From Candidatus Polarisedimenticolaceae bacterium (GTDB lineage Bacteria; Acidobacteriota; Polarisedimenticolia; Polarisedimenticolales; DASRJG01): a stretch of DNA of 64,000 nt. Both the position numbers and the translations under genes were made by a program. The stretch is taken from positions 1-64,000 of the forward strand of contig DASVAW010000045.1 of the NCBI GenBank assembly GCA_036376135.1. Reading direction: 5' to 3'. A model generated the notes under the pieces. It was not told the DNA's origin, searched no databases, and saw nothing but the letters and a program-made list of their open reading frames with translations. How positions within the stretch are numbered: position 1 is the first letter of the stretch; each line of letters opens with the position of its first letter. This document shows positions 1 to 64,000 of the stretch, one piece after another.

Positions 1-525
1 GTCGAAGTCGATCGCGTAGGTGACCCGGTACTCCGCCGCCGGGTGCACCGAGATGGTCTTCTCCTCCTGCGCGACCTCGATCGGTCGGACGATGTGGATG
101 AACAGCCGCTCGACGTCGCACGCGACCGGGCCCGCCCGAAGGAGCGCTTCCACGAAGGGCAGCGACGACCCGTCGAGGATCGGCATCTCCGGACCGTCGA
201 GCTCGATGCGCGCATCGTCGACCTGCAGCGCGTACAGGGCGGCCATGAGGTGCTCGATCGTGCTGACCCGGACGCCGTCGCGCTCGAGCACCGTCGCGTA
301 GAAGCTCGGCCCGGCGTATTCGAGCGTCGCCGGGATCTCGACGCCTCCCGCGTCGACGCGCACGAACACGATTCCGCTCGACGGCTCGGCGGGGAGCACG
401 CGCACGCGGACCTCGCGTCCGGTGTGCAGCGCGATCCCCGACAGGCTCACTGCGCGCGAGATGGTTTGACGCCAGCGCAATCGTCGCTCCGCGCCGGTTC
501 GCGTTGACCCGGCCGACGCGCACAT
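1..525 (-). CDS. lpxC: UDP-3-O-acyl-N-acetylglucosamine deacetylase, N-terminal part (runs off the window)
   Basis: Cytoplasmic zinc enzyme of the committed step of lipid A synthesis; it removes the N-acetyl group of UDP-3-O-acyl-GlcNAc. The 175 codons present read RQTISRAVSLSGIALHTGR, then STIEHLMAALYALQVDD, whose His92 matches the first zinc ligand of the family, then DGPEMPILDGSSLPFV, all typical of the LpxC N-terminal domain. The C-terminal domain with the other zinc ligands lies beyond base 1. I chose the ATG at 525; it adds about 19 residues before the usual start, and an in-frame TTG at 480 fits the family length better, so the start is uncertain. It diverges from the TPR operon at 649. 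Together with bamD and the lipid A genes further on it shows a lipopolysaccharide-bearing outer membrane. Confidence 0.93.
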   Translation of the reverse strand, partial: MCASAGSTRTGAERRLRWRQTISRAVSLSGIALHTGREVRVRVLPAEPSSGIVFVRVDAGGVEIPATLEYAGPSFYATVLERDGVRVSTIEHLMAALYALQVDDARIELDGPEMPILDGSSLPFVEALLRAGPVACDVERLFIHIVRPIEVAQEEKTISVHPAAEYRVTYAIDFD

Positions 526-535
526 GGTACATAAC

Positions 536-567
536 GGCCGCCGCGGACAACCTCCGCGGAGACGGCC
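536..567. other. strong GC-rich hairpin in the lpxC/TPR divergent gap
   Basis: Bases 536-547 pair with 553-567: an inner 7-bp perfect stem (541-547 with 553-559, loop CAACC) is extended by five pairs (536-540 with 563-567) across a 3-nt bulge. There is no T tract, so it is not a convincing terminator. A weak -35 TTGACC (504-509) and an 18-bp spaced TACATA (528-533) would place a plus-strand transcript start near 540, so the hairpin could form the 5' end of the TPR operon message. The rest of the 526-648 gap shows nothing else that I can name. Confidence 0.35.
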
Positions 568-648
568 TACCGGCTTGGACGCACCTCCGCCGGTCATGAG
601 GGGTGCGCGCATCGCGAACGCAGGATTCCGAGAGCCTCGAGGACGACC

Positions 649-1770
649 TTGAGCCGATCCGACGAGTTTCCCCGCGAGCGGCGCCGCGCCGGCCGGCATC
701 GTCCGGTGCGCCTCGGGCGCGAGCTCCCCGCGGCGTCGGGGCCCGGCGGGGAGCCCGCCGACTTCCGACTTTTCCAGGAGGAAGCCTCGGCGCGCGCCCA
801 CAAGGGCGACCTGGACGGCGCCGTCGCGATGTGGCGGCGCGCCCTCACGGTCGATCCGGAACGCGCGGATGCCTGGTTCGACCTCGGGAACGCCGAAGAG
901 GCCCTCGGTCGGCCCCTCGCCGCGGCGGAGGCGTACCGCCGGTGCGTCGAGCGGGATCCCGGCGCCGTCGAGGCCTGGAACAACCTCGGGAACGCCCTCG
1001 TCCACGCCGGCCGGGCCGCCGACGCGGTCGAGGCCTACCGGCGCGCGATCGAGATCCGTCCCGATCGCTGGGAGTGCTGGTACAACCTGGGCCACGCCGA
1101 ATCCGACCGGAGCGCGTGGGAACGGGCGATCGAAGCCTACCGCCGCGCCCTCGACGCGCGCCCGGACGCGTACCCGGTCTGGTTCAACCTGGCGTTCGCC
1201 AGCGCGTCCGCCGGCGACCTCGCGACCGCGGCCGACGCCTACCGGCGCGCCTCCGCGCTCGACCCCGACGATTACGAGGTCTGGTACAACCTCGGCAACG
1301 TCTGCCTCGACCTGGGGCAGGTCGCCGAGGCCGCCACGGCGTTCGCGACCGCGCTGTCGCGCCGTGCCGACGACCCCGAGGTCTGGAACAACTACGGGAA
1401 CGCGCTCGCGCAGTCGGCCCGCCTCGAGGATGCCGGGAAGGCCTACCGTCGAGCCTTGGAACTGCGGGCGCACTACCACCCGGCCTGGAACAACCTCGGG
1501 AACGTGCTGGAGGAGTCCGGCGATCTGCCCGGCGCCGAGGAGGCCTACACACGCGCGCTCGAGCTTTCCTTCGACCAGCCGACCTATCATGTGAACCTCG
1601 CGTCCCTTCTGGCGCGTCGCGGCGATCGGGACCGGGCCGTGGATCACCTGATCCACGCCGTCGGTCTGGACCCGGCGCTGCGCGAGTGGATTCCGGGGTT
1701 CGTCGAGTTCGCGCCGCTCCTCGCGGACGGACGCCTCGCGGCGAGCCTCGGGCCCGGAGGCGAAGTATGA
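649..1770 (+). CDS. tetratricopeptide repeat protein
   Basis: 373 residues consisting of about nine consecutive 34-residue TPR units after a basic 45-residue N-terminus. Units carry the recurring W-x-N-L-G-N and A-Y-R-R-A-L signatures (for example VEAWNNLGNALVHAGR and EAYRRAIEIRPDRWECWYN). TPR solenoids are protein-protein scaffolds; nothing here identifies the partner. No signal peptide, so probably cytoplasmic. The start is a TTG; no ATG or GTG sits near the beginning of the repeats. It is the first gene of a four-gene plus-strand operon and its TGA overlaps the ATG of the GAF gene (ATGA, 1767-1770), which implies translational coupling. Confidence 0.8.
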   Translation: MSRSDEFPRERRRAGRHRPVRLGRELPAASGPGGEPADFRLFQEEASARAHKGDLDGAVAMWRRALTVDPERADAWFDLGNAEEALGRPLAAAEAYRRCVERDPGAVEAWNNLGNALVHAGRAADAVEAYRRAIEIRPDRWECWYNLGHAESDRSAWERAIEAYRRALDARPDAYPVWFNLAFASASAGDLATAADAYRRASALDPDDYEVWYNLGNVCLDLGQVAEAATAFATALSRRADDPEVWNNYGNALAQSARLEDAGKAYRRALELRAHYHPAWNNLGNVLEESGDLPGAEEAYTRALELSFDQPTYHVNLASLLARRGDRDRAVDHLIHAVGLDPALREWIPGFVEFAPLLADGRLAASLGPGGEV

Positions 1771-2651
1771 GCGCGTCGTTCCATGCCCTCCCCGCTCTCG
1801 AGCGTCACGTCGAGGCGATCGCGCGAGCGCAGACCCCGACGGAGGTCTTCCGTCATCTGCTCGCCGCCACGCCGTGCGGCGCGCCGCGCGCCGCGATCTT
1901 CCTGGCCCGCGCCGGCGCGTGGAAGGGGTGGGGCGGAGCGGGGTACCCCGGCTCCGCCGGGCAGTTGCTGCGCTCCGTGTCGGTGCCGGCGCAGGAGGGG
2001 TTCCTCGCGGCGACCGCCGCCGAGACTTCCGACGAAGAAGCCTGGCGCGAGGCCGCCGCGGGGGAAGGGGCACCCGGGTTCGGGCAACCCCCCGCCGCGC
2101 AGACGATCGGGGTGCCGGTCCGCGTCGGGGGCCGGACCGTCGCGATCCTCGTCGCCGAGCGCGGCTCGGAAGAGGGGCCGTGGCACCCGGAGGCCCTCGC
2201 GATCGCGGCGCATGCCGCGCGGCTCCGGCTCGAGGCCGACCTGGCCTGGCGCCGGCTGCGCGCCGGCCACGACCGGGCCGAGCCCCCCGACCGCCCCGTC
2301 GAGCGGGCTCCCGAGCCCGAACCCGCCGTGGTCCGTCCCGAGGTCGAAACGGGCCTCGAGATCTCGCCCTGGGCCGAGACGCCGGAACGCCCCGGCCCGG
2401 ACCCCACGCACGAAGAGTGGCGCCGCTTCGCGAAGCTCGTGGCGACCGACATCCGCCTCTACAACGAGGATCTGGTCCAGCAGGGGCGCGCTCGAGGGGA
2501 TCTCGCCGCACGCCTCGCCGAGCCGATCCAGCGGGGGCGGGAGTCGTTCTCGCGTCGGTTCCCCGACGCGGGAACCGAGGGCGGGCGCGTGCTTCGCGAC
2601 GCGTTCGTCCAGGTTCTCGCCGGCGGCGACGCCACCCTCCTCCCCGAGTAG
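1767..2651 (+). CDS. GAF-like domain protein of unknown function
   Basis: 294 residues. Residues roughly 1-170 look like a GAF-type sensor fold: an amphipathic start with TPTEVFRHLLAATPCGAPRA, then two hydrophobic beta stretches ending TIGVPVRVGGRTVAILVAE, the usual core-strand pattern. A proline/glutamate-rich linker follows (about 180-220), then a charged helical C-terminus (EEWRRFAKLVATDIRLYNE). The C-terminal segment resembles the tail seen in acidobacterial and deltaproteobacterial proteins next to TPR genes, but I cannot name a family. Translation probably depends on the upstream TPR gene through the ATGA overlap. Six bases separate it from the lytic transglycosylase. Confidence 0.65.
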   Translation: MSASFHALPALERHVEAIARAQTPTEVFRHLLAATPCGAPRAAIFLARAGAWKGWGGAGYPGSAGQLLRSVSVPAQEGFLAATAAETSDEEAWREAAAGEGAPGFGQPPAAQTIGVPVRVGGRTVAILVAERGSEEGPWHPEALAIAAHAARLRLEADLAWRRLRAGHDRAEPPDRPVERAPEPEPAVVRPEVETGLEISPWAETPERPGPDPTHEEWRRFAKLVATDIRLYNEDLVQQGRARGDLAARLAEPIQRGRESFSRRFPDAGTEGGRVLRDAFVQVLAGGDATLLPE

Positions 2652-2657
2652 CCGCGC

Positions 2658-4832
2658 GTGTCCGCGCGAGCCTTCGGCCGCTACGCCGCCGTTGCGGTGA
2701 TCGGGGCGGCCGTCGTCGTTTCGCTCGGGTGGTGGTGGACCCACCGGCCGATCCGCTGGCGCGACGCCACGCGCCCCCCTGCCCCCGCGGCGGAGGCGCT
2801 CGACGCGTTCTCCCGGGGAGATCTCGACCGGGGGCTCGAACGGCTGACCCAGGCGGAGTCCCGGTACGACGCCCCCTTCTGGGAGCCGAAGATCCGCCTC
2901 GCGGGAGCCTTCCGCGCGCTCGAGGCCGGACGCGCCGAGCGGGCGCTGGCGTTGCTCGACGGCCGTCGTGACGGCGGCGACGCGCTGGCGCCCTGGATCT
3001 CCCTCGCGCGCGCCGAGGCCCTTTTCGCCGCGGGGCGCGACGCCCAGGCGGCGACGGAGGCAGGGAGGGCCGGCATCCCGGGGTTTCCGGAGCTTTCGCG
3101 GGCCGCGTCCGTGGAGGCCCGCGCCCTCGAGCGGCTCGGACGGACCGCGGAGGCGCTCCGCCGCCTCGACGCGGTGCCGTCGCTGCGTCTGGATGCGGCG
3201 GCGCTCGCCGCGCGGTCGGGGAACGCCGGCGACGCGCGCGCGCGATTCGTCGCGATCGTGCTCGACCCGAAATCGGTCGACGAGGGGGCGCGGGCGCTCG
3301 AGGCGCTCGTCGCGCTGGAGCCGCTCCCCGCGGCCCGTCTCGCCGGGGCGACCCCCGCGGCGATCGCGGAGACGGCGAGGCGGTGGACCGCGGCGCGGCG
3401 CCCCGGGCCGGCCCTCGATCTGCTGCGAGCCGGCTTTCCGGCGGGAGCGCCGGCATCGGCGCGCCCCCCCGAGCTCGCGCTCGCCGAAGCGGAGGCCTGT
3501 TTCGCGCTGGGCCGGCTCGCGGACACGCGCCCCCTCCTCGCCCGGGCGCGCGCCGGCGACGCGGCGACCGTCGACGCCGCGATGTATCTGGCCGCGCGGA
3601 TCGACCAGGCGCGCGGGCTCGCGCGGGTCTCCGTCGGCGAGCTCGCGGCGCTGGGTCGACGACCGGGACGCTCGAAGGCCAAGCTCGCGGCGCTCGAGGA
3701 TCTCGCGCAGCTCGCGGAGGGCGCGCCGAACGCCGGCGCGCTCTCCGCCTGGCGCCGTTACCGGGAAGCCGCGGGACCGGAGGCCGACCCGGTCGCGCTG
3801 TTGCGCGAGGGATTCGCCGCCTTCGAGCTCGGTCGCCGCGCGGAGGCCGACGCCGCGTTCGCGCGCGTGCTCGCCCTTCGCGACGCGCCCGACGGCGCTC
3901 GCGCGGCGGCGACGTATTGGTCGGCCCGACGTGCCGAGCAGTCGGCCCGCGCCCCGGAGGCGCGACGCCTCTACGAAGCGGTCGTCAAGGAGTTTCCGAA
4001 CCACGTCTACGGGGTCTTCGCCGAGCGGCGCCTGCGCCGGCCGCCTCCCACGGCGTCCGACGCCGAAGCCGAGCCCGCCGCGGCCGAACGGGCGGAGGAA
4101 GGAGAGCGGTGGCTGACCGCGGCGCGCCTCCTGCGGCGGCTGTCGATCGGTCCGTGGTCGTCGGCGGCGTTCGGTGCCGCGGCGGACGCCGCGCCGGAGC
4201 CGATCGCCCGCGCGATCCGCCTGGAGGCGGCCGACGCCGCGCTCGACCGCGGCCAGGGGGCGGAGGCCCTGCGCTGGATCGGCTCGGCAATGGGCGAGCG
4301 CGATCGCGCGCCGGTCGGGTCGATCCCGCGGCGGCACTGGAAGCTGCTCCTCCCGTTCCCCGAGAATTTCGATCTCTCCGGCGCCGCCCGGGTCGCACGG
4401 CTCGATCCGGCGTTCGTGGCGGCGGTGGCGCTGGAGGAGAGCGCCTTCGATCCGCGCGCGGTTTCCTCCGCCGGCGCGCGCGGACTGCTGCAGCTCATGC
4501 CGGCGACCGGCGCCGAGCTCGCGCGCGCGCTCGGCATCAGGAACTTCACCCCCGAGCGGTTGTTCGACCCGGGGACGAATCTCCGCCTGGGGTCGGCCTA
4601 CCTCCGGCGCCTGCTCGACCGCTACGGCGCCGCCGCCCCCGCGCTCGCCGCCTACAACGCCGGTCCGGCGCGCTCGGACCGGTGGAGGCTTCCCTCCGAC
4701 GAGTCGCTCGGGGACCGGTTCACGGAGCGCATCCCGATCCCCGCAACGCGGTTGTACGTCAAGCGGATCCTGGCGAACGAGCGGCTTTACCGTATCGTTT
4801 GGGGGTCCCCTCCGGAGGCCCGAACCCGTTGA
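2658..4832 (+). CDS. Slt70-like soluble lytic murein transglycosylase
   Basis: Periplasmic muramidase-like enzyme that cleaves the MurNAc-GlcNAc bond of peptidoglycan with formation of 1,6-anhydroMurNAc. The 724-residue protein has an N-terminal membrane anchor or signal (residues 6-25), a long helical superhelix of TPR-like repeats (about 50-560) and a C-terminal SLT domain. The SLT motif ALEESAFDPRAVSSAGARG contains the catalytic Glu near residue 593, followed by LLQLMPATG, the downstream LRLGSAYLRRLLDRYG and the AAYNAGP motif. Overall length and order match Slt70. GTG start. Its TGA overlaps the TTG start of the next gene, so both are probably expressed together. Confidence 0.9.
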   Translation: MSARAFGRYAAVAVIGAAVVVSLGWWWTHRPIRWRDATRPPAPAAEALDAFSRGDLDRGLERLTQAESRYDAPFWEPKIRLAGAFRALEAGRAERALALLDGRRDGGDALAPWISLARAEALFAAGRDAQAATEAGRAGIPGFPELSRAASVEARALERLGRTAEALRRLDAVPSLRLDAAALAARSGNAGDARARFVAIVLDPKSVDEGARALEALVALEPLPAARLAGATPAAIAETARRWTAARRPGPALDLLRAGFPAGAPASARPPELALAEAEACFALGRLADTRPLLARARAGDAATVDAAMYLAARIDQARGLARVSVGELAALGRRPGRSKAKLAALEDLAQLAEGAPNAGALSAWRRYREAAGPEADPVALLREGFAAFELGRRAEADAAFARVLALRDAPDGARAAATYWSARRAEQSARAPEARRLYEAVVKEFPNHVYGVFAERRLRRPPPTASDAEAEPAAAERAEEGERWLTAARLLRRLSIGPWSSAAFGAAADAAPEPIARAIRLEAADAALDRGQGAEALRWIGSAMGERDRAPVGSIPRRHWKLLLPFPENFDLSGAARVARLDPAFVAAVALEESAFDPRAVSSAGARGLLQLMPATGAELARALGIRNFTPERLFDPGTNLRLGSAYLRRLLDRYGAAAPALAAYNAGPARSDRWRLPSDESLGDRFTERIPIPATRLYVKRILANERLYRIVWGSPPEARTR

Positions 4833-5716
4833 TCGCCAACCTGTGCCTGGCCCTCGCCCTCCCCCTGGTCGTGGAGTCGCTCGCGCCGGGGGTCACCCTC
4901 GTGCGCGACCCCGCGGGAACGAACACGCTCGTCGTCGAGCGTTCCGACGGCCTCCTGCTCGTGGACGCACAGGGGACGGTCGAGAAGGGAAAGGCCCTCG
5001 CCGTCGCCGTGGCCGCGATCTCCGGGAAGCCGGTGCGGTGGATCGTCCTCACCCAACCGCACGTCGAGTCGTGGGGCGGAGTCTCCGCCTTCCCCGGGGC
5101 GGTCCTCGTCGCCTCGCGCGGGGCGCACGACGCGTTCGACGACCCGACGTTCGACCCGGGTGCGGAGTACCGCCTGCGATTCCCGGGCGCGACGACGCCG
5201 GAGGTCCCGCCGCGGCCGACCCTGCTGCTGCAGTCGTTTTCCCTCCTCGACGATCCCGAGCGGCCGGTGGAGCTCCTGCCCCTTCCCCGGGCCCATTCCG
5301 CGGGCGACCTCGTGGTGCGGCTCCCCAACGAGCGTCTCGTCCACGTCGGCGACCTCGTCGCGCCCGATCGCAATCCCCGCGCGGGGCCGGACGCCCGGAT
5401 CGCGGGATGGATCACGCAGCTCAGCGAGATCGCGACCGGCGCCCCTGCGATCGTCGTCGCCACGCGCGGTCCGGCCGTCCGCGACGCCGACCTCCGTCGC
5501 CAGCGCGAGGCGATCGCGTGGGTCCGGTCGAATGTCGTGCAGGCCTTCGTGGACCTCGTGAAGGTCGCCGACATCCCCGCCCGGCTCGCGTCCCTCCCGG
5601 CGTTCGCGACCTTCTTCGACACCGCCGCGACGCCCGCCTTCGCCGGCACCCTCGTCGAACGCGCCGTCGACGAGGCGGTGGAGGAGCGTCGGAAGCGCGG
5701 CCTGCCGATCGAGTAG
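4829..5716 (+). CDS. degenerate metallo-beta-lactamase-fold secreted protein
   Basis: 295 residues with a hydrophobic N-terminal segment (residues 1-20) that looks like a signal peptide. The order of elements is that of the metallo-beta-lactamase fold: TNTLVVERSDGLLLVDAQGT at the start, the usual metal-motif position, then PRAHSAGDLVVRLPNERLVHVGDLV, which matches the G-H-T-x-G-D and D ligand region. The HxHxDH motif is replaced by QPHVES, so most ligands of the first metal site are missing. It is therefore unlikely to be an ordinary hydrolase and may bind substrate or be a pseudoenzyme. TTG start inside the transglycosylase stop (TTGA). It ends convergently against the 5717 gene with no spacer. 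Confidence 0.7.
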   Translation: MIANLCLALALPLVVESLAPGVTLVRDPAGTNTLVVERSDGLLLVDAQGTVEKGKALAVAVAAISGKPVRWIVLTQPHVESWGGVSAFPGAVLVASRGAHDAFDDPTFDPGAEYRLRFPGATTPEVPPRPTLLLQSFSLLDDPERPVELLPLPRAHSAGDLVVRLPNERLVHVGDLVAPDRNPRAGPDARIAGWITQLSEIATGAPAIVVATRGPAVRDADLRRQREAIAWVRSNVVQAFVDLVKVADIPARLASLPAFATFFDTAATPAFAGTLVERAVDEAVEERRKRGLPIE

Positions 5717-5965
5717 CTAGGGGGAGTCGCCGGGGTGGCGGCGCCGCTCGCGGGCGTCGTGCACCTTCTGCCGGACTTTCCGGCCGATCCCCTTCAACCG
5801 TTCGTAGTGGCGGCGTGCGAACTCGCTGTGACTGGAGAGCACCGCGAGCCCCATCAACACGAAGACCCATCCCTGGACGATCGGCACGAACCCCATCGCG
5901 GCGCCGAAACCGATCAGGGACAACCCGAGCGTCCAGTCGAACGCCTTGCGCAGGGGGGACGCCAT
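5717..5965 (-). CDS. small two-helix membrane protein
   Basis: 82 residues: a short N-terminus, two adjacent hydrophobic helices (LGLSLIGFGAAMGFVPI and GWVFVLMGLAVLSS) joined by VQ, and a strongly basic tail (RRHYERLKGIGRKVRQK). The pattern, with a G-W before the second helix and a basic cytoplasmic tail, resembles the PGPGW family of putative transmembrane proteins, but the PGPGW signature itself is not intact (FVPIVQGW). The ATG overlaps the dapF stop (ATGA at 5962-5965), placing it last in the hslVU-dapF transcript. Function unknown. Confidence 0.6.
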   Translation of the reverse strand: MASPLRKAFDWTLGLSLIGFGAAMGFVPIVQGWVFVLMGLAVLSSHSEFARRHYERLKGIGRKVRQKVHDARERRRHPGDSP

Positions 5966-6801
5966 CAGGCCGGAATTCCCCGCGTCGCCTCGGGGGAGAG
6001 GGTGGCCTGGAACAACACGCGCGCGTCCCCCTCGAGCGTCGCGCCGAACGGCGCCTCGGTCGGCCCGCGGAACTGCACGCGAAGCGGGATCCCGCTCCAC
6101 GGAGTGACCCGCACCTCGGGCCCGGCCCCGTCGAGCGTCGCCGCGTAGGCCGCGGCGACCGCACCCGAGCCGCACGACAGGGTCTCCCCTTCCACGCCGC
6201 GTTCCCACGTCCGGATGCCGAGGCTGCCGTCGCGCCGCCACGCGACGAAGTCGACGTTGGTCCCTTCGTCGCCGAAGTGCGGATGGCGCCGGAACCGCGG
6301 CCCGAGTTGCGCGATCGGCACGTGGACGAGATCGGGAGTCGGGACGACGAAGTGGGGAACCCCCGCGACGACGTGTCGTCCGACGAGATCCACCCCTTCG
6401 GCGTGGAGGGTCATCCGGCCGCGGTCGACGGGGGGCGGAAGGTGCACACGCACGCGATCGTCGAGGATCTCCGCGTCGACCTCCCCCACGCGCGTGAGGA
6501 GCTTCGCGTCCGCCCCGCACCAGTCGCGCATCCACGCGAAGCGCGCGGCGCAGCGCGTGCCGTTGCCGCAGAACGCCTCGCCGCCGTCCGGGTTGTGGAA
6601 GCGCACGAGCACGCGACGGTTCTCCGCGGGACCGACGACGAGCACGCCGTCGGCGCCGACGGAGACCCCGCGCCGGCACACGGCGCGCACCCAGGCCTCG
6701 AACTCCCCGATCCGGGCGGCCTCCTCGGCCTCGAGCACGACGAAGTCGTTTCCGGCCCCGGACATCTTGGTGAAACGCACGAAGCGATCGGGGGCGATCA
6801 C
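5965..6801 (-). CDS. dapF: diaminopimelate epimerase
   Basis: Converts LL- to meso-diaminopimelate in lysine and peptidoglycan precursor synthesis, by a two-cysteine, cofactor-free mechanism. 278 residues, the normal length. Both catalytic cysteines are in place: Cys78 in EAFCGNGTRCAARF and Cys210 in GETLSCGSGAVAAA. The N-terminal KMSGAGNDFVV and the central HFGDEGTNVDFV motifs are also typical. I start at the GTG at 6801, which overlaps the stop of the Fn3 lipoprotein gene (GTGA); upstream in-frame codons would run into that gene. The product meso-DAP is the substrate class later recycled through Mpl at 29199. Confidence 0.95.
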   Translation of the reverse strand: MIAPDRFVRFTKMSGAGNDFVVLEAEEAARIGEFEAWVRAVCRRGVSVGADGVLVVGPAENRRVLVRFHNPDGGEAFCGNGTRCAARFAWMRDWCGADAKLLTRVGEVDAEILDDRVRVHLPPPVDRGRMTLHAEGVDLVGRHVVAGVPHFVVPTPDLVHVPIAQLGPRFRRHPHFGDEGTNVDFVAWRRDGSLGIRTWERGVEGETLSCGSGAVAAAYAATLDGAGPEVRVTPWSGIPLRVQFRGPTEAPFGATLEGDARVLFQATLSPEATRGIPA

Positions 6802-7871
6802 GGCATCCTCCCGGGGTGGAGCGGGTCGTCGACGATCCCGACCTCCACGATCTCGCTCGGAGCGCTCTCGTTGGGCGGGGTCGTGCGGTCGACGGCGGTC
6901 ACGCGGTACGCGATGCGTTCCCCCACGCGCACCTCGCGGTCGAGCAGGGAAGGCTCGAGGACCGGATCGGGCCCGACGCGCCGCCACTCCCCCCCGTTCG
7001 TACGCGCGAAGACGCGGTAGCCGCGGAGGTCGCGCTCGGCGCCGGGATTCCAGAACAGGCGGACCGCGGCCCCCTCTTGCACCGCCACGAGCCCCGTCGG
7101 AGCGGCCGGCGGGAAACGATCCTCGGCGGCCACGCGGACCTCCGCGGTCGCGGCCGATTCACGCCGCGGAACGCCGTCCGCGAGCACCCGGCGGACGCGG
7201 TAGCGGTACGCGGTCCCCGGCACGACGGCCGCATCGAGATATCGCGTCCCGGTGACGGGCTGCAGGTGCACCGGGGCCTCGTCGTACGCGCCGTCGCCGA
7301 CGGCGCGGTAGACGTTGTAGCGCCCCTCCTGGGTCGCGTCGGCCCACTCCAGCCGGATCCCTTCCGCCGTCGGCTCCGCCGCGAGGTCGGTCGGGGCGGA
7401 GTCGACCGCCTCGAAGCGCAGATCCGCGGCCGCGACGAGCGCGGAGGGGCGCCCCCGGCGGTCGCGGACGCGGACCGCGTAGCGCAGCGTCCAGCCCGAC
7501 GCGCCCCCTTCGAGCTCGGAAAGGACCGGGTCGCGCACGAAACGCCGCGCGCCGGAATCGAGCGGATCCCCTTCGACCCGGGCGATGACCTCGCCGCGCA
7601 CGCGGAAGAGCACCGGGTCGGGCGAAGGCTGGAGCCCCGGCGCGAACGGCACGCGGAGGATCTCCGCGAGCACGGGGGCCTGCGACGGCGCCTCGCCGCG
7701 CGGCGCGGGGACGGTGAAGGCGATCTCCACGTCCGCCCCGATCTGGCGCGCCACGACGCCGCCGGCGGGGAGCGGACCTCTCGGCGCCGGCGGCTTCGGC
7801 GCGCCGGCCTTGCCGCACGACGCCGCGGCGACGGCCAGGGCGAGGGCGAACGCGGCGACAGGCGGTCGCAT
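6798..7871 (-). CDS. lipoprotein with fibronectin type III-like domains
   Basis: 357 residues beginning with a lipoprotein signal peptide whose lipobox is AAAS-C (Cys19), so it should be exported and lipidated. The mature part contains about three Fn3-like beta-sandwich repeats, seen in elements such as LRYAVRVRDRRGRPS, YNVYRAVGDGAYDE, GTAYRYRVRRVLADG and YRVFARTNGGEWRRVG, each with the Y-x-Y or Y-x-V strand pattern of Fn3 domains. The role is probably binding or scaffolding at the envelope; no catalytic motif is seen. Similar lipoproteins lie next to hslVU or dapF in deltaproteobacteria and acidobacteria. It sits two bases after the hslU stop. Confidence 0.75.
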   Translation of the reverse strand: MRPPVAAFALALAVAAASCGKAGAPKPPAPRGPLPAGGVVARQIGADVEIAFTVPAPRGEAPSQAPVLAEILRVPFAPGLQPSPDPVLFRVRGEVIARVEGDPLDSGARRFVRDPVLSELEGGASGWTLRYAVRVRDRRGRPSALVAAADLRFEAVDSAPTDLAAEPTAEGIRLEWADATQEGRYNVYRAVGDGAYDEAPVHLQPVTGTRYLDAAVVPGTAYRYRVRRVLADGVPRRESAATAEVRVAAEDRFPPAAPTGLVAVQEGAAVRLFWNPGAERDLRGYRVFARTNGGEWRRVGPDPVLEPSLLDREVRVGERIAYRVTAVDRTTPPNESAPSEIVEVGIVDDPLHPGRMP

Positions 7872-7873
7872 CT

Positions 7874-9283
7874 TCAGAGGATGAAGCGGGAGAGGTCGGC
7901 GTCGGCGGCGAGGTCCCGGACCCGCGCCTCGACGTACGCCCGGTCCACGACGACCGTCGTCCCCGCGAGGGCGTCGGCCTCGAAGGAGACCTCGTCGAGG
8001 ACCCGCTCGAGAAGCGTGTGGAGTCGGCGCGCCCCGATGTTCTCCGTCCGCCGGTTCACCTCCTCGGCGAACGCGGCGATCGCCTCGATCCCCTCGTCGG
8101 TGAAGACGAGGGACACCCCCTCCGTCGCGAGCAGCTCGACGTACTGGCGGGTGAGGGCGTTCTCGGGCTCGCGAAGGATGCGCACGAGATCCTCCCTCCC
8201 GAGGACGTCGAGCTCCACGCGGATCGGGAACCGCCCCTGCATCTCGGGGATCAGGTCGGAGGGTCGGCTCACGTGGAAGGCGCCGGCGGCGATGAAGAGG
8301 ATGTGGTCCGTGCGCACGGTGCCGTGCTTCGTGTTGACGATCGTCCCCTCGACGATCGGGAGCAGGTCGCGCTGGACTCCCTCGCGCGAGACGTCGGGGC
8401 CCTGCGCTCCCTCGCGGCCGGCGACCTTGTCGATCTCGTCGATGAAGAGAATGCCCGACTCCTCGACGCGCGCGAGGGCCTCGCGGGCGATCCGATCGGG
8501 GTCGAGGAGCTTGTCCTCCTCCTCCCGGGCGAGGGTCTCGCGCGCCTCGCGGACCGTGAGCTTGCGCAGGCGTTTTTGCCCCTGGAAGAGCCCCGGCATC
8601 ATCTCGCGCAGATTGAGGTCGACTTCCTCCATCCCCGCCGGGGTGAACATGCGGAAGGCCGCGCCGCCGCCGGCGACCGTCTCGAGCTCCACGACCCGCT
8701 CCTCGAGCTCCCCGGCCTCGAGCTGGCGCCGCAGCGTCTCGCGGCTCTGCTCCCAGCGCGCCTGCTCGTCGGCCTCGCGGGCCGCCGCGAGGGAGTCGGC
8801 CGCGCGCGGCGCCGCGGGGCGCGGCGGGAGCAGGAGGTCGAGGATGCGCCGCTCGGCCGCGACCCGGGCGGGCTCGCGCACCTGCTCGCGCCGCTCGTGG
8901 CGCACGAGCTCGACGCCGATCTCGACGAGGTCGCGCACCATCGACTCGACGTCCCGTCCCACGTAACCGACCTCGGTGAACTTCGAGGCCTCCACCTTGA
9001 GGAACGGGGCCCCCGCCAGTCGCGCGAGGCGCCGCGCGATCTCGGTCTTGCCGACGCCGGTCGGCCCGATCATGAGGATGTTCTTCGGCGTGACGTCGTC
9101 GGCGAGCGACTTCGGGAGCTTGCGGCGGCGCGCGCGGTTGCGCAGCGCGATCGCCACGGCGCGTTTGGCCTTCGCCTGACCCACGATGTGGCGATCGAGC
9201 TCCGCGACGATCCGGCGCGGCGTCCAGTCTCCCGCGTCGGAGCGGGCCTCGACCTTGCCGGGCATGTAGAAGACCACGGTCAC
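7874..9283 (-). CDS. hslU: ATP-dependent protease ATPase subunit HslU
   Basis: AAA+ unfoldase ring that feeds proteins into the HslV peptidase. 469 residues: Walker A GPTGVGKT at 73-80, the pore loop GYVG near 106-109, an inserted I domain (about 115-250), Walker B ILFIDEID at 278-285, the sensor region [12 protein letters not shown] and the C-terminal tail DLSRFIL, whose last residues are known to dock into HslV. The GTG start overlaps the hslV stop (GTGA), so synthesis of the partners is coupled. The I domain contains a Q/E/R-rich stretch (about 165-205), as in other HslU proteins. Confidence 0.97.
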
Positions 9284-9822
9284 AGCTCCTCGACGGTCAG
9301 CGTGTCGTTCGTGTAGACGTCGGTGGAGGCCGCGACCCGCATCGCCTCGACCGCGATCGACTTCGCGTCGAGCGCCGTGTGCGCCACGAGCGCCCGCGCC
9401 GCGGCCACGGCGGCGGTCGAGCCGGAGCCGATTCCGAGGATCCCGTCGTCGGGCTCGATCAGGTCGCCGGTCCCGGAGAGAAGGAAGCTGCGCCGCGCGT
9501 CGGCGACCACGAGCATCGCCTCCAGGCGACGGAGGACGCGGTCGGTGCGCCAGTCGCGCACGAGCTCCACGGCGGCGCGCTCGATCTGGCCCGGGTGCGC
9601 GGCGAGCTTCTCCTCGAAGCGGCTGAGCAGCGCGAACGCGTCGGCCGCGCCCCCGGCGAACCCCGCCAGCACCGCGCCGTCCCCGACGCGACGGACCTTC
9701 CGCGCCCCGTGCTTGACGATGGTGCGGTCGAGCGTGACCTGGCCGTCCCCGGCCATCGCGACGCGGCCGTCGCGGCGGACGCAGAGAATGGTGGTACTGC
9801 GGATCTCCGGCAGGCGGCTCAC
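9280..9822 (-). CDS. hslV: ATP-dependent protease peptidase subunit HslV
   Basis: Proteasome-type threonine peptidase that forms a double hexamer capped by HslU in the cytoplasm. 180 residues. The catalytic N-terminal Thr is expected at position 10 in [13 protein letters not shown]; a 9-residue leader precedes it, whereas enterobacterial HslV has only the initiator Met, so processing of a short propeptide is needed. Family motifs include [25 protein letters not shown], and [19 protein letters not shown] start with a good GGAGG ribosome site. First gene of the hslV-hslU-lipoprotein-dapF-5717 operon, divergent from the membrane sensor gene at 9888. Confidence 0.96.
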
Positions 9823-9887
9823 CGTTCCTCCGAACTCGCAGTGTACCAGTCGGACCCCCGGTGTAGATTCCGTGCCCGGGAGGGCCC

Positions 9888-11057
9888 GTGCCGCCGCGTC
9901 AGCTCAATCTCCGGTCCCGTGCCTTCGTCGCGTGCGTGCTGGCCGGCGGGGCCGTCTCGTTCGTCGCCCTGCTCGTCGCGTGGGATCCGACGGCCGCTCC
10001 GGGCTGGCCGGTCCTGGTCTTCGGACCGCTCGCCTGCGCCTCGGTGACGGCGACCTCGTGGTACCGCGGCTCGACGCCGAGCGCGACCGCCTTCCAGCTC
10101 GGCACCGCGTTCGTCTTCGCCCTCTTCCTGATCTCGGGCCCCGCCCCCGCGGCGCTCGTCGCCGGAGTGATGAGCGCGATCGACTGGGCGCGCTGGCGCC
10201 GGTCGCCCGTCGTCGGCCTGTTCAACCTCGGCCAGCTTTTCCTGAGCGCGGGAGCGGGAGCGGTCGTGCAACTCGCGACGGGCGGCCACACCGTCGGGTC
10301 CGGCGCGGCCGGGATCCTCGCGTTCTCCGCGGTGAACCACGCGCTGACCCACCTCGTCGTCAGCCTGTCGGCGGGCCGCCCGGTGTCGTCGAAGCCGGCC
10401 GTGCTCGGCGACGGATTGCGGGCGGAGATCCTGTGCGTGGCGTGCGGGATCGTGATGGGCCTGCTCTGGCGGACGAACCCGTGGCACGCCGTCGTCGGCG
10501 CAGTCCCGCTCGTCGCCTACGCCGGCGCTCTTCGCGAGCTCGCGAGGCGCAAGGAGACCCTCGACCGACGGGTGCGGGAAATCCGCGCGCTCGAGGATCT
10601 CGCCGCATCCCTCGATCAAAGCCCCGGAGCCGGGATCCCCGCCGTCGTCGCCCGCGATGCGGCGCGGGCCTTCGAGGCCTCGGGGGCCCTCCTCGCCGCG
10701 CTCGAGGACGACGGGAACGGACTTCGCGTCCTCGCGGCCTCCGGCCTCTGCGCCTCGGCGCCGCCCTCGCTTCGGATCTCGCGCCTCGCCGACGGGTTCT
10801 TCGAGACGCGGACGGTGCGTCGGATCGACGACTTCCGGCACGAGGGGGCCCTGTACCCCGAGTTGTCGTTCCTCGGAGCCGACTTCGCCGGGGGCGCGCT
10901 CGCGGCACCGGTTCGCGTGGGGCCCCGCGCCGACGGCCTGCTGCTGGTCGTGCACGGCCCCGAACGCCGGGCCTTCGACGACGACGACGTGCGCTGCATG
11001 GCGCTGTTCGTTCGCGTCGTCGAGCCCCACCTGCGGAGCGCCGACCCGGCCCCTTGA
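9888..11057 (+). CDS. membrane-anchored GAF sensor protein
   Basis: 389 residues. About six to eight hydrophobic helices fill the first 225 residues (for example [44 protein letters not shown]), an MASE-like integral membrane sensor layout. After a short charged coiled segment ([21 protein letters not shown]), residues 240-385 form a cytoplasmic GAF-like domain ending in [17 protein letters not shown]. No kinase, cyclase or output domain follows, so it may signal through a partner. GTG start with a GGGAGGG ribosome site. The 65-bp divergent gap to hslV holds a TGTAGATT extended -10-like box (9871-9878). Confidence 0.65.
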
Positions 11058-11081
11058 ACTGTATACATTTCTGTATACAAT
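11054..11081 (+). promoter_or_regulatory. sigma-70-type promoter overlaid by two TGTATACA palindromes
   Basis: A -35 TTGAAC (11054-11059) and -10 TACAAT (11076-11081) are 16 bp apart in front of the esterase gene. The spacer and -10 contain two copies of the self-complementary octamer TGTATACA (11060-11067 and 11072-11079), 12 bp centre to centre. The segment is strikingly AT-rich against its surroundings and overlaps the stop codon of the upstream gene. Two phased dyads over the promoter core are what a dimeric repressor site looks like. A GAGGAGG ribosome site follows at 11088-11094. Confidence 0.6.
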
Positions 11082-11100
11082 CCACCCGAGGAGGTTCCCC

Positions 11101-12702
11101 ATGCTCTCCGCCCTGGGTCTGTCCCTCATCCTCGCCGCCTCGGGCGCCCCGGCCCCGGAAGTCTTCGAGATCCTCGTCGCGGGCCGCTCGCTCGGCGAGG
11201 AGACGGTCACCCGGGAGAGCGCCGCGGACGGCGCCGTCCTGAAGAGCACGGTCGCCCTGAGCTCGCCGAGGGGACGCCTGGAGTTCCATCAGCGACTCCG
11301 GCTGTCCGCGAACGGCCGCGAACCCGTCGACTACGCCCTCGAGGTCGCCATTCCCGGCGCGACGCAAGAGCTCCGCGCCAAGCGGACGGAGACCGGGTGG
11401 ACGATCGAGGCCGGTCCCGTCGGCGCCCCGACGATGACGCGCGCGCACCCGGTGCAGGGCGCGGCGTTCCTGCTCGACAACAACCTGGCGTCGCACCTCG
11501 ACCTCATCGCGCGCGCCGCGACCCTCGAGCCGGGGGCCTCGATCCCGGCATCGTTCGTCGTCCCGCAGGCCGCCGCGGTGATCCCCGGAACGCTCTCGCG
11601 CCTCGAGGACGTCGCGGACCTGCGCCGCCTCGTCGTCGAGATGGCGAGCGTCCGGATCGAGATCGACGCCCGAGCGTCGGACGGCGCGCTGGTCGAGGCC
11701 CGTGTGCCTCTGCAGCACGCCATCTACCGTCGCAAGGACGCCCCGCCGCGTCCGGCGGAGGACGTTCCGGTCGCCGACGCACGCGAGCGCGACGTCGTGC
11801 TCTCCACGCCGGAGGGAGACCTGGCGGCGACGCTCACGATCCCGAAGGGAGCGGGTCCCTTCCCCGCCGCGGTGTTCCTCGCGGGCTCCGGCGCCCAGGA
11901 CCGCGACGAGCGGATCGGCCCCAACACCCCGCTTCGCGACCTCGCCCGCGCGCTCGCCGATCGCGGGGTCGCCTCCTACCGCTTCGACAAGGCGACGACG
12001 TCCGCGTCGGTGATGGCGAAACGCTCGGTCACCGTCCGCGCGGAGTACGACGACGACGCCGCCCGCGCGATCGACGCGCTGCGCGCCGTGCCGGGAATCG
12101 ACCCCGCCCGCGTGTTCGTGCTCGGCCACTCCCTCGGCGCCGTCGTAGCGCCGCGCATCGCGCGCGAGGCCGGGTCCGAGGTCGCGGGGGCGGTCCTGCT
12201 CGCCGCCTCGGGACGGCCGATCGACGCGCTGGTCGTCGAGCAGGTGCGCCACCAGGCCGGGCTCGCCGGGCAGGACGCCGACGCCGTCGTCGCGCCGATC
12301 GCCGCGAAGCTCAAGGAGATCCGCGAGGGCGGAGGGACCGAACCGTTCCTGGGCGCGCCTCCGTCGTATTGGCGCGAGGTGATGGCCCTCGACGTCGCCG
12401 CGGACCTCAAGACGCTCGGCAGACCCGCGCTCGTCCTGCAGGGGGACAACGACGTGCAGATCCACGTGGAGCGCGACTTCGGCCTGATCCGCAAGACGGT
12501 CGGCGAGGACGGCGGAAGGGTGACCTATCGGGCGTTCGCGGGGCTCAATCACCTGTTCATGAAATACGACGGGACCTCCACCGGAGCCGAGTACGGCGCG
12601 AAGGGGACCGTCGCCCCCGAGGTCGCCGATGCGATCGCGTCCTGGATCGCCGGACTTCCGTCCCCCGCAAAGGACGCCCCGAAGGCCGGTGCGCCGAAAT
12701 AA
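11101..12702 (+). CDS. secreted alpha/beta-hydrolase (acyl esterase/peptidase-like)
   Basis: 533 residues with a short signal peptide (MLSALGLSLILAASGAPA). Residues 20-220 are a beta-rich domain of unknown role; residues 230-520 are an alpha/beta-hydrolase domain with FVLGHSLGAVVAPRIA carrying the nucleophile near Ser344, an acid in LVLQGDNDVQIH (about 450) and the His in FAGLNHLFM (about 484). The arrangement matches exported S9/dienelactone-hydrolase-type esterases; the substrate is unknown. It has its own AT-rich promoter and a GAGGAGG ribosome site ending 6 nt before the ATG, so it is regulated apart from the upstream sensor gene, although read-through is possible. Confidence 0.8.
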   Translation: MLSALGLSLILAASGAPAPEVFEILVAGRSLGEETVTRESAADGAVLKSTVALSSPRGRLEFHQRLRLSANGREPVDYALEVAIPGATQELRAKRTETGWTIEAGPVGAPTMTRAHPVQGAAFLLDNNLASHLDLIARAATLEPGASIPASFVVPQAAAVIPGTLSRLEDVADLRRLVVEMASVRIEIDARASDGALVEARVPLQHAIYRRKDAPPRPAEDVPVADARERDVVLSTPEGDLAATLTIPKGAGPFPAAVFLAGSGAQDRDERIGPNTPLRDLARALADRGVASYRFDKATTSASVMAKRSVTVRAEYDDDAARAIDALRAVPGIDPARVFVLGHSLGAVVAPRIAREAGSEVAGAVLLAASGRPIDALVVEQVRHQAGLAGQDADAVVAPIAAKLKEIREGGGTEPFLGAPPSYWREVMALDVAADLKTLGRPALVLQGDNDVQIHVERDFGLIRKTVGEDGGRVTYRAFAGLNHLFMKYDGTSTGAEYGAKGTVAPEVADAIASWIAGLPSPAKDAPKAGAPK

Positions 12703-12727
12703 CGCGCCGTTCCGCGCAACCCGCGGC

Positions 12728-12743
12728 TGGCAAGGATCTCGCT
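12728..12743 (+). promoter_or_regulatory. candidate sigma-54 (-24/-12) promoter
   Basis: TGGCAAGGATCTCGCT fits the sigma-54 consensus TGGCACRNNNNTTGCW at all but two positions, with the required GG (12729-12730), ten bases, GC (12741-12742). Transcription would start near 12754, leaving a leader of about 23 nt that contains the AAGGAGG ribosome site before the ATG at 12777. A second such promoter lies at 27031, also before a secreted protein gene. Confidence 0.5.
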
Positions 12744-12776
12744 GTAGGTCGGGGCCGTCCAAGAAGGAGGCCCACG

Positions 12777-13256
12777 ATGAACACGAACCGCATCCTCGCC
12801 GTCGCTTTCGCCGGTCTCGCCACCCTCGCCCTCGCCGCGACCGACGCGTCGGCCGGTTCGAAGCACGGCCGTCACAAGGGTCACGGTCACGGCCACGGCC
12901 GCGGACACGACCGCGTCGTCAAGGAACGCGTCGTCTACTCGCCGGGGCACGCCTTCACGGTCCCGCATCGCATGGCGTATCGCGAGGCGCGGCACTACGA
13001 CCACTACACGCACCGGCGCCACTGGGATCCGTACCGCCGCGCGTACGTCGTCACGTACCACTTCCCCGTCGTCGTGCGCGGCGCCGTCGTCTACCGTCCC
13101 TTCTCGTATTGCGACGGCGTGCTCGTCGACGCCTACCCCGGCTTCGCTCCGGCCCCGTACGGTTATGACGACGACGTGTACTACCGCTACGACGACCGCG
13201 TGAACGGCTACGTCTCGTTCCGCGCGCCGAACGTAAGCGTCGGCATCGGCTTCTGA
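12777..13256 (+). CDS. small secreted histidine/tyrosine-rich protein
   Basis: 159 residues: signal peptide MNTNRILAVAFAGLATLALA cleaved near DASA-G, then a basic His/Gly block (SKHGRHKGHGHGHGRGHD), a Tyr/His/Arg-rich middle (REARHYDHYTHRRHWDPYRR) and an Asp/Tyr-rich end (GYDDDVYYRYDD). No enzymatic motif. The His-Gly block could bind metal ions; this is inference from composition only. Similar short His/Tyr-rich exported proteins are common in acidobacteria and myxobacteria and have no known role. It is monocistronic: a sigma-54-type promoter lies upstream and a strong terminator downstream. Confidence 0.7.
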   Translation: MNTNRILAVAFAGLATLALAATDASAGSKHGRHKGHGHGHGRGHDRVVKERVVYSPGHAFTVPHRMAYREARHYDHYTHRRHWDPYRRAYVVTYHFPVVVRGAVVYRPFSYCDGVLVDAYPGFAPAPYGYDDDVYYRYDDRVNGYVSFRAPNVSVGIGF

Positions 13257-13269
13257 CCCCGGGCTCCTC

Positions 13270-13320
13270 GACGCCGGGCGCCGCCCCCTCCTCCGCGGCG
13301 CCCGGCGTCTCCTTTTTCCC
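13270..13320 (+). terminator. rho-independent terminator
   Basis: A perfect 15-bp inverted repeat (13270-13284 with 13295-13309, 10-nt loop) of nearly pure G/C is followed by TCCTTTTTCCC. It lies 14 bp after the stop codon of the small secreted protein gene and isolates that gene from the converging minus-strand genes. This is the clearest intrinsic terminator of the window. Confidence 0.85.
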
Positions 13321-13496
13321 TCAGATTCTCGACAGCGCGAAGGCGACCCGCGTCTCCCGCCCGTCCTCGAGAAGCGCGTAGACGAGACGGAGTCCGCTCC
13401 GGAGATCGAGAGCGGGATTCCCGGGTCGCCGGCGAGCCCGACCGCTCGCGCCCACGACGCGTCCAGGACGCGCAGCGGCGCGCCGTCGCGACTCAC
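13321..13496 (-). pseudogene. frameshifted small gene of about 58 codons
   Basis: From a GTG at 13496 that overlaps the HAD stop (GTGA) the reading frame gives VSRDGAPLRVLDASWARAV and continues to GDPG near 13423. Shifting by one base there gives PALDLRSGLRLVYALLEDG and then RETRVAFALSRI with a TGA at 13321. Both halves have the GC3 and codon use of neighbouring genes, and the unshifted frame turns into Ser/Arg-rich shadow peptide, so one base seems to be missing from the CCCGGG run at 13420-13425. Either the gene is broken or the assembly has an indel. The product is unknown. Confidence 0.5.
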
Positions 13497-14266
13497 GGCT
13501 CCAGGACTCCGACGGAATCCACCAGGAGATCGGGCCGGAGGCCCGAGGCCTCGATCCGTTCCTCGCGGAACGCCGCCCCGCGGACGACCGCCACCCGGCA
13601 CCCCGCGTCCCGCGCTCCGACCCCGTCGTTGTCGACGCTGTCCCCGACGACGAGAACCTCGGCCGGGGCGAGACCGAGCTCGCCGACGGCGAGGCGGAAG
13701 AACGCGGGGGACGGTTTCCCGACCACCTCCGCCTCGACGCCCGCGGCGAACTCCAGCGCGGCGACGAACCCTCCCGCGTCGAGGACCGGGCCCTTCGCCG
13801 AGGACGGGAACCAGTAACGGTTCCGGTGAAGCGCGAGAAGCCGCCCTCCCGCGTGCAGCGCCCGGAACGCCGCGTCGAGCCTTTCGAAGGTGAAGCCGGC
13901 GCCGAGGTCGCCGATCACGACCCACGCCGCATCCTCCCCCGCCTCGGCGACGCCTTCGAAGTCGCGTCGCGCCCCGTCGGGGACGAGCAGCATCGCGCGA
14001 GGATCCCCCGACTCGACGATGCGCCTGCGCGCGAGCGCCGCGGGGAGGACGACGTCGGCGGCGGCGACCTCGAGACCCACTCGGCGTAGGGCGTCGGCGA
14101 TCTCGGCGCGCGACCGCCGCGTGTTGTTGGTCGCGACGCGGAAGGGAAGTGCGGCAGACCGCAGGCGATCGAGGAAGGCGCCGGCGCCGGGGGCGGCGAG
14201 CTCGCCGTCGAGCAGCGTCCCGTCGAGATCGACGAGGACGCCGCGGATGCCGGCCACCCAGGTCAA
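13493..14266 (-). CDS. HAD-superfamily (class IIA) phosphatase
   Basis: 257 residues, the size of NagD/LHPP-type sugar- or nucleotide-phosphate phosphatases. Motif I is VLVDLDGTLLDG (nucleophile Asp and the +2 Asp), motif II ATNNTRRS, motif III GKPSPAFF with its Lys, motif IV GDSVDNDGVGARDAG. The GKP and NNT motifs place it in subfamily IIA with a large cap domain (about residues 85-175). I chose the TTG at 14266 because GGAGGG lies six bases upstream; a GTG at 14257 is the alternative. Its stop overlaps the start of the frameshifted small gene. The substrate cannot be told from sequence. Confidence 0.85.
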   Translation of the reverse strand: MTWVAGIRGVLVDLDGTLLDGELAAPGAGAFLDRLRSAALPFRVATNNTRRSRAEIADALRRVGLEVAAADVVLPAALARRRIVESGDPRAMLLVPDGARRDFEGVAEAGEDAAWVVIGDLGAGFTFERLDAAFRALHAGGRLLALHRNRYWFPSSAKGPVLDAGGFVAALEFAAGVEAEVVGKPSPAFFRLAVGELGLAPAEVLVVGDSVDNDGVGARDAGCRVAVVRGAAFREERIEASGLRPDLLVDSVGVLEP

Positions 14267-14290
14267 GCGCGTCCCTCCGAAGGAGCATCG

Positions 14291-14296
14291 TACAAT
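14291..14296 (+). promoter_or_regulatory. -10 box close to the start codon (candidate leaderless start)
   Basis: TACAAT is followed by six bases and the ATG of the protease gene at 14303. A transcript starting at the normal distance from this box would begin at or within a base or two of the ATG. No clear -35 is seen, and the only ribosome-site-like AAGGAG lies upstream of the -10 box. Confidence 0.35.
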
Positions 14297-14302
14297 CCGG
14301 GC

Positions 14303-15523
14303 ATGATCCGATCCGGCCTCCTGGCGCTGCTCCCCGTTCTCGCAACGGCCGCAGACGCTTCCGATCTCGAGGATCCGACGCGATGGCGGAAGTACTCCTT
14401 CGGCTCGCTGTGGGTCGTGACGGACGCTTCCGAGTCCACCACACGGGAGCTCGGGCGACAGCTGGCGACCTTCAGGGCGGTCCTCGAGGACACCTCGACG
14501 TACCTCCGCTTCGACAAGGTGGCCACGACGCACATCGTGGCCTTCCGGGATGCGAACGACCTCCCTACGCCGACGACGAGGGCCGCTCGCGATCGCGACT
14601 GGCGCGGCTTCCACATTGGTTCCAACTACCCGGGGTTCGAGACGTTCATCCTCACCACGACCAGCGCCGCGCAGCCGGTGGAATCCACCCGTCGGTTCAA
14701 GTCCTTTCAGCCGCCTTCCGTCGCCGTGATTCACGAATACGTCCACCACGTCCTCGCGGCGTCCTTCCCGTCACTTCCGTTATGGCTCAACGAAGGGCTG
14801 GCGACGTTCTACTCGACGTACTGGGCCGAGCGCGGCATCGCCGAGATCGGAAGGCCGGATGCGGACGTGCTCGCGGCGGTGCGCGCGATCGAGCCCGTTC
14901 CGATGGCCGACTTCTTCGGGCTGCGCGAACTCGGGTCGGCCGGCATCCGGAGCGAGGCGCTTTACGCGCAGTCCTGGGCCATCGTCCATTACGTGCTTCG
15001 CGGCAACCCGCAGCGCGGCGAGCAGTTCGGGAGGTTCCTCTACCTTCTGCGACAGGGGCGCGCCCAGGCCGAGGCGTGGATGGAGGCCTTCGGCGTCCCG
15101 CCCGACACGGTTCGTGACGAGGCCTATCGCTACGTTCGCCGGGGATCGTTCGCCGTGCGGCGATACGACCTGTCCGTCCTGCGATGGGCGCCGCTGGGAG
15201 CGCCGCAGCCGCTCGTCCCCGGCGAGCTGCTCGGCATGCTCGCCAAGGTCCGTTTGCGTCTCGAAGATCTCGACGGCGCCGAGGCGCGCGCCGTCGTCGC
15301 GCTCGCGGCCGACCCCGCACAGTCCAGGGCGCTCCAGGCGCTGGCGGAGATCCGGTCCCGGCGGGGCGCCGCCGATGAGGCCGTCGAGCTCGGCGTGCGC
15401 GCGCTGCGCGCGTCCCGCGGGGACCGTCCCCAGGAGCTCGAGGCTTCGGTGTTCCTCGACTCACTCGGGCAAGGGAAACTCGCCCGGCAGGTCCTGGACG
15501 AGCCCGTCCCCCCTCAACCCTGA
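14303..15523 (+). CDS. secreted HEXXH zinc peptidase-like protein with TPR-like tail
   Basis: 406 residues. A short hydrophobic N-terminus (MIRSGLLALLPVLATAADA) looks like a signal peptide. The zinc motif HEYVHH has His144, Glu145 and His148, and the third-ligand motif LPLWLNEGLATFY has Glu164, so this is a gluzincin of the MA clan resembling DUF1570-type peptidases. Residues about 305-400 form helical TPR-like repeats (EARAVVALAADPAQSRALQALAE). Secretion suggests it acts in the periplasm or outside the cell. Its 3' end overlaps the convergent acyl-CoA synthetase gene by 10 bp. Confidence 0.8.
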   Translation: MIRSGLLALLPVLATAADASDLEDPTRWRKYSFGSLWVVTDASESTTRELGRQLATFRAVLEDTSTYLRFDKVATTHIVAFRDANDLPTPTTRAARDRDWRGFHIGSNYPGFETFILTTTSAAQPVESTRRFKSFQPPSVAVIHEYVHHVLAASFPSLPLWLNEGLATFYSTYWAERGIAEIGRPDADVLAAVRAIEPVPMADFFGLRELGSAGIRSEALYAQSWAIVHYVLRGNPQRGEQFGRFLYLLRQGRAQAEAWMEAFGVPPDTVRDEAYRYVRRGSFAVRRYDLSVLRWAPLGAPQPLVPGELLGMLAKVRLRLEDLDGAEARAVVALAADPAQSRALQALAEIRSRRGAADEAVELGVRALRASRGDRPQELEASVFLDSLGQGKLARQVLDEPVPPQP

Positions 15524-17622
15524 AGCGCGATCCTCGCGTCCACCACGAACGAGCGGTCCGCGCGGTCGGTGACGATCAGCGGGTTCAGGTCCATCTCGGC
15601 GATCTCGTCCCCCAGGTCGGCGACGAGCTGGGACAGGCGCAGCAGGGCGTCCTCGAGGAGGCCGATCGCGACCGGCTTCTCGCCGCGCGCCCCCGCGAGG
15701 AGCGGATACCCCTTCACCCCTTCGATCATCGAGCGCGCCTGGACGTCGTTGATCGGGTGGATGCGCACCGTGACGTCCTTCATGACCTCGACGAAGATCC
15801 CGCCCAGGCCGAACATCAGCAGCGGGCCGAACTGCGGATCGCGGCTCATCCCGAGGATCACCTCGCGCCCGCCCTTGACCATCGGCTGCACCGTGGCCTT
15901 CACCTTCGGGTCGAGCTTCCTGAGGCGCGTCGTCAGGTCGCGGAACGCCTGCGCCACCTCGTCGGCGTTGCGCAGGTCCACCTTCACGCCTCCCACGTCG
16001 GTCTTGTGCGAGATCGCCTCGGACTCGGCCTTCAGGACGACCGGGTAGCCGAACCCCGTCGCCGCCTCGATCGCCTCGGCGCCGGTGTTGCACGAGCGCT
16101 GCGGCACGACCGGGAAGCCGTAGGCCTCGAGGATCGCGCGGACCTCGGCGGGCTTGAGCATCGTCCGCTTGGCGCGGCGCGCGGAGGCGACGACCTTCCG
16201 CGCACGCTCGGCTTCGACCTTGAAGCGCACCTCCTTGCCGTGCGGCCGGTCGCGCAGCACGCGGTAGCGGCACATCGCCGCCATCGCCGCCGCGGCCTCC
16301 TCCGGGAAGCGGTACACGGGGACGCGGCGACGGCGCAGCTCCGCCGTCCCTTCCTCCGAGCGCATCTTCCCCATGAACACGGAGAGGATCGGCTTCTTTC
16401 CGTCCGAGGCCTCGGCGATCGCGCGGGCGACCTCGAAGGCGTCGATCGTGATCGGGGAGACGAAGATCGCGATGACCCCGTCGACGTTCGGGTCCTTGGT
16501 CACCGCGTCGAGGACCGCGCGGTACTTGTCCCCGGTCGCCGAGGCGATCATGTCGACCGGGTTGGACGCCGACGCCTCCGGCGGGAGGACCTTCAGCACC
16601 TTCTTCCGGGTCGAGGGCGCGAGCTCGGCGAGCTGCAGCCCGGCCCCGATCAAGGCGTCGGTGCAGAGGATCCCCGGGCCGCCGGCGTTGGTGACGATCG
16701 CGATGCGGTCCCCGCGCGGGATCGGCTGGTTCGCGAACGCCTCGGCGAGGACGAACAGGTCCACCATCGAATCGACGCGCAGGACCCCGCACTGCTCGAG
16801 GAGCGACTCCGTCGCGATGTCGAGCCCCACGATCGAGCCGGTGTGCGAGGACGCCGCGCGGGCCCCCGCCGCCGTGCGCCCCGCCTTCACCGTGATGATC
16901 GGTTTCCGGCGGGTGATGCGCCGCGCGAGCTGGGTGAACTTCCGCGGGTTCCCGAAGGACTCCAGGTACATGAGGATCACGTCGACCCCGGCGTTGTGCT
17001 CCCAGTACTCGAGGAGGTCGTTGCCGGAGATGTCGGTCTTGTTCCCCATCGAGACGAACTGCGCGACGCCGATCCCGCGTTCGGCCGCGTCCGCGAGGAT
17101 CGCCTCCCCGAGCGCTCCCGACTGCGAGATGAACCCGACGTTCCCGCGGCGGGGGACCGAGGCGGCGAAGGTCGCGTTGAGGCGTACGTCGGGCTCGGTG
17201 TTGATCACCCCCATGCAGTTGGGGCCGACCATCCGCATCCCGTATTTCTTCAGCTTCGCCTTGAGCTTGGCCTCGATCTCGGCGCCGACCCCTCCCACCT
17301 CGCGGAATCCCGCGGTGATCGTGACCAGGCCCCGCACCCCCTTCTTCCCGCACGCGTCCACGACCGAGAGGACCTGGTCTCGCGGCACCACGACGATCGC
17401 GAGGTCGACGTCCCCGGGGATCGCGTCGATCGACGGGTAACACTTCATCGAGTTCACGACCGGGGAGGTGGCGTTCACGGGAAACACCGGCCCCGTGTAT
17501 TCGAACTCGACGAGGTTGCGCAGGATCTCCCGCCCGATCGTGTGCCGGCGGCGCGACGCGCCGACGACGGCGACGGAGCGGGGACGGAAGATGGAATCGA
17601 GGGGGTGTTGGGCTCGCTTCAT
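15514..17622 (-). CDS. ADP-forming acyl-CoA (acetyl-CoA) synthetase, fused alpha-beta
   Basis: Interconverts acyl-CoA + ADP + Pi and the free acid + ATP + CoA. 702 residues containing in order a CoA-binding domain (RPRSVAVVGASRRRHTIG, 14-31), succinyl-CoA synthetase-like ligase domains with SGALGEAILADAAERG and the phosphohistidine motif SSHTGS (His260), then the beta part with an ATP-grasp fold starting near residue 480 (LKPAEVRAILEAYGFPVV). The beta part ends with ADLGDEIAEMDLNPLIV. No GNAT domain is attached, so it is not a Pat-type acetyltransferase. In organisms with this enzyme it supports energy conservation from acyl-CoA or acetate and fatty-acid use. Diverges from the DUF72 gene. Confidence 0.88.
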   Translation of the reverse strand: MKRAQHPLDSIFRPRSVAVVGASRRRHTIGREILRNLVEFEYTGPVFPVNATSPVVNSMKCYPSIDAIPGDVDLAIVVVPRDQVLSVVDACGKKGVRGLVTITAGFREVGGVGAEIEAKLKAKLKKYGMRMVGPNCMGVINTEPDVRLNATFAASVPRRGNVGFISQSGALGEAILADAAERGIGVAQFVSMGNKTDISGNDLLEYWEHNAGVDVILMYLESFGNPRKFTQLARRITRRKPIITVKAGRTAAGARAASSHTGSIVGLDIATESLLEQCGVLRVDSMVDLFVLAEAFANQPIPRGDRIAIVTNAGGPGILCTDALIGAGLQLAELAPSTRKKVLKVLPPEASASNPVDMIASATGDKYRAVLDAVTKDPNVDGVIAIFVSPITIDAFEVARAIAEASDGKKPILSVFMGKMRSEEGTAELRRRRVPVYRFPEEAAAAMAAMCRYRVLRDRPHGKEVRFKVEAERARKVVASARRAKRTMLKPAEVRAILEAYGFPVVPQRSCNTGAEAIEAATGFGYPVVLKAESEAISHKTDVGGVKVDLRNADEVAQAFRDLTTRLRKLDPKVKATVQPMVKGGREVILGMSRDPQFGPLLMFGLGGIFVEVMKDVTVRIHPINDVQARSMIEGVKGYPLLAGARGEKPVAIGLLEDALLRLSQLVADLGDEIAEMDLNPLIVTDRADRSFVVDARIALQG

Positions 17623-17636
17623 CGGCGGGTTAAGGT
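17608..17636 (+). promoter_or_regulatory. sigma-70-like promoter of the DUF72 gene
   Basis: -35 TTGGGC (17608-17613) and -10 TAAGGT (17631-17636) with a 17-bp spacer, followed by nine bases and the ATG at 17646. The message would have almost no leader. The region overlaps the beginning of the divergent acyl-CoA synthetase gene. Confidence 0.4.
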
Positions 17637-17645
17637 AGCACCGGC

Positions 17646-18527
17646 ATGGGCGCCTCGGGACTCGTCCGGATCGGCGTGGCCGGCTGGGATTACCCCGACT
17701 GGAGCGGGCTCGTGTACCCCCACGGCGCGGGGCGCGGGTTCGACCGGCTCGGCTGGCTCGCCCGCTTCGTCGACACCGTCGAGATCAACGCGACCTTCTA
17801 CCGCCCCTGCACCGCCAAGGTCGCGGCGACGTGGGTGCGCCGCGTCGCCCACGCGCGCGGTTTCCGGTTCGCCGCCAAGGCCCATCGCTCGTGGACCCAC
17901 GACGCCGCCGACACCTTCGACGTCGCGCCCACCCTCGAGGGGCTGACCCCGCTTCGGGAGGCGGGGCTCCTCGGCGCGCTCCTCGTGCAGTTCCCGCAGT
18001 CGTTCCACCGGAGCGAAGGGGCGCAGGAGCGGATCGGCCGGATCCTCGACCGCGTCGAGGGGTGGCCGGTGGTCCTCGAGTTCCGCCACGCCTCGTGGGA
18101 CGACGACTTCGCCGCCGCCTGGGTCCGCGACCGCGGCGCGGCGTGGTGCGTCGTCGACCAGCCGCAGATCGGTCGATCGACGGCGGCCCCGACCGCGCGC
18201 GTGACCTCCCGCCTGGCCTATTTTCGTCTGCACGGCCGCAACGCCGGGAACTGGTTCCGCGAGGACGCGGGTCGGGACGCCCGGTACGACTACCTGTACT
18301 CGGAGGAGGAGCTGGGTCCTTTGGCCGACGCGGCGGCCGCGATGGCGGTGCGCGCCGCCGAGGTCTACGTGATCCAGAACAACCACTTCCGGGGGCAGGC
18401 GGTCGTCAACGCGCTGCAGATGAAGCAGCGGTTGCAGGGCGTCCGTCCCGTCGCGCCGGGCTCGCTCGCGGCGGCCTACCCGGAGCTCGCCGCGATCGCG
18501 GCGCCGGAGCCCGGAAGGTTGATCTAA
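17646..18527 (+). CDS. DUF72 (YecE-like) TIM-barrel protein
   Basis: 293 residues with the DUF72 hallmarks: RIGVAGWDYPDW at the N-terminus, the VDTVEINATFYRPC motif, FAAKAHRSWTHD, LLVQFPQSFH, VLEFRHASW and the C-terminal YVIQNNHFRGQAVVNA. The family adopts a TIM barrel and its biochemical role is not established; it has been proposed to act on nucleic acids or as a phosphohydrolase. ATG with no ribosome site and a -10 box 9 nt upstream. It ends by sharing the bases CTAA with the stop of the convergent gene. Confidence 0.88.
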   Translation: MGASGLVRIGVAGWDYPDWSGLVYPHGAGRGFDRLGWLARFVDTVEINATFYRPCTAKVAATWVRRVAHARGFRFAAKAHRSWTHDAADTFDVAPTLEGLTPLREAGLLGALLVQFPQSFHRSEGAQERIGRILDRVEGWPVVLEFRHASWDDDFAAAWVRDRGAAWCVVDQPQIGRSTAAPTARVTSRLAYFRLHGRNAGNWFREDAGRDARYDYLYSEEELGPLADAAAAMAVRAAEVYVIQNNHFRGQAVVNALQMKQRLQGVRPVAPGSLAAAYPELAAIAAPEPGRLI

Positions 18528-19660
18528 AGGACCTCGTTCCGACGCTCGACCGCGACCCCGCGCCGCTTCAGCTCCGAGAGCATGCGCTCGGCGACCGCAC
18601 CCTCGTGGGCGAGGAGCTCGGGAGGGTGGACTCCGGGGGCGGTCCAGACCTTCTCCGCCAGCAGGCGCGCGACGATCGCGCACGGGAACCCCGTCGTGCG
18701 GGCCATCGAGGTCGCCCGGGACACGGGATCGGTGCGGTCGTACAGGTCCCAGGTGTCGCGCACCCCCGTTCCCCGGCGGCGCCCCTCGACGACCACGCGG
18801 AGGACGGTGAACTCGTCGTCCCCCGGAGGCAACGTCCACGCGTCGAGCAGGAGGCGCTCGGTCAACGCGCGCGGGCGGACCGACACGCCGCCGAACTCGA
18901 CCGGCTCGTCGGAGAGGAACCCGGTGTCGCGGATCATCCGCATGCGCTCGGCGTGGCCGGGCCAGCGCAGCGTCTTCTCCTTCAGGTTCGGGGCGGAGAC
19001 GGTGCGCAGCAGCGTGCGCAGGCCGTCCGTGTTGAACGCCTCGAGCGTCCCCGCCCGCGGGAGATCGACGAGCTCGATCTCCGAGAGCGCCGGGCGGACG
19101 ACCTCGACGCCGTGTTCGCGGAACCGCGACGGGCGCGTGTACTCCTCGAGGACGTCCGTCAGCGAGAAAACGAGGCGGTACTCGTAGGGCCACACGCGGC
19201 GGACCGGAAGGCCGCCGACGAGGATGAGGACCGCATCGACCGCGTCCATCTCGGCGACCGACTTCCCGACGAACAGGTTCGAGAGCCCCGGCGCGACGCC
19301 GCAGTCGACGATCACCGGCACCCCCGCCTTGCGGGCTTCGTCGTTCAGCTCGAACGGGTCCTCCGGCGAGAACGAGATGTCCGCGAGGGGGACGCCCGCA
19401 CGGATGACCTCCCGCAGCACCGAGGTCCCCATGAACCCCGGAACGGCGACCGCCGCGACGTCGGCGCCCTCCACCGCGGCACGCACCCCCGCGGCGGTCG
19501 AGAGGTCGCACCGGCGCGTCGCGATGCCTTCGACGCCGTCGAGCGTCCCGAGGGCCGCGTCGCGCGCGTCGCAGGCGAGGACCTCGAGCCCCTCCGCGGC
19601 GAGGTCGCGCGCGATCAAACCTCCGACGAGGCCCGCCCCGAGCACCGCCGCGCGGCTCAT
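18524..19660 (-). CDS. saccharopine dehydrogenase-like NAD(P)-dependent oxidoreductase
   Basis: 378 residues: a Rossmann nucleotide-binding start AAVLGAGLVGGLIARDLA with GxGxxG, the ATRRCDLSTAAGVRAAVEGAD second strand, then the family motif IVDCGVAPGLSNLFVG and the C-terminal DLYDRTDPVSRATSMARTTG. This is the layout of the saccharopine dehydrogenase/homospermidine synthase/lysine dehydrogenase group. Lysine 6-dehydrogenase or a related amino-acid oxidation is possible; the substrate is unclear. The ATG overlaps the bamD stop (ATGA), so it is in the same minus-strand operon as bamD. Confidence 0.78.
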   Translation of the reverse strand: MSRAAVLGAGLVGGLIARDLAAEGLEVLACDARDAALGTLDGVEGIATRRCDLSTAAGVRAAVEGADVAAVAVPGFMGTSVLREVIRAGVPLADISFSPEDPFELNDEARKAGVPVIVDCGVAPGLSNLFVGKSVAEMDAVDAVLILVGGLPVRRVWPYEYRLVFSLTDVLEEYTRPSRFREHGVEVVRPALSEIELVDLPRAGTLEAFNTDGLRTLLRTVSAPNLKEKTLRWPGHAERMRMIRDTGFLSDEPVEFGGVSVRPRALTERLLLDAWTLPPGDDEFTVLRVVVEGRRRGTGVRDTWDLYDRTDPVSRATSMARTTGFPCAIVARLLAEKVWTAPGVHPPELLAHEGAVAERMLSELKRRGVAVERRNEVL

Positions 19661-20463
19661 CGCTTCGCCCTCTCCTCCGATTTCACCGGCGCGCCGTTCT
19701 CCGCGAGCAGCGACTTCGCCTCCTTGGCGAATTCGCTCTGCGGGTAGTCGGCGAGCAGGCGGTCGAGCCAGGACTTCCCTTCCGAGACGCTCTCCCCGAG
19801 GAGCAGCGCCTTCCCCATGTGGAAGTAGAGCTTCTCGCGGTGCTCGTAGTGGGGGTAGGTCTCCATCAGGCCGCGGAAGCGTTCCCCGGCGGCGCGGTAC
19901 TTCCGCTTCTGCAGGTAGAACCGCCCCACGAGGAACTCGTGCTCGGCGAGGTTGGTCTCCGCGCGGACCAGCGCTTCCTTCGCGGCGGGGGCGAAGGACG
20001 ATTCCGGGAACCGGCGCACGACGTCGCGCAGGTCCGCGATGGCGATCGTCGTGTCGCTCTGGTCCCGCGACGGATTCGCCGCCTGGCGCAGCGAGCAGAC
20101 CCCGGCCTGGAACTGGGCGTACGGCGCGAGCGGGTGATCGCCGTAGAGGGTCACGAAGTCGAGATACTTCGATCGCGCCTCGATCAGCGAAAGGTCGTCG
20201 CCGAGGTAGAACGTGGCGTCGGCCAGGAGCAGGCGGACGAGCGGCTCGAGGGTCTGGCGGTCGTCCCCCGTGAACTGGATCTTCTCGAGGATCGTGCGGG
20301 CCTTCCGGAGGTTGCGTCTTTCGAACTCGGCGCGCGCCGCCTGGTACAGCGACGACGAGGTGAGGAACTGCGCCTCCCGCTCCTTGCGCTCGCGGCGTTT
20401 CGCGGCGCAGCCGGGGAGGAACAGGAGCCCCGCGACGAGCGCGGCGACGACGGCGCGCCGCAT
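19657..20463 (-). CDS. bamD: outer membrane assembly lipoprotein BamD
   Basis: Essential lipoprotein of the BAM complex that inserts beta-barrel proteins into the outer membrane. 268 residues with lipoprotein signal ending LFLPGC (Cys19) and about five TPR units (SLYQAARAEFERRNLRKA, YLDFVTLYGDHPLAPYAQF, DVVRRFPESSFAPAAKEAL, LVGRFYLQKRKYRAAGERF, WLDRLLADYPQSEFAKEA). The sequence HEFLVGRFYLQKRKYRAA corresponds to the well-conserved x-E-x-x-V-A-x-F-Y-x-x-R-x-x-Y-x-A-A of BamD. Length matches the family. The reading frame ends in the ATGA overlap with the downstream oxidoreductase. Confidence 0.9.
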   Translation of the reverse strand: MRRAVVAALVAGLLFLPGCAAKRRERKEREAQFLTSSSLYQAARAEFERRNLRKARTILEKIQFTGDDRQTLEPLVRLLLADATFYLGDDLSLIEARSKYLDFVTLYGDHPLAPYAQFQAGVCSLRQAANPSRDQSDTTIAIADLRDVVRRFPESSFAPAAKEALVRAETNLAEHEFLVGRFYLQKRKYRAAGERFRGLMETYPHYEHREKLYFHMGKALLLGESVSEGKSWLDRLLADYPQSEFAKEAKSLLAENGAPVKSEERAKR

Positions 20464-20464
20464 C

Positions 20465-20887
20465 TCAGGCCCCCTCGCCGGCCAGGCGCCGGCGCAGCGT
20501 CTCGGGGAGGCGGATCGGACGGCCGTCCCGCCCCACCGACGCGTGAACGGTGAAACCGGTCGAGACGGTTTCGCCCGTCTCCCGGGCCACGTGATACTCG
20601 AATCGCACGCGAACCCCTTTCACGGAAACCAGCCGGGTCGTGATCCGGAGCGTCTCATCGTAGCGCGCCGGCGAAACGTAGGCGGCCCCCGCCTCGACGA
20701 CCGGGAAGAACACGCCTTCGCCGTCCTCGAGCTCCCCGTAGGCGCTCCCGGCCTCGCGCATCAACTCGGTCCGACCGAGCTCGAACCAGACGAAGTGATG
20801 GGTGTGGTGCGCGACCCCCATGCGGTCGGTCTCGGGGTACCGCACGCGCGTCGTCGTGACCGAGGTCCGCACGGACGGCTCAGGCAT
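20465..20887 (-). CDS. 4-hydroxybenzoyl-CoA thioesterase-family (YbgC-like) protein
   Basis: 140 residues, hotdog fold. The N-terminal VRYPETDRMGVAHHTHHFVWFE matches the Y-x-D-T-D-x-x-G-x-V-x-x-x-x-Y active-site motif of acyl-CoA thioesterases, but the first Asp is Glu here, as the sequence reads PETD. Then TTRLVSVKGVRVRFEYHV and the C-terminal FTVHASVGRDGRPIRLPE. Probably hydrolyses short- or medium-chain acyl-CoA in the cytoplasm; YbgC in Gram-negatives is linked to the Tol-Pal system, but no tol genes are seen here. Overlaps the rpe stop by 8 bp and lies one base from bamD. Confidence 0.82.
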   Translation of the reverse strand: MPEPSVRTSVTTTRVRYPETDRMGVAHHTHHFVWFELGRTELMREAGSAYGELEDGEGVFFPVVEAGAAYVSPARYDETLRITTRLVSVKGVRVRFEYHVARETGETVSTGFTVHASVGRDGRPIRLPETLRRRLAGEGA

Positions 20888-21563
20888 GCCGCCCCTGCTC
20901 CGCGAGGACGGCGAGGCGGCGCACGAACGCCTGCGTCGCCGCGCGGGGATCCCCCGTCCCGAAGACGGCGTTCCCGGCGACGATCATGTCGACGCCCGTC
21001 GCGGCGACCGCGTCGAGATTCGTGAGATCGACGCCGCCGTCGATCTCGATCCGGGTCGACAGCCCTTCGCGGTCGATCCAGGCGCGAAGGCGTCGCGCCT
21101 TCTCGAGGACGGCGGGAATCAGCTTCTGGCCGCCGAACCCGGGGTTCACCGACATCAGCAGCACGAAATCGACCGCCGGCAGGATCTCCTCGATCGCGGC
21201 GAGCGGCGTCGCCGGGTTGAGCACGACCCCCGCCTTGACCTTGAGGGCCTGGATCGCGCGCACGGTCCGGTGCAGGTGGCGCGCGGCCTCGACGTGCACC
21301 GAGATCATGTCCGCCCCCGCGGCGGCGAAGGCCTCGAGATACCGGTCGGGGTCGGCGATCATCAGGTGGCAGTCGACGGGCAGCTGCGTGACCTTGCGAA
21401 CCGCCGCGGCCACGAGCGGGCCGATCGTGATGTTGGGGACGAAGTGCCCGTCCATGACGTCGACGTGGACGAGCCCCGCCCCGCCGGCCTCGATCTCCTT
21501 GATCTCGGCCCCCAGCCGCGCGAAGTCCGCGCTCAGGATCGAAGGTGCGACGACCGCGCCCAT
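20880..21563 (-). CDS. rpe: ribulose-phosphate 3-epimerase
   Basis: Interconverts ribulose 5-phosphate and xylulose 5-phosphate in the pentose phosphate pathway. 227 residues, a TIM barrel with APSILSADFARLGAE, VHVDVMDGHFVPNITIG, LPVDCHLMI, MSVNPGFGGQKLI and RIEIDGGVDLTNL, which carry the metal-binding His/Asp residues and the catalytic Asp pair. I start at the ATG at 21563 because GGGGGGAG precedes it and the family begins with APSILSADF; a longer frame reaches 21602 but enters the PASTA gene. It is followed by the thioesterase, bamD and the oxidoreductase on the same strand. Confidence 0.95.
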   Translation of the reverse strand: MGAVVAPSILSADFARLGAEIKEIEAGGAGLVHVDVMDGHFVPNITIGPLVAAAVRKVTQLPVDCHLMIADPDRYLEAFAAAGADMISVHVEAARHLHRTVRAIQALKVKAGVVLNPATPLAAIEEILPAVDFVLLMSVNPGFGGQKLIPAVLEKARRLRAWIDREGLSTRIEIDGGVDLTNLDAVAATGVDMIVAGNAVFGTGDPRAATQAFVRRLAVLAEQGRHA

Positions 21564-21573
21564 GTTCTCCCCC

Positions 21574-22320
21574 CTACCGTGCCAGCGTGAGTTCGACGAC
21601 ACCCCTCGCCGACACCGGAGCGCCGGCGGCGGGGAGTTGTCCGACGATGGTCCCCGAATCCCGCCCCGAGCCGTCGACCCGCCGCAACGCGCCGCGCCGC
21701 AGTCCGCTCCACCGGAGCCACGTCTCCACGTCGTCGAGACGGCGACCGGAGAGGTCGGGCATCACCCACCGCACCGGCACCGGGCCGTCGGAGACCAGGC
21801 GATGCACCCGCGTTCCCGACGATGCGGGACCGCCCGCGGGGGGAACCTGCGCCAGCACCGCGCCGACGGGGGCGGCCCGCCGAAACGCGTGCGACTCCAC
21901 CCCGGGCTCGAGGCCGAGCTGTCGCAGGCGGATCTCCACCTCCCGTGCCGGCTGGCCGACGAGGTCGGGAACCACGAGCCGCTCGGATCCGAGGCTGCGC
22001 ACGACCCGCACCCGACGCCCGCGCGCGACCTCGGCTCCCGCCGCGGGGTCCTGCTCGGCGACCGTTCCGGGATCGGCGTCGGGGTCGTTGCGCTCCTCGA
22101 CGACCTCGAGCTCGAGGCCGGCCTCGCGTGCGAGGCGCTGCGCATCCTCGACGGAGACTCCCGCGAGATCGGGGACGGCGACGACCTCGACGTCGGGACC
22201 GAATTGGAGGGCGACCCAGAATCCCGCGACGCCGCACGCCGCCGCCAGCGCGGCGAGCGCCACCGCGCGCGCCGCGAGGCGCAGGGCGCCTCTCCGGGCC
22301 GCCGGTTTCGGCTCGCTCAT
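21574..22320 (-). CDS. membrane-anchored PASTA-domain protein
   Basis: 248 residues: a basic cytoplasmic N-terminus, one transmembrane helix (AARAVALAALAAACGVAGFW, about 15-35) and three PASTA repeats (VVAVPDLAGVSVEDAQRLAR, LVVPDLVGQPAREVEIRLRQ, RWVMPDLSGRRLDDVETWLR), each with the V-P-D-L-x-G start and a closing P-A-A-G or P-P-A-G. PASTA domains bind peptidoglycan or its precursors. No kinase or penicillin-binding domain is attached, so it acts only as an extracytoplasmic binding module. Gene order rsmB, three unrelated genes, PASTA, rpe echoes the def-fmt-rsmB-prpC-prkC-rpe order of Firmicutes, with the kinase missing. Confidence 0.85.
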   Translation of the reverse strand: MSEPKPAARRGALRLAARAVALAALAAACGVAGFWVALQFGPDVEVVAVPDLAGVSVEDAQRLAREAGLELEVVEERNDPDADPGTVAEQDPAAGAEVARGRRVRVVRSLGSERLVVPDLVGQPAREVEIRLRQLGLEPGVESHAFRRAAPVGAVLAQVPPAGGPASSGTRVHRLVSDGPVPVRWVMPDLSGRRLDDVETWLRWSGLRRGALRRVDGSGRDSGTIVGQLPAAGAPVSARGVVELTLAR

Positions 22321-22329
22321 GGCCGCCGC

Positions 22330-22335
22330 ATTATA
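22330..22335 (-). promoter_or_regulatory. consensus -10 box close to the PASTA start
   Basis: Read on the minus strand the bases are TATAAT, a perfect -10, and nine bases later the ATG of the PASTA gene (22320) begins. The box overlaps the TAA stop of the upstream TPM gene. No -35 match is visible. It could give the PASTA-rpe group an independent, nearly leaderless transcript. Confidence 0.45.
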
Positions 22336-22789
22336 GGGGCCCTCCGTACGAGACGCGGTCGGCGAGCTCGTTCCGGTCGTCCCCCGCGCGGGGGAAGCTC
22401 CGCGAAAGCTCGGCTCCGATCGCCTCGACGGTCTCGATCAGGCCGTCGGCCGCGCGACCGGCGCGCAGTCGATCGGCGAGCGCGTCGCGAAGCGCGTCCC
22501 AGAACGCGGCTCCCACCTTCTCGTGGATCCCCTTGTCCCCGACGATCGCGAATCGGCGATCGTCGACCGCGAGAAAGACCAGCACGCCGTTGCGCGCGGC
22601 CGTGTGGGTCATGCCGAGCCGCTCGAAGATCGTCGCGGCGGCCGCGAGCGGGTCCCCCTTGCAGCGCCCCTGGACGTGCACGCGGATCTCCCCCGAGGTC
22701 CTGCGCTCGGCGGCGCGGATCGCCGCCACCACGCGCCGCTCGTCGTCCGGGGAAAGCAGTCTCCGCTCGGGCCGGTCGAACATCACCAT
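22331..22789 (-). CDS. TPM-domain protein, soluble
   Basis: 152 residues. The whole length is a TPM (YgcG-type) domain: RRVVAAIRAAERRTSGEIRVHVQGRC, then NGVLVFLAVDDRRFAIVGDKGIHEKVG and a helical end. TPM domains occur in envelope or photosystem-repair proteins and some hydrolyse phosphoesters, so this is a fold-level call. It has no transmembrane segment, unlike the adjacent paralogue. I take the ATG at 22789; the ATG at 22783, which overlaps the previous stop as TGATG, is equally possible. Paired TPM proteins next to lemA are frequent in bacteria. Confidence 0.75.
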   Translation of the reverse strand: MVMFDRPERRLLSPDDERRVVAAIRAAERRTSGEIRVHVQGRCKGDPLAAAATIFERLGMTHTAARNGVLVFLAVDDRRFAIVGDKGIHEKVGAAFWDALRDALADRLRAGRAADGLIETVEAIGAELSRSFPRAGDDRNELADRVSYGGPL

Positions 22790-23523
22790 GACCCCGACGC
22801 CCCTCCTCCCCCCGACATCCCGCCGCCGCCCGAGAACCCGCCGAAACCCCCGCCCCCGCCGCCGGAAAACCCGCCGAAGCCCCCGCCCTGGAACGGTCCG
22901 CCCCAGTAGATCCGGCGCCGGCCCCGACCGGAGTAGCCGGCGCTCGCCCGCACGAGGATCGTGATCACCAGGGCGACCAGGAAGAACACTCCGAGCAGGG
23001 TGAGCAGCGGCGCGCGTGCCGGTCGATTGCGGGACGCGCCCCCCGTGTACGCCCCGCGGGTGGCCGCGACGAGCGCCTCCGCCGTCGCCGCGATCGCGCC
23101 CTCGGGGTCGTTGGCCCTCAGGCGGGGGAGCAGCTCGCGCTGCGCGATCCTGGCGCACGTCGCGTCGGTGAGCCGGTCCTCGAGGCCGTAACCGACCTCG
23201 ATCCGCCACTTCCGGTCGCGCAGGTACAGCGCGACCAGGACTCCGTTGTCCTTCCCGGCCTGACCGAGCTTCCAGCGTTCGAAGATCCGGTTGGTGAGGT
23301 CGTCGACGTCCTCGCCGTCGAGGGTCTGGAAGAACGCGAAGGCGATCTGGGTCGACGAGGAGGCCTCGAAGTCGGTGAGCTTGCGCTCCACGCGCGCCCG
23401 GGCGGCGGGAGCGAGCATCCCCACGTAGTCGCTCACCCGCCCCTGCGGGCGCTCCGGGATGTCGAAGGCGATCGCGGCGGTCGCCGCGGTCGCCACGAGC
23501 GCGGCGGCGAACGCGGCACGCAA
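22783..23523 (-). CDS. TPM-domain membrane protein with Gly-rich tail
   Basis: 246 residues: signal peptide (MRAAFAAALVATAATAAIAF), extracytoplasmic TPM domain (30-150, with GRVSDYVGMLAPAARARVE, ASSSTQIAFAFFQTLDGED and KDNGVLVALYLRDRKWRIEV), a transmembrane helix (LLTLLGVFFLVALVITILV) and a low-complexity Gly/Phe/Ser tail. This is the usual architecture of TPM proteins linked with LemA. Its start directly abuts the lemA stop (23523/23524) and its stop overlaps the smaller TPM gene. The tail is Gly-rich, a feature of the family rather than an anomaly. Confidence 0.85.
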   Translation of the reverse strand: MRAAFAAALVATAATAAIAFDIPERPQGRVSDYVGMLAPAARARVERKLTDFEASSSTQIAFAFFQTLDGEDVDDLTNRIFERWKLGQAGKDNGVLVALYLRDRKWRIEVGYGLEDRLTDATCARIAQRELLPRLRANDPEGAIAATAEALVAATRGAYTGGASRNRPARAPLLTLLGVFFLVALVITILVRASAGYSGRGRRRIYWGGPFQGGGFGGFSGGGGGGFGGFSGGGGMSGGGGASGSW

Positions 23524-24126
23524 CTAGAACTTCACCTGGGGAGCCTTCTCGGCCCCCGAGTCGGACTCGAAGAACGCCTTCGCGCCGAAGCCGAAGAGGC
23601 CGGCGACGAGCGAGCCGGGAAAGACCCGGATCGCCGCGTTGTAGGTGCCGACGGCCTCGTTGAATCGGCGCCGCTCGACGTTGATGCGGTTCTCGGTTCC
23701 CTCGATCTGCTCCTGGAGGGTGCCGAAGTTCGCCGTCGCCTTGAGCTCGGGGTACGCCTCGACGGTGGCGATGAGGCGCGACAACGCGCTGCCGAGCGCT
23801 CCCTGGACCTGCTGGAACTCGCGGAACTTCGCCGGGTCGTTGACGATCTCCGGGCTCAGGACGATCTGGGTCGCGCGGGCGCGCGCGGCGACGACCGCGT
23901 CGAGGGTCGAGCGCTCGAAGTTGGCGGCGCCCTTGACCGTCTCGACGAGGTTCGGGATGAGATCGAGGCGACGCTGGTAGGCGCTCTCCACCTGCGACCA
24001 GGACTGCGCCACCGCGACGTCCTGGCGGACGATCCGGTTGTACGCCGCGATCCCCCAGCCGAGGACGGCGATGACGACGACGGCGAAGACGAGCCCGAAC
24101 ACCCCGCAACCCAGGACGCGTTTCAT
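23524..24126 (-). CDS. lemA: LemA family protein
   Basis: 200 residues: an N-terminal transmembrane helix (VFGLVFAVVVIAVLGWGIAAYN), then a long helical domain with the hallmark YNRIVRQDVAVAQSWSQVE, YQRRLDLIPNLVETVKG and ENRINVERRRFNEAVGTYN. LemA proteins are small membrane proteins with extracytoplasmic coiled-coil domains of unknown biochemical role, often paired with TPM proteins, as here. The ATG overlaps the rsmB stop (ATGA), so it belongs to the def-fmt-rsmB transcript. Confidence 0.9.
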   Translation of the reverse strand: MKRVLGCGVFGLVFAVVVIAVLGWGIAAYNRIVRQDVAVAQSWSQVESAYQRRLDLIPNLVETVKGAANFERSTLDAVVAARARATQIVLSPEIVNDPAKFREFQQVQGALGSALSRLIATVEAYPELKATANFGTLQEQIEGTENRINVERRRFNEAVGTYNAAIRVFPGSLVAGLFGFGAKAFFESDSGAEKAPQVKF

Positions 24127-25478
24127 GGTGCGACCCTCCGATCGGCGATCGATTCTATTCGTGCGGCGAAGAACCCGTCCATGCCGTCGAGGTCGGGGGA
24201 GGTGTGCAGGTACCCTTCCTCCCCGACGAGCGCGCGCGCGGGCTCCGGGAGGAACGGCCGCGCGTCCGCCCGCCGGAACGCCGGGTGCGACGCGAGGAAC
24301 GTCTCCACGACCGATGCGCCCTCCTCCGGCTCCATCGAGCAGACGGCATAAACGATCGCGCCGCCGGGGCGGACCAGTCCCGCCGCGGCCGCGAGCAGAC
24401 GCTGCTGGCGCTCCGCGATCGCCGGCAGGTCCTCGAGGCGAAGGCGCCAACGGATCTCCGGGTGGCGGCGCATCGTTCCGGTTCCGCTGCACGGCGCGTC
24501 GACGAGCACGACGTCGAATCCCGCACGCAGCGGGGGCGCGGTCATGTCCGCGGCGACGGCCGCGACGTTTCCGAGGCGGCAGCGCGCGACGTTGCGCGCA
24601 AGGCGCCGCAGCCGTCCGGCGTGCCGGTCGGCGGCGACGACGAACCCGGTTTCCCCGACCGCGTCGGCGAGGGCGAGCGTTTTTCCTCCGGGGGCGGCGC
24701 ACGCGTCGAGCACTCGGGCTCCGGCCCCGACTCCGGCGAGCGCGGGCACGAGTTGCGAGCCCTCGTCCTGCATCCAGAAGGTCCCGGCGGCGAAACCGGG
24801 GGTCGCCGTGGGGCGCCCCGACACGACGTGGAGGGCCCCCGGCGCGAACGTCCCCGGACGGGACTCGATCCCGTCCAGACGCGGATCGATCCCGTGGCGC
24901 ACGCGCAGCACCGTCGCGGCCGGGAGGTTGTCCGCCTCCACGATCGCGCGCGCGCGGTCCCAGCCCACGCGCTGCACCAGGCGTCGCGTCCACCACGCGG
25001 GATGCGAGGCGTACAGCGCGAGGGCGTCGGCGTCCCCGCGCGCCGGCTCGGGGGGGAGCAGGGCCGCCCCACGCCGCGCGATCTGGCGGAGGACGCCGTT
25101 GGCGAATCCCGCCGCCGCCTTGCGCCCCGCCGCGCGGACGAGATCGACCGACGTCGTGACGGCGGCGAAGTCCGGGACGCGATCGAGGTGGAGCAGCGCG
25201 TACGCACCCAGGCGCAGCGCGATCAGGACCTCGAGGTCGACCTCCCCGAGGGGGCGCGAGGAGACCCGCGCGATCGCGTGATCGAGTGCGGCCCGGCGGC
25301 GCAGCACTCCGAGGACCAGCTCGTGCAGGAGAGCCGCGTCGCGCGGGTCGGCGAAGCGGCCCTCGCGTTCCTCGAGCAGGATTCCGGCGAATGCGCGGGC
25401 CGCCTCGACCCGCCGCAGGACGTCGAACGCCTCAAGCCGGGGGTTCAAGCCTCGCTCCGAGCGCGAGCCGGCGGCCAC
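24123..25478 (-). CDS. rsmB: 16S rRNA (cytosine-967-C5)-methyltransferase
   Basis: Uses SAM to methylate C967 of 16S rRNA. 451 residues: an N-terminal NusB-like RNA-binding helical domain (AFDVLRRVEAARAFAGILL) and a C-terminal methyltransferase domain with VLDACAAPGGKTLALADAV (SAM loop), DVVLVDAPCSGTGTMRRHPE (Cys of motif VI) and YAVCSMEPEEGASVV (motif IV catalytic Cys). The GTG at 25478 overlaps fmt by 47 bases; a TTG at 25448 with GGAG six bases upstream would reduce the overlap to 17 and may be the true start. Order def-fmt-rsmB is widely conserved. Confidence 0.93.
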   Translation of the reverse strand: MAAGSRSERGLNPRLEAFDVLRRVEAARAFAGILLEEREGRFADPRDAALLHELVLGVLRRRAALDHAIARVSSRPLGEVDLEVLIALRLGAYALLHLDRVPDFAAVTTSVDLVRAAGRKAAAGFANGVLRQIARRGAALLPPEPARGDADALALYASHPAWWTRRLVQRVGWDRARAIVEADNLPAATVLRVRHGIDPRLDGIESRPGTFAPGALHVVSGRPTATPGFAAGTFWMQDEGSQLVPALAGVGAGARVLDACAAPGGKTLALADAVGETGFVVAADRHAGRLRRLARNVARCRLGNVAAVAADMTAPPLRAGFDVVLVDAPCSGTGTMRRHPEIRWRLRLEDLPAIAERQQRLLAAAAGLVRPGGAIVYAVCSMEPEEGASVVETFLASHPAFRRADARPFLPEPARALVGEEGYLHTSPDLDGMDGFFAARIESIADRRVAP

Positions 25479-26373
25479 GAAGGGCCGCGGCCGCCGTCAT
25501 CCCCCGCGAGCCGTCGGGCTGCACCTCCCGGAGCTCCAGGCGCGTGCCGCCGGCACAGGCGACGATCACGCCGTCGTCGCTCGCCTCGACGAGGGTCCCG
25601 GGGGGCCGGTCGCTCCGTCCCGGAATCGGAAGGGCGTCGATCAGCCGGATCCGACGCCCGGAGACCGATGCCCAGACCCCGGGCCAGGGGTCGAACGCCC
25701 GGATCCGCGCGTCGATCTCCGCCGCGGTCCACGCGGGGTCGAACCCGCCGTCCGCGCGCGTGAGGATCGGCGCGTAGGTCGCCCGCGACGCGTCCTGCGG
25801 CAGCGGCGGGAGGGACGCCGACGCGAGGCCGGCGAGCGTCGTCGCGAGGAGATCGGCGCCCGCCCGCGCGAGTCGGGCGAGAAGCGCCGGGGCCCGCTCG
25901 CGCGGCTCGATGGCGACGGGGGCCTGGAGGTAGAGATCCCCCGCGTCGAGCTCCGTCGCGATCCGCATCGTCGTCACGCCGGTCGTCGACTCCCGGCGGG
26001 CGATCGCCCACTGCACCGGCGCCGCTCCCCGGTACGCCGGGAGGAGCGAGAAGTGCACGTTGACCGCGCCGAGCGGCGCGGCGGCGAGGACCGGGTCCGG
26101 AAGGATGCGGCCGTACGCGACCACGACGAGGACGTCGGGGCGGGGCGCGGCGATCGACTCGAGGAACGCCGCGTCCCGGACGCGGGGCGGTTGCGCGACC
26201 GGAAGCCCGTGCTCGAGGGCGAATCGCTTCACGGGCGGGGGTTGCGGCGACGACGAGCGCCCGGCGGGGCGGTCGGGCTGGGTCACGACGAGCGGCACGT
26301 CGTGGCCGAGGTCGAGCAGACGCGCGAGGGTCGGAACCGCCACCTCGGGGGTCCCGAGGAAGACGACCCTCAA
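25432..26373 (-). CDS. fmt: methionyl-tRNA formyltransferase
   Basis: Formylates initiator Met-tRNA using 10-formyl-THF. 313 residues: RVVFLGTPEVAVPTLARLLD at the start, NVHFSLLPAYRGAAPVQWAI carrying the catalytic Asn-x-His and the S-L-L-P motif, TGVTTMRIATELDAGD with the catalytic Asp, then a C-terminal OB-like tRNA-binding domain (PGTLVEASDDGVIVACAGG). TTG start within the def stop (TTGA, 26370-26373), so synthesis of deformylase and formyltransferase is tightly coupled. Confidence 0.95.
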   Translation of the reverse strand: MRVVFLGTPEVAVPTLARLLDLGHDVPLVVTQPDRPAGRSSSPQPPPVKRFALEHGLPVAQPPRVRDAAFLESIAAPRPDVLVVVAYGRILPDPVLAAAPLGAVNVHFSLLPAYRGAAPVQWAIARRESTTGVTTMRIATELDAGDLYLQAPVAIEPRERAPALLARLARAGADLLATTLAGLASASLPPLPQDASRATYAPILTRADGGFDPAWTAAEIDARIRAFDPWPGVWASVSGRRIRLIDALPIPGRSDRPPGTLVEASDDGVIVACAGGTRLELREVQPDGSRGMTAAAALRGRRLALGARLEPPA

Positions 26374-26903
26374 CGCGCGCTGACCGCGGCGATCCACTCG
26401 CCGTTCTTGATCCGTTTCCTGATCTGCCGCTTGACGAGCTCCCGCTTGAGCGGGGAGACGTTCTGGAGGAACGTCCGCCCCTCGAGGTGCTCGATCTCGT
26501 GCTGCATCGCGCGGGCGAGCAGGCCGTCGGCGTCCACCCGGAAGGTCCGCCCCTCGAGGTCGCGCGCCTCCACGACGGCGCGGTACGGGCGCTCCACGTC
26601 GAGCGCGATGTCGGGGAAGGACAGGCACCCCTCCTCCGCGACGTCGATCCCGGCCGTTTCGACCAGCTGCGGGTTGACGAAGACCTTCAGCTCGCCGGGT
26701 TTCTCCCCCACGCTGAGGTCGACGATGCACACCCGCAGCCCGGAGCCGACCTGGTTCGCGGCGAGGCCGATTCCGGGGGCGGCGTACATCGTCTCGACCA
26801 TGTCGCGGACGAGCGTGCGCACCTCGTCGTCGATCTTCCCCACCTCGCGGGTGGGGGTGAGCAGGACGGGATCGGGGTAGAGGATGATGGGGCGCAGGGC
26901 CAT
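26370..26903 (-). CDS. def: peptide deformylase
   Basis: Removes the N-formyl group from nascent proteins, metal-dependent. 177 residues with all three motifs: GIGLAANQVG (44-53), EGCLSFP with metal-ligand Cys93, and QHEIEHLEG with His135, Glu136 and His139. I place the start at the ATG at 26903 because the family begins with L-R-P-I-I-L-Y-P-D-P; the in-frame open region upstream has no family similarity. First gene of the def-fmt-rsmB-lemA-TPM-TPM group. The 166-bp gap to the next plus-strand gene holds its sigma-54-type promoter and nothing else that I recognise. Confidence 0.96.
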   Translation of the reverse strand: MALRPIILYPDPVLLTPTREVGKIDDEVRTLVRDMVETMYAAPGIGLAANQVGSGLRVCIVDLSVGEKPGELKVFVNPQLVETAGIDVAEEGCLSFPDIALDVERPYRAVVEARDLEGRTFRVDADGLLARAMQHEIEHLEGRTFLQNVSPLKRELVKRQIRKRIKNGEWIAAVSAR

Positions 26904-27030
26904 CCGAAGGGCTCTCCAGGGTCTCGCGAGGGACGGTAGCACAGCGGCTCCATGTCCTGAGGCAGGGACGGTCGTCCTCGCCGGGGATCGCGCGCCGAGG
27001 GAAAAAGCCCGTCCCCCGGCTCCCGATTCA

Positions 27031-27046
27031 TGGCACGTCGGGTGCA
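27031..27046 (+). promoter_or_regulatory. sigma-54 (-24/-12) promoter
   Basis: TGGCACGTCGGGTGCA matches the consensus TGGCACRNNNNTTGCW at 11 of the 12 defined positions, with GG (27032-27033), ten bases, GC (27044-27045). Transcription would start near 27057, 13 bases before the ATG at 27070, with GTGGAGG as ribosome site. The site stands alone in a 166-bp gap between divergent genes. Sigma-54 promoters need an AAA+ enhancer-binding protein, none of which is encoded in this window. Confidence 0.65.
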
Positions 27047-27069
27047 AAGGACGGGAGTGGAGGTCCGCC

Positions 27070-29112
27070 ATGAACACGGTGCGCACCCTCGGTTGGACGG
27101 TCGCCACCCTCGCTTCCGCGCTGCTCCTCGCGCCGGCACCTCCAGTCCGCGCGCAGGCCGAGAATCCCGAGTCCTACGGCGACGGGTATCAGTCGGGGGA
27201 CTACGGCCGCATCCGGTTCTCCGACGGCGGCGCCCTGATCGTTCGCGCCTCCTCGGAGGACGAGCCCCAGGAGCGCGCCGGCGCCAACGCCCCCGTCTTT
27301 CCCGGCGACGCCGTGCGCACCGCCGCGAACGAGCGGCTCGAGATCGAGCTCGCCGCCGGCTCGCTCGTCCGGATCGACCGCGAGACCCGCGTCACCTTCC
27401 AGTCGCTCCCCAGCCCGTACGCGAAGTTCCGCGACAACACCGTGCTCAACCTCGACCAGGGGGTGCTCCAGATCGCCGCGAGGATCGGCCAGGAGGACGA
27501 GTTCCGCATCGAGACGCCGTCGGCGTCGGTCTACCTGCTCGGCGACGGGGATTTCCGCATCGAAGCCGACGCGGACCACACCCGGGTCTATTCGCGACGC
27601 GGCGTCGCCGAGGTCGTCGGCGAGGGAGGGTCGGTCCTCGTCCGCGGGGGCCAGCGCACCAACGCCTACCGCGGGATCATCCCGGAAGACGCCCGTGCCT
27701 TCAGCAGCTACGCCTCGGACGGCTTCGACCGCTGGGTCGCCTCGCGTGAGGAGTCGTTCCGCGGAGACGAGCGCGTCGCCGACGACGGGACCGCCGAAGC
27801 GCTTCCCGACGAGGTGCGCCCGTACTACCGCGAGCTCTCGACCTACGGCGATTGGGTCGAGGTGCCCTCCTACGGCCGGGTCTGGTACCCGCACGACGTG
27901 CCCGTCGGCTGGCGCCCCTACTGGGACGGTTACTGGGACTACGGGCCCCACGGGTACTTCTGGGTCTCGAACGAGCCCTGGGGCTGGGCGCCGTACCGCT
28001 ACGGTCGCTGGAACTGGGTCGGCGGCTACGGCTGGTGCTGGATCCCCGGACGCGTCTTCGCGGGCGCATGGGTCTCGTGGTCGTGGGGAACGGCCTACTT
28101 CGGCTGGGCCCCTCTGGACTACTGGGGTTACCCCGCCTACATCGGCGGACCGTATCATCACGGGCACTACGATCCCGGTTGCTGGACGTTCGTCGACCAC
28201 CACCACATGGGCCATCACGACGTGCGCCGGTACGCGGTGCCGGTCGACCGGGTCCCCCGCGGGGAGCTCGACGGCAATCGCGTCGTCGCGCGCGCCCCGA
28301 AGGTCGCACCGCGCCAACTGGCCGAGAGTCGCGACTGGAGAGAGCGCGCCGCGCGGCAGGCCGCCAACGAGCCTACGGTCCGCACCCGGCCGACCGACCG
28401 CGACCGCACCGCCGGCCGCCGCCTGAGCGACGTCGAGGATCGGATGACCCGCAGGGGCGGGCGCGATCTCCCGCGCGCGGCCGATGCGCCGCGCGCCGAG
28501 CGCGGGCGATCCTCCGAGCGGGGCGAGGTCCCCGGCCGGACGGTCGAGTCGCCGCGTTTCCCCCGCCGCGTCGGCGAGGATCCCCGCGCGCGCGCCGAAT
28601 CGCGCCGTTCGACCCCGAAGCCGCGAGAGGACGCCGCGACCGCGCCGGCGCCCCGGGCGCCGCGCGACGGCGGACGCGTCGACAACGAGCGCCGCTCCCT
28701 CTACGACCACGTGTCTCGCCCGCGCGACGTACAGAAGGGGGACGCCGGCCGCGTCGTGCCGACCCCCGCGCCGCGCGTGGAGCGCCGTGAGCAGGCGCGC
28801 GGGACGCCGCGCGAGCCGCAGCGCGCCGCCCCGCAGCGGTCCCAGCCGCAACGCTCCGAGCCGCAGCGCGCGGCTCCGCAGCGGTCGCAGCCGCAACGCT
28901 CCGAGCCGCAGCGCGCCGCCCCGCAGCGGTCGCAGCCGCAACGCTCCGAGCCCCAGCGCGCCGCCCCGCAGCGGTCGCAGCCGCGCCCGCAGCAGGCGCA
29001 GCCGCAGCGTCGCCCCGACTCGCCGCGGCCGGCGCCGGCCCCCAGGAGGGAGCCCGCCAAGCCGAAGCAGAACGACGGCGGCAAGGGGAAACACGAGCGC
29101 GGCGGTCGCTGA
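27070..29112 (+). CDS. large secreted FecR/YXWXP-type protein with QPQRS repeats
   Basis: 680 residues. A signal peptide (to about residue 28) is followed by a FecR-like beta domain (60-190: GALIVRASSEDEPQERAG, PGDAVRTAANERLEIELAAG, VLNLDQGVLQIAA), then a Trp/Tyr/Gly-rich domain of the DUF6600 type (255-370: WVEVPSYGRVWYPHDVPVG, GWAPYRYGRWNWVGGYGWCW) with W-x-P motifs, a His cluster (HHHMGHHD) and a long Arg/Pro/Gln low-complexity tail with four 15-residue repeats. It is exported and probably interacts with cell-wall or surface polymers, but no enzyme motif is seen. A sigma-54-type promoter upstream and a terminator downstream make it a single-gene unit. Confidence 0.85.
   Translation: MNTVRTLGWTVATLASALLLAPAPPVRAQAENPESYGDGYQSGDYGRIRFSDGGALIVRASSEDEPQERAGANAPVFPGDAVRTAANERLEIELAAGSLVRIDRETRVTFQSLPSPYAKFRDNTVLNLDQGVLQIAARIGQEDEFRIETPSASVYLLGDGDFRIEADADHTRVYSRRGVAEVVGEGGSVLVRGGQRTNAYRGIIPEDARAFSSYASDGFDRWVASREESFRGDERVADDGTAEALPDEVRPYYRELSTYGDWVEVPSYGRVWYPHDVPVGWRPYWDGYWDYGPHGYFWVSNEPWGWAPYRYGRWNWVGGYGWCWIPGRVFAGAWVSWSWGTAYFGWAPLDYWGYPAYIGGPYHHGHYDPGCWTFVDHHHMGHHDVRRYAVPVDRVPRGELDGNRVVARAPKVAPRQLAESRDWRERAARQAANEPTVRTRPTDRDRTAGRRLSDVEDRMTRRGGRDLPRAADAPRAERGRSSERGEVPGRTVESPRFPRRVGEDPRARAESRRSTPKPREDAATAPAPRAPRDGGRVDNERRSLYDHVSRPRDVQKGDAGRVVPTPAPRVERREQARGTPREPQRAAPQRSQPQRSEPQRAAPQRSQPQRSEPQRAAPQRSQPQRSEPQRAAPQRSQPRPQQAQPQRRPDSPRPAPAPRREPAKPKQNDGGKGKHERGGR
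28813..28992 (+). repeat. 45-bp tandem repeat, four units
   Basis: Three complete and one diverged copy of a 45-bp unit at 28813, 28858, 28903 and 28948, in frame with the secreted protein and encoding EPQRAAPQRSQPQRS. The copies differ at only a few bases each, mostly synonymous, consistent with recent expansion. Repeat number may vary between strains and may be collapsed or expanded in the assembly. Confidence 0.85.
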
Positions 29113-29162
29113 TCAGGACGTTCGTCCGGAACCGGCCTTCCCCCCTCACCGGTTACGGGCGC

Positions 29163-29200
29163 GGGCCGGCGGCATTGTGCCGCCGGCTCGTTTCTTTCTT
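29163..29200 (+). terminator. rho-independent terminator
   Basis: An 11- to 12-bp stem (29163-29174 with 29178-29189, one G-U pair) closes the loop TTG and is followed by TTTCTTTCTT. It lies 50 bp after the stop of the secreted protein gene and abuts the stop of the converging mpl gene, so the stem may act in both directions even though only the plus side has the T tract. Confidence 0.75.
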
Positions 29201-30599
29201 ATCGGGACTTCAGCGCCTCGAGCAGCTTGTCGTGGATCCCGCCGAACCCGCCGTTCGAGAGGACCGCGACGACGTCGCCGGCGCGGGCATGGGCGACGAG
29301 GTGGGCGACGATCGCGTCGACGCCGGGGAGGAAACGCGACGGCCGTCCGCGCCCCGCGAGGTCGCGCACGAGCCGCTCCGGATCGAGGCGGACCTCCTGC
29401 GGGAGCTGCTCGGCGCCGAAGACCTCGGCGAGCACGACCTCGTCGGCGTCGTCGAAGCAGGTCGCCAGGCGGTCCTGGAACACGTTCCGGCGAAGCGACC
29501 ACGACCGCGGCTCGAGGACGGCCCAAACCCGCCGCCCGGGATACCGCTGGCGCACCGCCCGCAGCGTCTCCGCGATCGCGGTCGGATGGTGGGCGAAGTC
29601 GTCGAGGACGAGCACCCCCGCCGCCTCCCCCTTCACGTCCATCCGACGCCGGACGCCCTCGAATGTCGCGAGACCGGCCGCGACCTGCGCCGGGGACAGC
29701 CCCTGCTCGACCGCGGCGGCGGTCACCGCGAGCGCGTTGCGCACGTTGTATTCCCCCGACACGCGCATCGCGACGTCGGCGAAGTGCCGTTCCCCGCGCT
29801 CGATCGTGAAGGCGACGCCGTCGGCGCGATGGTCGAGCCGCACCGCGCGCCACTCCCCCTGCTCGAGTCCGTACCCCTGGACGCGGGCGAGGGCATGCGC
29901 GGTGACCTCGCGCGAGGTGGGATCGTCCTCGTGGCGCACGACGAGGCCGCGGCGAGGGACGATGTTCGTCAGCCAGCGGAAGACCTTCCGGACCTGCTCC
30001 TCGTCGGCGTAGATGTCCGCGTGGTCGAACTCGACCGTCCCGATCAGGCACGTGTCGGGGCGGTAGTGCATGAACTTCGGCCCCTTGTCGAAGAACGCGG
30101 TGTCGTATTCGTCCCCCTCGAGGACGAACGGGGAACCGGTTCCGAGCCGGTACGAGTTCGCGAAGTTCCTCGGGAGCCCTCCGATGAGGAACCCGGGGGC
30201 GAGCCCCGCGTGGTCGAGGACCCAGGCGAGCATCGAGGTCGTGGTCGTCTTCCCGTGCGTGCCGGCGACGACGATCGAGTGCCGTCCGGGAAGGAACCGC
30301 TCCTCGATCGCCCGCGGCATCGAGGTGTGCGGGAGGCGGCGGTCGAGCACCTCCTCCGCCTCGGGATTCCCGCGGCGGACGGCGTTCCCGACCACGATCA
30401 GGTCGGGAGCCGGCTCGAGGTGCTTCGCGTCGTACCCCTCGTACACGACGACGCCCATCTCCGCGAGGATCGTCGAGGTGGGCGGATACAACTTGAGGTC
30501 CGAGCCGGTGACGCGGGCCCCCGCCTCGTGGAAGAGCCCGGCGAGCGCGGCCATGCCGGTGCCGCCGATCCCGATCAGGTGAACGTGTTCGCGGGCCAA
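29199..30599 (-). CDS. mpl: UDP-N-acetylmuramate:L-alanyl-gamma-D-glutamyl-meso-diaminopimelate ligase
   Basis: Recycles murein tripeptide by ligating it to UDP-MurNAc, bypassing MurC/D/E. 466 residues: HLIGIGGTGMAALAGLFHEAG start, ATP loop AGTHGKTTTTSM, PFVLEGDEYDTAFFDKGPK, the Mpl-specific central region FMHYRPDTCLIGTVEFDHAD, then NVRNALAVTAAAV and the C-terminal VLDDFAHHPTAIAETLRAVR. Mpl, rather than MurC, is supported by the length and the EYDTAFFDKGPKF segment. TTG start. Links meso-DAP synthesis (dapF at 5965) and the lytic transglycosylase at 2658 as parts of peptidoglycan turnover. Five bases from the AsmA-like gene. Confidence 0.92.
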   Translation of the reverse strand: MAREHVHLIGIGGTGMAALAGLFHEAGARVTGSDLKLYPPTSTILAEMGVVVYEGYDAKHLEPAPDLIVVGNAVRRGNPEAEEVLDRRLPHTSMPRAIEERFLPGRHSIVVAGTHGKTTTTSMLAWVLDHAGLAPGFLIGGLPRNFANSYRLGTGSPFVLEGDEYDTAFFDKGPKFMHYRPDTCLIGTVEFDHADIYADEEQVRKVFRWLTNIVPRRGLVVRHEDDPTSREVTAHALARVQGYGLEQGEWRAVRLDHRADGVAFTIERGERHFADVAMRVSGEYNVRNALAVTAAAVEQGLSPAQVAAGLATFEGVRRRMDVKGEAAGVLVLDDFAHHPTAIAETLRAVRQRYPGRRVWAVLEPRSWSLRRNVFQDRLATCFDDADEVVLAEVFGAEQLPQEVRLDPERLVRDLAGRGRPSRFLPGVDAIVAHLVAHARAGDVVAVLSNGGFGGIHDKLLEALKSR

Positions 30600-30604
30600 C
30601 GCCG

Positions 30605-31990
30605 CTACCTCCCGAGAAGCCGCTTGAGCAGCCCCTGTTTCTTCTCCCGGAGCTGGTCGCGCAGACCTTCCTCGAGGAGCTTGTCGACGTCGATCTCGAC
30701 GCGCGGCGACTCGATCGTGCCGCGCAGCTTCATGGGGATCGTCAGCCGGCCGTCCTCGCCGACTCGGATCTTCAGCTGCGGCGTCCGCGCGACGAGCATC
30801 GCCGACGACTCGGGCGAGAAGGCGGTGCGCACGTCCAGGCGCAACGGCCCCGCGAGGTCGATCGCCCCCTGCCCGTCGAGGTCGAGGTCGGCGGAGCGGA
30901 CGCGAAGGTCGTCCGTCCGCGCCAGCCCTTCCTTCAGCGCGAACGACGCGGCCATGGTCTCGAAGGGCGTTTCGTCCTTACCGATCCCCCGCCCCCCGGC
31001 CTTCTCGAGCGTCGACGCCACCTGGCGCAGGAGCCCGACGCTTTTCAGGGCCCCGTCGCGGATCTCGACCGACGCCTGCCCCTCGAGCGCCTTCGCGATC
31101 GAAGGGGCGTCGGCGCGCCCCTCGACCGCGAGGGTCGCGGAGCCCGTCCCCTCCAGGGCCCCGCCCGCCGCCATGAGGATTTCCTTCGAGAGCGACTCCA
31201 CGTCCACGCCGCCGACGATCGACTCGATGCGGAACGGCACACCCGGCTCCTGGACGCGCACGAGCCCGGTCATCGTCCCGGTGCCGCCGTGGAGCCGGAA
31301 GCCCCCTTCCTCGATGCGGACCCCGGCGCGCTCCACGCGCCCCTTCGCCCGGATCCCGGTGACGGTGAGCCCGGCGACGCGCGCGGAGCCTTCCATCTCG
31401 GCGCGCAACGCTCCGGAGCGGACCCCTTCGACCGACGCTTTGGCCTCGAAGACGTGCGGACCGACCCGCGCGGTGAAGCTCTCGACCGTGACGCGGTCTC
31501 CTTCGGCCCGGGCGTCGAAATCGATCTCCCCGCGGGGCGCGTCGCGCATCGGCACGACGACCGCCTCGAACCGGCCGCGCAGGCGCGACCCCCCGCCGTC
31601 CTCCCGTCCGATCCGGCAGCGCAGGGACGCCTCGCGGAGGACCGTCGCGCCGCCGCGTCGCACGTCCGCCCCCTGGATCGCGAGCCAGCGCGGCTGCGCC
31701 TCGCCCCGGAGCAGCGGCCAGACCGCGAGTCCCACGCGCACCTGCTCGGCGTCGAGGGAGGGGGTCCCCGCGATCGAGAGGCTCCCGGCGCGGACGGAGA
31801 TCCCCGTCCACAGGCTCAGGCGCAGCGTCCCGAGTCGCACTTCCCGGCCGAGCACGCGTCCGAGCCGCTCTTCGACGCGGCCGCGGAACGCGTCGGCGTC
31901 GACGACGCGGGGGACGATCAGGGCCGCGCCGACCCACAGCGCCGCGGCGGCAACCGCCGCCCCGAGGGCGATCTTGGCGGAACGTCGCAT
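30605..31990 (-). CDS. AsmA-family membrane protein
   Basis: 461 residues. N-terminal transmembrane helix (IALGAAVAAAALWVGAALIV), then the AsmA-type beta-rich chain: DADAFRGRVEERLGRVLGRE, VRLGTLRLSLWTGISVRAGS, and the C-terminal LRLDVRTAFSPESSAMLVAR and TIPMKLRGTIESPRVEIDVD. AsmA-like proteins form long beta-helical conduits between membranes in Gram-negatives and are linked to outer membrane lipid transport. The start ATG at 31990 is chosen because the next in-frame codons upstream belong to the patatin gene. Eight bases separate it from that gene. Confidence 0.82.
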   Translation of the reverse strand: MRRSAKIALGAAVAAAALWVGAALIVPRVVDADAFRGRVEERLGRVLGREVRLGTLRLSLWTGISVRAGSLSIAGTPSLDAEQVRVGLAVWPLLRGEAQPRWLAIQGADVRRGGATVLREASLRCRIGREDGGGSRLRGRFEAVVVPMRDAPRGEIDFDARAEGDRVTVESFTARVGPHVFEAKASVEGVRSGALRAEMEGSARVAGLTVTGIRAKGRVERAGVRIEEGGFRLHGGTGTMTGLVRVQEPGVPFRIESIVGGVDVESLSKEILMAAGGALEGTGSATLAVEGRADAPSIAKALEGQASVEIRDGALKSVGLLRQVASTLEKAGGRGIGKDETPFETMAASFALKEGLARTDDLRVRSADLDLDGQGAIDLAGPLRLDVRTAFSPESSAMLVARTPQLKIRVGEDGRLTIPMKLRGTIESPRVEIDVDKLLEEGLRDQLREKKQGLLKRLLGR

Positions 31991-31998
31991 GGGATCGT

Positions 31999-32967
31999 CT
32001 ACTCCACGACGAAACGGAGATCGGAACGGGAGAGATGGTACTCGGCGTGGCGACGTCCCGGGGATCGGCGGAACAGCGCCCGCCATCGCTCGCGACGCAG
32101 CAGGGCGCGGATCCCCGGCGCCGCGGCGGTCGCGGCGAGGTCTCCCGCGGTGATGCAGTAGTCGGCCTGATCGAAATCCGCCCAATGGACGTGCTGGACG
32201 GACGGCTCGAGGAGCACGTCCGCGAAGCGGCGCTGGAACCCGGTCAGGGCGATGTCCTTCATCGCGTTGGCGCGGATCATGACGTCGACGCCGCGCCCGA
32301 GCTCGTGGGACGCCTCGAGGTCGGCCGAGATGTCCACGCCGATCGTCACGTCCGCGCCGAGCCGGTAGGCGGGGAGCACGGGGACCTTGTCGATCCAGCC
32401 GCCGTCGACGAGGAGGCGCTTTCCCATGCGGCGGGCCGGGAACAGGCCGGGGATCGCCGAGCTCGCCGCCGCCGCGTCGCGCAGACTCCCGCGCGAGAAG
32501 ACGACCTCCTCCGCGTTCTCGAGATCGAGGGCCACGCAGCCGAAGACGGTCGGCAGCGACTCGATCGCGCGGTCGGGGAGGATCGCCTGCACGCTCGCCT
32601 GGAACTCCTCCGCCGAGACGAACGACGGCCGCATCGTGGAGACGCCGTAGACGATCCCCTGCCGCACCAGGCGCGAGACCGAGTACATGAGCCCGCCGCG
32701 GTGGTGGCGGGACTCCTTCAGGAACGACAGCCGGGTCCGCCGGAACTGATCGCTCCCGAGGACCTGCCGGAGGGCCGCCTCGACGCCGGCGATGTTCCCG
32801 CTGGCGGCGTACGCCCCGCCGACGATCGCTCCCATGCTGGTCCCGGTGACGACGTCGATCGGGATCCGCTCCCGCAGGAGTGCGCGGACGACGCCGATGT
32901 GGGCGAGGCCCCGCGCGGCGCCGCCGCCCAGGGCGAGTCCGACCTTGAGTCGACGGGGAAAAGGCAC
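31999..32967 (-). CDS. patatin-like phospholipase
   Basis: 322 residues with the Ser-Asp dyad of patatins: oxyanion loop LALGGGAARG (11-20), nucleophile elbow TGTSMGAIVGG with Ser44, and LLVDGGWIDKVPVLPAYRLG with the catalytic Asp near 195. Probably hydrolyses acyl esters of phospholipids; RssA/NTE-type bacterial homologues are cytoplasmic or membrane-associated. GTG start; a TATCTT box lies six bases upstream, so the message may lack a leader. Diverges from pcm at 33019. With mpl and the AsmA-like gene downstream it fits envelope maintenance. Confidence 0.85.
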   Translation of the reverse strand: MPFPRRLKVGLALGGGAARGLAHIGVVRALLRERIPIDVVTGTSMGAIVGGAYAASGNIAGVEAALRQVLGSDQFRRTRLSFLKESRHHRGGLMYSVSRLVRQGIVYGVSTMRPSFVSAEEFQASVQAILPDRAIESLPTVFGCVALDLENAEEVVFSRGSLRDAAAASSAIPGLFPARRMGKRLLVDGGWIDKVPVLPAYRLGADVTIGVDISADLEASHELGRGVDVMIRANAMKDIALTGFQRRFADVLLEPSVQHVHWADFDQADYCITAGDLAATAAAPGIRALLRRERWRALFRRSPGRRHAEYHLSRSDLRFVVE

Positions 32968-33018
32968 GGCCGGAAGATAATGTCGTTCGGGTGGCCGAAT
33001 CCACCGGAAGGAGGAGCG

Positions 33019-33735
33019 ATGCGACGCCTCACCGCCATGCTCTCGGGGATCGGGGTCGCCGCCGCCTGCGGTTTCGCCAGCTGCGCCGCCGACGGCCGGG
33101 AGGGGGGGCGCGGCGACCGCGAGCGGATGGTCGACACCCAGATCGTCGCGCGCGGGGTCAAGGACCGCTGCGTGCTCCAGGCGATGCGCACCGTCCCGCG
33201 GGAGCGGTTCGTCCCGGAATCCCAGCGCGCGTTCGCCTTCGCGGACGGGCCGCTCGCGATCGGCGAGGGGCAGACGATCTCCCAGCCTTACATCGTGGCC
33301 CTGATGACCGAACTGGCGCGGCCCGCACCCGGCCAGAAGGTCCTCGAGGTCGGCACGGGTTCGGGGTACCAGGCCGCGGTGCTCGCCGCGTGTTTCCAGG
33401 AGGTCTTCACGATCGAGATCCTGCCCGACCTCGGCCGGCGTGCCGAGGCGCTCCTCCGGGACCTCGGCGTCTCGAACGTGCGCGTCCGGATCGGCGACGG
33501 CTACGACGGCTGGCCCGAGGCGGCCCCCTTCCACGCGATCGTGGTGACCGCGGCGCCGGACACGATCCCGAAGCCGCTCCTCGAGCAGCTGAAGGTGGGC
33601 GGGCGGCTGGTGATCCCCGTCGGCGTCGCCGATCAGGAGCTCGTCGTGGTCACGCGCACCGCGGAGGGGTTCCGGCGGGAGTCCGTGATCCCCGTCCGGT
33701 TCGTGCCGATGACCGGGAAGGCGGAGCGCGACTAG
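33019..33735 (+). CDS. pcm: protein-L-isoaspartate O-methyltransferase with lipoprotein-like signal
   Basis: Methylates isoaspartyl residues of aged proteins with SAM. 238 residues. The PCMT fold is clear: RERMVDTQIVARGVKDRCVL, QTISQPYIVALMTEL, SAM loop VLEVGTGSGYQAAVLA, AIVVTAAPDTIPKPLLEQL and GGRLVIPVG. The N-terminus (MRRLTAMLSGIGVAAACGFASC) is a signal-like helix ending at Cys17 or Cys22, which suggests export or lipidation; such signal-bearing Pcm homologues are known but their SAM source in the periplasm is unexplained. ATG with GGAGGAG at five bases. Shares the bases CTAG with the convergent CPBP stop. Confidence 0.85.
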   Translation: MRRLTAMLSGIGVAAACGFASCAADGREGGRGDRERMVDTQIVARGVKDRCVLQAMRTVPRERFVPESQRAFAFADGPLAIGEGQTISQPYIVALMTELARPAPGQKVLEVGTGSGYQAAVLAACFQEVFTIEILPDLGRRAEALLRDLGVSNVRVRIGDGYDGWPEAAPFHAIVVTAAPDTIPKPLLEQLKVGGRLVIPVGVADQELVVVTRTAEGFRRESVIPVRFVPMTGKAERD

Positions 33736-34391
33736 GAGACGACGAGGCCCCAGAGGTTGTTCAGCGCGTGGGCGACGATCGGCGCGAAGAGCCCTCCCGT
33801 CCGTTCGCGGAGCACGAACAGGATCGTCGCCAGGACGAAGTAGGCCGGGAGGAGCTCGACGATCCCGTGGACCGCGCTGAACAGGACCGAGGTCATCAGG
33901 TAGGCCCAGCGCACGTCCAGCCGCGAGCGCACCGCCTCGAGGAATCTGCCCCGAAACCACGACTCCTCGACGAACGGGACGAGGCAGGCGCCCCAGAGCA
34001 GCAGGACCGCCGGGGACGGCACGACGCCCCGCAGGTACGCCGCCGTGTCCGGGAGCTTGACGCCCGCCGCCTCCAGCAGCCACGACCACGCGCCGCCGGC
34101 GAGGATCATCGCGACCGCGCCGCCCACCCCCCACCCCAGGTTCCGGCCGGAAGGCCGGAGGCGTGAGGCGAGGCGGCCCCGCTCGGTCGCGACGAGCCAG
34201 CCGAGGCCGAGCACGTGCGGCCCGAGGACGAACCACGCCCCGACCTCCGGAGCGGCCGCCGCGGCGAGGAGCGTCTCGCGGTTGGGGAACACCACGGCGG
34301 CGAGCACGATCCCCCCGAACAGCAGGGATTCGAGTCCCAGCCACAACCCCAGCGAGACCCAACCCCGACCCCAGCGCGGCCCGTCGTCCAT
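33732..34391 (-). CDS. CPBP-family intramembrane metalloprotease
   Basis: 219 residues with six to seven transmembrane helices. The CPBP/Abi motifs are FVEESWFRGRFLEAVRSRL (E-E-x-x-x-R), SVLFSAVHGIVELLPAY (F-x-x-x-H) and PIVAHALNNLWG (H-x-x-x-N). The family includes Rce1-like CAAX proteases and bacteriocin-immunity Abi proteins; no bacteriocin gene is nearby, so the substrate is unknown. It diverges from proS; the 54-bp gap carries the TATAAT of proS. Confidence 0.88.
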   Translation of the reverse strand: MDDGPRWGRGWVSLGLWLGLESLLFGGIVLAAVVFPNRETLLAAAAAPEVGAWFVLGPHVLGLGWLVATERGRLASRLRPSGRNLGWGVGGAVAMILAGGAWSWLLEAAGVKLPDTAAYLRGVVPSPAVLLLWGACLVPFVEESWFRGRFLEAVRSRLDVRWAYLMTSVLFSAVHGIVELLPAYFVLATILFVLRERTGGLFAPIVAHALNNLWGLVVS

Positions 34392-34413
34392 GCGTTCCCC
34401 TCCGTGGTGTCCC

Positions 34414-34419
34414 TATAAT
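34414..34419 (+). promoter_or_regulatory. consensus -10 box of proS
   Basis: TATAAT lies 26 bases before the proS ATG in a gap otherwise rich in G and C; no clear -35 can be seen 16-18 bases upstream. A GGAAGG ribosome site (34437-34442) precedes the start codon, so this gene has an ordinary leader. Confidence 0.5.
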
Positions 34420-34445
34420 GCGCGCTTCTCTCGAAAGGAAGGGCC

Positions 34446-35927
34446 ATGGCCAAGCTGATCACCCCCCGCGCCGAGGACTACTCGCGCTGGTACACCGACG
34501 TCGTCACGCAGGCGAAGATGGCCGACTACTCGCCGGTCAAGGGGTGCATGGTCATCCGGCCGCACGGCTACGCGCTCTGGGAGAACATGCAGCAGGCGCT
34601 CGACCGGATGTTCAAGGACACCGGCCACGAAAACTGCTACTTCCCGCTATTCATCCCGAAGTCGTTCCTCGCCAAGGAAGCGCAGCACGTCGAGGGGTTC
34701 GCCAAGGAGTGCGCGATCGTCACGCACTCCCGGCTGATGGCGACGGAGATCGACGGCAAACCGGCGCTCGTCCCCGATCCGGCGAGCAGGCTCGAGGAGG
34801 AGCTGATCATCCGCCCCACCTCCGAGACGATCATCTACTCGATGTTCGCGAAGTGGGTGCAGTCGTACCGCGACCTCCCGATCAAGATCAACCAGTGGGC
34901 GAACATCGTCCGCTGGGAGATGCGCACCCGGCTGTTCCTGCGCACGACCGAGTTCCTCTGGCAGGAGGGGCACACGGCGCACACCTCCTTCGAGGAGGCG
35001 CAGGAGGAGGTCCTGCGCATGCTCGACGTCTACGCGACCTTCGCCGAGGAGTGGATGGCGGTCCCGGTGCTCAAGGGCGCCAAGACCGAGAAGGAGAAGT
35101 TCGCCGGGGCGCACAGGACCTACTGCATCGAGGCGCTGATGCAGGACAACAAGGCGCTGCAGGCGGGGACCTCCCACCATCTCGGCCAGAACTTCGCGAA
35201 GGCGTTCGACCTCAAGTACCAGGACGAGTCGGGGACCTGGCAACACGCCTGGAACACGTCGTGGGGGGTTTCCACCCGCCTGATCGGCGCGATCATCATG
35301 GCCCACGGCGACGACAACGGCCTCGTGCTGCCCCCCAAGCTCGCCCCGGTCCAGGTCGCGATCGTCCCGATCTGGAAGGGAAACGATCCCGTCGACCGGA
35401 TCCTCGGCGTCGCGCGCGAGGTGGAGGGTCGGCTGAAGAAGGCGGGGATCAAGGTCAAGGTCGACGCCCGCGACAACCTCTCCCCCGGGTTCAAGTTCAA
35501 CGAGTGGGAGATGCTCGGCGTTCCCGTGCGCATCGAGATCGGCCCGAAGGACGTCGAGAAGGGCTCGGTCGTCTGCGTCAAGCGCCCGAACCGCGCCAAG
35601 AGCTTCGTCCCGATGGGAGAGCTCGAGCCCGCGGTCGCGCGCCTGCTCGACGAGATCCAGAAGGAGATGTTCGAGGCGGCGAAGGCGCGGCGCGACGCGG
35701 CGACCTTCGTGATCGACTCCTACGACGCCTTCAAGGAGCGCAACGACTCGACCGGAGGGTTCCTCCTCGCCCACCACTGCGGCGAGACCGCCTGCGAGAC
35801 GGCGATCCACGAGGAGACGAAGGCGACGATCCGCTGCATCGCGTTCGACGTGCCGGAGGAGAAGGGGGTCTGCGTGCGCTGCGGGAACCCTTCGGAGCGA
35901 CGGGTCCACTTCGCGAAGGCGTATTGA
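34446..35927 (+). CDS. proS: prolyl-tRNA synthetase, archaeal/eukaryotic-like type
   Basis: Charges tRNA-Pro. 493 residues, the length of the type that lacks the bacterial INS editing domain. Class II motifs: motif 1 around VKGCMVIRPHGYALWE, motif 2 ANIVRWEMRTRLFLRTTEF, motif 3 STRLIGAIIMAHGDDNGLVL; the anticodon-binding domain (LAPVQVAIVPI) and the C-terminal zinc-binding domain with HHCGETACE and VCVRCGNP follow, ending with Tyr, as in this type. Such ProRS enzymes occur in several bacterial phyla alongside archaea and eukaryotes. Confidence 0.96.
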   Translation: MAKLITPRAEDYSRWYTDVVTQAKMADYSPVKGCMVIRPHGYALWENMQQALDRMFKDTGHENCYFPLFIPKSFLAKEAQHVEGFAKECAIVTHSRLMATEIDGKPALVPDPASRLEEELIIRPTSETIIYSMFAKWVQSYRDLPIKINQWANIVRWEMRTRLFLRTTEFLWQEGHTAHTSFEEAQEEVLRMLDVYATFAEEWMAVPVLKGAKTEKEKFAGAHRTYCIEALMQDNKALQAGTSHHLGQNFAKAFDLKYQDESGTWQHAWNTSWGVSTRLIGAIIMAHGDDNGLVLPPKLAPVQVAIVPIWKGNDPVDRILGVAREVEGRLKKAGIKVKVDARDNLSPGFKFNEWEMLGVPVRIEIGPKDVEKGSVVCVKRPNRAKSFVPMGELEPAVARLLDEIQKEMFEAAKARRDAATFVIDSYDAFKERNDSTGGFLLAHHCGETACETAIHEETKATIRCIAFDVPEEKGVCVRCGNPSERRVHFAKAY

Positions 35928-35933
35928 CCGGGG

Positions 35934-36566
35934 TCAGAGCCCCTTGATCAGGCGGAAGGTCATGTCCGCCTGGAAGTCGCAGGGGACCGGGACGCCGTCG
36001 CGCAGCGCGGGGAAGAACCGCCACTTGATCACCGCCTCCATCGCGGCGCTGCCGAAGCCGGCGTAGTGCGCCTGCCCCCAGTCCCCGACCCGATCCCAGT
36101 CCCAGTAGATCACCGTGCCCTTCGGCCCGACGGTGGCGAGCACGAGGATGTCCTTCTCGAGCCCGGCGAGCCGGCCCGCCTCCGGGTAAGCCGGAGCCGC
36201 GCTCTCGAGGAGGACCGGCGGCGTCACGTCTTCCTCGCAGCGCGCCAGGACGTCCACCCCGGGCATCGGTCGCGGGACCGGGAGCGCCGCCCTGACCGTC
36301 GACCACAGTTCGGGCGAGGGGCCGAGCTTGAGGAAGCTCTTGAACGCGCCGACGGCGTCCCGTCCCCGGTCTTGCGACGCGAGGGCGACGATCCGCCAAC
36401 CGTGCAGCGCGGGGTTCTTCTTGTCCTCGCGGATCGCCTCTCGAAGCAGGTCATCCGCCTGCGCCGGCTGTCCCGCGGCGATCAACGCGCGGGCGCGGTC
36501 GCAGGGCTCGCACGCCGCCGCGCAGGTCGTCACGAGGAGTCCGACGATCCACGTAGTTCCGCGCAC
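35934..36566 (-). CDS. lipoprotein with TPR-like part and TonB C-terminal-type domain
   Basis: 210 residues. Signal peptide with lipobox-like TTCAAAC (Cys at 15 or 19), a helical TPR-like unit (RALIAAGQPAQADDLLREAI, LHGWRIVALASQDRGRDAVG), then a TonB-C-like domain (PPVLLESAAPAYPEAGRLAG, KDILVLATVGPKGTVIYWDW, EAVIKWRFFPALRDGVPV) with the P-x-Y-P and W-x-F-x-P motifs of TonB-type proteins. No ExbB/ExbD or TonB receptor is in the window. The gene overlaps the end of the SGNH gene upstream by 37 bp, implying a shared transcript. Confidence 0.75.
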   Translation of the reverse strand: MRGTTWIVGLLVTTCAAACEPCDRARALIAAGQPAQADDLLREAIREDKKNPALHGWRIVALASQDRGRDAVGAFKSFLKLGPSPELWSTVRAALPVPRPMPGVDVLARCEEDVTPPVLLESAAPAYPEAGRLAGLEKDILVLATVGPKGTVIYWDWDRVGDWGQAHYAGFGSAAMEAVIKWRFFPALRDGVPVPCDFQADMTFRLIKGL

Positions 36567-37693
36567 CCTCGTCCTCCGATCGTCTCCCCCGCGAGCCGGT
36601 GCCCGGCCTCGTTCCAGTGGCCGGCCCCGGGCGAGGTGTTCGGGAAGCCGTGCAGGAAAGTCCCCCTCCGCGTCGCGTTCTCCTGGAAGATACCGCCGAG
36701 CGGAACGACCGGGAACCCCTCGCGCTCCCCGAGCCTCGCGACCCGGCGATCCGCCTCGAGGAGATCGGGAACGCCGATCCGCCTCGCCGTCGCTTCGCGT
36801 TTCGCCGGATCGGGATCGACCTGCGCCCCGACCGTCGCGGTCGCGACCCAGAACGCAGCTCCGCGATCGCGGGACTCACGGTGCATCGCGGCGAGCATCG
36901 CCTCGGTGACCGCCCACGCCTCGTCCCACGGCGCCGGTGGGTTCGGAAGGAACGGCGCGTCGTCGAGCCCCGCCTCCCCCCCCTGCGACGAGGCGATCGC
37001 CCCGGCGCGGCGCGCGTTCTTCGCCTCGTTGAGCAGCTGCAGGACGCGCGAGTGGTCGATGAGCGCGTAGCCGAGACGCCACAGGGCGGACTTGCGCTTC
37101 AGGAACGCAGGCTCCCTGCGGAAGGCGTCGTCGAGGACGAGATCCCCGTCGCGCTGGACGAAGTAGGGCTTGAGCGGGTCGCGCTCGAGGGCGCGCAGGT
37201 TGTTGCGCAGGTCGTTGTAGGGAAGGAACAGCACGAGGACCGCGTCCGGCGACCATTCCCACACCCGCGTGCGCAGCGTCTGCAGCTCCTGCGCGGTCCC
37301 GTACCCGCTGGCGCCGAAGTTGAGGACCTCGACCTTCCTCCCGAGGCATCGCTCGAGCTCGCGCCCGGCGACCGCCCAGAAGGTCGCGTCGAGATCGACC
37401 TCGCGGGCCTCCGCGTAGGAGTCGCCGAGCACGGCGAGGCGGAAGACCCCTTCGGGCTTCACGCGCGCGACCGGGCGGTCGCGGCGGCCGTCGGCGTGGA
37501 TCTCGACCCACGCGTCGCCCTCCCTGGTGTACCGCCCCGACGCTCCCGGCCGCAGCGCCGCGCCCCGGTCGTCGTCGACCCGCTCGAAGCTCGGGTAGGC
37601 GATCCCGGCGACCCGGAGGCCGATCTCCCCCAGCAGGAGCGCGACGACGAGCGATCCCGCGACGAGCAGGGCGGCCGCGAGCGCGCGCTTCAC
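36530..37693 (-). CDS. SGNH/GDSL-family membrane-anchored hydrolase (copy B)
   Basis: 387 residues. N-terminal membrane anchor (AAALLVAGSLVVALLLGEIG), then an SGNH-hydrolase core: FRLAVLGDSYAEAREVDLD (Ser nucleophile in GDS), VEVLNFGASGYGTAQELQTL (Gly block), VLVLFLPYNDLRNNLRALER (Asn block) and HWNEAGHRLAGETI (Asp/His block, with N instead of D before the His region). Members O-acetylate or de-acetylate extracellular glycans. The GTG overlaps the stop of the paralogue upstream (GTGA). Pairwise, 36530 and 37690 share nearly every motif, so they arose by tandem duplication. Confidence 0.82.
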   Translation of the reverse strand: MKRALAAALLVAGSLVVALLLGEIGLRVAGIAYPSFERVDDDRGAALRPGASGRYTREGDAWVEIHADGRRDRPVARVKPEGVFRLAVLGDSYAEAREVDLDATFWAVAGRELERCLGRKVEVLNFGASGYGTAQELQTLRTRVWEWSPDAVLVLFLPYNDLRNNLRALERDPLKPYFVQRDGDLVLDDAFRREPAFLKRKSALWRLGYALIDHSRVLQLLNEAKNARRAGAIASSQGGEAGLDDAPFLPNPPAPWDEAWAVTEAMLAAMHRESRDRGAAFWVATATVGAQVDPDPAKREATARRIGVPDLLEADRRVARLGEREGFPVVPLGGIFQENATRRGTFLHGFPNTSPGAGHWNEAGHRLAGETIGGRGCAELRGSSDSS

Positions 37694-38844
37694 GGGAGGA
37701 ACCGCGACGGCTGCGCGCACACGCGGGAGGCGATCGCTTCGGCGACCGCGCGATGCCCGTCCGCGTTCCAGTGCCCCGTCCCGAGGCGGGTGTTCGGAAA
37801 GCCGTGGAAGAACGTGCCGGTGCGGGCCGCCTCGTCGGCGAGGATCGGGGCGAGGGCGACGTACGGCAGATCCAGGCGCGCGGCGAGCGCCTCCAGGCGG
37901 CGCTCGGGGGCAAGCGGCTCGCCCCCGGCGACGACGCGTTTCCCGGGATCGGGGTCGACCTGCACCCCGGCGGTCGCCGAGACGAGCCAGAACCGCGCAC
38001 CCTGCCCCGCGCTCTCCCTTGCCGCGGCCTCGATCAGCGCCTCGGTCACCGACCACGCGTTCGCCCACGCCGCAGGGGGGTCCGCGAGGAACACCTCCGG
38101 GGACAACCCCGCCTCGAAGGCGCCGCCCGCGGGAGCGGGAGGGGCCTTCAGGGCGAGCAGGAGCTGCACGACGCGCGAGTGCTCCACGAGGGCGTGTTTG
38201 AGGCGCTCCCTCGCGCTACCGATCTCGCGGATCCGGAGGGTCTCCCGGAAGGCGACGTCCTCCTCGAGGGCGCCGTCGCGGAGGACGAAATACGGACGCC
38301 CCGGATCCCCCTCGAGCTCGCGCACGTTGTTGCGGAGGTCGTTGGTCGGGACGACGAGCAGAAGGACGACGTCCGGAGCGTACGCCCGGACCTTCGTGCG
38401 CAATGCCACGAGCTCCTGCGCGGTTCCCCAGCCGCTCACCCCGAAGTTGAGGACCTCGACCTTCCGGCTTCCCGCGGCGCCGCACGCTTCCAGCGCGGGG
38501 CCGAGCTTCCGGAAGAAGGTCTCCTCGATCTCGACCTGCGCGGCTTCCGCGAACGAATCCCCGAGCACGGCGACGCGAACGACCCCCGGAGGCTTCGCGA
38601 TCGCGTGATCGACGTCGCGCATTCCGGCGGCGTTGACGCGAAGGCGCGCGTGCCCCTCACGGGACTGCAGGCCGTCTGCGCCGGGGCGAAGGGAGGTGCC
38701 GGTGTCGCGGTCGTGGCGATAGGGTATCGGAGCGGACAGGCGCGCGAGGCGCAGGACTCCCTCGGCGAGGACGGCCCCGGCGATCGTCCCCGCCGCGACG
38801 AGCGCGGCGGCGGCGAGCGCCCGCTTTCCCGCGCCCGCCGCCAT
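37690..38844 (-). CDS. SGNH/GDSL-family membrane-anchored hydrolase (copy A)
   Basis: 384 residues and a paralogue of the next gene. N-terminal anchor (AAAALVAAGTIAGAVLAEGV), VRVAVLGDSFAEAAQVEIEE, VEVLNFGVSGWGTAQELVAL, LLVVPTNDLRNNVRELEGDP, and HWNADGHRAVAEAI, the last with the usual D-G-H catalytic pair. The catalytic block order (GDS, G-x-S/N, N-D-x-x-N, D-x-H) is that of AlgX/AlgJ- or DltD-like acyltransferases/esterases. Role in modifying a surface polysaccharide or peptidoglycan is likely but unproven. It lies 3 bp from the gap2 stop, so co-transcription with the gap genes is possible. Confidence 0.82.
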   Translation of the reverse strand: MAAGAGKRALAAAALVAAGTIAGAVLAEGVLRLARLSAPIPYRHDRDTGTSLRPGADGLQSREGHARLRVNAAGMRDVDHAIAKPPGVVRVAVLGDSFAEAAQVEIEETFFRKLGPALEACGAAGSRKVEVLNFGVSGWGTAQELVALRTKVRAYAPDVVLLLVVPTNDLRNNVRELEGDPGRPYFVLRDGALEEDVAFRETLRIREIGSARERLKHALVEHSRVVQLLLALKAPPAPAGGAFEAGLSPEVFLADPPAAWANAWSVTEALIEAAARESAGQGARFWLVSATAGVQVDPDPGKRVVAGGEPLAPERRLEALAARLDLPYVALAPILADEAARTGTFFHGFPNTRLGTGHWNADGHRAVAEAIASRVCAQPSRFLP

Positions 38845-38847
38845 CGA

Positions 38848-39861
38848 TCAGCGCATGTCCGCGAGTTTCCGGATCAGGTCGACGACCCGGCAGCTGTATC
38901 CCCACTCGTTGTCGTACCAGGTGATGGTCTTGACCAGGGTGCCGCCGAGGACCCGCGTCGACGGGGCGTCGAAGATCGCCGAGTGCTCGTTCTGGATGAT
39001 GTCCGACGAGACGATCGGCTCCTCGCTGTACTCCAGGACCCCGGCGAGCGGCGGCGTCGAGGCCGCCCGCTTCATCGCGGCGTTGACCTGCTCGACGGTC
39101 GCGGGCTTCTCGAGCTCGGCGACGAGGTCGACGATCGAGCCGTCGGGAACGGGGACGCGCATCGCGATGCCGTCGAGCTTCCCCTTCAGGGCGGGCAGCA
39201 CCTTCCCGACCGCGCGGGCGGCGCCCGTGGTCGTCGGGATGATGTTCTCGTTCGCCGCACGCGAACGCCGCAGGTCCTTGTGGGGGACGTCGGCGAGGCG
39301 CTGGTCGTTGGTGTACGCGTGCACCGTCGTGATGTATCCCTTCACGATCCCGAAGTTCTCGTGCAGGACCTTCGCGACCGGCGCGAGGCAGTTCGTCGTG
39401 CACGAGGCGTTCGAGATGATCCGGTGCTCGGGGCGCAGGCTGTCGTCGTTGACCCCGAAGACGATCGTCGCGTCGACCTCGTCCTTGGCGGGGACCGTCA
39501 GGATCACCCGCCCCGCCCCCGCCTGGAGGTGGAGCGCGCACTCCTCCTTCGACCGGAACTTCCCCGTCGCCTCGACGACGATGTCGATCCCCATCTCCCC
39601 CCACGGGAGCTTCGCGGGGTCCTTCTGCTGAATCATCGTGACCGTCTGACGGCCCGCGTGCATCTTCCCGTCCGCGATCGTCACCGTCCCGGGGAACTTC
39701 CCGAAGACGGTGTCGAACCGCGTGAGGTAGGCGAGCTGCTCGGGCGGCGTGATGTCGTTGATCGCGACGACCTGGACGTCGTCGCGGGAGGAGAGCAGCC
39801 GGAAGACCGAGCGTCCGATCCGGCCGAACCCGTTGATCGCGACCTTGGGCACCTTGGCCAT
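38848..39861 (-). CDS. gap: glyceraldehyde-3-phosphate dehydrogenase (copy 2)
   Basis: Oxidises glyceraldehyde 3-phosphate with NAD(P) and phosphate to 1,3-bisphosphoglycerate. 337 residues: VAINGFGRIGRSVFRLL (dinucleotide loop), SNASCTTNCLAPVAKVL with catalytic Cys154, TTVHAYTNDQRLAD with His181, and the C-terminal YDNEWGYSCRVVDLIRKLA. Classical sequence throughout, in contrast to copy 1 upstream. ATG at 39861, five bases after the copy 1 stop. Both share a promoter at 40935-40964. Confidence 0.94.
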   Translation of the reverse strand: MAKVPKVAINGFGRIGRSVFRLLSSRDDVQVVAINDITPPEQLAYLTRFDTVFGKFPGTVTIADGKMHAGRQTVTMIQQKDPAKLPWGEMGIDIVVEATGKFRSKEECALHLQAGAGRVILTVPAKDEVDATIVFGVNDDSLRPEHRIISNASCTTNCLAPVAKVLHENFGIVKGYITTVHAYTNDQRLADVPHKDLRRSRAANENIIPTTTGAARAVGKVLPALKGKLDGIAMRVPVPDGSIVDLVAELEKPATVEQVNAAMKRAASTPPLAGVLEYSEEPIVSSDIIQNEHSAIFDAPSTRVLGGTLVKTITWYDNEWGYSCRVVDLIRKLADMR

Positions 39862-39866
39862 CGCCC

Positions 39867-40892
39867 TCACCTCCCCGCCGGAAGCGCGGTCTCGAACGCG
39901 GACAGCTTGAGGACCAGCTCGACCACGCGCGAGGCGTACCCCCATCCGTTGTCGTACCAGGTGATCGTCTTCAGGAGGTTTCCGCCGAGGACGGCGGTCG
40001 AAAGGCCGTCGAAGACGGCCGAGTGCGTGTTCCCGATCACGTCCGACGAGACGACCGGCTGGTCGGTGTACTCGATGACGCTCCGGTACCGGGTCGCCGC
40101 GGCCGACTTCACGACCTCGTTGACCTCCTCCACGGCGACGGGCCGCTTCATCAGCGTGACGAGGTCCACCGTCGACCCGTCGGGGACGGGCACGTTCAGC
40201 GCCATGCCGTCGAGGCGCCCCTTCAGCTCGGGGAGGATCCGCTCGACGACCTGCGGCGAGAACGTGGTCGTGGGGATGATGTTCTCCGCCGCCGCCCGCG
40301 AGCGGCGCATCTCGGTGTGCGGGACGTCGGCGAGGCGCTGGTCGTTCGTGTAGGCGTGGACCGTCGTCATGAAGCCCTTCTCGATGCCGAAGGCGTCGTT
40401 GAGGACCTTGCAGATCGGCGCCAGCGCGTTGGCGGTGCAGGACGCGTTGCTCACGATGCGCGAGTCCGGGGTGAGGATGTGGTCGTTGACTCCCATCACG
40501 ACCAGCGCGTCGATCTCGTCGCGGGGCGGGACGGTGAGGATCACCCGCTTCGCCCCCTTGTCGAGGTGCCGCTGGAGGGTCTCCCGCGTCCGGTACTGGC
40601 CGGTGGCCTCGACCACGATGTCGCAGCCGAGCTCCCCCCATTCCACGTCGCCCGGGGCCTTCTTCTGGAGGATCCGGATCTGGCGGCCCTTGCAGTACAT
40701 GCTGTCGCCGGTGACCCAGACCGGCTCGCGGAAACGTCCGTGGACCGTGTCGAACTTGAGGAGGTACTCGAGCGCCTTGGGATCCGCGATGTCGACGATC
40801 GCGGCGATCTCCACGTCCGACCGGTCGTAGAGGATGCGGAAGACGTTGCGGCCGATGCGGCCGAAGCCCATCAGTCCGATGCGAATCGCCAT
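39867..40892 (-). CDS. gap: glyceraldehyde-3-phosphate dehydrogenase (copy 1)
   Basis: 341 residues, about half identical by eye to copy 2. RIGLMGFGRIGRNVFRILYD at the start, Cys152 in SNASCTANALAPICKVL, His179 in TTVHAYTNDQRLAD, NGWGYASRVVELVLKLS near the end. The active-site motif is SCTAN instead of SCTTN, which is rare; the substituted Thr normally contacts the phosphate of the substrate. Asp34 in the AAIVDIADPKALEYL region suggests NAD preference. Likely an isoenzyme for a different flux direction or cofactor. First gene after the operator/promoter at 40920-40964. Confidence 0.9.
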   Translation of the reverse strand: MAIRIGLMGFGRIGRNVFRILYDRSDVEIAAIVDIADPKALEYLLKFDTVHGRFREPVWVTGDSMYCKGRQIRILQKKAPGDVEWGELGCDIVVEATGQYRTRETLQRHLDKGAKRVILTVPPRDEIDALVVMGVNDHILTPDSRIVSNASCTANALAPICKVLNDAFGIEKGFMTTVHAYTNDQRLADVPHTEMRRSRAAAENIIPTTTFSPQVVERILPELKGRLDGMALNVPVPDGSTVDLVTLMKRPVAVEEVNEVVKSAAATRYRSVIEYTDQPVVSSDVIGNTHSAVFDGLSTAVLGGNLLKTITWYDNGWGYASRVVELVLKLSAFETALPAGR

Positions 40893-40919
40893 GGTTTCGC
40901 TCTCCGGAAGAAGGAGTCC

Positions 40920-40964
40920 GCTTCGAGTCGAAGCAGTCTAGGAGCACGGGCGGAGCGGCTGCAA
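40920..40964 (-). promoter_or_regulatory. gap operon promoter with a perfect palindromic operator
   Basis: On the minus strand, -35 TTGCAG (40964-40959) is 18 bp from -10 TAGACT (40940-40935). Just after it, bases 40934-40920 form the perfect 7-1-7 palindrome GCTTCGA-C-TCGAAGC, lying across the predicted transcription start near 40929. A dyad at this place is typical of a repressor operator. The gap ATG follows at 40892 with GGAGAG upstream. Bases 40965-40990 up to the insertion sequence show nothing else. Confidence 0.55.
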
Positions 40965-40990
40965 CCGGCCGGCGTCAAGGCGTCCCTATA

Positions 40991-41013
40991 CATGGTGGTG
41001 CGGACCGTGTTGA
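40991..41013 (+). repeat. left terminal inverted repeat of the IS
   Basis: 23 bp; its inner part reads CGTGTTGA at 41006-41013, matched in inverted orientation by TCAACACG at 42348-42355. The three mismatches to the right repeat are at 40993, 41003 and 41005. The repeat ends 66 bp before the transposase stop codon. Confidence 0.85.
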
Positions 41014-41078
41014 ACCAGGGGTGACGCCGCCACATGGGGCCGTGCGCCAGAACGCTTGCGGCGTCGGTCTGGGCCCGG

Positions 41079-42236
41079 CTAATAGGCCAGAGCGAGCTCA
41101 TGAGGAGAGTTGGGGATTCCGGGCGTGATCCAGGTGCGACGGTAGACCTCCAGCCAGCTCGCCGGGACCCGGACGCGGGCCGGGAACAATCGCCGCGCCA
41201 GTACCCGCGCCCAATTCCACGGCTCACCCGTCAGACCCAGTCGCATCGCCGGCGTCGTGCGGTCGGGCTTGCGCTCGGAGACCCCCTTCACGAAGTTCCG
41301 CCACGCGATTGCGAGGTAAAGACGCTCGAGGATCGCGTTGGTCCGCCGCCCGAACGCGATCGTCTCCCGCCTATGGTGGCTCTCCGAGTGCCGCAGCAGA
41401 CCGTGCAGCGCATCGACCGGGAACATCGCGCGGTCGCGAACGACGGCTTCGGCGCTTCGCGGCGACCTTTTCGGACCGCGCTTCGGATTCGCGTAAGCGG
41501 CGTGCCGGATCCTGCTGCGGAAGGCGGGTCGTGAGAAGACCTGCCGGTAGCTCGGGTGCCCGTCGGTGGTGAGCCCGATCGCGCGTTCTTCTGGGAAGAA
41601 ATGCAGCAGCGCTTCGATCACCCGAGTCATCGAGCCTTCATAGCCCCCGCGGGATGGCTGCGGGGGCCGGTTGCGTCGCTTCGCCTCCTGGAACGTGGAC
41701 CGCTTGCCGGCACGGGCGTGGGGGGCGGGGTCGAGGGCGTACACGAACGGCGACGTCTTCCCGACGACGGTGGCGACGCCGACCGGGTAGTCCTGCGTGC
41801 CCACGAAGGTCTCGAAGTGATCGGCGACGAGCTCTTCGTCGAGAGAAGCGAGCTCGGCCAGTGCCGAGGCGGTCAGGAGCAGCGCGTGTCGACCGAGCCG
41901 CGCGCTTTGCCGGGTGACGGTCGAAGGCGCGCACCTCAGCGACCGTGCGAGCTGGCGGTGGCAGGAGCCGGCCTGGAGCCCCGCGAAGATGGGGACCAGC
42001 AGCTCGGGACGCTTGAGGAAATAGGTCAGCGCGAACGCCTGCTTGCTGGAGGTCTTGCCGCAGGCCAGGCAGCGATAACGCGGAACCCGACGTCCGTCCC
42101 GTCGGCGGTACGAGCCGTGAGCTCGGAACCGGAACGCCTCCCCGTGCTGAAGGGTGTGCTGCGGGCAGTCCCGCCGGGGGCAGAATCGGGGCACGAAACG
42201 GCGTTGTTTCTCGACCGTTTGAATCGGCCAGCGCAT
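41079..42236 (-). CDS. DDE transposase with N-terminal zinc ribbon, IS1-like
   Basis: 385 residues. Two CxxxxC/CxxC pairs (FCPRRDC, Cys19 and Cys24; RCLACG, Cys56 and Cys59) form a zinc ribbon; a helix-turn-helix follows (GSCHRQLARSLRCAPSTVTR). The catalytic core likely uses Asp139 (VADHFETF), Asp225 (LTTDGHPSY) and a Glu at 285 or 291 (RHSESHHRRE). This is the InsA plus InsB order of IS1 in one reading frame, without the frameshift used by IS1 itself. I start at the ATG at 42236; the frame is open upstream into the right repeat but lacks family similarity. Frame is intact, so the element could still be active. Confidence 0.8.
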   Translation of the reverse strand: MRWPIQTVEKQRRFVPRFCPRRDCPQHTLQHGEAFRFRAHGSYRRRDGRRVPRYRCLACGKTSSKQAFALTYFLKRPELLVPIFAGLQAGSCHRQLARSLRCAPSTVTRQSARLGRHALLLTASALAELASLDEELVADHFETFVGTQDYPVGVATVVGKTSPFVYALDPAPHARAGKRSTFQEAKRRNRPPQPSRGGYEGSMTRVIEALLHFFPEERAIGLTTDGHPSYRQVFSRPAFRSRIRHAAYANPKRGPKRSPRSAEAVVRDRAMFPVDALHGLLRHSESHHRRETIAFGRRTNAILERLYLAIAWRNFVKGVSERKPDRTTPAMRLGLTGEPWNWARVLARRLFPARVRVPASWLEVYRRTWITPGIPNSPHELALAY

Positions 42237-42347
42237 GCCGAGAAGGCGAGCAGGCCCCGTGCCCTGAAGAAGTGACGACGGCCCAACCGCCGCGCCCCGG
42301 GCAATAGTCCGCGGGTGGACGCCACGTCCGCCGGTGGTCGCCACCCG

Positions 42348-42370
42348 TCAACACGATTCGCACCACCGTG
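42348..42370 (-). repeat. right terminal inverted repeat of the IS
   Basis: 23 bp in inverted orientation to 40991-41013, 20 of 23 matching. It lies 111 bp before the transposase start (counting on the minus strand) and 61 bp before the ATG of the ECF sigma factor. The -10-like TATACT (42376-42381) of that gene begins inside the right target duplication. Confidence 0.85.
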
Positions 42371-42431
42371 GTCCGTATACTGGCGGCCCGATTTCGCGGG
42401 AACCCGCCCGCGACGAGGTTCGTTTCCCTTC

Positions 42432-43019
42432 ATGACCGGACGCGACGAGGATGACAAGGCCGCCTCCGACCTCCGGGACGTGGAGGCGGTGCTCGCCGGG
42501 AACGCGGGAGCCTACCGCGGCCTCGTCGAGCGGTATCAGGGGATGGTCGCGGGACTCGCCTGGCGTTACGGCGTGAGGCGGGAGGACATCGAAGACGTGA
42601 CGAGCGACGTGTTCATCAAGGCCTACGAGAACCTGGGATCGTACCGCCCGGACCACCCCTTCGGAACCTGGCTCTACCGTCTGGCGGCGAACCACGTGAT
42701 CGACCAGGCGCGCCGGAGGAAGAAGGAACGGCTGCGGTCCGACATGCCCGAGCAGGTCGCGGACCCCCGGCCCGGCGCGGAGAGCGCCGTCGAGGTCGAC
42801 GAGCGGGACTCGCTCGTCCGCGGCGCCCTCGGCGCGGTCGACGGCCGTTACCGCGACGCCCTCTTCCTGGTCTACGTCGAGGGCCGGCGTGTCGACGAGG
42901 CGGCGGCGATCCTCGGCATCCCGGAGGGGACGATGAAGACGCGGCTCATGCGCGGCCGCGAGGCGTTGCGGCGGGTCCTCCAGCGCCGCCATCCCGAGCA
43001 CTTCGGAGCGCCGTCGTGA
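42432..43019 (+). CDS. ECF (sigma-70 family, extracytoplasmic function) sigma factor
   Basis: 195 residues. Region 2 is YQGMVAGLAWRYGVRREDIE to DVTSDVFIKAYENLGSYRPD, followed by PFGTWLYRLAANHVIDQARR; region 4 is LFLVYVEGRRVDEAAAILG with IPEGTMKTRLMRGREALRR. A charged linker separates them, and no region 1.1 or 3 is present. Likely controls an envelope-stress response together with the next gene, a putative anti-sigma protein coupled by a GTGA overlap. The IS insertion 61 bp upstream sits between the usual -35 position and the -10-like TATACT, so its promoter may have been rewired. Confidence 0.92.
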   Translation: MTGRDEDDKAASDLRDVEAVLAGNAGAYRGLVERYQGMVAGLAWRYGVRREDIEDVTSDVFIKAYENLGSYRPDHPFGTWLYRLAANHVIDQARRRKKERLRSDMPEQVADPRPGAESAVEVDERDSLVRGALGAVDGRYRDALFLVYVEGRRVDEAAAILGIPEGTMKTRLMRGREALRRVLQRRHPEHFGAPS

Positions 43020-43459
43020 GCGGGCCCGATCCGATCCTCGACGCCCTCGCCCGCCTCCGGCGCGCCGAGGCCCCCCGCGTGGACGTCGCCTCGCGCGTGA
43101 TGGCGCGCGTCGCCGTGCTTTCCGTCCCCGCGCGCCCCGAGCGACGGTACGGCCTGGGCGTCGCCGCGTCGATCGCGTTCGCCCTCACCGCGAGCGCCGC
43201 GGGGGCGCAGCTCGCGGGTCCGCTCCGATCCGCGGCCGCGGACGTCGTCCCCGCGATCCTCGCGGTCGTCCGCGGATTCGCGATCGCCGCCGCGGCCGCG
43301 ACCGAGGCTCTCGTCCGCATCGCCGGGGGGCTCGACGGCGTGCGCGCGCTCGGCCAGGCCACCGGTGTCGCGGCGCTCGCCGCCGCGGGCAGCCTCGCCT
43401 TCCTGCTGCTGGCTCGCGAGATCCGCCGCGCGCCGGCCCTCGCCCGGAGCTCCCGATGA
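43016..43459 (+). CDS. probable membrane anti-sigma factor
   Basis: 147 residues. A cytoplasmic N-terminus (DPILDALARLRRAEAPRVDV) leads to two or three hydrophobic helices (GLGVAASIAFALTASAAGAQL, ATGVAALAAAGSLAFLLL) with an Ala-rich segment between. There is no clear zinc anti-sigma (ZAS) motif HxxxCxxC. Its position directly after the sigma factor with a GTGA overlap is the main reason for the call, and the sequence alone would not support it. Stop overlaps the next ATG. Confidence 0.5.
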   Translation: MSGPDPILDALARLRRAEAPRVDVASRVMARVAVLSVPARPERRYGLGVAASIAFALTASAAGAQLAGPLRSAAADVVPAILAVVRGFAIAAAAATEALVRIAGGLDGVRALGQATGVAALAAAGSLAFLLLAREIRRAPALARSSR

Positions 43460-44442
43460 TCACCCTCGCCGCCCTGGTCTTCCTGCTCGGCGCGTCCCCG
43501 ACGCCCGCGGCGCCGCCGGACCCGCCGGCTCCGCCCGCCGTCCAGGCCCCGCCCGCCTTCGACGACCCGTCGTTCCCGTTCGGCGGGGACGAGGGCGAGA
43601 CGTCGTTGCGGCGGGTGCGGGAGCAGGTCGCGGTCGGCAGCGACGTTCACGTGGAGCGCGACCAGCTGGTCGAGGGCGACGTCGTCTGCGTCGGCGGCGC
43701 GGTACGCATCGACGGCGTCGTCCGCGGGGACGTGGTGGTCGTAGGCGGCCGGCTCGACGTCTCCGGCACGGTCCACCAGCAGGTGGTCGCGGTCGGCAGC
43801 CGCGTGCGGATCGACGACGCCGCCCGCGTCCGGGGCCAGCTCGTGACCGTGCTCGGCAAGCTGGATCGCGACAAGGCGAGGGTCGACGGCGAGGTGACGA
43901 ATCTCTCCTTCGGCGGCCTGTTCGTCCCGACCGGGGTGGGGATCGCGGGGCTGGCCTTCGCGGCGATCGCCTGGGATGCCCTGGTGCTCCTCGCGACGGC
44001 GTTCGCCGTGCTCGCGCTCGCCGCGCTGGCCCCGGAGCGGATCGAGCGGATCGCCGCGGCGGGGCCACGGTCGCCGTTCGCGGCCGTCGGGGGCGGCATT
44101 CTCGGCTACGTGCTCGTCGCGATCGTGCTCGGCGTGCTCGTGATCACGATCCTGGGGATCCCCGTCGCGATCCTGCTCTGGTGCGCCTTCACGCTCCTGA
44201 AGTGGATGGGGCTCGCCGGCCTGTCGCTCGCGATCGGGCGCCGGCTCGCGCGGGGCTTCGGCAAGAGCCTCCCCCTCGCGGCGGCGGTCCTCCTGGGGTT
44301 CCTTCCCCTCGCGATCCTCAGGCTCGTCCCGTTCGGGGTCGGCTGGGCCCTCTGGTTCCTGGTCGAGATCTTCGCGGTCGGGTGCGTGATCGCGTCCCGC
44401 GCGGGGCGCGCCGCGCCGGAGTCGATCCCGGCTCCGGTGTAA
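43456..44442 (+). CDS. membrane protein with bactofilin/polymer-forming-like domain
   Basis: 328 residues: signal peptide, Pro-rich segment (PPDPPAPPAVQAPPAF), then a right-handed beta-helix-like stretch of short repeats (HVERDQLVEGDVVCVGGAVR, IDGVVRGDVVVVGGRLDVSG, TVHQQVVAVGSRVRIDD) of the polymer-forming type, and four or five transmembrane helices from about residue 150 (GLAFAAIAWDALVLLATAF, GILGYVLVAIVLGVLVITIL). Such proteins may form or anchor cell-surface or cytoskeletal polymers; unlike bactofilins it is fused to a membrane domain. ATG overlaps the preceding stop (ATGA). Confidence 0.7.
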   Translation: MITLAALVFLLGASPTPAAPPDPPAPPAVQAPPAFDDPSFPFGGDEGETSLRRVREQVAVGSDVHVERDQLVEGDVVCVGGAVRIDGVVRGDVVVVGGRLDVSGTVHQQVVAVGSRVRIDDAARVRGQLVTVLGKLDRDKARVDGEVTNLSFGGLFVPTGVGIAGLAFAAIAWDALVLLATAFAVLALAALAPERIERIAAAGPRSPFAAVGGGILGYVLVAIVLGVLVITILGIPVAILLWCAFTLLKWMGLAGLSLAIGRRLARGFGKSLPLAAAVLLGFLPLAILRLVPFGVGWALWFLVEIFAVGCVIASRAGRAAPESIPAPV

Positions 44443-44453
44443 GATCCGCCGTC

Positions 44454-46487
44454 ATGTCCGCCATCCCCCCGGACGCGCCGGGCGTCCTCGTCCTCCGCGG
44501 CCGCGCGACGTCCCCGGGACTCGCGTGCGGACCGCTTCGTCGCAATCGCGCCGACGCGGCGCCGAAGGACATCGAGGGGGGGATCCTCGTCGCCGAACGC
44601 GCCGTCCCGGACGACGTCGGCCGCATCCTCTCGGCTTCGGGAACGCTCACCCTCTCCGGCGCGGTCCTCTCGCATGTGAGCCTCCTGTCACGCGAGTTCG
44701 GCAAGCCTTCGGTCGCCCTGTCCGGCGGGAGCCGCGCGCGGCTGCTGGCCGAGGGGGACGGCCTCCTGCTCCTCGAGGACATCGTCGGAGGATCCGGCCC
44801 CGCGGTGCTCGTCGAGGGGGACGTGGTCCTGCTCGACGGCGACGACGGAGTGGTGCGCGTGCCGGGAGGGGTCGACCTCGACGAGCGGGCCCGCGTGCGC
44901 GCGGTCCACGCCCCGCTCGCGTCGTACGCGACGCTCCCGGACGACCCGAACCTCCTCCAGGCGCTGGTGGTCGCCTGCGAGAACCCTCACGGCGCGGCGT
45001 TTTCGTACCTGCTCGAGGCCGCGCTGCTGCACCGCCGCGTCCCCGCCGGCCCTCCGGCGAAACGCCTGATCGCCGCCTTCGCCGCCGATCCGACGCACGC
45101 ACACGCCCTCGGCGAGCGTCTCGCGTGGATCCGCGCCAAGGTCGAGACGCGCGCGGCCGCCCGGTGCCGCTCCGCCGAGGAGGCGATCACGGCGGCGGAG
45201 GACCTCGACGAGCTCGAGAGGGTGCTTCGGAGCGTCGAACGAGCCGTCGAGCGCGACGCCGCGGTGCTCGAGGACGTCGACGCCCCGACCGACCTTCTCG
45301 AGGGCGGGCTCGACCCGGTCCTGAAGGCGGCGGCCGCACGACGCGATCTCCTGCGCGGGCGCATCGACACGGAAGTCACCGAGGCTCTGGCGCTCGACGA
45401 CGAGGCGCTGCGCCCGAGACTGGGCGGACTGTTCCGCCTGCTCCGCCGGGCGCGCGCGGCGCGGGTCTCCGACGCGCGCCTCACGGAGCTGCATTCCCGG
45501 CTCGCCCGCCAACTCGCCGCCGAGCGGGCACGGGCGGGGATGCACCTCGTCCTCCCCCTCCGGGCCGACGGCCCGCGCGAGCGCGGCCTGATCGGGGGGA
45601 AGGCCGCGGGTCTCCTCGAGGCGGCCCGCGCGCTTCCACCCGACTGCCGCATTCCCCCCGCCTTCGTCGTCACCGCCTCCTCGTACCGCCTGCACCTGCT
45701 CGGCGAGACCGGCGAGCGCCTCCGACAGGCGACCCTCGAGAGCGCCGACGAGGCGACGCTGTCGCGACGGGCGCGGGCGGCCCTGCTCTCGGGCGCGATC
45801 CCCGAGGAGGTCCAGGAGGCGGTGGAGCAGGCCTACCTCGAGCTCGGCGAGCCGCGCGTTGCGGTCCGGTCGTCGGCCACGATCGAGGACGCGCCCATGG
45901 CGAGCCTCGCCGGGCTGTTCGACACCTACCTCGGCGTGCTGGGGCTCCCGAACGTCCTCGACCGGATCCGGTGGGCGTGGGCTTCGATGTGGAACGCACG
46001 GGCCCTCGCGGCGCTCGGAGCGGCCGGGATGTCGCCGCTCCGCGCGGCGCAGGCGATCCTCGTGCAGCAGGCCGTGGAGACGCGCGCCGCCGGAGTCCTG
46101 TTCTCCCGGGACCCGGCGGGGCGGGCGGACACGATGCTCGTGAACGCCACCTGGGGGCTGGGGGAAGGGATCTCCCAGGGCGAGATCGCGGGGGACCTGT
46201 TCTGGGTGCGCCGGAGCACCGGCGATCTCGTGGCGACCGAGGCCGGGGGCGGGACGAAGCAGATCATCCTCGACCCCGCGGGCCTCGGCACCGTCGAGGT
46301 CCCGCTGCCCCGGGAGCGCCTCGGACTCCCGTGCCTTTCGACCGGGGACCTGTCGCGACTGGCCGCGCTGGCCCAGTCCCTGGAGGCGGCGACCGGACGC
46401 GCCCAGGACGTGGAGTTCGGGTTCGGACCCGACGACGAGCTGGTGGTGTTCCAAATCCGCAGAATCGTGCCGCACCGCACCGCCTGA
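44454..46487 (+). CDS. permuted phosphohistidine/ATP-grasp dikinase (glucan water dikinase-like order)
   Basis: 677 residues. The N-terminal swivel domain carries SGAVLSHVSLLSREFGKP with phosphohistidine candidate His74; VLSHVS is close to the motif of plant glucan water dikinase. Residues about 100-370 are helical linker. The C-terminal ATP-grasp (PPDK_N) domain has GLIGGKAAGLLEAARALP, IPPAFVVTASSYRLHLLGE, VAVRSSATIEDAPMASLAGL, WAWASMWNARAL, VLFSRDPAG and VEFGFGPDDELVVFQIRRI. PEP synthase and rifampin phosphotransferase have the opposite order, and no PEP/pyruvate TIM barrel or carbohydrate-binding module is present. Chemistry: beta-phosphate of ATP to His, then to an unknown acceptor; the acceptor cannot be read from the sequence. 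Confidence 0.78.
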   Translation: MSAIPPDAPGVLVLRGRATSPGLACGPLRRNRADAAPKDIEGGILVAERAVPDDVGRILSASGTLTLSGAVLSHVSLLSREFGKPSVALSGGSRARLLAEGDGLLLLEDIVGGSGPAVLVEGDVVLLDGDDGVVRVPGGVDLDERARVRAVHAPLASYATLPDDPNLLQALVVACENPHGAAFSYLLEAALLHRRVPAGPPAKRLIAAFAADPTHAHALGERLAWIRAKVETRAAARCRSAEEAITAAEDLDELERVLRSVERAVERDAAVLEDVDAPTDLLEGGLDPVLKAAAARRDLLRGRIDTEVTEALALDDEALRPRLGGLFRLLRRARAARVSDARLTELHSRLARQLAAERARAGMHLVLPLRADGPRERGLIGGKAAGLLEAARALPPDCRIPPAFVVTASSYRLHLLGETGERLRQATLESADEATLSRRARAALLSGAIPEEVQEAVEQAYLELGEPRVAVRSSATIEDAPMASLAGLFDTYLGVLGLPNVLDRIRWAWASMWNARALAALGAAGMSPLRAAQAILVQQAVETRAAGVLFSRDPAGRADTMLVNATWGLGEGISQGEIAGDLFWVRRSTGDLVATEAGGGTKQIILDPAGLGTVEVPLPRERLGLPCLSTGDLSRLAALAQSLEAATGRAQDVEFGFGPDDELVVFQIRRIVPHRTA

Positions 46488-46525
46488 GGGGCCGGCCGCC
46501 TTTCCGGATGGTAACGTTGCCGCCG

Positions 46526-47779
46526 ATGCGAACGCTCCCCGTCGCCGCCGCGCTCCTCGCCGCGATCCCCTGCCTCGCCGCGACCGTCCGTCCCGAAACC
46601 GAACGCGGCGCGCTGCGGTTCGTCGCCCCGAGGGACCTGTCGACGGTGCTCGGGCCGGCGACCTTCGCGCTCGCCGTGGAGCCGCCGGAGGGAACGCAGG
46701 TGGTCCGCGTCGAGGTTTCCCTCGACGCCAGGCTCCTCGTCGTGCTCGAGGCGCCGCCGTGGACGGCGAGCTGGGACGCCGGCGAGGAGGGCGGGAACCA
46801 CCGGCTGGCCGCGCGGGCGATCCTCTCCGACGGCCGCGAGCTCCACGCCTCCGTCCGCACGAGCCCGCTTCGCATCGACCAGGTCGTGGAGGTCGCGCTC
46901 GTCAACGTCTACGCGATCGCCAAGGACGGCAAGGGCGACTACGTCCGCGATCTGCGCGCGGAGGAGATGCGCCTTTTCGAGAACGGGCGGCCGCAGCTGA
47001 TCGAGCGGTTCAACGCCGAGCGCAAGCCGTTGCGCGTCGCGCTCGTCCTCGACACGTCGCTGAGCATGCGCGGCGACAAGATGGAGGAGGCCAAACGCGC
47101 GGCGCTCGAGTTCCTGGACGTCCTGCAGGCGGGGGACGAGGCGATGGTCGTCGCGTTCTCGGACCGCGTCGAGATCCTCCGGGACTTCACCTCCGACCGG
47201 GAGGCGCTCGAGACGGCGATCCGCACGGCCGTCCCGAAGGGCGGGACCGCGCTGTACGACGCGATCTGGACCGCTTCGGAACGCCTGGCGCCGCTGGACT
47301 CCCGGCGCGTGATCGTGCTCCTGTCGGACGGGAAGGACGAAGCGGCGTCGGGGCTGGAGCCCGGAAGCCTCCACAACTTCGACGAGGCGATCGAACGCGC
47401 GCTTCGGAGCGAGGCGATGATCTTCGCGATCGGCCTGGGCAGCACCCTCGCCCGCGACGCCAAGCGCCTGGAGTCGGACCCGGCGGCCTCCGCCGACCAG
47501 ATGGACTTCTACGGCCGCAAGCCGCTCGCCGCGATCCTCAACGAGTTCTCGCGATCGACCGGCGGCCGCGCGATCTTCTCCGCGAGCGCCGGCCGCGTCC
47601 GGCGGGCCTTCGAGGAGGTGGCCGAGGACCTCCGCCACCAGTACGTGCTCGCCTACGCCCCCGACGACCGCCGCCACGACGGATCGTGGCGCGAGATCCG
47701 CGTCCAGAGCACCCGCGCCGGCGTGTCGTTCACGAACCGATCGGGGTACTACGCTCCGAAGGATCGGGCGACGCGCTGA
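46526..47779 (+). CDS. secreted VWFA-related protein (Acidobacteriota-type)
   Basis: 417 residues: signal peptide (MRTLPVAAALLAAIPCLAAT), a beta-sandwich domain (20-120), then the VWFA-related region (125-417): VEVALVNVYAIAKDGKGDYV, RALVLDTSLSMRGDKMEEAK-like MIDAS DxSxS, GGTALYDAIWTASERL, VIVLLSDGKDEAASG and the C-terminal RHQYVLAYAPDDRRHDGSW with SGYYAPK. This domain is common in Acidobacteria and predicted to bind divalent metal and a protein partner. I chose the ATG at 46526; an ATG at 46508 is also in frame. Ends with a 50-bp overlap with the convergent LAB_N gene. Last gene of the ECF operon. Confidence 0.85.
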   Translation: MRTLPVAAALLAAIPCLAATVRPETERGALRFVAPRDLSTVLGPATFALAVEPPEGTQVVRVEVSLDARLLVVLEAPPWTASWDAGEEGGNHRLAARAILSDGRELHASVRTSPLRIDQVVEVALVNVYAIAKDGKGDYVRDLRAEEMRLFENGRPQLIERFNAERKPLRVALVLDTSLSMRGDKMEEAKRAALEFLDVLQAGDEAMVVAFSDRVEILRDFTSDREALETAIRTAVPKGGTALYDAIWTASERLAPLDSRRVIVLLSDGKDEAASGLEPGSLHNFDEAIERALRSEAMIFAIGLGSTLARDAKRLESDPAASADQMDFYGRKPLAAILNEFSRSTGGRAIFSASAGRVRRAFEEVAEDLRHQYVLAYAPDDRRHDGSWREIRVQSTRAGVSFTNRSGYYAPKDRATR

Positions 47780-48053
47780 CCACGGGCCGCCCCCGACGGA
47801 TCAGGACCAGGTTGCGGACGTAGACGACGAGCCCCGCCGCCTGCCCGACGATGAAGACGGGGTCGCCGCGGTGGATCGCGTAGGCGAGGAGGGCTCCTCC
47901 GCCCGCGAGCGAAAGCCACCAGAACGCGGTGGGAACCACGCTCCGGCGCTTGCGCTCGGACGCGATCCACTGCACGAGGAAACGACCCGAGAACATCGCC
48001 TGGCCGAGGAACCCCAGGGCCAGCCAGTCGTGCGGAATGCGGTCAAGGATCAT
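47730..48053 (-). CDS. lipid A biosynthesis N-terminal domain (LAB_N) protein
   Basis: 107 residues, three transmembrane helices, with DWLALGFLGQAMFSGRFLVQ, WIASERKRRSVVPTAFWWLS and GQAAGLVVYVRNLVLIRRG. This is the LAB_N family found next to glycosyltransferases and ArnT-like enzymes; it is not the LpxB catalytic domain. Probably takes part in transferring sugars onto lipid A through an undecaprenyl-linked intermediate. The ATG (48053) overlaps the GT2 gene by 11 bp, and the 3' end overlaps the VWFA gene on the other strand by 50 bp. Confidence 0.85.
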   Translation of the reverse strand: MILDRIPHDWLALGFLGQAMFSGRFLVQWIASERKRRSVVPTAFWWLSLAGGGALLAYAIHRGDPVFIVGQAAGLVVYVRNLVLIRRGRPVVSASPDPSERSTPIGS

Positions 48054-48762
48054 GACGCTCGATCTCCCACGCCAGGCGCCGGCGTTGCATCCACCGCACC
48101 GCGAAGAGGTCGGCCGTCGCCCGGAACACGCGGTTCCAGACGCCGTACTTGCTCGCCCCCTTCAGTCGCGGCCGGTGATTCACGGGGACCTGCACGACGC
48201 GCCCGCCCTCCATCTTCACGAGCGTGGGGAGGAAGCGGTGCATGCCGGTGTAGAGCTTGATCGGGGCCAGGGCCTCGCGGCGGAACGCCTTGAGCGAGCA
48301 GCCGGTGTCGATGACGTCGTCGCCGGAGAGCCGGTTGCGCACGGCGTTGGCGATCCGCGACGAGACGCGGCGCAGCCACGTGTCCCTGCGGCTCGCGCGG
48401 TACCCGATCGCCGCCGCGTGCCCCGGCAGGGCGGCGAGGAGGACCGGGATGTCCTTGGGGTCGTTCTGCAGGTCGGCGTCCATGGTGACGACGACTTCGC
48501 CGCGGGCGTGCTTGAAGCCGGCGTCGAAGGCGGCCGTCTGCCCCGCGTTGCGCCGGAAGTGCAGGCCGCGGAGCTCGGGGACCTCCCGGACGAGCTCCAC
48601 GATGCGCTCCGCCGAGCCGTCCCGGCTCCCGTCGTTGACGAGGACGATCTCGAAGGGGCGCCCGAGCGGACGCAACACCCCGACGATCTCCTCCACGAGG
48701 GGCCCGAGGTTCTCGCGCTCGTCGTAGACGGGGATGACGACCGACACGTCGGGCGCGCTCAC
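48043..48762 (-). CDS. GT2 family glycosyltransferase (polyprenyl-phosphate sugar transferase-like)
   Basis: 239 residues. GT2 motifs: VSVVIPVYDERENLGPLVEE, FEIVLVNDGSRDGSAERIVE, VVTMDADLQNDPKDIPVLLA (DxD), DDVIDTGCSLKAFRREALAP, YTGMHRFLPTLVKMEGGRVV. This is the dolichyl/undecaprenyl-phosphate mannose or ArnC-like subgroup; it has no C-terminal membrane domain, so it probably acts with the membrane proteins next to it. GTG start within the kinase stop (GTGA). The combination GT2, LAB_N, ArnT-like GT is typical of lipid A or surface-sugar attachment systems. Confidence 0.88.
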   Translation of the reverse strand: MSAPDVSVVIPVYDERENLGPLVEEIVGVLRPLGRPFEIVLVNDGSRDGSAERIVELVREVPELRGLHFRRNAGQTAAFDAGFKHARGEVVVTMDADLQNDPKDIPVLLAALPGHAAAIGYRASRRDTWLRRVSSRIANAVRNRLSGDDVIDTGCSLKAFRREALAPIKLYTGMHRFLPTLVKMEGGRVVQVPVNHRPRLKGASKYGVWNRVFRATADLFAVRWMQRRRLAWEIERHDP

Positions 48763-49451
48763 GCCTCCCCCCGCCTCGCCTTGCGGTTGAACGGCCACAG
48801 GCGACGCCATCGCGCGAAACGCTCGACGAACGCACGTTCCTCGTCGGTGAAGGTATCCGGGGCGAGCAGCGCCTTCCACTTGAGGAGCGCCGCGCGGTCG
48901 GCCGCGGCGAGGAGCCGGAACGGCACGCCCCGGGGATCGAGCCGCAACGCCGCCGCGAGGTCCACGACGACGAGGCTGCCGTCCGCGCGCACGAGGACGT
49001 TCTCCCGCCCCCGCAGGTCGTTGTGGACGAGCCCCCGCGCGTGAAGGCCGGAGACGAGCGCGCGCAGCTTCTCGACGTAGCCCGCCCCGCGCTCGAACCG
49101 GTCGGGGGCGAACGCGAGCTGCTGTCCGTCGATCCTCTCGATCGCGATCGCGTGCGCGTCCACCCTGCCGAAGAAGCGCGGCACGCCCTCGACCCCCTCG
49201 AGGTGCCGGTACGCCGCGGCCTCGCGCCCGATCTGGACGCGGCCGAGCAGGCGCGTCCACCACGGTTTCGACGCGAAGTCCTTCACGACCATCGCCCCGT
49301 CGCCGAGGTCCACGAGGAGCAGATCGGCCTTGTTGGAGGCGCCGCGGTGGAGCACGCCGACCGTCGCCGCCGCGATCTCGGCCCGTCTCGGGACGCGTGG
49401 TACCGTGTGCGGGCTCGAGGTGTTCAATGCAGCCAATCTCAACGCACGCAA
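48759..49451 (-). CDS. small protein kinase-fold enzyme, Kdo/heptose-kinase or RIO-like (copy A)
   Basis: 230 residues. Kinase elements: Lys57 in GAMVVKDFASKPWW, Glu77 in GREAAAYRHLEG, catalytic loop LVHNDLRGRENVLV with Asp145 and Asn151, and LVVVDLAAALR with metal Asp164 (DLA in place of DFG). Closest by pattern to LPS core kinases (WaaP/KdkA) and RIO1-type kinases. Its place beside a GT2, a LAB_N and an ArnT-like gene suggests phosphorylation of a lipid A core sugar. TTG at 49451 is far upstream of the fold; several TTG codons lie in the first 10 codons, so the start is uncertain. Confidence 0.7.
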   Translation of the reverse strand: MRALRLAALNTSSPHTVPRVPRRAEIAAATVGVLHRGASNKADLLLVDLGDGAMVVKDFASKPWWTRLLGRVQIGREAAAYRHLEGVEGVPRFFGRVDAHAIAIERIDGQQLAFAPDRFERGAGYVEKLRALVSGLHARGLVHNDLRGRENVLVRADGSLVVVDLAAALRLDPRGVPFRLLAAADRAALLKWKALLAPDTFTDEERAFVERFARWRRLWPFNRKARRGEA

Positions 49452-49460
49452 AGGGTTACA

Positions 49461-50144
49461 GTGAGTCGAGGACCGGCCGAGTCTAGCACAGCGTGGGAGG
49501 CGCTCCTCGGGCGCACCCTCCCCCGGCGGGTCGTTCCCGGGCGCAATCGGACCAAGGCCGACGTCTCGTTCTACGACCTCGACGGCCGCCGCGTGGTCGT
49601 GAAGTCGTACGCGGCGCGACCCTGGTGGGTCCGCGCGTCACTCGGCCGCTGGCTGATCGCCCGCGAGTGTCGCGCGTACGTCGCCGCCGGCGGCGCCGCG
49701 GGCCTGCCGCGCCTGCACGCCCGCCCGGCGCCGTCGTCGCTCGTCCTCGAATGGGTCGACGCGGAGCCGCTCTCCTCCCTCGGAGCGACGCGCCTGGACC
49801 CCGCGGTGTTCGACCGGCTCGACGCGATCGTCGCGGCGCTCCACGCCCGCGGTGTCGCCCTCGGGGATCTGCACCACCGCGACGTGCTCGTGGGGGCCTC
49901 CGGCGTCTTCGTGGTCGACCTCGCGACGGCGTGGGTGCTCGGGCCGCGCCCGGGGCGGTGGCGCCGCTTCCTGTTCCGCCGCCTCTCGATGCAGGACCGG
50001 CTCGCCGCGGCGCGGCTGCGGGCCCGGTTCACCGGGATCTCCGAGGAGCAGGCCCTCGCCTCGGTCCCCAAGGAGGCTCTCGTCTGGCACGCGCGCGGCC
50101 GCGCGCTCAAGCGCGCCTTCGACCGGATCCGTGGCCGACGCTGA
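49461..50144 (+). CDS. small protein kinase-fold enzyme, Kdo/heptose-kinase or RIO-like (copy B)
   Basis: 227 residues, a divergent paralogue of the neighbouring gene: Lys48 in RRVVVKSYAARPWW, catalytic loop ALGDLHHRDVLVGASG with Asp136, and FVVDLATAWVLG with Asp153. The metal-binding Asn of copy A is replaced by Asp141, so its activity may differ. The N-termini of the two genes share the order NRTKAD-strand-VVVK-PWW. GTG start; only nine bases separate it from the divergent copy A start, so the two may share a promoter region. Downstream comes an isoprenylcysteine methyltransferase-like gene. Confidence 0.7.
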   Translation: MSRGPAESSTAWEALLGRTLPRRVVPGRNRTKADVSFYDLDGRRVVVKSYAARPWWVRASLGRWLIARECRAYVAAGGAAGLPRLHARPAPSSLVLEWVDAEPLSSLGATRLDPAVFDRLDAIVAALHARGVALGDLHHRDVLVGASGVFVVDLATAWVLGPRPGRWRRFLFRRLSMQDRLAAARLRARFTGISEEQALASVPKEALVWHARGRALKRAFDRIRGRR

Positions 50145-50172
50145 TAGACTCGGCCGCGCGGAGGACAAGACG

Positions 50173-50802
50173 TTGTCGGAAGAGAGCTACAACAAACCGC
50201 TCGGCATCGCGCGCCTGATCGCCCTCTGGATCCTGATCGGGGTCCTGGTCGTCCTGGCGAAGCCCACGCCGCTCGGCGTCACCGTCGGCTTCGTGATCGC
50301 GGCCGCCGGCGAGGCGGTGCGTTTCTGGGCCGCGGGGCACCTCCTGAAGACGAAGGAGCTGATCACCTCCGGCCCGTACCGGTACACGCGCAACCCGCTC
50401 TACTTCGGCCGGTTCCTGATCTTCACGGGCCTTTGCATCATGGCCCAGATGCCGTACGGCGCGAACTGGGCGGTCCTGGTCCTCGGTTACGCCGTCTTCT
50501 TCGGTTACTACATGCCCCGGAAGGAACGGGTCGAGCCGGCGCGCCTGAAGGCCGAGCACGGCGCCGCGTTCGAGCGTTACTTCGCGGCGGTCCCCGCCCT
50601 GTTTCCGACCCTGCGCCCCTACGATCAGCCCTCCGCGGGGGGATGGTCGTCGGACCGGATGCTCCGCAACCGCGAGCACTGGATGGTGATCGGGATCCTC
50701 GTGATCTCCGCCGTGCTTCTCGTGAAGGCGTACCGCGTGCCCGCACCCGCCCCCGGCGACCCGGTGCCCGTCGAGACCTCGTCGACCCTCAGCGCCCGTT
50801 GA
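50173..50802 (+). CDS. isoprenylcysteine carboxyl methyltransferase-like membrane protein
   Basis: 209 residues with about five transmembrane helices. The ICMT/PEMT signature is ELITSGPYRYTRNPLYFGRF (G-P-Y-x-x-x-R-N-P-x-Y), followed by VEPARLKAEHGAAFERYFAA, the E-x-x-L-x-x-x-F-G-x-x-Y type motif. The family uses SAM to methylate small hydrophobic or membrane-associated acceptors; many bacterial members act on lipids or small molecules rather than prenylated protein. TTG start at 50173 is supported by GGAGG (50160-50164) eight bases upstream; a GTG at 50131 overlapping the kinase is the alternative. Overlaps the ArnT-like gene on the other strand by 14 bp. Confidence 0.8.
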   Translation: MSEESYNKPLGIARLIALWILIGVLVVLAKPTPLGVTVGFVIAAAGEAVRFWAAGHLLKTKELITSGPYRYTRNPLYFGRFLIFTGLCIMAQMPYGANWAVLVLGYAVFFGYYMPRKERVEPARLKAEHGAAFERYFAAVPALFPTLRPYDQPSAGGWSSDRMLRNREHWMVIGILVISAVLLVKAYRVPAPAPGDPVPVETSSTLSAR

Positions 50803-52369
50803 AGAAGGCGTGGGCGACGTTGTCGCCCACCGCACGCTCGACGAGCGGGTCGACGTCTCCGAGGACCTCGCGCAGCGACGCGAGGTGCGGATCCTCGACC
50901 ACGACGATCACCGGCTCGGGGCCGTTCCAGAGCGCCCGCAGCGCCTCGGCCTCGCCGACGATCGACGTCTCCCGCCCGAGGTAGTAGCCGTATTCGGCGC
51001 GCCAGTTCCAGAACCGCCAGCCCACGAGCTTCGCGTTCGCCGGCGTGCGCGCCGACACTTCCTCGCAGAACGGCCTCGCCGACTTGAAGACGTCGACCGC
51101 GGGGAGCGCGAGCGCCGCCGCGCCCAAGAGGAAGGCCGCGACCGCCGCCAGCACGGCGGCCCCGAGCGCCTCGCGTCGTCGCCAGGCGACGGCGATCGCG
51201 ATCCCACCGAGCAGGGCGACGGCCCCGAGCGCGCGCGCCGCGTGCGCGACCTCGGGGTAGCGGGCCGGAAGTTTCGCGATCGCCGCGAACGCACCCGCGA
51301 GGAGCAGCACGCCGAGCACCGCGGCGATCCCGCGCAGGGCGATCGCGCGCCGCGCGGGGAGCCGGTGCTCGAGCCAGGAAACGACGACCCCCGAGGCGAG
51401 GGCGGCGACCCCGCCCGCGATCGGGAGGATGTACGGGCTGCGCTTGCTCTCCGAGAGGGAGAAGAACAGGACGATCCCCGCGATCCAGCACCAGGCGAGC
51501 CGGTCGAGCCGACGCTCGTTCGCGTCGCGCCCCGGGAGGCCGATCGCGAGCGGAACGAGCCACGCCCACGGCGCCATGTCGATCCAGAAGTACTTGAGGT
51601 AGTACCAGAAGGGCTCCGCGTGGTCCCACGCGTTCCGGAACCGGGTGAAGTTCTGCCGGATCAGCACCTCGTGGAGGACGTCGGCGTGCCCCCCCGCGGC
51701 GAGGGCGACGTACCACGGCGCGGCGACCGCGACGGCGACCGCTCCCCCCAGCAGCACGTGGAGACGGAACAGCTCCCGCAGCCGACCGGTCGTCGCCGCG
51801 TAGAGGGCCAGCGCGAGCCCCGGACAGATCCACGTCACGGGCCCCTTCGCGAGGAAGCCGACTCCCGCCGCGACCCCGGCGAGCACCCAGCCCCGGGTCG
51901 CGGAGAGGCCGTGATCCCACACCCGCGTGACCGGGACGATCACGCCGAGGGTCGTGACGGCGACGAAGAGGTCCATCTGCACCGAGCGCGATCCCCAGAA
52001 GACCATGTACGTCGACGCGAAGAGCAGGCCCGCGATCCTCGCGCGGCGCGCGCCCGCGTACGGGAGGACCAGTTGCCACGCGAGCAGGGTCCCGGCGATC
52101 CCGAAAAGCGCCGAAGGCAGGCGCAGCGAGAACTCGTTCACTCCGAAGGTCGCCACTCCGGCGACGCGCGCGAGCCAGTAGAAGAGGATGGGCTTCTCGC
52201 CGAACGGCATGCCGTTGACGTAGGGGACGAGCCACTCCCCCCGCGCCGCCATCTCGCGGACGGCCTCGCCGTAGATCGGCTCGTTCGGGTTCCAGAGATC
52301 GCGTGCGCCGAGGGCGGTGAGGAACAGGATCGCCGAGATCGCGACGAGGATGCCCGCGTCCCGCCTCAC
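50789..52369 (-). CDS. ArnT-like (GT83) membrane glycosyltransferase
   Basis: 526 residues with about 11-12 transmembrane helices. The N-terminal loop reads DLWNPNEPIYGEAVREMAAR and PYVNGMPFGEKPILFYWLAR, matching the first periplasmic loop of ArnT/PMT-type GT-C enzymes (here N-P-N-E-P instead of D-E-x-R). Such enzymes transfer sugars from undecaprenyl phosphate to lipid A or to glycans at the periplasmic face of the inner membrane. GTG start overlapping the msbA-like stop (GTGA). A C-terminal soluble domain (about 435-526) is present as in ArnT. Confidence 0.85.
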   Translation of the reverse strand: MRRDAGILVAISAILFLTALGARDLWNPNEPIYGEAVREMAARGEWLVPYVNGMPFGEKPILFYWLARVAGVATFGVNEFSLRLPSALFGIAGTLLAWQLVLPYAGARRARIAGLLFASTYMVFWGSRSVQMDLFVAVTTLGVIVPVTRVWDHGLSATRGWVLAGVAAGVGFLAKGPVTWICPGLALALYAATTGRLRELFRLHVLLGGAVAVAVAAPWYVALAAGGHADVLHEVLIRQNFTRFRNAWDHAEPFWYYLKYFWIDMAPWAWLVPLAIGLPGRDANERRLDRLAWCWIAGIVLFFSLSESKRSPYILPIAGGVAALASGVVVSWLEHRLPARRAIALRGIAAVLGVLLLAGAFAAIAKLPARYPEVAHAARALGAVALLGGIAIAVAWRRREALGAAVLAAVAAFLLGAAALALPAVDVFKSARPFCEEVSARTPANAKLVGWRFWNWRAEYGYYLGRETSIVGEAEALRALWNGPEPVIVVVEDPHLASLREVLGDVDPLVERAVGDNVAHAFFNGR

Positions 52370-54195
52370 TCCGGCGCCTCCTCGAACTGGAGCGCGTGGA
52401 GGCGCGCGTAGACCCCGCCTCGCGAGATCAGCTCCCGATGGGTCCCCTGCTCGACGATCCTCCCCTCCTCCATCACCAGGATGCGGTCGGCGCGGCGGAT
52501 CGTCGCCAGCCGGTGCGCGATCACGACCGAAGTGCGCCCCTTCATCAGCTCCTCGAGGGCCTGCTGCACGGCCGTCTCGGATTCGCTGTCGAGGGCGGAG
52601 GTCGCCTCGTCGAGGATCAGGATCGGCGGGTCCTTCAGCAGCGCCCGCGCGATCGTGAGGCGCTGGCGCTGCCCCATCGACAGGCGCGCCCCGCGCTCCC
52701 CGATGACGGTGTCGTACCCCTCGGGGAGGTTCTCGATGAACGCGTGGGCGTGCGCCGCTTTGGCCGCCTCGACGACCCTCCCGATCGGGACGTCCGCGCG
52801 TCCGTAGGCGATGTTCGCGCGCACGGTCTCGTTGAACAGGACCGTCTCCTGGGTCACGAGGCCGATCTGCGTCCGCAGCGACGCGAGCGTGGCCGAGCGG
52901 AGGTCGACGCCGTCGATCGAGACCCTCCCCGCGGTCGGGTCGTAGAAACGCGGGACGAGGTTCGCGAGGGTGGACTTTCCCGATCCCGAGGAGCCCACGA
53001 GCGCGATCGTCTCCCCCTTCCGGATGGTGAGGTCGATCCCGTCGAGGACCTTCTCGTCGTCGTAGGCGAAGTCGACGGCTTCGAAACGGATCTCGCGGGC
53101 GAACGGCGGCAGCGGCGCCGCCCCCGGCCCGTCCTGGATCTCGCTCTCCCGGTCCATCATGTCGAACACGCGCCTTGCCGCCGCGATCGCCTGCTGCAGG
53201 TCGGTGTTGAGCGTGTTCAGCCGCCGAAGCGACATGAAGAGGTAGCCGAGCGAGCCGAGGATCACGAGGACGTCGCCGCCGTCGACCCGCCCCTTGGCGA
53301 CCTGGCGTCCCGCGTACGCGAACAGCGCGGCCCCCGCGGCCCCTCCGAAGATCTCCATGACCGCCGGCGCGAGCGCCACCGCACGGGCCGCCTTGAGGTC
53401 GGCCCGCAACATGCGGTCGAGGGTGGCGCGGAAGCGGCCGATCTCGAACCGCTCCATCGCGAACCCCTGGACGACCTTCGCGCCGGTCACCGTCTCGGTG
53501 AGCAGGCTCGCCGTCTCGCCGAGGGTCTCCTGGGAGCGGGTCGCGGCCTTGCGCAGCCGCCTGGACAGGCGCACGAGCGGATAGGCCAGAAGCGGCAGGG
53601 CGACGAGGGCGACGCAGGTCAGCTTCCAGTCCTGGAGGAGCGCGAGGGCCAGCAGGAGCGGAATCTGCGAGGCGACGCGCACGAAGTCGGCGAGAACGTC
53701 CGTCACCACCTTCTGGAGCCGGGCGACGTCGGCGAGCACCCGCGACAGGATCGCGCCGGTCGGGTTCGCCTGGAAGAAGCGCAGCGACTGGTGGGCGATC
53801 GATTCGTAGAGGTCCGCTCGGAGGTCGCGGATGACCGAGGCCCCGGAGCGCATCACGAGATACTGGCCGAAGTAGATGAAGACGGCCCGGACGACGAAGA
53901 TCACGAACAGGAGGAGCGGCACCTCGACGTACGCCCGGTCCTTGGCCCAGGCGAGGATCCGGTCGGTGGGGACCGCGCGCTTGACGGTCTCGAGGATGTC
54001 GAACCCCGCGGGGCGGGGTGCCGTCGACACCGCGGCCGCGGGCTCGCCGAGCTTCAGGACCTCGTTGCTCAGGGGCTTGAGGGTGCCGATGACCGCCGTC
54101 ATCAGCGCCCCCGCGAGCAGCAGGAAAACCGACGCCAGGATGAAGCGCCCGAGGTACGGGCGCATGTAGCCGAAGATCCGGCGAAGTTCCTTCAC
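52366..54195 (-). CDS. MsbA-like lipid A/glycolipid ABC exporter
   Basis: 609 residues: an N-terminal six-helix ABC exporter membrane domain (ILASVFLLLAGALMTAV, FVRVASQIPLLLALALL) and a C-terminal ATPase domain with ETIALVGSSGSGKSTLANLV (Walker A), ARLSMGQRQRLTIARALLKD (signature) and PPILILDEATSALDSESETA (Walker B plus D-loop). Length and order match MsbA, which flips lipid A across the inner membrane; other multidrug/lipid exporters have the same domain layout. The open frame extends to 54294, but I start at the GTG at 54195, seven bases after a TATAAT box, because the extra N-terminus has no family match. Co-transcribed with the ArnT-like gene. Confidence 0.88.
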   Translation of the reverse strand: MKELRRIFGYMRPYLGRFILASVFLLLAGALMTAVIGTLKPLSNEVLKLGEPAAAVSTAPRPAGFDILETVKRAVPTDRILAWAKDRAYVEVPLLLFVIFVVRAVFIYFGQYLVMRSGASVIRDLRADLYESIAHQSLRFFQANPTGAILSRVLADVARLQKVVTDVLADFVRVASQIPLLLALALLQDWKLTCVALVALPLLAYPLVRLSRRLRKAATRSQETLGETASLLTETVTGAKVVQGFAMERFEIGRFRATLDRMLRADLKAARAVALAPAVMEIFGGAAGAALFAYAGRQVAKGRVDGGDVLVILGSLGYLFMSLRRLNTLNTDLQQAIAAARRVFDMMDRESEIQDGPGAAPLPPFAREIRFEAVDFAYDDEKVLDGIDLTIRKGETIALVGSSGSGKSTLANLVPRFYDPTAGRVSIDGVDLRSATLASLRTQIGLVTQETVLFNETVRANIAYGRADVPIGRVVEAAKAAHAHAFIENLPEGYDTVIGERGARLSMGQRQRLTIARALLKDPPILILDEATSALDSESETAVQQALEELMKGRTSVVIAHRLATIRRADRILVMEEGRIVEQGTHRELISRGGVYARLHALQFEEAPE

Positions 54196-54201
54196 GCGCG
54201 G

Positions 54202-54207
54202 ATTATA
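54202..54207 (-). promoter_or_regulatory. -10 box six bases before the msbA-like start
   Basis: Reads TATAAT on the minus strand and lies six bases upstream of the GTG at 54195. The expected transcript start would coincide with the start codon, so the msbA-like gene may be leaderless. The box is five bases from the stop of the KefB-type gene. Confidence 0.5.
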
Positions 54208-54211
54208 GGCA

Positions 54212-55918
54212 TCAGGGAAGCACTTCCCCGCGATCGCGCGCCCGATTCCTGCGCGCCTCGCGCCTGGACGCAAGCGTTCCGCCCAGCGCCGCATCCACCG
54301 TCTCGAGGAGGTCCCGGGCCTCGTCCAGGCGCGGGAGGATCACGTCGTCGGCCCCCGCGGCGATCAGCGCCTCCACGTCCGAGAGCCGTTCCCCCCGCGC
54401 GACGAGCGTCACCCCGGGATACCGGGCGCGCAGCGCCCTCACGATCCGCTCGTTGCTCGTTCCCTTGAGCAGGGAGTCCGGAATCGAGCTGATCACGATC
54501 GCGTCGGGGGCGACGCCGGCGTGTCGAAGCGTGTCCGGCTGCGCGAGGTCGCCGTAGACCGCGCGAACGCCCCGCCGCTTCAGCTCGGCGTGCACCTCGG
54601 GGTTGAAATCGACGACGAGGACGTCGCGGAGCCGCTCCGGCCGCTCCCGCGCGAGGTCGTCGAGGATCGAGCTCGCCGTCCGGAAGAACCCGAGGAGAAC
54701 GATCCTCCCCTCGGCGGGGTGCGGCGCCGCCGCCTCGGGGGCGTCCCCCAGGTCCCGCCAACCGGCCCGCTTCATCCAGGGGATCACCCGGCGCACGATC
54801 CGGCCGGAGCGGACCATCGCGAACGTCGAGGCGACCGCGAGGCCGACGAAGGCCAGCGAGACGGTCCCCGAAAGCGCGGGGCTCACGTGCCCCGCCCCGA
54901 CCCCCAGCGCCACGATCACGAGCGAGAACTCGCTGACCTGCGAGAGATTCAAGGCCGGAAGCAGGCTCGCGCGCAGCCCCTGGCGCATCGCGTGCAGCAC
55001 GGGGAAGACGGTCGCGAGCCGCGACGCGACGACGAACGCCGCGAGCCCCGCGGCGGCCCCGACGGCGCCGGCGTCCGGCCAGGGGATCCGCATCCCGAGC
55101 CCCACGAAGAACAGGGTCACGAAGAAGTCGCGCAGCGTCGTGACCTTGGTGCCGACATCGAGAGCGTACGGGAAGGTCGACAGGGCGATGCCCGCGACGA
55201 GCGCCCCCATCTCGCGCGACAGGTGCAGGAACTCCGCCAGCTCCCCCACCGCAAGGCACCAGGCGATCGCCCCGACGACGACGAGCTCGGGGACCCGCGC
55301 CACGCGGCGGAAGACGAACGGGAGCACGAAGCGGCTGACGAGGAAGGTCGCGGCGAGAAGCAAGGACGCGCGGCCGAGCGACGCCGGGATCACCCCGATC
55401 GAGAAGCTCCCCAGGCTCGGCTGCACGGCCAGGAAGAGGATCGCCGCGAGATCCTGAAGGACGAGGATCCCCAGCGTGATCCGGCCGGGAAGCGTGTCGA
55501 GCTCCCCCTTGTCGTAGAGGACCTTGACGATGACGACGGTGCTCGAGAGCGCCCCCGCGACCCCGAGGTAGAGCGCGTCCCACCCTCCCGCGCCGAGGGG
55601 GTGCCCGAGCAGGCGGAACAGGCCGACTCCGAGGAGAACGCCGGCGCCGATCTGGATGCCGGCCGCGATCGCGATCGTGCGCCCGGCCTCGAGGACCTTC
55701 TTCAGGTCGATCTCGAGGCCGATCATGAAGAGAAGGAAGATCAGGCCGAGCTCGGCGACCGCCTCGACCGACTCGGGGTGGCGGATGAGCCCGAACCCCT
55801 CGGCGCCCAGGGCGAACCCCGCCGCGAGGTAGGCGAGCAGGAGCGGCTGGCGGAGGGAGCTGGCCGCCGCGGCGAGAAGCCACGCCGCGGCGACGCAGAG
55901 GGTGAGATCGGCGAGCAC
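54212..55918 (-). CDS. KefB-type cation:proton antiporter with TrkA-N domain
   Basis: 568 residues: 11 to 12 transmembrane helices of the CPA2 family (LGLIFLLFMIGLEIDLKKVL, GALSSTVVIVKVLYDKGELD, LPALNLSQVSEFSLVIVALG) and a C-terminal RCK-like nucleotide-binding domain (VLVVDFNPEVHAELKRRGVR, AVYGDLAQPDTLRHAGVAPD). The dinucleotide loop reads GFFRTA rather than the usual GxGRxG, so binding of NAD(H) may be impaired. Exchanges K+ or Na+ for protons across the inner membrane. GTG start. Downstream of ndk with a 9-bp spacer. Confidence 0.85.
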   Translation of the reverse strand: MLADLTLCVAAAWLLAAAASSLRQPLLLAYLAAGFALGAEGFGLIRHPESVEAVAELGLIFLLFMIGLEIDLKKVLEAGRTIAIAAGIQIGAGVLLGVGLFRLLGHPLGAGGWDALYLGVAGALSSTVVIVKVLYDKGELDTLPGRITLGILVLQDLAAILFLAVQPSLGSFSIGVIPASLGRASLLLAATFLVSRFVLPFVFRRVARVPELVVVGAIAWCLAVGELAEFLHLSREMGALVAGIALSTFPYALDVGTKVTTLRDFFVTLFFVGLGMRIPWPDAGAVGAAAGLAAFVVASRLATVFPVLHAMRQGLRASLLPALNLSQVSEFSLVIVALGVGAGHVSPALSGTVSLAFVGLAVASTFAMVRSGRIVRRVIPWMKRAGWRDLGDAPEAAAPHPAEGRIVLLGFFRTASSILDDLARERPERLRDVLVVDFNPEVHAELKRRGVRAVYGDLAQPDTLRHAGVAPDAIVISSIPDSLLKGTSNERIVRALRARYPGVTLVARGERLSDVEALIAAGADDVILPRLDEARDLLETVDAALGGTLASRREARRNRARDRGEVLP

Positions 55919-55927
55919 CCGCCGACT

Positions 55928-56347
55928 TTACCGGACTTCCATCCCCCGGAAGAAGTACCCGATCTCGAACGCGGCGGTCTCGGGGGCGTCGGAGCCGTGG
56001 GTGCAGTTCCGCTCGATGTTCGTGCCGTAGAGCTTGCGCAGGGTGCCGTCCGCCGCCTTGGCGGGGTCGGTGGCGCCCATGACCTCGCGCCACTTCGCGA
56101 TCGCCTCCTCACGCTCGAGGCACATCACGACGCACGGCCCCGACGACATGAACGCCGTGAGCCCGGAGAAGAACGGCCGCTCGCGGTGCACGGCGTAGAA
56201 CCCCTCGGCCTCGGCCTTCGTCAGGTGCTGGAGGCGCATCGCGACGATGCGAAAACCCTCCTTCTCGATCCGGGCGAGCACGTGGCCCACGCTCCCGTTG
56301 GCCACGCCGTCCGGCTTCACGATCGCAAACGTCCGCTGAAGGGCCAT
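55928..56347 (-). CDS. ndk: nucleoside diphosphate kinase
   Basis: Equilibrates nucleoside di- and triphosphates through a phosphohistidine. 139 residues, standard for the family: [40 protein letters not shown], the loop [17 protein letters not shown] and [20 protein letters not shown] with catalytic His117. The ATG is 14 bases downstream of the sucD stop, with GGAGAAGG before it. Order sucC-sucD-ndk is common in bacteria and fits CoA-ligation of succinate with nucleotide equilibration. Confidence 0.97.
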
Positions 56348-56361
56348 GGTGTCCTTCTCTC

Positions 56362-57234
56362 CTAGCGCGCCAGCGCGTTCTGGATGGCCGCCCCGATCGT
56401 CGCCGGGGTGTCGACCACGTGGATGCCCGCCTCGCGGAGGGCCTTCATCTTCTCGGCCGCCGTTCCCTTCCCGCCGGAGATGATCGCCCCGGCGTGCCCC
56501 ATGCGGCGGCCCGGAGGGGCGGTCTGCCCGGCGATGAACGAAACGACCGGTTTCTTCACGTTCGCCTTCACGTACGCCGCCGCCTCCTCCTCCGCCGTCC
56601 CGCCGATCTCGCCGATCATGACGATCGCCTCGGTGGCGGGGTCGGCGTTGAAGGCGGCGAGGCAGTCGATGAAGTTCGTCCCGTGGATCGGGTCGCCGCC
56701 GATCCCGATGCAGGTCGTCTGTCCCAGGCCGACGCGGGTGAGCTGGTCGACCGCCTCGTAGGTCAACGTCCCGGAGCGGGAGACGACGCCGACGTTCCCG
56801 GCCTTGTGGATGTGCCCGGGCATGATCCCGATCTTGCACTCCCCCGGAGTGATGATGCCGGGGCAGTTCGGCCCGATCAGGCGCGTCCTCGTCGTCTTCA
56901 CGTACGCCATCACGCGCATCATGTCCATCACCGGGATCCCCTCGGTGATGCAGACCACGAGCGGGACGTCGGCCGAGGCCGCCTCGAGGATCGCGTCGGC
57001 GGCGAACGGCGGGGGGACGAAGATCACCGACGCGTTCGCGCCCGTCTCCTTCACGGCCTTGTCGACGGTGTCGAAGACCGGGACCCCCTCGTGGCTCGTC
57101 CCGCCCTTCCCGGGGGTGACGCCGGCGACGACGTTCGTCCCGTAGGCCATCGCCTGCTTCGAGTGGAAGGTCCCTTCCTTGCCGGTGAATCCCTGGACGA
57201 GAAGGCGCGTGTGTTTTCCGACCCAGACGGCCAT
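56362..57234 (-). CDS. sucD: succinyl-CoA synthetase subunit alpha
   Basis: 290 residues. [20 protein letters not shown] (CoA-binding), [58 protein letters not shown], and the phosphorylated His247 in [19 protein letters not shown], which is the catalytic histidine. Functions with SucC in the TCA cycle to make ATP or GTP from succinyl-CoA. ATG two bases after the sucC stop, so both subunits are made in equal amounts. Confidence 0.97.
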
Positions 57235-57236
57235 CG

Positions 57237-58427
57237 CTACCTCCCCGCCGCGGCGACGACCTTCTCGGCCGCGTCCTTCATCCCGTCCGCCACGAGGAAC
57301 GCGAGGCCGGAGTTCTTGAGGATCTCGCGCCCCTGCTCGACGTTGGTTCCCTCGAGCCTCACGACGATCGGCACCTTCACGCCCACCGTCTTCGCCGCGG
57401 CGACGACCCCCGCGGCGACGACGTCGCAGCGCATGATCCCGCCGAAGATGTTGATGAGCACCGCCTTCACGTGCGGGTCGGCGAGCAGGATGCGGAACGC
57501 GTTCGTGACCATCTCCTCGGTGGCGCCGCCGCCGACGTCGAGGAAGTTGGCGGGCGAACCTCCGTGGTGCTTGATGATGTCCATCGTGCCCATCGCGAGG
57601 CCGGCGCCGTTGACCATGCACGCGACGTTGCCGTCGAGCTTGATGTAGTTGAGGTTGTACTTCGACGCCTCGACCTCGAGGGGATCCTCCTCGGTGAGGT
57701 CGCGCAGCGCCTTGAGGTCGGCGTGCCGGTAGAGGGCGCTGTCGTCGAAGTTGACCTTCGCGTCGAGGGCGAGCACGCGTCCGTCCGACGTGGTGATCAG
57801 CGGGTTGATCTCGACCATCGAGGCGTCGGTTTTCACGAACGCCTCGTAGAGCGCCCCGACGAGCTTCGCGCACTGCGAGGCGAGCGCGGGCTCCATCCCG
57901 AGGCCGTAGGCGATCTTCCGCCCGATCCACGGCTGGTACCCCTGCACCGGATCGACGACGACCTTGAGCATGGCTTCGGGACGCGTCGCGGCGACCACTT
58001 CGATCTCGGTCCCGCCCTCCGCGGAGGCGATGAAGACCGGCGCCTGCGCCGCCCGGTCCATGAGCACCGCGAGGTAGTACTCGCCGACGATCTTCATCCC
58101 CTCTTCCACGAGGACGCGGCGGACTTCCTTCCCCTCGGGGCCGCTCTGGATCGTGACGAGGGTCTTCCCGAGCATCTTCCCGGCGACCTCGGCGGCGTGA
58201 TCGGGCCCGTCGCAGACGACGACTCCGCCCAGGGGCGGCGTCACGTCCTTGAATCGCCCCTTCCCCCGCCCGCCGGCGTGGATCTGGGACTTCACGACGA
58301 CCTTCGGGGTTCCCAGGCGTCGGGCGATCTCGCGCACCGCCTCGGGAGTCTCCGCGACCTCTCCGTTGGGAACCGGGACCCCGAACGGCTTGAGGACGGC
58401 TTTGGCCTGGTACTCGTGGATCTTCAC
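57237..58427 (-). CDS. sucC: succinyl-CoA synthetase subunit beta
   Basis: 396 residues: the ATP-grasp domain [60 protein letters not shown], then the ligase part [57 protein letters not shown] and [19 protein letters not shown]. Normal length. GTG start with GGAGG upstream. Promoter at 58472-58501. First gene of the sucC-sucD-ndk transcript. Confidence 0.97.
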
Positions 58428-58471
58428 GGCCGCGCCTCCGGGTTGGAAAACGGACGGGAAAAAGGCGCGCG

Positions 58472-58501
58472 ATTATAGGAAACGGGGGGAGGGGCGTCCA
58501 A
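58472..58501 (-). promoter_or_regulatory. sigma-70-type promoter of sucC
   Basis: -35 TTGGAC (58501-58496) and -10 TATAAT (58477-58472) on the minus strand with an 18-bp spacer. Transcription would start near 58465 with a 38-nt leader that ends in a GGAGG ribosome site before the GTG at 58427. The best matched sigma-70-type promoter in the window. The remaining 58502-58562 gap shows nothing else. Confidence 0.65.
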
Positions 58502-58562
58502 TCCGGCGGTGTCGGCGCGGCGGGCGCTCCGCGGGCGCGTCACGCCCGCGGAGCGAAACCGA

Positions 58563-58829
58563 TCAGTGCCCGACGTGCGACTCGTCGCCGCCGGGCGTCG
58601 ACGCGAGCTCCTGGCGCGCGGCCTTCATCGCGCGCGCGGCGCGATCGTAGGCGCCGCCGACCACGAGCGTGGTCTTCTCCCCGGCGGTGCGAACGGCTTC
58701 GCCGATCCGCTCCCGGGTTTCCTTTCCGCTGCGCGGGGCGGTGAGGAGCGCGGTCACGGCGCCGGCGACGGCGCCGCCGAGGAAGGCGACCAGAATCTGG
58801 GTGCCGCTGAATCCACGGTTCTCGATCAT
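58563..58829 (-). CDS. YtxH-like small membrane protein
   Basis: 88 residues: a Gly/Ala-rich hydrophobic start (QILVAFLGGAVAGAVTALLTAP) followed by the YtxH pattern RSGKETRERIGEAVRTAGEK and a charged helical tail. YtxH proteins are Gly-rich membrane-anchored helical proteins of general-stress type with no known enzyme activity. The gene is preceded in frame by a DUF948 gene (ATGA overlap), a combination also known in Firmicutes and other phyla. Confidence 0.78.
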   Translation of the reverse strand: MIENRGFSGTQILVAFLGGAVAGAVTALLTAPRSGKETRERIGEAVRTAGEKTTLVVGGAYDRAARAMKAARQELASTPGGDESHVGH

Positions 58830-59266
58830 GGGGGGCCTCCTTGTGGGGAATCGACACGTTGCCTCGAGTCCGGTCTCCCCTCGACGTCGCGAACCTCTTC
58901 GCGCTCCGGCGCGAACGCCGCGCGCAGCCCCTCCGTGATCGCGGGGCCGAGCACCGATCCGACCGTCGTGACCGTCTGGACCGCGCCCCGGAGCCGCGAC
59001 GCGGAATCGGCGAGCTCGCGCAGATTCGCGAGCAGCTCCTTGGCGTCCTTCACGCTTCCCTCGAGGTCGACCCCGGCGCGGTTCAGACGCGCGGCGACCG
59101 CGCTCACGTCCTCGACGAGCCGATCGACCTTGCGCCCGGTTCCCTCGAACCAGACCTCGGCGACGCGGAACGTCCGCCGCGCCTGCAGGATCGCGGGGAT
59201 CAGCGCTCCGGCCACGACCCCGAGCAGCACGAGCAGGATCACCACGACCACGTCGGACATGCTCAT
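58826..59266 (-). CDS. DUF948-like membrane protein
   Basis: 146 residues. One transmembrane helix (VVVVILLVLLGVVAGALIPA), then a helical region TGRKVDRLVEDVSAVAARLN and EGSVKDAKELLANLRELADS typical of DUF948, and a charged end. Such proteins likely form membrane-tethered coiled coils. I choose the ATG at 59266 (MSMSDVVV); an ATG at 59260 is equally possible. The open frame upstream to 59302 lacks family similarity. Confidence 0.7.
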   Translation of the reverse strand: MSMSDVVVVILLVLLGVVAGALIPAILQARRTFRVAEVWFEGTGRKVDRLVEDVSAVAARLNRAGVDLEGSVKDAKELLANLRELADSASRLRGAVQTVTTVGSVLGPAITEGLRAAFAPEREEVRDVEGRPDSRQRVDSPQGGPP

Positions 59267-59305
59267 GCGATCGAGGCTAGACCCGTGCCCCCCGAGGCGC
59301 AAACG

Positions 59306-59947
59306 TCATGCGGGTCCGTCGAACAGCGCCCTCGCGGGGAGCAGCGTGAACGACATGCGGTGGATCCGGCACGGCCCGAGGCGGCGGATCGCGTCGCGGT
59401 GGGACTCGGTCGGGTACCCCTTGTGCTCGGCGAAGCCGTACCCGGGGTACTCGGCGTCGTAGCGGAGCATCAACGCGTCGCGCTCGGTCTTCGCGAGGAT
59501 CGACGCGGCCGCGATCGCGTGGCACTTCGCGTCTCCCTTGACGATCGGCTCCTGCGGCGCGGTCACCCCGGGGATCCTCCGCGCGTCGACGAGGACGTGC
59601 TCGGGCTCGATTCCGAGCCCCGCGACCGCGCGCCGCATCGCCTCGAGCGAGGCGCGCAGGATGTTGATCCGGTCGATCTCGTCGGGCTCGACGGCGACGA
59701 CGCAGCAGGCGGCCGCCGTCGCCCGGATCTCGACGGCGAGCTCGGCCCTGCGGATCGGGGTCAGTTGCTTCGAATCGTTGACTCCCTGGATGCCGACCCC
59801 GGGAGGGAAGACGACCGCCGCGGCGACGACCGGCCCCGCGAGGGGGCCGACGCCCGCCTCGTCCACGCCCGCGATCCGGGTGAGTCCCGAGTCCCAGAGC
59901 TCGCGCTCGCGGCGGAGGAGGTTCGCGAGCTTCCGGCCGGGGGTCAC
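59306..59947 (-). CDS. rnhB: ribonuclease HII
   Basis: Cleaves RNA in RNA-DNA hybrids and at single ribonucleotides in DNA. 213 residues with the acidic active-site residues Asp29 and Glu30 in IAGVDEAGVGPLAGPVVAAA, then LVDARRIPGV with the third Asp region and VKGDAKCHAIAAASILAKTE with the fourth Asp. The canonical G-R-G after DEA is GVG here (Val33), a change in the motif that contacts the ribose 2'-OH. GTG start overlaps the stop of the DUF309 gene (GTGA). End of the minus-strand group that starts at the DUF309 gene. Confidence 0.9.
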   Translation of the reverse strand: MTPGRKLANLLRRERELWDSGLTRIAGVDEAGVGPLAGPVVAAAVVFPPGVGIQGVNDSKQLTPIRRAELAVEIRATAAACCVVAVEPDEIDRINILRASLEAMRRAVAGLGIEPEHVLVDARRIPGVTAPQEPIVKGDAKCHAIAAASILAKTERDALMLRYDAEYPGYGFAEHKGYPTESHRDAIRRLGPCRIHRMSFTLLPARALFDGPA

Positions 59948-60261
59948 GGCATCTCCCGCTCGAGCGCGTCGAGGAACGCGGCCGTGTTGACGCCGTCGTG
60001 CGCGGGGAGGAACGGTGCGAGGCGCTTCCGGCAGGAGGCCGCCAGACCCCGCGCCCCGGCGACGTTTCCCCTCGAGGCGTGATGGCGCGCGACCGCCGCC
60101 TGGATCAGGCCCTGGTAGAAGTCGCGGTCGGCTTCGCGGTAGTCCATCCAGAACGCCTCGAGGATCTCGTGCGCCTCGAAGTACGCCCCCGCTTCGTATC
60201 GCTCGAAGAAGGCGGCGACGCGCGGGTCGGGGTGCACGGGGCGGAGTGTACAATCCGCCAT
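59944..60261 (-). CDS. DUF309-family protein
   Basis: 105 residues, mostly helical, with [40 protein letters not shown] and [12 protein letters not shown], which match the DUF309 pattern F-E-x-H-E-x-L-E and F-x-x-G-L-I-Q. Its function is unknown. The overlap with rnhB (GTGA) indicates co-expression. It diverges from gpmA, whose -10 TACAAT lies 7 bp upstream of this start (60249-60254). Confidence 0.82.
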
Positions 60262-60287
60262 CCCTTGTTCGATCGGGAGAACCGCCG

Positions 60288-61040
60288 ATGTACAAGCTCG
60301 TCCTCGTCCGCCACGGTCAGAGCACCTGGAACCTCGAGAACCGTTTCACCGGCTGGACCGACGTCGACATCACCGATCAAGGCACCGCCGAGGCCCACGC
60401 GGGTGCGAAGGCATTGAAGGACGCCGGGTACACCTTCGACATCGCCTACACCTCGGTCCTGAGGCGCGCGATCCGGACCTTGTGGATCGTCCTCGACGAC
60501 ATGGACCTGATGTGGATTCCGGTCGTGCGCTCGTGGCGGCTCAACGAGCGGCACTACGGCGCGCTGCAGGGACTGAACAAGGCCGAGATGGCCGAGAAGT
60601 ACGGCGAGGAGCAGGTCAAGATCTGGCGCCGATCCTACGCGACGCCCCCTCCCGCCCTCGAGCTCGACGACCCGAGGCACCCGAAGTTCGACCCGCGCTA
60701 CGCGGGGTTGACGCCGGACCAGCTCCCGGCCTGTGAGTCCCTGAAGGACACCGTCGCGCGTTTCCTCCCCTACTGGCACGAGACGATCGCGCCGACGGTG
60801 AAGAGCGGGAAGAAGGTCCTGATCGCCGCCCACGGGAACTCGCTGCGGGCCCTCGTGAAGTACCTCGACGGCATCAGCGAGGAGGCGATCGTCGGCCTCA
60901 ACATCCCGACCGGCATTCCGCTCGTCTACGAGCTCGACGCGAGCCTCAAGCCGCTGAAGCACTACTACCTCGGCGACGAGGAGGCGGTGCGCAAGGCCGC
61001 CGAGGCCGTGGCGAACCAGGGCAGGGCCCAAAAACCCTAG
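60288..61040 (+). CDS. gpmA: 2,3-bisphosphoglycerate-dependent phosphoglycerate mutase
   Basis: Interconverts 3- and 2-phosphoglycerate in glycolysis through a phosphohistidine. 250 residues: [20 protein letters not shown] with catalytic His9, [40 protein letters not shown], and [20 protein letters not shown] with the second His. [13 protein letters not shown] completes the dPGM signature. A TACAAT box at 60249-60254 and GGGAGAA ribosome site precede the ATG. With the two gap genes it forms the glycolytic part of the window. Confidence 0.96.
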
Positions 61041-61045
61041 GAAGT

Positions 61046-61061
61046 CTTGACCCCCGTCAAG
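61046..61061. promoter_or_regulatory. inverted repeat upstream of fdxA
   Basis: CTTGAC-CCCC-GTCAAG, a perfect 6-bp dyad with four-base centre, lies 60 bases before the fdxA ATG and five bases after the gpmA stop. No T tract follows, so it is not an intrinsic terminator. The TTGACC within it (61047-61052) could be a -35, but no -10 is found at the right distance (CATAGT at 61083 is too far). Possibly a regulator site for the ferredoxin gene. Confidence 0.35.
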
Positions 61062-61121
61062 GCGCGGCGCGCGGGGAGGCGGCATAGTTGGCCCCCGGTT
61101 TCGACCGAGAGGAGAGACGAC

Positions 61122-61382
61122 ATGCCGTTCATCATCGCCGAGCCCTGCATCAACACGAAGGACACCGCGTGCGTGGACGTGTGTCCCGTGGACTGCATCC
61201 ACCCGACGAAGAACGAAGCCGAGTTCGAGGCCGCCGCCCAGCTCTACATCAACCCGGTCGAGTGCATCGACTGCGGCGCGTGCGAGCCGGCGTGCCCGGT
61301 CGAGGCGATCTTCGAGCAGGAGGCCCTCCCTGACAAGTGGAAGAGCTTCATCGAGGTGAACGCGAACTACTTCAACAAGTAG
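61122..61382 (+). CDS. fdxA: ferredoxin, 7Fe/8Fe type
   Basis: 86 residues. First cluster: Cys9 (EPCI), Cys17, Cys21 and Cys25 in TACVDVCPVDCI, a C-x7-C-x3-C arrangement typical of 7Fe ferredoxins. Second cluster: C-x2-C-x2-C-x3-C-P at 48, 51, 54 and 58 (ECIDCGACEPACP). Acidic short C-terminus (KWKSFIEVNANYFNK) as in FdxA. It transfers electrons at low potential; partners are not in the window. ATG with GGAGAG upstream. Confidence 0.94.
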   Translation: MPFIIAEPCINTKDTACVDVCPVDCIHPTKNEAEFEAAAQLYINPVECIDCGACEPACPVEAIFEQEALPDKWKSFIEVNANYFNK

Positions 61383-61412
61383 CCTGCGCATCGGCGCGAC
61401 GTCGTCGGGGTC

Positions 61413-62207
61413 CTACGGGATCCCGACGACCATCGCGAGCCAGACCGCGTCGGGAGGCGCCGACGTCCGCGGCCGCCAGCTCCCGTCGTCCTCTTCCCAC
61501 CACACCTCCGTCGTCCGGAACCCCGCCTCCACGAGGGCTTCGCGCACCTCGGGAATCGTCCACATCCTCCAGTCGTAGACGAAGGCGTCGCGCAGGGCGC
61601 TCCCGTCCCCGAACTCGAAGTGGATCACGAAGATCCCGTTCTGGTTCACGGGGTCGAAGCGGCGGTGCTCCCAGACGTAGACGAAGCCGTCTTCCTTCCT
61701 CGGCTCGCGGCGCGGAGACTGCTGCGTCTCGAACCCGCCGAGGACGTCGAGGACGAAGACCCCCTTCCGCTTGACGTTCCTTCGCGCGTGGCGGAAGTAG
61801 GCCACGAGGTCCTTCCGGGCCTTGAAGACGCAGAACGAGAAGTTCTGCGCGGCGACGACGTCGGCCTTCGGGGACATCACGCGGCGCACGTCCCCCTGGA
61901 CGAGCTGCAGCCGCTCGCGGGCCCCCTTCGGAAGGCGCATCTGGTTGTTCACCGCCCCCCAGACGAGCACCTTCGTGTCGAGGTCGACTCCCCGCGCCGT
62001 GCGCTCGGGGTGCGATCGCACCCAGGCGCACGAAACCGCCGCCGCGCCGCAGAAATCCTCCCGCAGGACCAGCGGCGTGCCCGGGCCGTGATGGCGTCGC
62101 CAGATCCGCTGGAACAGGCCGACGTCGCGCCGGGGCTGCTGGACCGCGCGCTGGTAGAGCTCGAGGGGGTCGGATTTCGAGGCGAGGGTCGTTCCGCGTC
62201 GTTTCAT
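61413..62207 (-). CDS. class I SAM-dependent methyltransferase
   Basis: 264 residues. VLREDFCGAAAVSCAWVRSH is the glycine-rich SAM loop (degenerate: FCGAAA), RGVDLDTKVLVWGAVNNQM the second motif, LQLVQGDVRRVMSPKADVVA and NFSFCVFKARKDLVAYFRHA the next, then KGVFVLDVLGGFET. The fold is clear, the substrate is not; it could act on a small molecule or a protein. Diverges from the ketosynthase gene at 62243. A 9-bp dyad (61401-61409 with 61422-61430) over its end has no T tract. Confidence 0.75.
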   Translation of the reverse strand: MKRRGTTLASKSDPLELYQRAVQQPRRDVGLFQRIWRRHHGPGTPLVLREDFCGAAAVSCAWVRSHPERTARGVDLDTKVLVWGAVNNQMRLPKGARERLQLVQGDVRRVMSPKADVVAAQNFSFCVFKARKDLVAYFRHARRNVKRKGVFVLDVLGGFETQQSPRREPRKEDGFVYVWEHRRFDPVNQNGIFVIHFEFGDGSALRDAFVYDWRMWTIPEVREALVEAGFRTTEVWWEEDDGSWRPRTSAPPDAVWLAMVVGIP

Positions 62208-62242
62208 GGCGGCGCATCCTACCTGCGTTATCCTGCCCGTTC

Positions 62243-63517
62243 ATGAGCGATTCGCGTCCGTTGCAGGGTCGTCGCGTCGTCGTGACCGGCCTCGGCGCCG
62301 TCGCCCCCAACGGCGTCGGGCGCGAGGCGTTCTGGAACGCCACCCGGGACGGGGTCAGCGGCGTGCGGAGGATCGAGGCGTTCGACGTCTCGACCCTTCC
62401 GACGCGTATCGCCGGGATCTGCGCCGACTTCGACCCGTCGAAGCACCTTTCCGCCAACGAGCTCAAGCACGTGCCGCGCCTGGTCCCCCTGGCCCTCGCC
62501 GCGGCGACCGAGGCGCTCGACGACGCGGGACTCGACGCGGCGCATCTCCCCCTCGAGGAGCGGCGGCGCTTCGGGGTCGCCCTCGGGAGCGGCGGCGCCG
62601 GGCTCGAGTTCATCGAGCGGCAGTTCGAGCAGTATTACCTCGTCGATCCCAAGGGGGTCAGCCTCTACACGATCCCGTCCTCGACCCCCGGAACCTCGGC
62701 GAGCGAGTTGTCGATGCGGTTCGCCCTGCGCGGTCCGAGCCACCTCCTGTCGACCGGCTGCACGTCGTCCACCGACGCGATCGGCCACGCGATGTCGATG
62801 ATCCGCTACGGGCGCGCGGACCGGATGCTCACCGGAGGCTCCGACGCGCCGATCAGCGCCGGGATCATGACCGGGTTCTGCCTGATGCGGATCATGTCCA
62901 CCGGGTTCAACGACGCCCCCGAGCGTGCCTCGCGACCCTTCGCGAAGGACCGCGACGGGTTCGTGCTCGCCGAGGGGTCGTGGATGCTCGTCCTCGAGGC
63001 CGAGGAGACCGCCCGCGCCCGCGGCGCGCGGATCTACGGCGAGATCGCCGGGTACGCGGCGACCTGCGAGGCCTTCCACCGCGTCCGCCTCGACGAGAAC
63101 GGCGAGGAGCCGGCGCGCGCGATGGGGCTCGCCCTCGAGGACGCCGGGCTTCCGGCCGAGGCGATCGACCACGTCAACGTGCACGGCACCTCGACCCAGC
63201 TCAACGACCGGATCGAGACCCGCGCCGTGAAGCAGGTGTTCGGGGAGCGCGCGACCTCGATTCCGGTCACGAGCACGAAGTCGGCGATCGGCCACCCCCA
63301 GGGGGCGTGCGGCGCCGCGGGGCTCGTCGCCACGTTGCTCGCGATGCGGGACGAATGCATCGCACCGACGATCAACCTCGAGGCCCCCGACCCCGAATGC
63401 GACCTCGACGTCGTCGCGAACGTCGCGCGCGAGGCCAGGCTCGACGCGGCGGTGTGCAACTGCATCGGCTTCGGCTCGAAAAACGCCGCGCTCGTCGTGC
63501 GCAGGCGCCCGCGGTGA
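62243..63517 (+). CDS. beta-ketoacyl-ACP synthase (FabF-like ketosynthase)
   Basis: 424 residues, thiolase fold. Catalytic triad: Cys in LLSTGCTSSTDAIGHAMSMI, His in HVNVHGTSTQLND and His in KSAIGHPQGACGAAGLVATL. RVVVTGLGAVAPNGVGREAF at the N-terminus and PFAKDRDGFVLAEGSWMLVL match FabF. The HPQGACGAAG loop differs from the usual GHxxGAAGA-type of FabF by an inserted Cys (GACGAAG), and PTINLEAPDPECDL from PTINLxxPDPxCDL is canonical. It may serve fatty acid synthesis or a specialised pathway, because the next gene (GTGA overlap) is a methyltransferase. Confidence 0.88.
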   Translation: MSDSRPLQGRRVVVTGLGAVAPNGVGREAFWNATRDGVSGVRRIEAFDVSTLPTRIAGICADFDPSKHLSANELKHVPRLVPLALAAATEALDDAGLDAAHLPLEERRRFGVALGSGGAGLEFIERQFEQYYLVDPKGVSLYTIPSSTPGTSASELSMRFALRGPSHLLSTGCTSSTDAIGHAMSMIRYGRADRMLTGGSDAPISAGIMTGFCLMRIMSTGFNDAPERASRPFAKDRDGFVLAEGSWMLVLEAEETARARGARIYGEIAGYAATCEAFHRVRLDENGEEPARAMGLALEDAGLPAEAIDHVNVHGTSTQLNDRIETRAVKQVFGERATSIPVTSTKSAIGHPQGACGAAGLVATLLAMRDECIAPTINLEAPDPECDLDVVANVAREARLDAAVCNCIGFGSKNAALVVRRRPR

Positions 63518-64000
63518 GCTTCCTCGTCCCGTCCCGCCGCACCGACGAGGAGATCCTCGACCGGCCGGGGAACGCCGAGGCCGATCTCGCCGCCGCCTTC
63601 GAGAACATCCGGACCGTGAACCGGCGCCTGAGCGGCTCGAAGATCCTCCTCGAGGCGCTCGACCCGTTCCTGGCCTGGGCCTCCCCCGGGGAGACCTTCG
63701 AGATCCTCGACGTGGGGAGCGGCGGCGGCGACCTCCTCCTCGACCTCGCCGCGCACGCCCGCGGGCGCGGGGTGGACGTGAGGATCGTCGGGGTCGACCG
63801 CGACCCGGCGACCGCGCGCATCGCGAGAAGGGCGTGCGCGTCCGATCCGTCGATCGAGATCGTCGAAGCCGACGCCTTCAAGCTCCCGTATCCGGAGAAG
63901 CGGTTCGACGTCGTGACGTCGTCGCTGTTCCTCCACCACCTCGAGTACCAGGAAGGGGTGGTCCTCGTCCGGCGCCTGCTGCGGCTCGCCCGCAAGGCGG
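63514..64000 (+). CDS. class I SAM-dependent methyltransferase, N-terminal part (runs off the window)
   Basis: 162 codons in the window. The N-terminus (RTDEEILDRPGNAEADLAAA, NIRTVNRRLSG) is followed by EILDVGSGGGDLLLDLAAHA (SAM loop), IVGVDRDPATARIARRACAS, IEIVEADAFKLPYPEKRFDV and SSLFLHHLEYQEGVVLVRRL, a methyltransferase-type core. GTG start inside the ketosynthase stop (GTGA), so both are expressed together. C-terminus is beyond base 64000. The family often sits next to type III polyketide synthase or ketosynthase genes. Confidence 0.8.
   Translation, partial: MSFLVPSRRTDEEILDRPGNAEADLAAAFENIRTVNRRLSGSKILLEALDPFLAWASPGETFEILDVGSGGGDLLLDLAAHARGRGVDVRIVGVDRDPATARIARRACASDPSIEIVEADAFKLPYPEKRFDVVTSSLFLHHLEYQEGVVLVRRLLRLARKA

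Follow-up and report, generated by a model that had tools for sequence, protein, structure and literature searches.

A gap gene (glyceraldehyde-3-phosphate dehydrogenase) and a gene for an ECF sigma factor are divergent neighbours in the window, which is the stretch of 64,000 nucleotides that we analysed, and an insertion lies between them. What kind of element is it, and did it disturb the promoter of the sigma gene? We propose that it is a complete and probably once-active insertion sequence (IS) of a distinct IS1-related group and that it landed above a −10-like box, with that box and an ECF-type promoter left in place (rough probability 0.85). The features of the locus are:

39867-40892, minus strand: gap gene (PF02800, PF00044), divergent neighbour of the sigma gene
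40982-40990: left target-site duplication, GTCCCTATA, identical to the right copy at 8 of 9 positions
40991-41013: left terminal inverted repeat, of which 20 of 23 positions are complementary to the right end, on the 3′ side of the transposase gene; similar ends occur elsewhere in the genome
41079-42236, minus strand: transposase gene, 385 amino acids from the ATG at 42236, stop codon at 41079-41081, with a zinc ribbon, a helix-turn-helix, and an RNase H-like core
42348-42370: right terminal inverted repeat, complementary to the left end at 20 of 23 positions, on the 5′ side of the transposase gene; similar ends occur elsewhere in the genome
42371-42379: right target-site duplication, GTCCGTATA, 8 of 9 positions identical to the left copy; overlaps TATACT
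42376-42381, plus strand: TATACT, a −10-like box 5′ of the sigma gene, intact after the insertion
42400-42426, plus strand: GAACC-N16-CGTTTC, an ECF-type promoter motif with a probable role in autoregulation, 18 bp below TATACT and not part of the IS
42432-43019, plus strand: ECF sigma factor gene, 195 amino acids (PF04542, 3.6e-17; PF08281, 4.6e-12)

The element is a genuine and complete IS. It occupies exactly positions 40991-42370 (1,380 bp), and our analysis returned the same coordinates as the first-pass annotation, which had described 23-bp inverted repeats that match at 20 positions and a 9-bp target duplication with one mismatch. Letter shuffling of the 700-bp flanks (300 rounds) produced inverted pairs that match at 20/23 or better on a single occasion, and never with a repeat of 8/9 or better. 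A further 300 rounds with looser ends (16/23) gave 6,634 pairs, 3 of which came with such a repeat. As 3 of 23 positions in the ends and 1 of 9 in the repeat are mismatched, the copy in the window may be old.

The same genome (4.38 Mb in 179 contigs) contains other copies. Contig 137 carries another complete one (G000:C137, L002), with 85% amino acid identity to the copy in the window, ends that match at 22/23, and an exact 9/9 duplication, CACGCGCTC. Also, contig 106 stops within an IS copy and contig 65 starts within one, and because both flanks carry GTTTCAGTT (9/9), a single insertion is the most likely origin of the two halves. (The end of L004 on contig 106 and the start of L007 on contig 65 are probably neighbours via a collapsed IS copy.) Single IS ends are present on contigs 14 and 160. 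Contigs 106 and 160 have IS pieces that are identical at 318 of 324 bases and flanks that show no relationship, with 390 of 1,425 positions alike in an ungapped comparison. Finally, contig 95 carries a diverged cousin (51% identity) that has perfect 23/23 ends without a repeat.

Across the phylum, 34 of 396 genomes contain matches to the transposase at E ≤ 0.001 (some of which are fragments), and 29 of these 34 belong to the same class of Acidobacteriota, for which 41 genomes were searched. We scanned 31 members for ends: the 27 of our main alignment (A1), which omits fragments and broken frames (L022, L027, L029, L030, L032, L034, L070, and shorter ones), and 4 of the 5 in a second subgroup (A2), with L080 left out. 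Ends that start with CA and match at 18/23 or better were found in 20 of the 31, for element lengths of 1,329-1,504 bp. The other 11 have no clear ends (L018, L028, L035, L061, L062, and L064-L069), including all four that were scanned from the second subgroup; for L018, the ends match at 17/23 at 1,314 bp, with a repeat of 1/9. For the 19 members that could be scored on both flanks, the target repeat is at least 8/9 in 6, 7/9 in 1, and at most 5/9 in 12, in a scan that kept only CA-starting pairs and picked the best pair by ends plus repeat, which slightly favours repeats. When CA was not required, a scan returned the same CA ends for six distinct elements that are bounded by a repeat of at least 8/9. 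The 12 members with good ends but no target duplication (L006, L015, L016, L020, L021, L025, L031, L056-L058, L060, and L085) could have arisen by intramolecular transposition or by recombination between copies, or could reflect the assembly of metagenome-assembled genomes (MAGs).

In broader searches, there was no protein match at 1e-3 in plasmids (72,556 records) or phages (50,697 records), no relative among the 3 pattern stretches in viral contigs, and no match among PDB sequences at E up to 1. A scan of 84,980 genomes with only six short peptides from the window protein, which is hardly informative on distant relatives or on other phyla, identified 5 loci, all titled as MAGs (4 as Acidobacteria or Polarisedimenticola and 1 only as "bacterium").

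What did the insertion do to the sigma gene? The first-pass annotation had taken TATACT to be the −10-like box of this gene and had noted that the right target copy runs into it. Comparison with orthologs strengthens the case: of the 12 nearest sigma orthologs (window included), 7 have TATACT, TATAGT, or TATAAT at a distance of 54-108 nt ahead of the aligned start. Nearer to the gene and better conserved, GAACC-N16-CGTTTC is probably an ECF-type promoter and putatively autoregulatory, an assignment based on the known ECF pattern. A wider form of the motif, [ACG]AACC-N15/16-CGT[AT][ACT]C, which was written after viewing the 12 nearest orthologs, is found in all 12 of them, 24-42 nt before the aligned start (letter shuffles gave a mean of 0.011 of 12 and at most 1 in 1,000 shuffles). 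Its sole occurrence in the window is at 42400-42426. In a hold-out set of 12 more distant orthologs (37-45% identity), 2 have the motif, versus 0.01 expected from letter shuffles; of the ten without it, 8 show GGAACC by eye, with a different −10. Across the genome, GAACC-N15/16-CGTTTC occurs at 6 sites and the reversed pattern at none, with about 4 expected by chance at even base composition, so these counts carry no weight here.

One possibility is that the insertion switched the sigma operon, either by removing an upstream part of the promoter or by supplying a new one. The duplication does extend into the box, which 7 of 12 orthologs share. This seems unlikely, however, because TATACT is still intact, because the conserved ECF-type promoter is outside the IS, and because we found no sigma-70-type promoter at 40850-42480 (a weak point, as merely 0.1 was expected by chance). 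As the box is intact and the ECF-type promoter lies outside the element, the insertion probably altered only the stretch above the −10-like box, and we infer that it had no large effect on the sigma gene. The locus is an example of an IS landing beside a promoter without the loss of conserved regulatory sites.

In the nearest relative, G119, the same gap/sigma pair is present and no IS lies between the two genes. The DNA between them could not be aligned with the window, and a single comparison with the two joined flanks did not reveal a counterpart to the insertion point. In G119, this spacer contains an additional ORF of 118 amino acids with two cysteine-pair motifs (L071 2986-3342) that was not seen in the window. 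Two gap genes lie in tandem in the window (38848-40892), and two are likewise adjacent in G119 (L071 3348-5371). The two genes 3′ of the sigma gene (147 and 328 amino acids; 43016-44442) matched no Pfam family at E ≤ 0.001.

The transposase frame had been called intact, and it is open on the minus strand from 42344 to 41079, which would give 421 amino acids from a GTG. The ATG at 42236 is the likelier start because alignments with the better homologs begin near residue 36-37 of the 421-residue frame (at residue 23 for the nearest copy). In the protein of 385 residues, the zinc ribbon is formed by C19, C24, C56, and C59. C19, C24, C56, D139, and D225 are invariant in the 27 members of A1, and C59 is present in 26 of them. 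An AlphaFold model built with the 27 sequences (pLDDT 88.8, pTM 0.89) has the order β1(D139)-β2-β3-α-β4(D225)-α-β5-helix 262-284, with D275 in that last helix. By structure comparison, the RNase H-like core matches ISCth4, retroviral integrases, and Tn5 (6xg8_A, Z 12.5, rmsd 8.2, 250 residues aligned; 6xgx_B, Z 12.2, rmsd 3.6, 211 aligned; 7jn3_B, Z 11.2, rmsd 3.0, 154 aligned); the best Foldseek match reached merely E = 5.4e-4 and TM 0.35. The alignment with retroviral integrases starts at 132 versus 57, and judging from the alignment ranges, the predicted position of D139 fits the first Asp of those enzymes, which we take to be D64.

To which family does this protein belong? It is over no curated Pfam or NCBIfam cut-off, and its Pfam matches are weak ones to HTH and similar models. 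The first reading, as an IS1 InsA+InsB without the frameshift, stands in part. The protein is indeed a one-frame zinc-ribbon transposase and a relative of IS1: hhalign of the group with L076, an IS1-like protein found in the same class, returned 92.9% (E = 3.6e-7). (L076 passes PF03400, and it also barely passes the IS6-type DDE model PF13610, at 27.1 versus 27 bits.) The part that does not stand is IS1 itself, as the window protein scores 13.3 bits with the IS1 model NF033558, versus a cut-off of 100, and probably has Asp (Asn in some relatives) at the third catalytic position, and as the ends of the element start with CA.

Might the element instead be a member of the ISL3 family or a divergent true IS1, so that nothing new is needed? 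We consider this doubtful. At E up to 0.1, the IS1 model does match 20 of the 27 members (best 2.7e-7), and the ISL3 model matches nearly as many (19 of 27, best 4.3e-7). However, no protein in the 41 genomes of the class is over the cut-off of the IS1 model, and PF03400 (IS1) is absent from the Pfam matches of the 27 members at E up to 0.1. The matches to the ISL3 model (NF033550, cut-off 180 bits) are far below its cut-off and cover only its N-terminal part, and the four ISL3 matches that are over the cut-off sit elsewhere. Profile comparison gave 0.6% with one true ISL3 and a weak 4.7% with E. coli InsB alone. Also, IS1A starts with GG. From the Pfam and NCBIfam models, the profile comparison, and the ends, we read the element as belonging to a separate IS1-like group and not to IS1 proper. 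That this group amounts to a separate IS family, apart from IS1 and IS1595, found in Acidobacteriota so far and marked by Asp or Asn for the catalytic Glu, CA ends, and 9-bp duplications, is a claim to which we would give even odds.

Because the element evades the curated transposase models that we tried, annotations probably often overlook it or label it hypothetical, although 29 of the 41 class genomes that were searched carry traces of it. Among the literature matches listed, which lie mostly outside the ISfinder literature, we found no description of the group, and this does not prove that none exists. We regard it as moderately interesting: a group for which we found no description, with an altered third catalytic residue, and otherwise ordinary.

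As for that residue, a zinc ribbon plus a DDE core had been noted previously, and that reading holds for the zinc ribbon and for two Asp; the third position is probably Asp275 rather than Glu, from the alignments and the predicted fold. (The codons on the minus strand are 41822-41820 for D139, 41564-41562 for D225, and 41414-41412 for D275.) The hhalign comparison places V274-D275 on I-E of the IS1-like transposase L076, and against the second subgroup (E = 2.2e-48), it places V274-D275 on I-N. Column 275 is Asp in 23 and Asn in 4 of the 27 rows of A1, and it is Asn in all five rows of A2. On a tree, D and N at this position are clustered (2 changes versus a shuffled mean of 9.1), in a reconstruction that included column 275 itself, in which the Asn group is weakly supported (66/7) and the sole Glu row is a very long branch. 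An alternative would be a conventional DDE transposase in which Glu291 is the third residue, the D-E spacing is long, and D275 or Asn is structural. This is improbable: E291 is kept in 26 of 27 members (including 3 of the 4 with Asn at 275), but it lies past helix 262-284 in the sole run of at least 3 residues with pLDDT below 50 (289-295), the second subgroup has Arg at its position in the profile alignment, and hhalign puts the IS1-like Glu on D275. If Asp275 is the third residue, then this natural series from Glu to Asp or Asn, at one catalytic position and in an IS1-like background, would allow the importance of the third residue to be tested directly.

We propose the following path for the insertion. 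The single-frame transposase would bind the 23-bp ends (5′-CA...TG-3′) via its zinc ribbon and helix-turn-helix. The RNase H-like core would then act with Asp139, Asp225, and Asp275 as its putative triad, with Asp275 at the position of the IS1 Glu. Both ends would be joined to the target with a 9-bp stagger, and filling in would yield the 9-bp duplication. In this case the target would have been the spacer between gap and the ECF sigma gene, just 5′ of the −10-like box, so that the box and the ECF-type promoter would be kept.

How does the element compare to known systems? With Tc1/mariner, it shares an Asp as the probable third catalytic residue. Tc1/mariner elements have a DD34D motif, a TA target duplication, and another domain build; no Tc1/mariner family is among the Pfam matches of the 27 members, and the IS630 model was touched by 2 of the 27 (best 0.0035).

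The IS1595/Merlin elements are similar in having one gene, an N-terminal zinc finger, and a DDE-type core. Passages of one source describe 8-bp or 9-bp duplications for Merlin elements and give 8 bp as the usual flanking length for members of IS1595 (PMC8101967). Unlike IS1595, the element has a 9-bp duplication. Also, PF12762 (DDE_Tnp_IS1595) is absent from the matches of the 27 members at E up to 0.1, with none in the element's own genome either, and profile comparison with one true IS1595 gave 1.4%.

With the IS1 family, the element shares the zinc ribbon, helix-turn-helix, and DDE-type core, and the similarity is distant but detectable. IS1 makes 9-bp duplications and has ends of about 23 bp. 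Here, the 9-bp duplication is at least 8/9 in 6 of the 19 scorable members, plus 9/9 for contigs 106 and 65, and there is none in 12 of the 19. The spacing from the second to the third catalytic position is 24 in IS1 and differs here, at a putative 37-49 residues across the group (49 for the copy in the window). In place of the D-D-E of IS1, this group would have Asp or Asn for the Glu, as judged by alignment only, with E291 as the remaining rival; its ends start with CA instead of the GG of IS1A. Finally, the usual form of IS1, according to a passage in one source, is two overlapping ORFs that are joined by a −1 frameshift (PMC3196728), whereas a single frame encodes the transposase here, both in the window and in all 27 members of A1 (an alignment from which relatives with a frame broken by a stop or a frameshift, among them L027 and L029, were left out).

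Follow-up and report, generated by a model that had tools for sequence, protein, structure and literature searches.

The window, by which we mean the whole stretch of 64,000 nucleotides that was analysed, comes from a genome whose placement in the order Polarisedimenticolales was inferred from its closest named record, Candidatus Polarisedimenticola svalbardensis (Acidobacteriota). A gene for a dikinase with its phosphohistidine swivel domain in front lies on the forward strand in an operon headed by an ECF sigma factor gene, with the following features:

42399-42426 (+): ECF-type promoter, GGAACC-N16-CGTTTC, with no other match in the window (chance expectation 0.01)
42432-43019 (+): ECF sigma factor, 195 aa (Sigma70_r2, E 3.6e-17; Sigma70_r4_2, E 4.6e-12)
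43016-43459 (+): small membrane protein, 147 aa, in the anti-sigma position (assigned by position and a 4-base overlap with the sigma gene)
43456-44442 (+): exported or membrane protein with a bactofilin-like beta-helix region, 328 aa (signal-peptide-like N terminus; sub-threshold PF04519)
44454-46487 (+): swivel-first dikinase, 677 aa (ORF, Pfam, AlphaFold2, Foldseek)
46526-47779 (+): exported VWA-domain protein of the acidobacterial type, 417 aa (TIGR03436, 202 bits; cut-off 81)

The sigma factor scored above the cut-off of TIGR02937, and its best-scoring NCBIfam equivalog was SigW; since this score lies below the SigW cut-off, we infer the envelope-stress role, and the operon is probably of the stress-response type (SigW-like, envelope stress). 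The window protein in the anti-sigma slot matched no Pfam family, and its counterpart in relative G004 gave a match, below cut-off, to the anti-sigma zinc finger zf-HC2. The PF04519 match of the bactofilin-like protein was sub-threshold both in the window and in G001, and homologues of this protein were found in 33 of 41 genomes of the class.

The sigma, anti-sigma-like and bactofilin-like genes stand together in many genomes of the class, with the VWA gene added in the order. The arrangement sigma, anti-sigma-like, bactofilin-like, dikinase, VWA is conserved in G000, G004, G002, G006 (where no gene was called in the anti-sigma slot) and G001, and G008, whose contigs split the operon, fits the same order; the VWA gene follows the dikinase gene in all six genomes that have the latter. 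Two relatives, G005 and G003, carry the bactofilin-like gene and then the VWA gene with no dikinase gene between them, and their flanking genes are for the most part the same. Upstream of the sigma gene, the element GGAACC/GAAACC-N15/16-CGTT[TC]C is present in six of seven genomes of the order (the window, G004, G002, G006, G008 and G005), each match arising in no more than 0.05% of shuffles, and a looser form is present in the seventh (G001). The promoter has the usual ECF form and points to autoregulation of the operon by the sigma factor. A regulon search with this promoter gave 39 matches in the genome, nearly all of those inspected being intragenic, and no further targets. An earlier sequence-only reading of this DNA had placed the dikinase gene in an ECF sigma operon, which the sigma Pfam matches, the conserved gene order and the conserved promoter bear out.

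The surroundings of the operon are as follows. A transposase-like gene (41079-42194, minus strand; zinc ribbon, sub-threshold HTH_38 and IS1 matches) lies upstream of the sigma gene, in the place taken in several relatives by a divergent gene for a Lon-related protease. Two tandem GAPDH-like genes (38848-40892, minus strand) adjoin the region, as also in G004, G006, G008 and G001. The conserved downstream block (47730-50144) holds genes for a protein with a lipid A biosynthesis N-terminal domain, a glycosyltransferase of family 2 and two small kinase-like proteins that form a divergent pair, of which one matches RIO weakly; the block is mostly syntenic and is partly found in genomes without the dikinase as well.

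Domain order, predicted fold and catalytic residues of the dikinase

The dikinase ORF consists of 677 open codons with codon usage of the coding type, and its product divides as follows:

44484-44864 (+): phosphohistidine swivel domain, residues 11-137, with His74 (PF00391, E 1.2e-9; Foldseek 2fm4, TM 0.70)
44871-45536 (+): all-helical region, residues 140-361, family unmatched (pLDDT about 94)
45549-46466 (+): ATP-grasp domain of the PPDK/RPH type, residues 366-671 (PF01326, E 1.6e-59; Foldseek RPH ATP-grasp, TM 0.83-0.86)

Pfam placed PEP-utilizers (PF00391) at residues 41-132 and PPDK_N (PF01326) at 379-671, and NCBIfam and PDB sequence searches returned matches to these two domains only, both standing in the reverse position relative to PEP synthase, rifampin phosphotransferase (RPH) and PPDK. 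The AlphaFold2 model, built on alignment A6 with 16 aligned rows (mean pLDDT 84, pTM 0.64), consists of the swivel at residues 11-137, nine helices at 142-361 with pLDDT of about 94, and the ATP-grasp domain at 366-671; Foldseek assigned the C-terminal part to the ATP-grasp fold of RPH, HpeI and PEP synthase, and the N-terminal part to the carrier domain of PPDK.

The sequence-only reading had put a swivel domain with His74 first and a PPDK-type ATP-grasp domain last, an order opposite to that of PEP synthase, PPDK and RPH, and had proposed PF00391 and PF01326 profile searches together with AlphaFold modelling as a check. Pfam and AlphaFold2 agree on this order, with PPDK_N matching the C-terminal half and both quoted motifs found, and the reversal was upheld by the Pfam, NCBIfam and PDB searches. 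Its uncharacterised helical region (residues 100-370) corresponds to the nine helices at 142-361, for which there was no family or fold match; in particular, neither Pfam nor the PDB hits listed showed a known PEP-binding or rifampin-binding domain in this linker. The observation is real and the order of domains was given correctly; the functional guess that accompanied it was over-extended.

A frameshift or mis-assembly artefact was rejected, since the same architecture is found in five other genomes, as four full-length orthologues and one short one with 48-54% identity to the window protein. Also rejected were a reading as a defence system (no PADLOC match) and a plasmid or phage origin, where the matches listed covered the ATP-grasp domain only and none of all the matches covered 80% of the query. 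The protein has no evident export signal, and the best reading of its sequence is a cytoplasmic enzyme core that looks catalytically intact and is predicted to be active.

Residues H74, R80 and E81 of the swivel and K383, R472, E654, Q667 and R669 of the ATP-grasp domain are invariant in all six orthologues, the latter set fitting the GGK, VRSS, E and Q-x-R motifs of dikinases. From what is known of PPDK, we take H74 to be the phosphorylated His and K383, R472, E654 and Q667/R669 to be the ATP-site residues Lys, Arg, Glu and Gln-x-Arg of a dikinase, a mapping of residues to roles that rests on motifs and not on a solved complex. For the swivel, the motif T/S-x-x-G-G-x-x-x-H has been published, and position -2 of its His is a regulatory Thr in PEP synthase and PPDK and a Met in RPH-like proteins (PMC12167813). 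The window protein has T-x-x-G-A-x-x-S-H, without the usual GG; among the orthologues T66 and H74 are invariant, the first Gly is kept in the full-length proteins, and the second is replaced by Ala or Thr. Position -2 of His74 is an invariant Leu72 in place of the regulatory Thr, so that control of the dikinase through the PEP synthase regulatory route appears unlikely.

Distribution, the helical region and the large swivel-first family

The comparison material comprised genome sequences alone, mostly metagenome-assembled. Swivel-first proteins are rare: homologues with both domains were ATP-grasp-first in 69 cases, and the same fetched loci held seven distinct swivel-first proteins (23 entries including duplicates), six from the operon family and one paralogue, a ratio that is not a census because the loci were drawn with patterns from the dikinase family. 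The operon dikinase is present in six of ten Polarisedimenticolales genomes, if the short form is included; full-length homologues were found neither in 31 other genomes of the class nor in the rest of the 297 genomes sampled from the phylum. All swivel-first proteins found belong to Acidobacteriota and fall into two groups, the operon dikinase and a large family whose genes adjoin a malic enzyme-phosphotransacetylase (PTA) gene. On the best reading of this distribution, the operon dikinase would go back to the ancestor of the order, or have been acquired there, and some lineages would have lost it.

The helical region, 220 aa between the two catalytic domains, matched no Pfam family (best E 0.11, below cut-off) and nothing recognisable among the PDB hits listed. 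Its mean identity among the five full-length proteins is 33%, against about 61% for the swivel and ATP-grasp domains, and it contains invariant Arg residues (R145, R149, R297, R322, R331, R334, R358 and R360). It is present in five of the six orthologues and absent from that of G001, a protein of 420 aa in the same operon position in which the swivel and ATP-grasp domains, with motifs intact, are joined by a few tens of residues. Relocation of the linker within G001 was rejected, since the rest of that genome showed no linker sequence. This single linkerless case also lacks part of an ATP-grasp hairpin (FSRDPAG), and its function may be altered. Because the G001 orthologue keeps only the swivel and ATP-grasp domains, the simplest reading is that the linker would be dispensable for the chemistry and the acceptor would be bound elsewhere.

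The paralogue in this genome (contig C151; L033:2519-7309, minus strand; 1,596 aa) has relatives of 42-46% identity in four other acidobacterial families (L201:7854-12779, L202, L203:6940-11682 and L204:8259-13439), the large family measuring about 1,600-1,700 aa. The malic enzyme-PTA gene adjoins the large swivel-first gene in all five acidobacterial genomes seen, the fusion having been recognised from Pfam matches in this genome and from sequence similarity in the other four. Swivel, middle and ATP-grasp of the C151 paralogue are collinear with those of the operon dikinase over 652 columns (hhalign 100%), and the middle region alone gave 26% (P 7e-4), with unrelated segments below 1%. The large family differs in its gene neighbours and in about 880 extra aa at the N terminus, for which there was no family or solved-structure match. 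In the ATP-grasp tree, which has long branches, the operon family and the large family each form one group, and a sister relation between the two is not resolved. The large proteins are possibly pyruvate-linked dikinases; their place beside malic enzyme-PTA suggests a further dikinase, of which no description was found.

Proposed mechanism and its alternatives

Our main reading, to which we give a probability of roughly 55%, is that the protein is a stress-induced accessory dikinase that would pass phosphate from ATP to His74 and from there to an acceptor held elsewhere. In the presumed half-reaction, the ATP-grasp domain would bind Mg-ATP and transfer a phosphate, probably the beta-phosphate, to His74 of the swivel, with release of AMP and Pi. 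The swivel would then move and hand the phosphate to the acceptor, whose site most likely lies outside the helical region; the acceptor would be on a partner protein or be a small molecule that binds elsewhere. An acceptor in trans is proposed on the strength of the G001 orthologue, reduced to the swivel and ATP-grasp domains in the same operon, and the split dikinases HpeHI and PpsAB provide a precedent. The enzyme would be an accessory of the operon, since G005 and G003 have the operon without it, and would presumably be induced together with the other genes. A narrower and doubtful proposal is that this class of swivel/ATP-grasp fusions, 420 aa long in one lineage, might act as a stress-induced phosphohistidine donor to a separate protein or an envelope precursor. 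With full-length, linkerless and absent forms of the dikinase, the one operon offers a natural comparison for a role of the middle region in acceptor binding.

That very role is what a possible, though rather unlikely, alternative assigns to the helical region, which would be the acceptor-binding domain of a single-chain small-molecule dikinase, comparable in role to the rifampin-binding domain of RPH but on the opposite side of the swivel, G001 having changed or lost the function. The region is well folded (pLDDT about 94), occurs in five of six orthologues with invariant Arg residues, changes quickly, like the acceptor domains of the RPH family (PMC4844700), and has a counterpart of similar size in the same place of the large paralogues; however, the operon of G001 is otherwise intact but lacks it, no ligand-binding fold was matched, and its homology across the two families is weak when taken alone (hhalign 26%).

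Much less probable is a water dikinase for a glucan or envelope glycan, with a function related to that of the plant enzymes GWD and PWD (glucan and phosphoglucan water dikinase). The domain order is that of GWD and the residue at -2 of His is hydrophobic, but GWD1_pHisD, a carbohydrate-binding family, the CFATC motif and an evident export signal are all missing. The envelope-glycan acceptor that the earlier reading drew from the exported neighbours fares no better, since two relatives keep these neighbours without the dikinase and the neighbours are therefore independent of it. We give very little credence to a PEP synthase-like enzyme whose substrate would be pyruvate or a related C3 acid, bound at a new acceptor site: malic enzyme yields pyruvate and the large swivel-first relatives always adjoin its PTA fusion, yet the operon dikinase has no such neighbour, lacks the PEP-utilizers_C barrel and reaches 195 of the 740 bits set for PEP_synth, and the genome already has a PPDK of standard order. 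Just as improbable is a regulatory or degenerate protein that has lost phosphate transfer; the second Gly of the swivel loop is gone and the gene is missing from several relatives, whereas all recognised catalytic positions are invariant down to about 50% identity.

Comparison with known dikinases

RPH shares with the window dikinase its ATP-grasp fold (the best PDB match, TM 0.83-0.86 by target length), a His swivel, the lack of a pyruvate-binding barrel and the lack of a regulatory Thr at -2 of His. The order in RPH is ATP-grasp, rifampin-binding domain and swivel (PMC4844700), whereas the window protein has its swivel first and a different helical middle, and scored 157 bits against NCBIfam NF041857 (cut-off 999). 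PEP synthase and PPDK have homologous swivel and ATP-grasp domains but in the reverse order; the window dikinase has no PEP/pyruvate barrel (no PEP-utilizers_C match in Pfam), has Leu72 and not Thr at -2, and scored 195.5 bits for TIGR01418 (PEP synthase, cut-off 739.75) and 28 bits for TIGR01828 (PPDK, cut-off 843). Membership of PEP synthase, PPDK or RPH was rejected on these scores, which lie far below the NCBIfam cut-offs.

The two-component dikinases HpeHI, CreHI and PpsAB have an acceptor part separate from the ATP-grasp part (PMC12167813), a separability that the window dikinase would share, along with the same proposed chemistry. Their swivel is fused to the acceptor domain and their ATP-grasp domain stands alone, whereas the window dikinase has swivel and ATP-grasp in one ORF with no acceptor domain recognised. 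A split dikinase was also observed in G044 (L034:6303-10440), where one ORF ends in a swivel domain and a nearby ORF begins with PPDK_N, in fusion with a histidine-phosphatase domain.

Among swivel-first dikinases the best known are the plant enzymes GWD and PWD, in which, as in the window dikinase, the swivel precedes a C-terminal PPDK-type ATP-grasp domain. The nucleotide-binding domain of GWD is C-terminal (PMC5575247), its phosphohistidine region has been described, and GWD and PWD have no solved structure (PMC12892837). The VLSHVS context of the window protein had been read as closest to these enzymes, which the analysis did not support: there was no match to GWD1_pHisD (PF22973) at E<=1 in Pfam, and KPSVALS stands where GWD has, after the His, the redox motif CFATC (PMC7569903, PMC5575247). 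Moreover, GGPLSHSSIVARE occurs in the standard-order bacterial proteins L091 and L099, so that the LSH-S context is not diagnostic of GWD. GWD1_pHisD was not found anywhere in the genome, the control genomes being prokaryotic and likewise silent. CFATC is variable even among plants. The lack of a carbohydrate-binding module, claimed from the sequence, was confirmed by Pfam, the CBM45 tandem and CBM20 of the plant enzymes having no counterpart here; the organism is also a different one, and the bacterial protein has a long helical spacer. Judged by domain order, profiles and motifs, the protein would act as a dikinase with its domains in the GWD order, and its likeness to GWD appears to end there. 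The compact bacterial proteins of 420-677 aa would be tractable models for a swivel that acts from the other end of the ATP-grasp domain.
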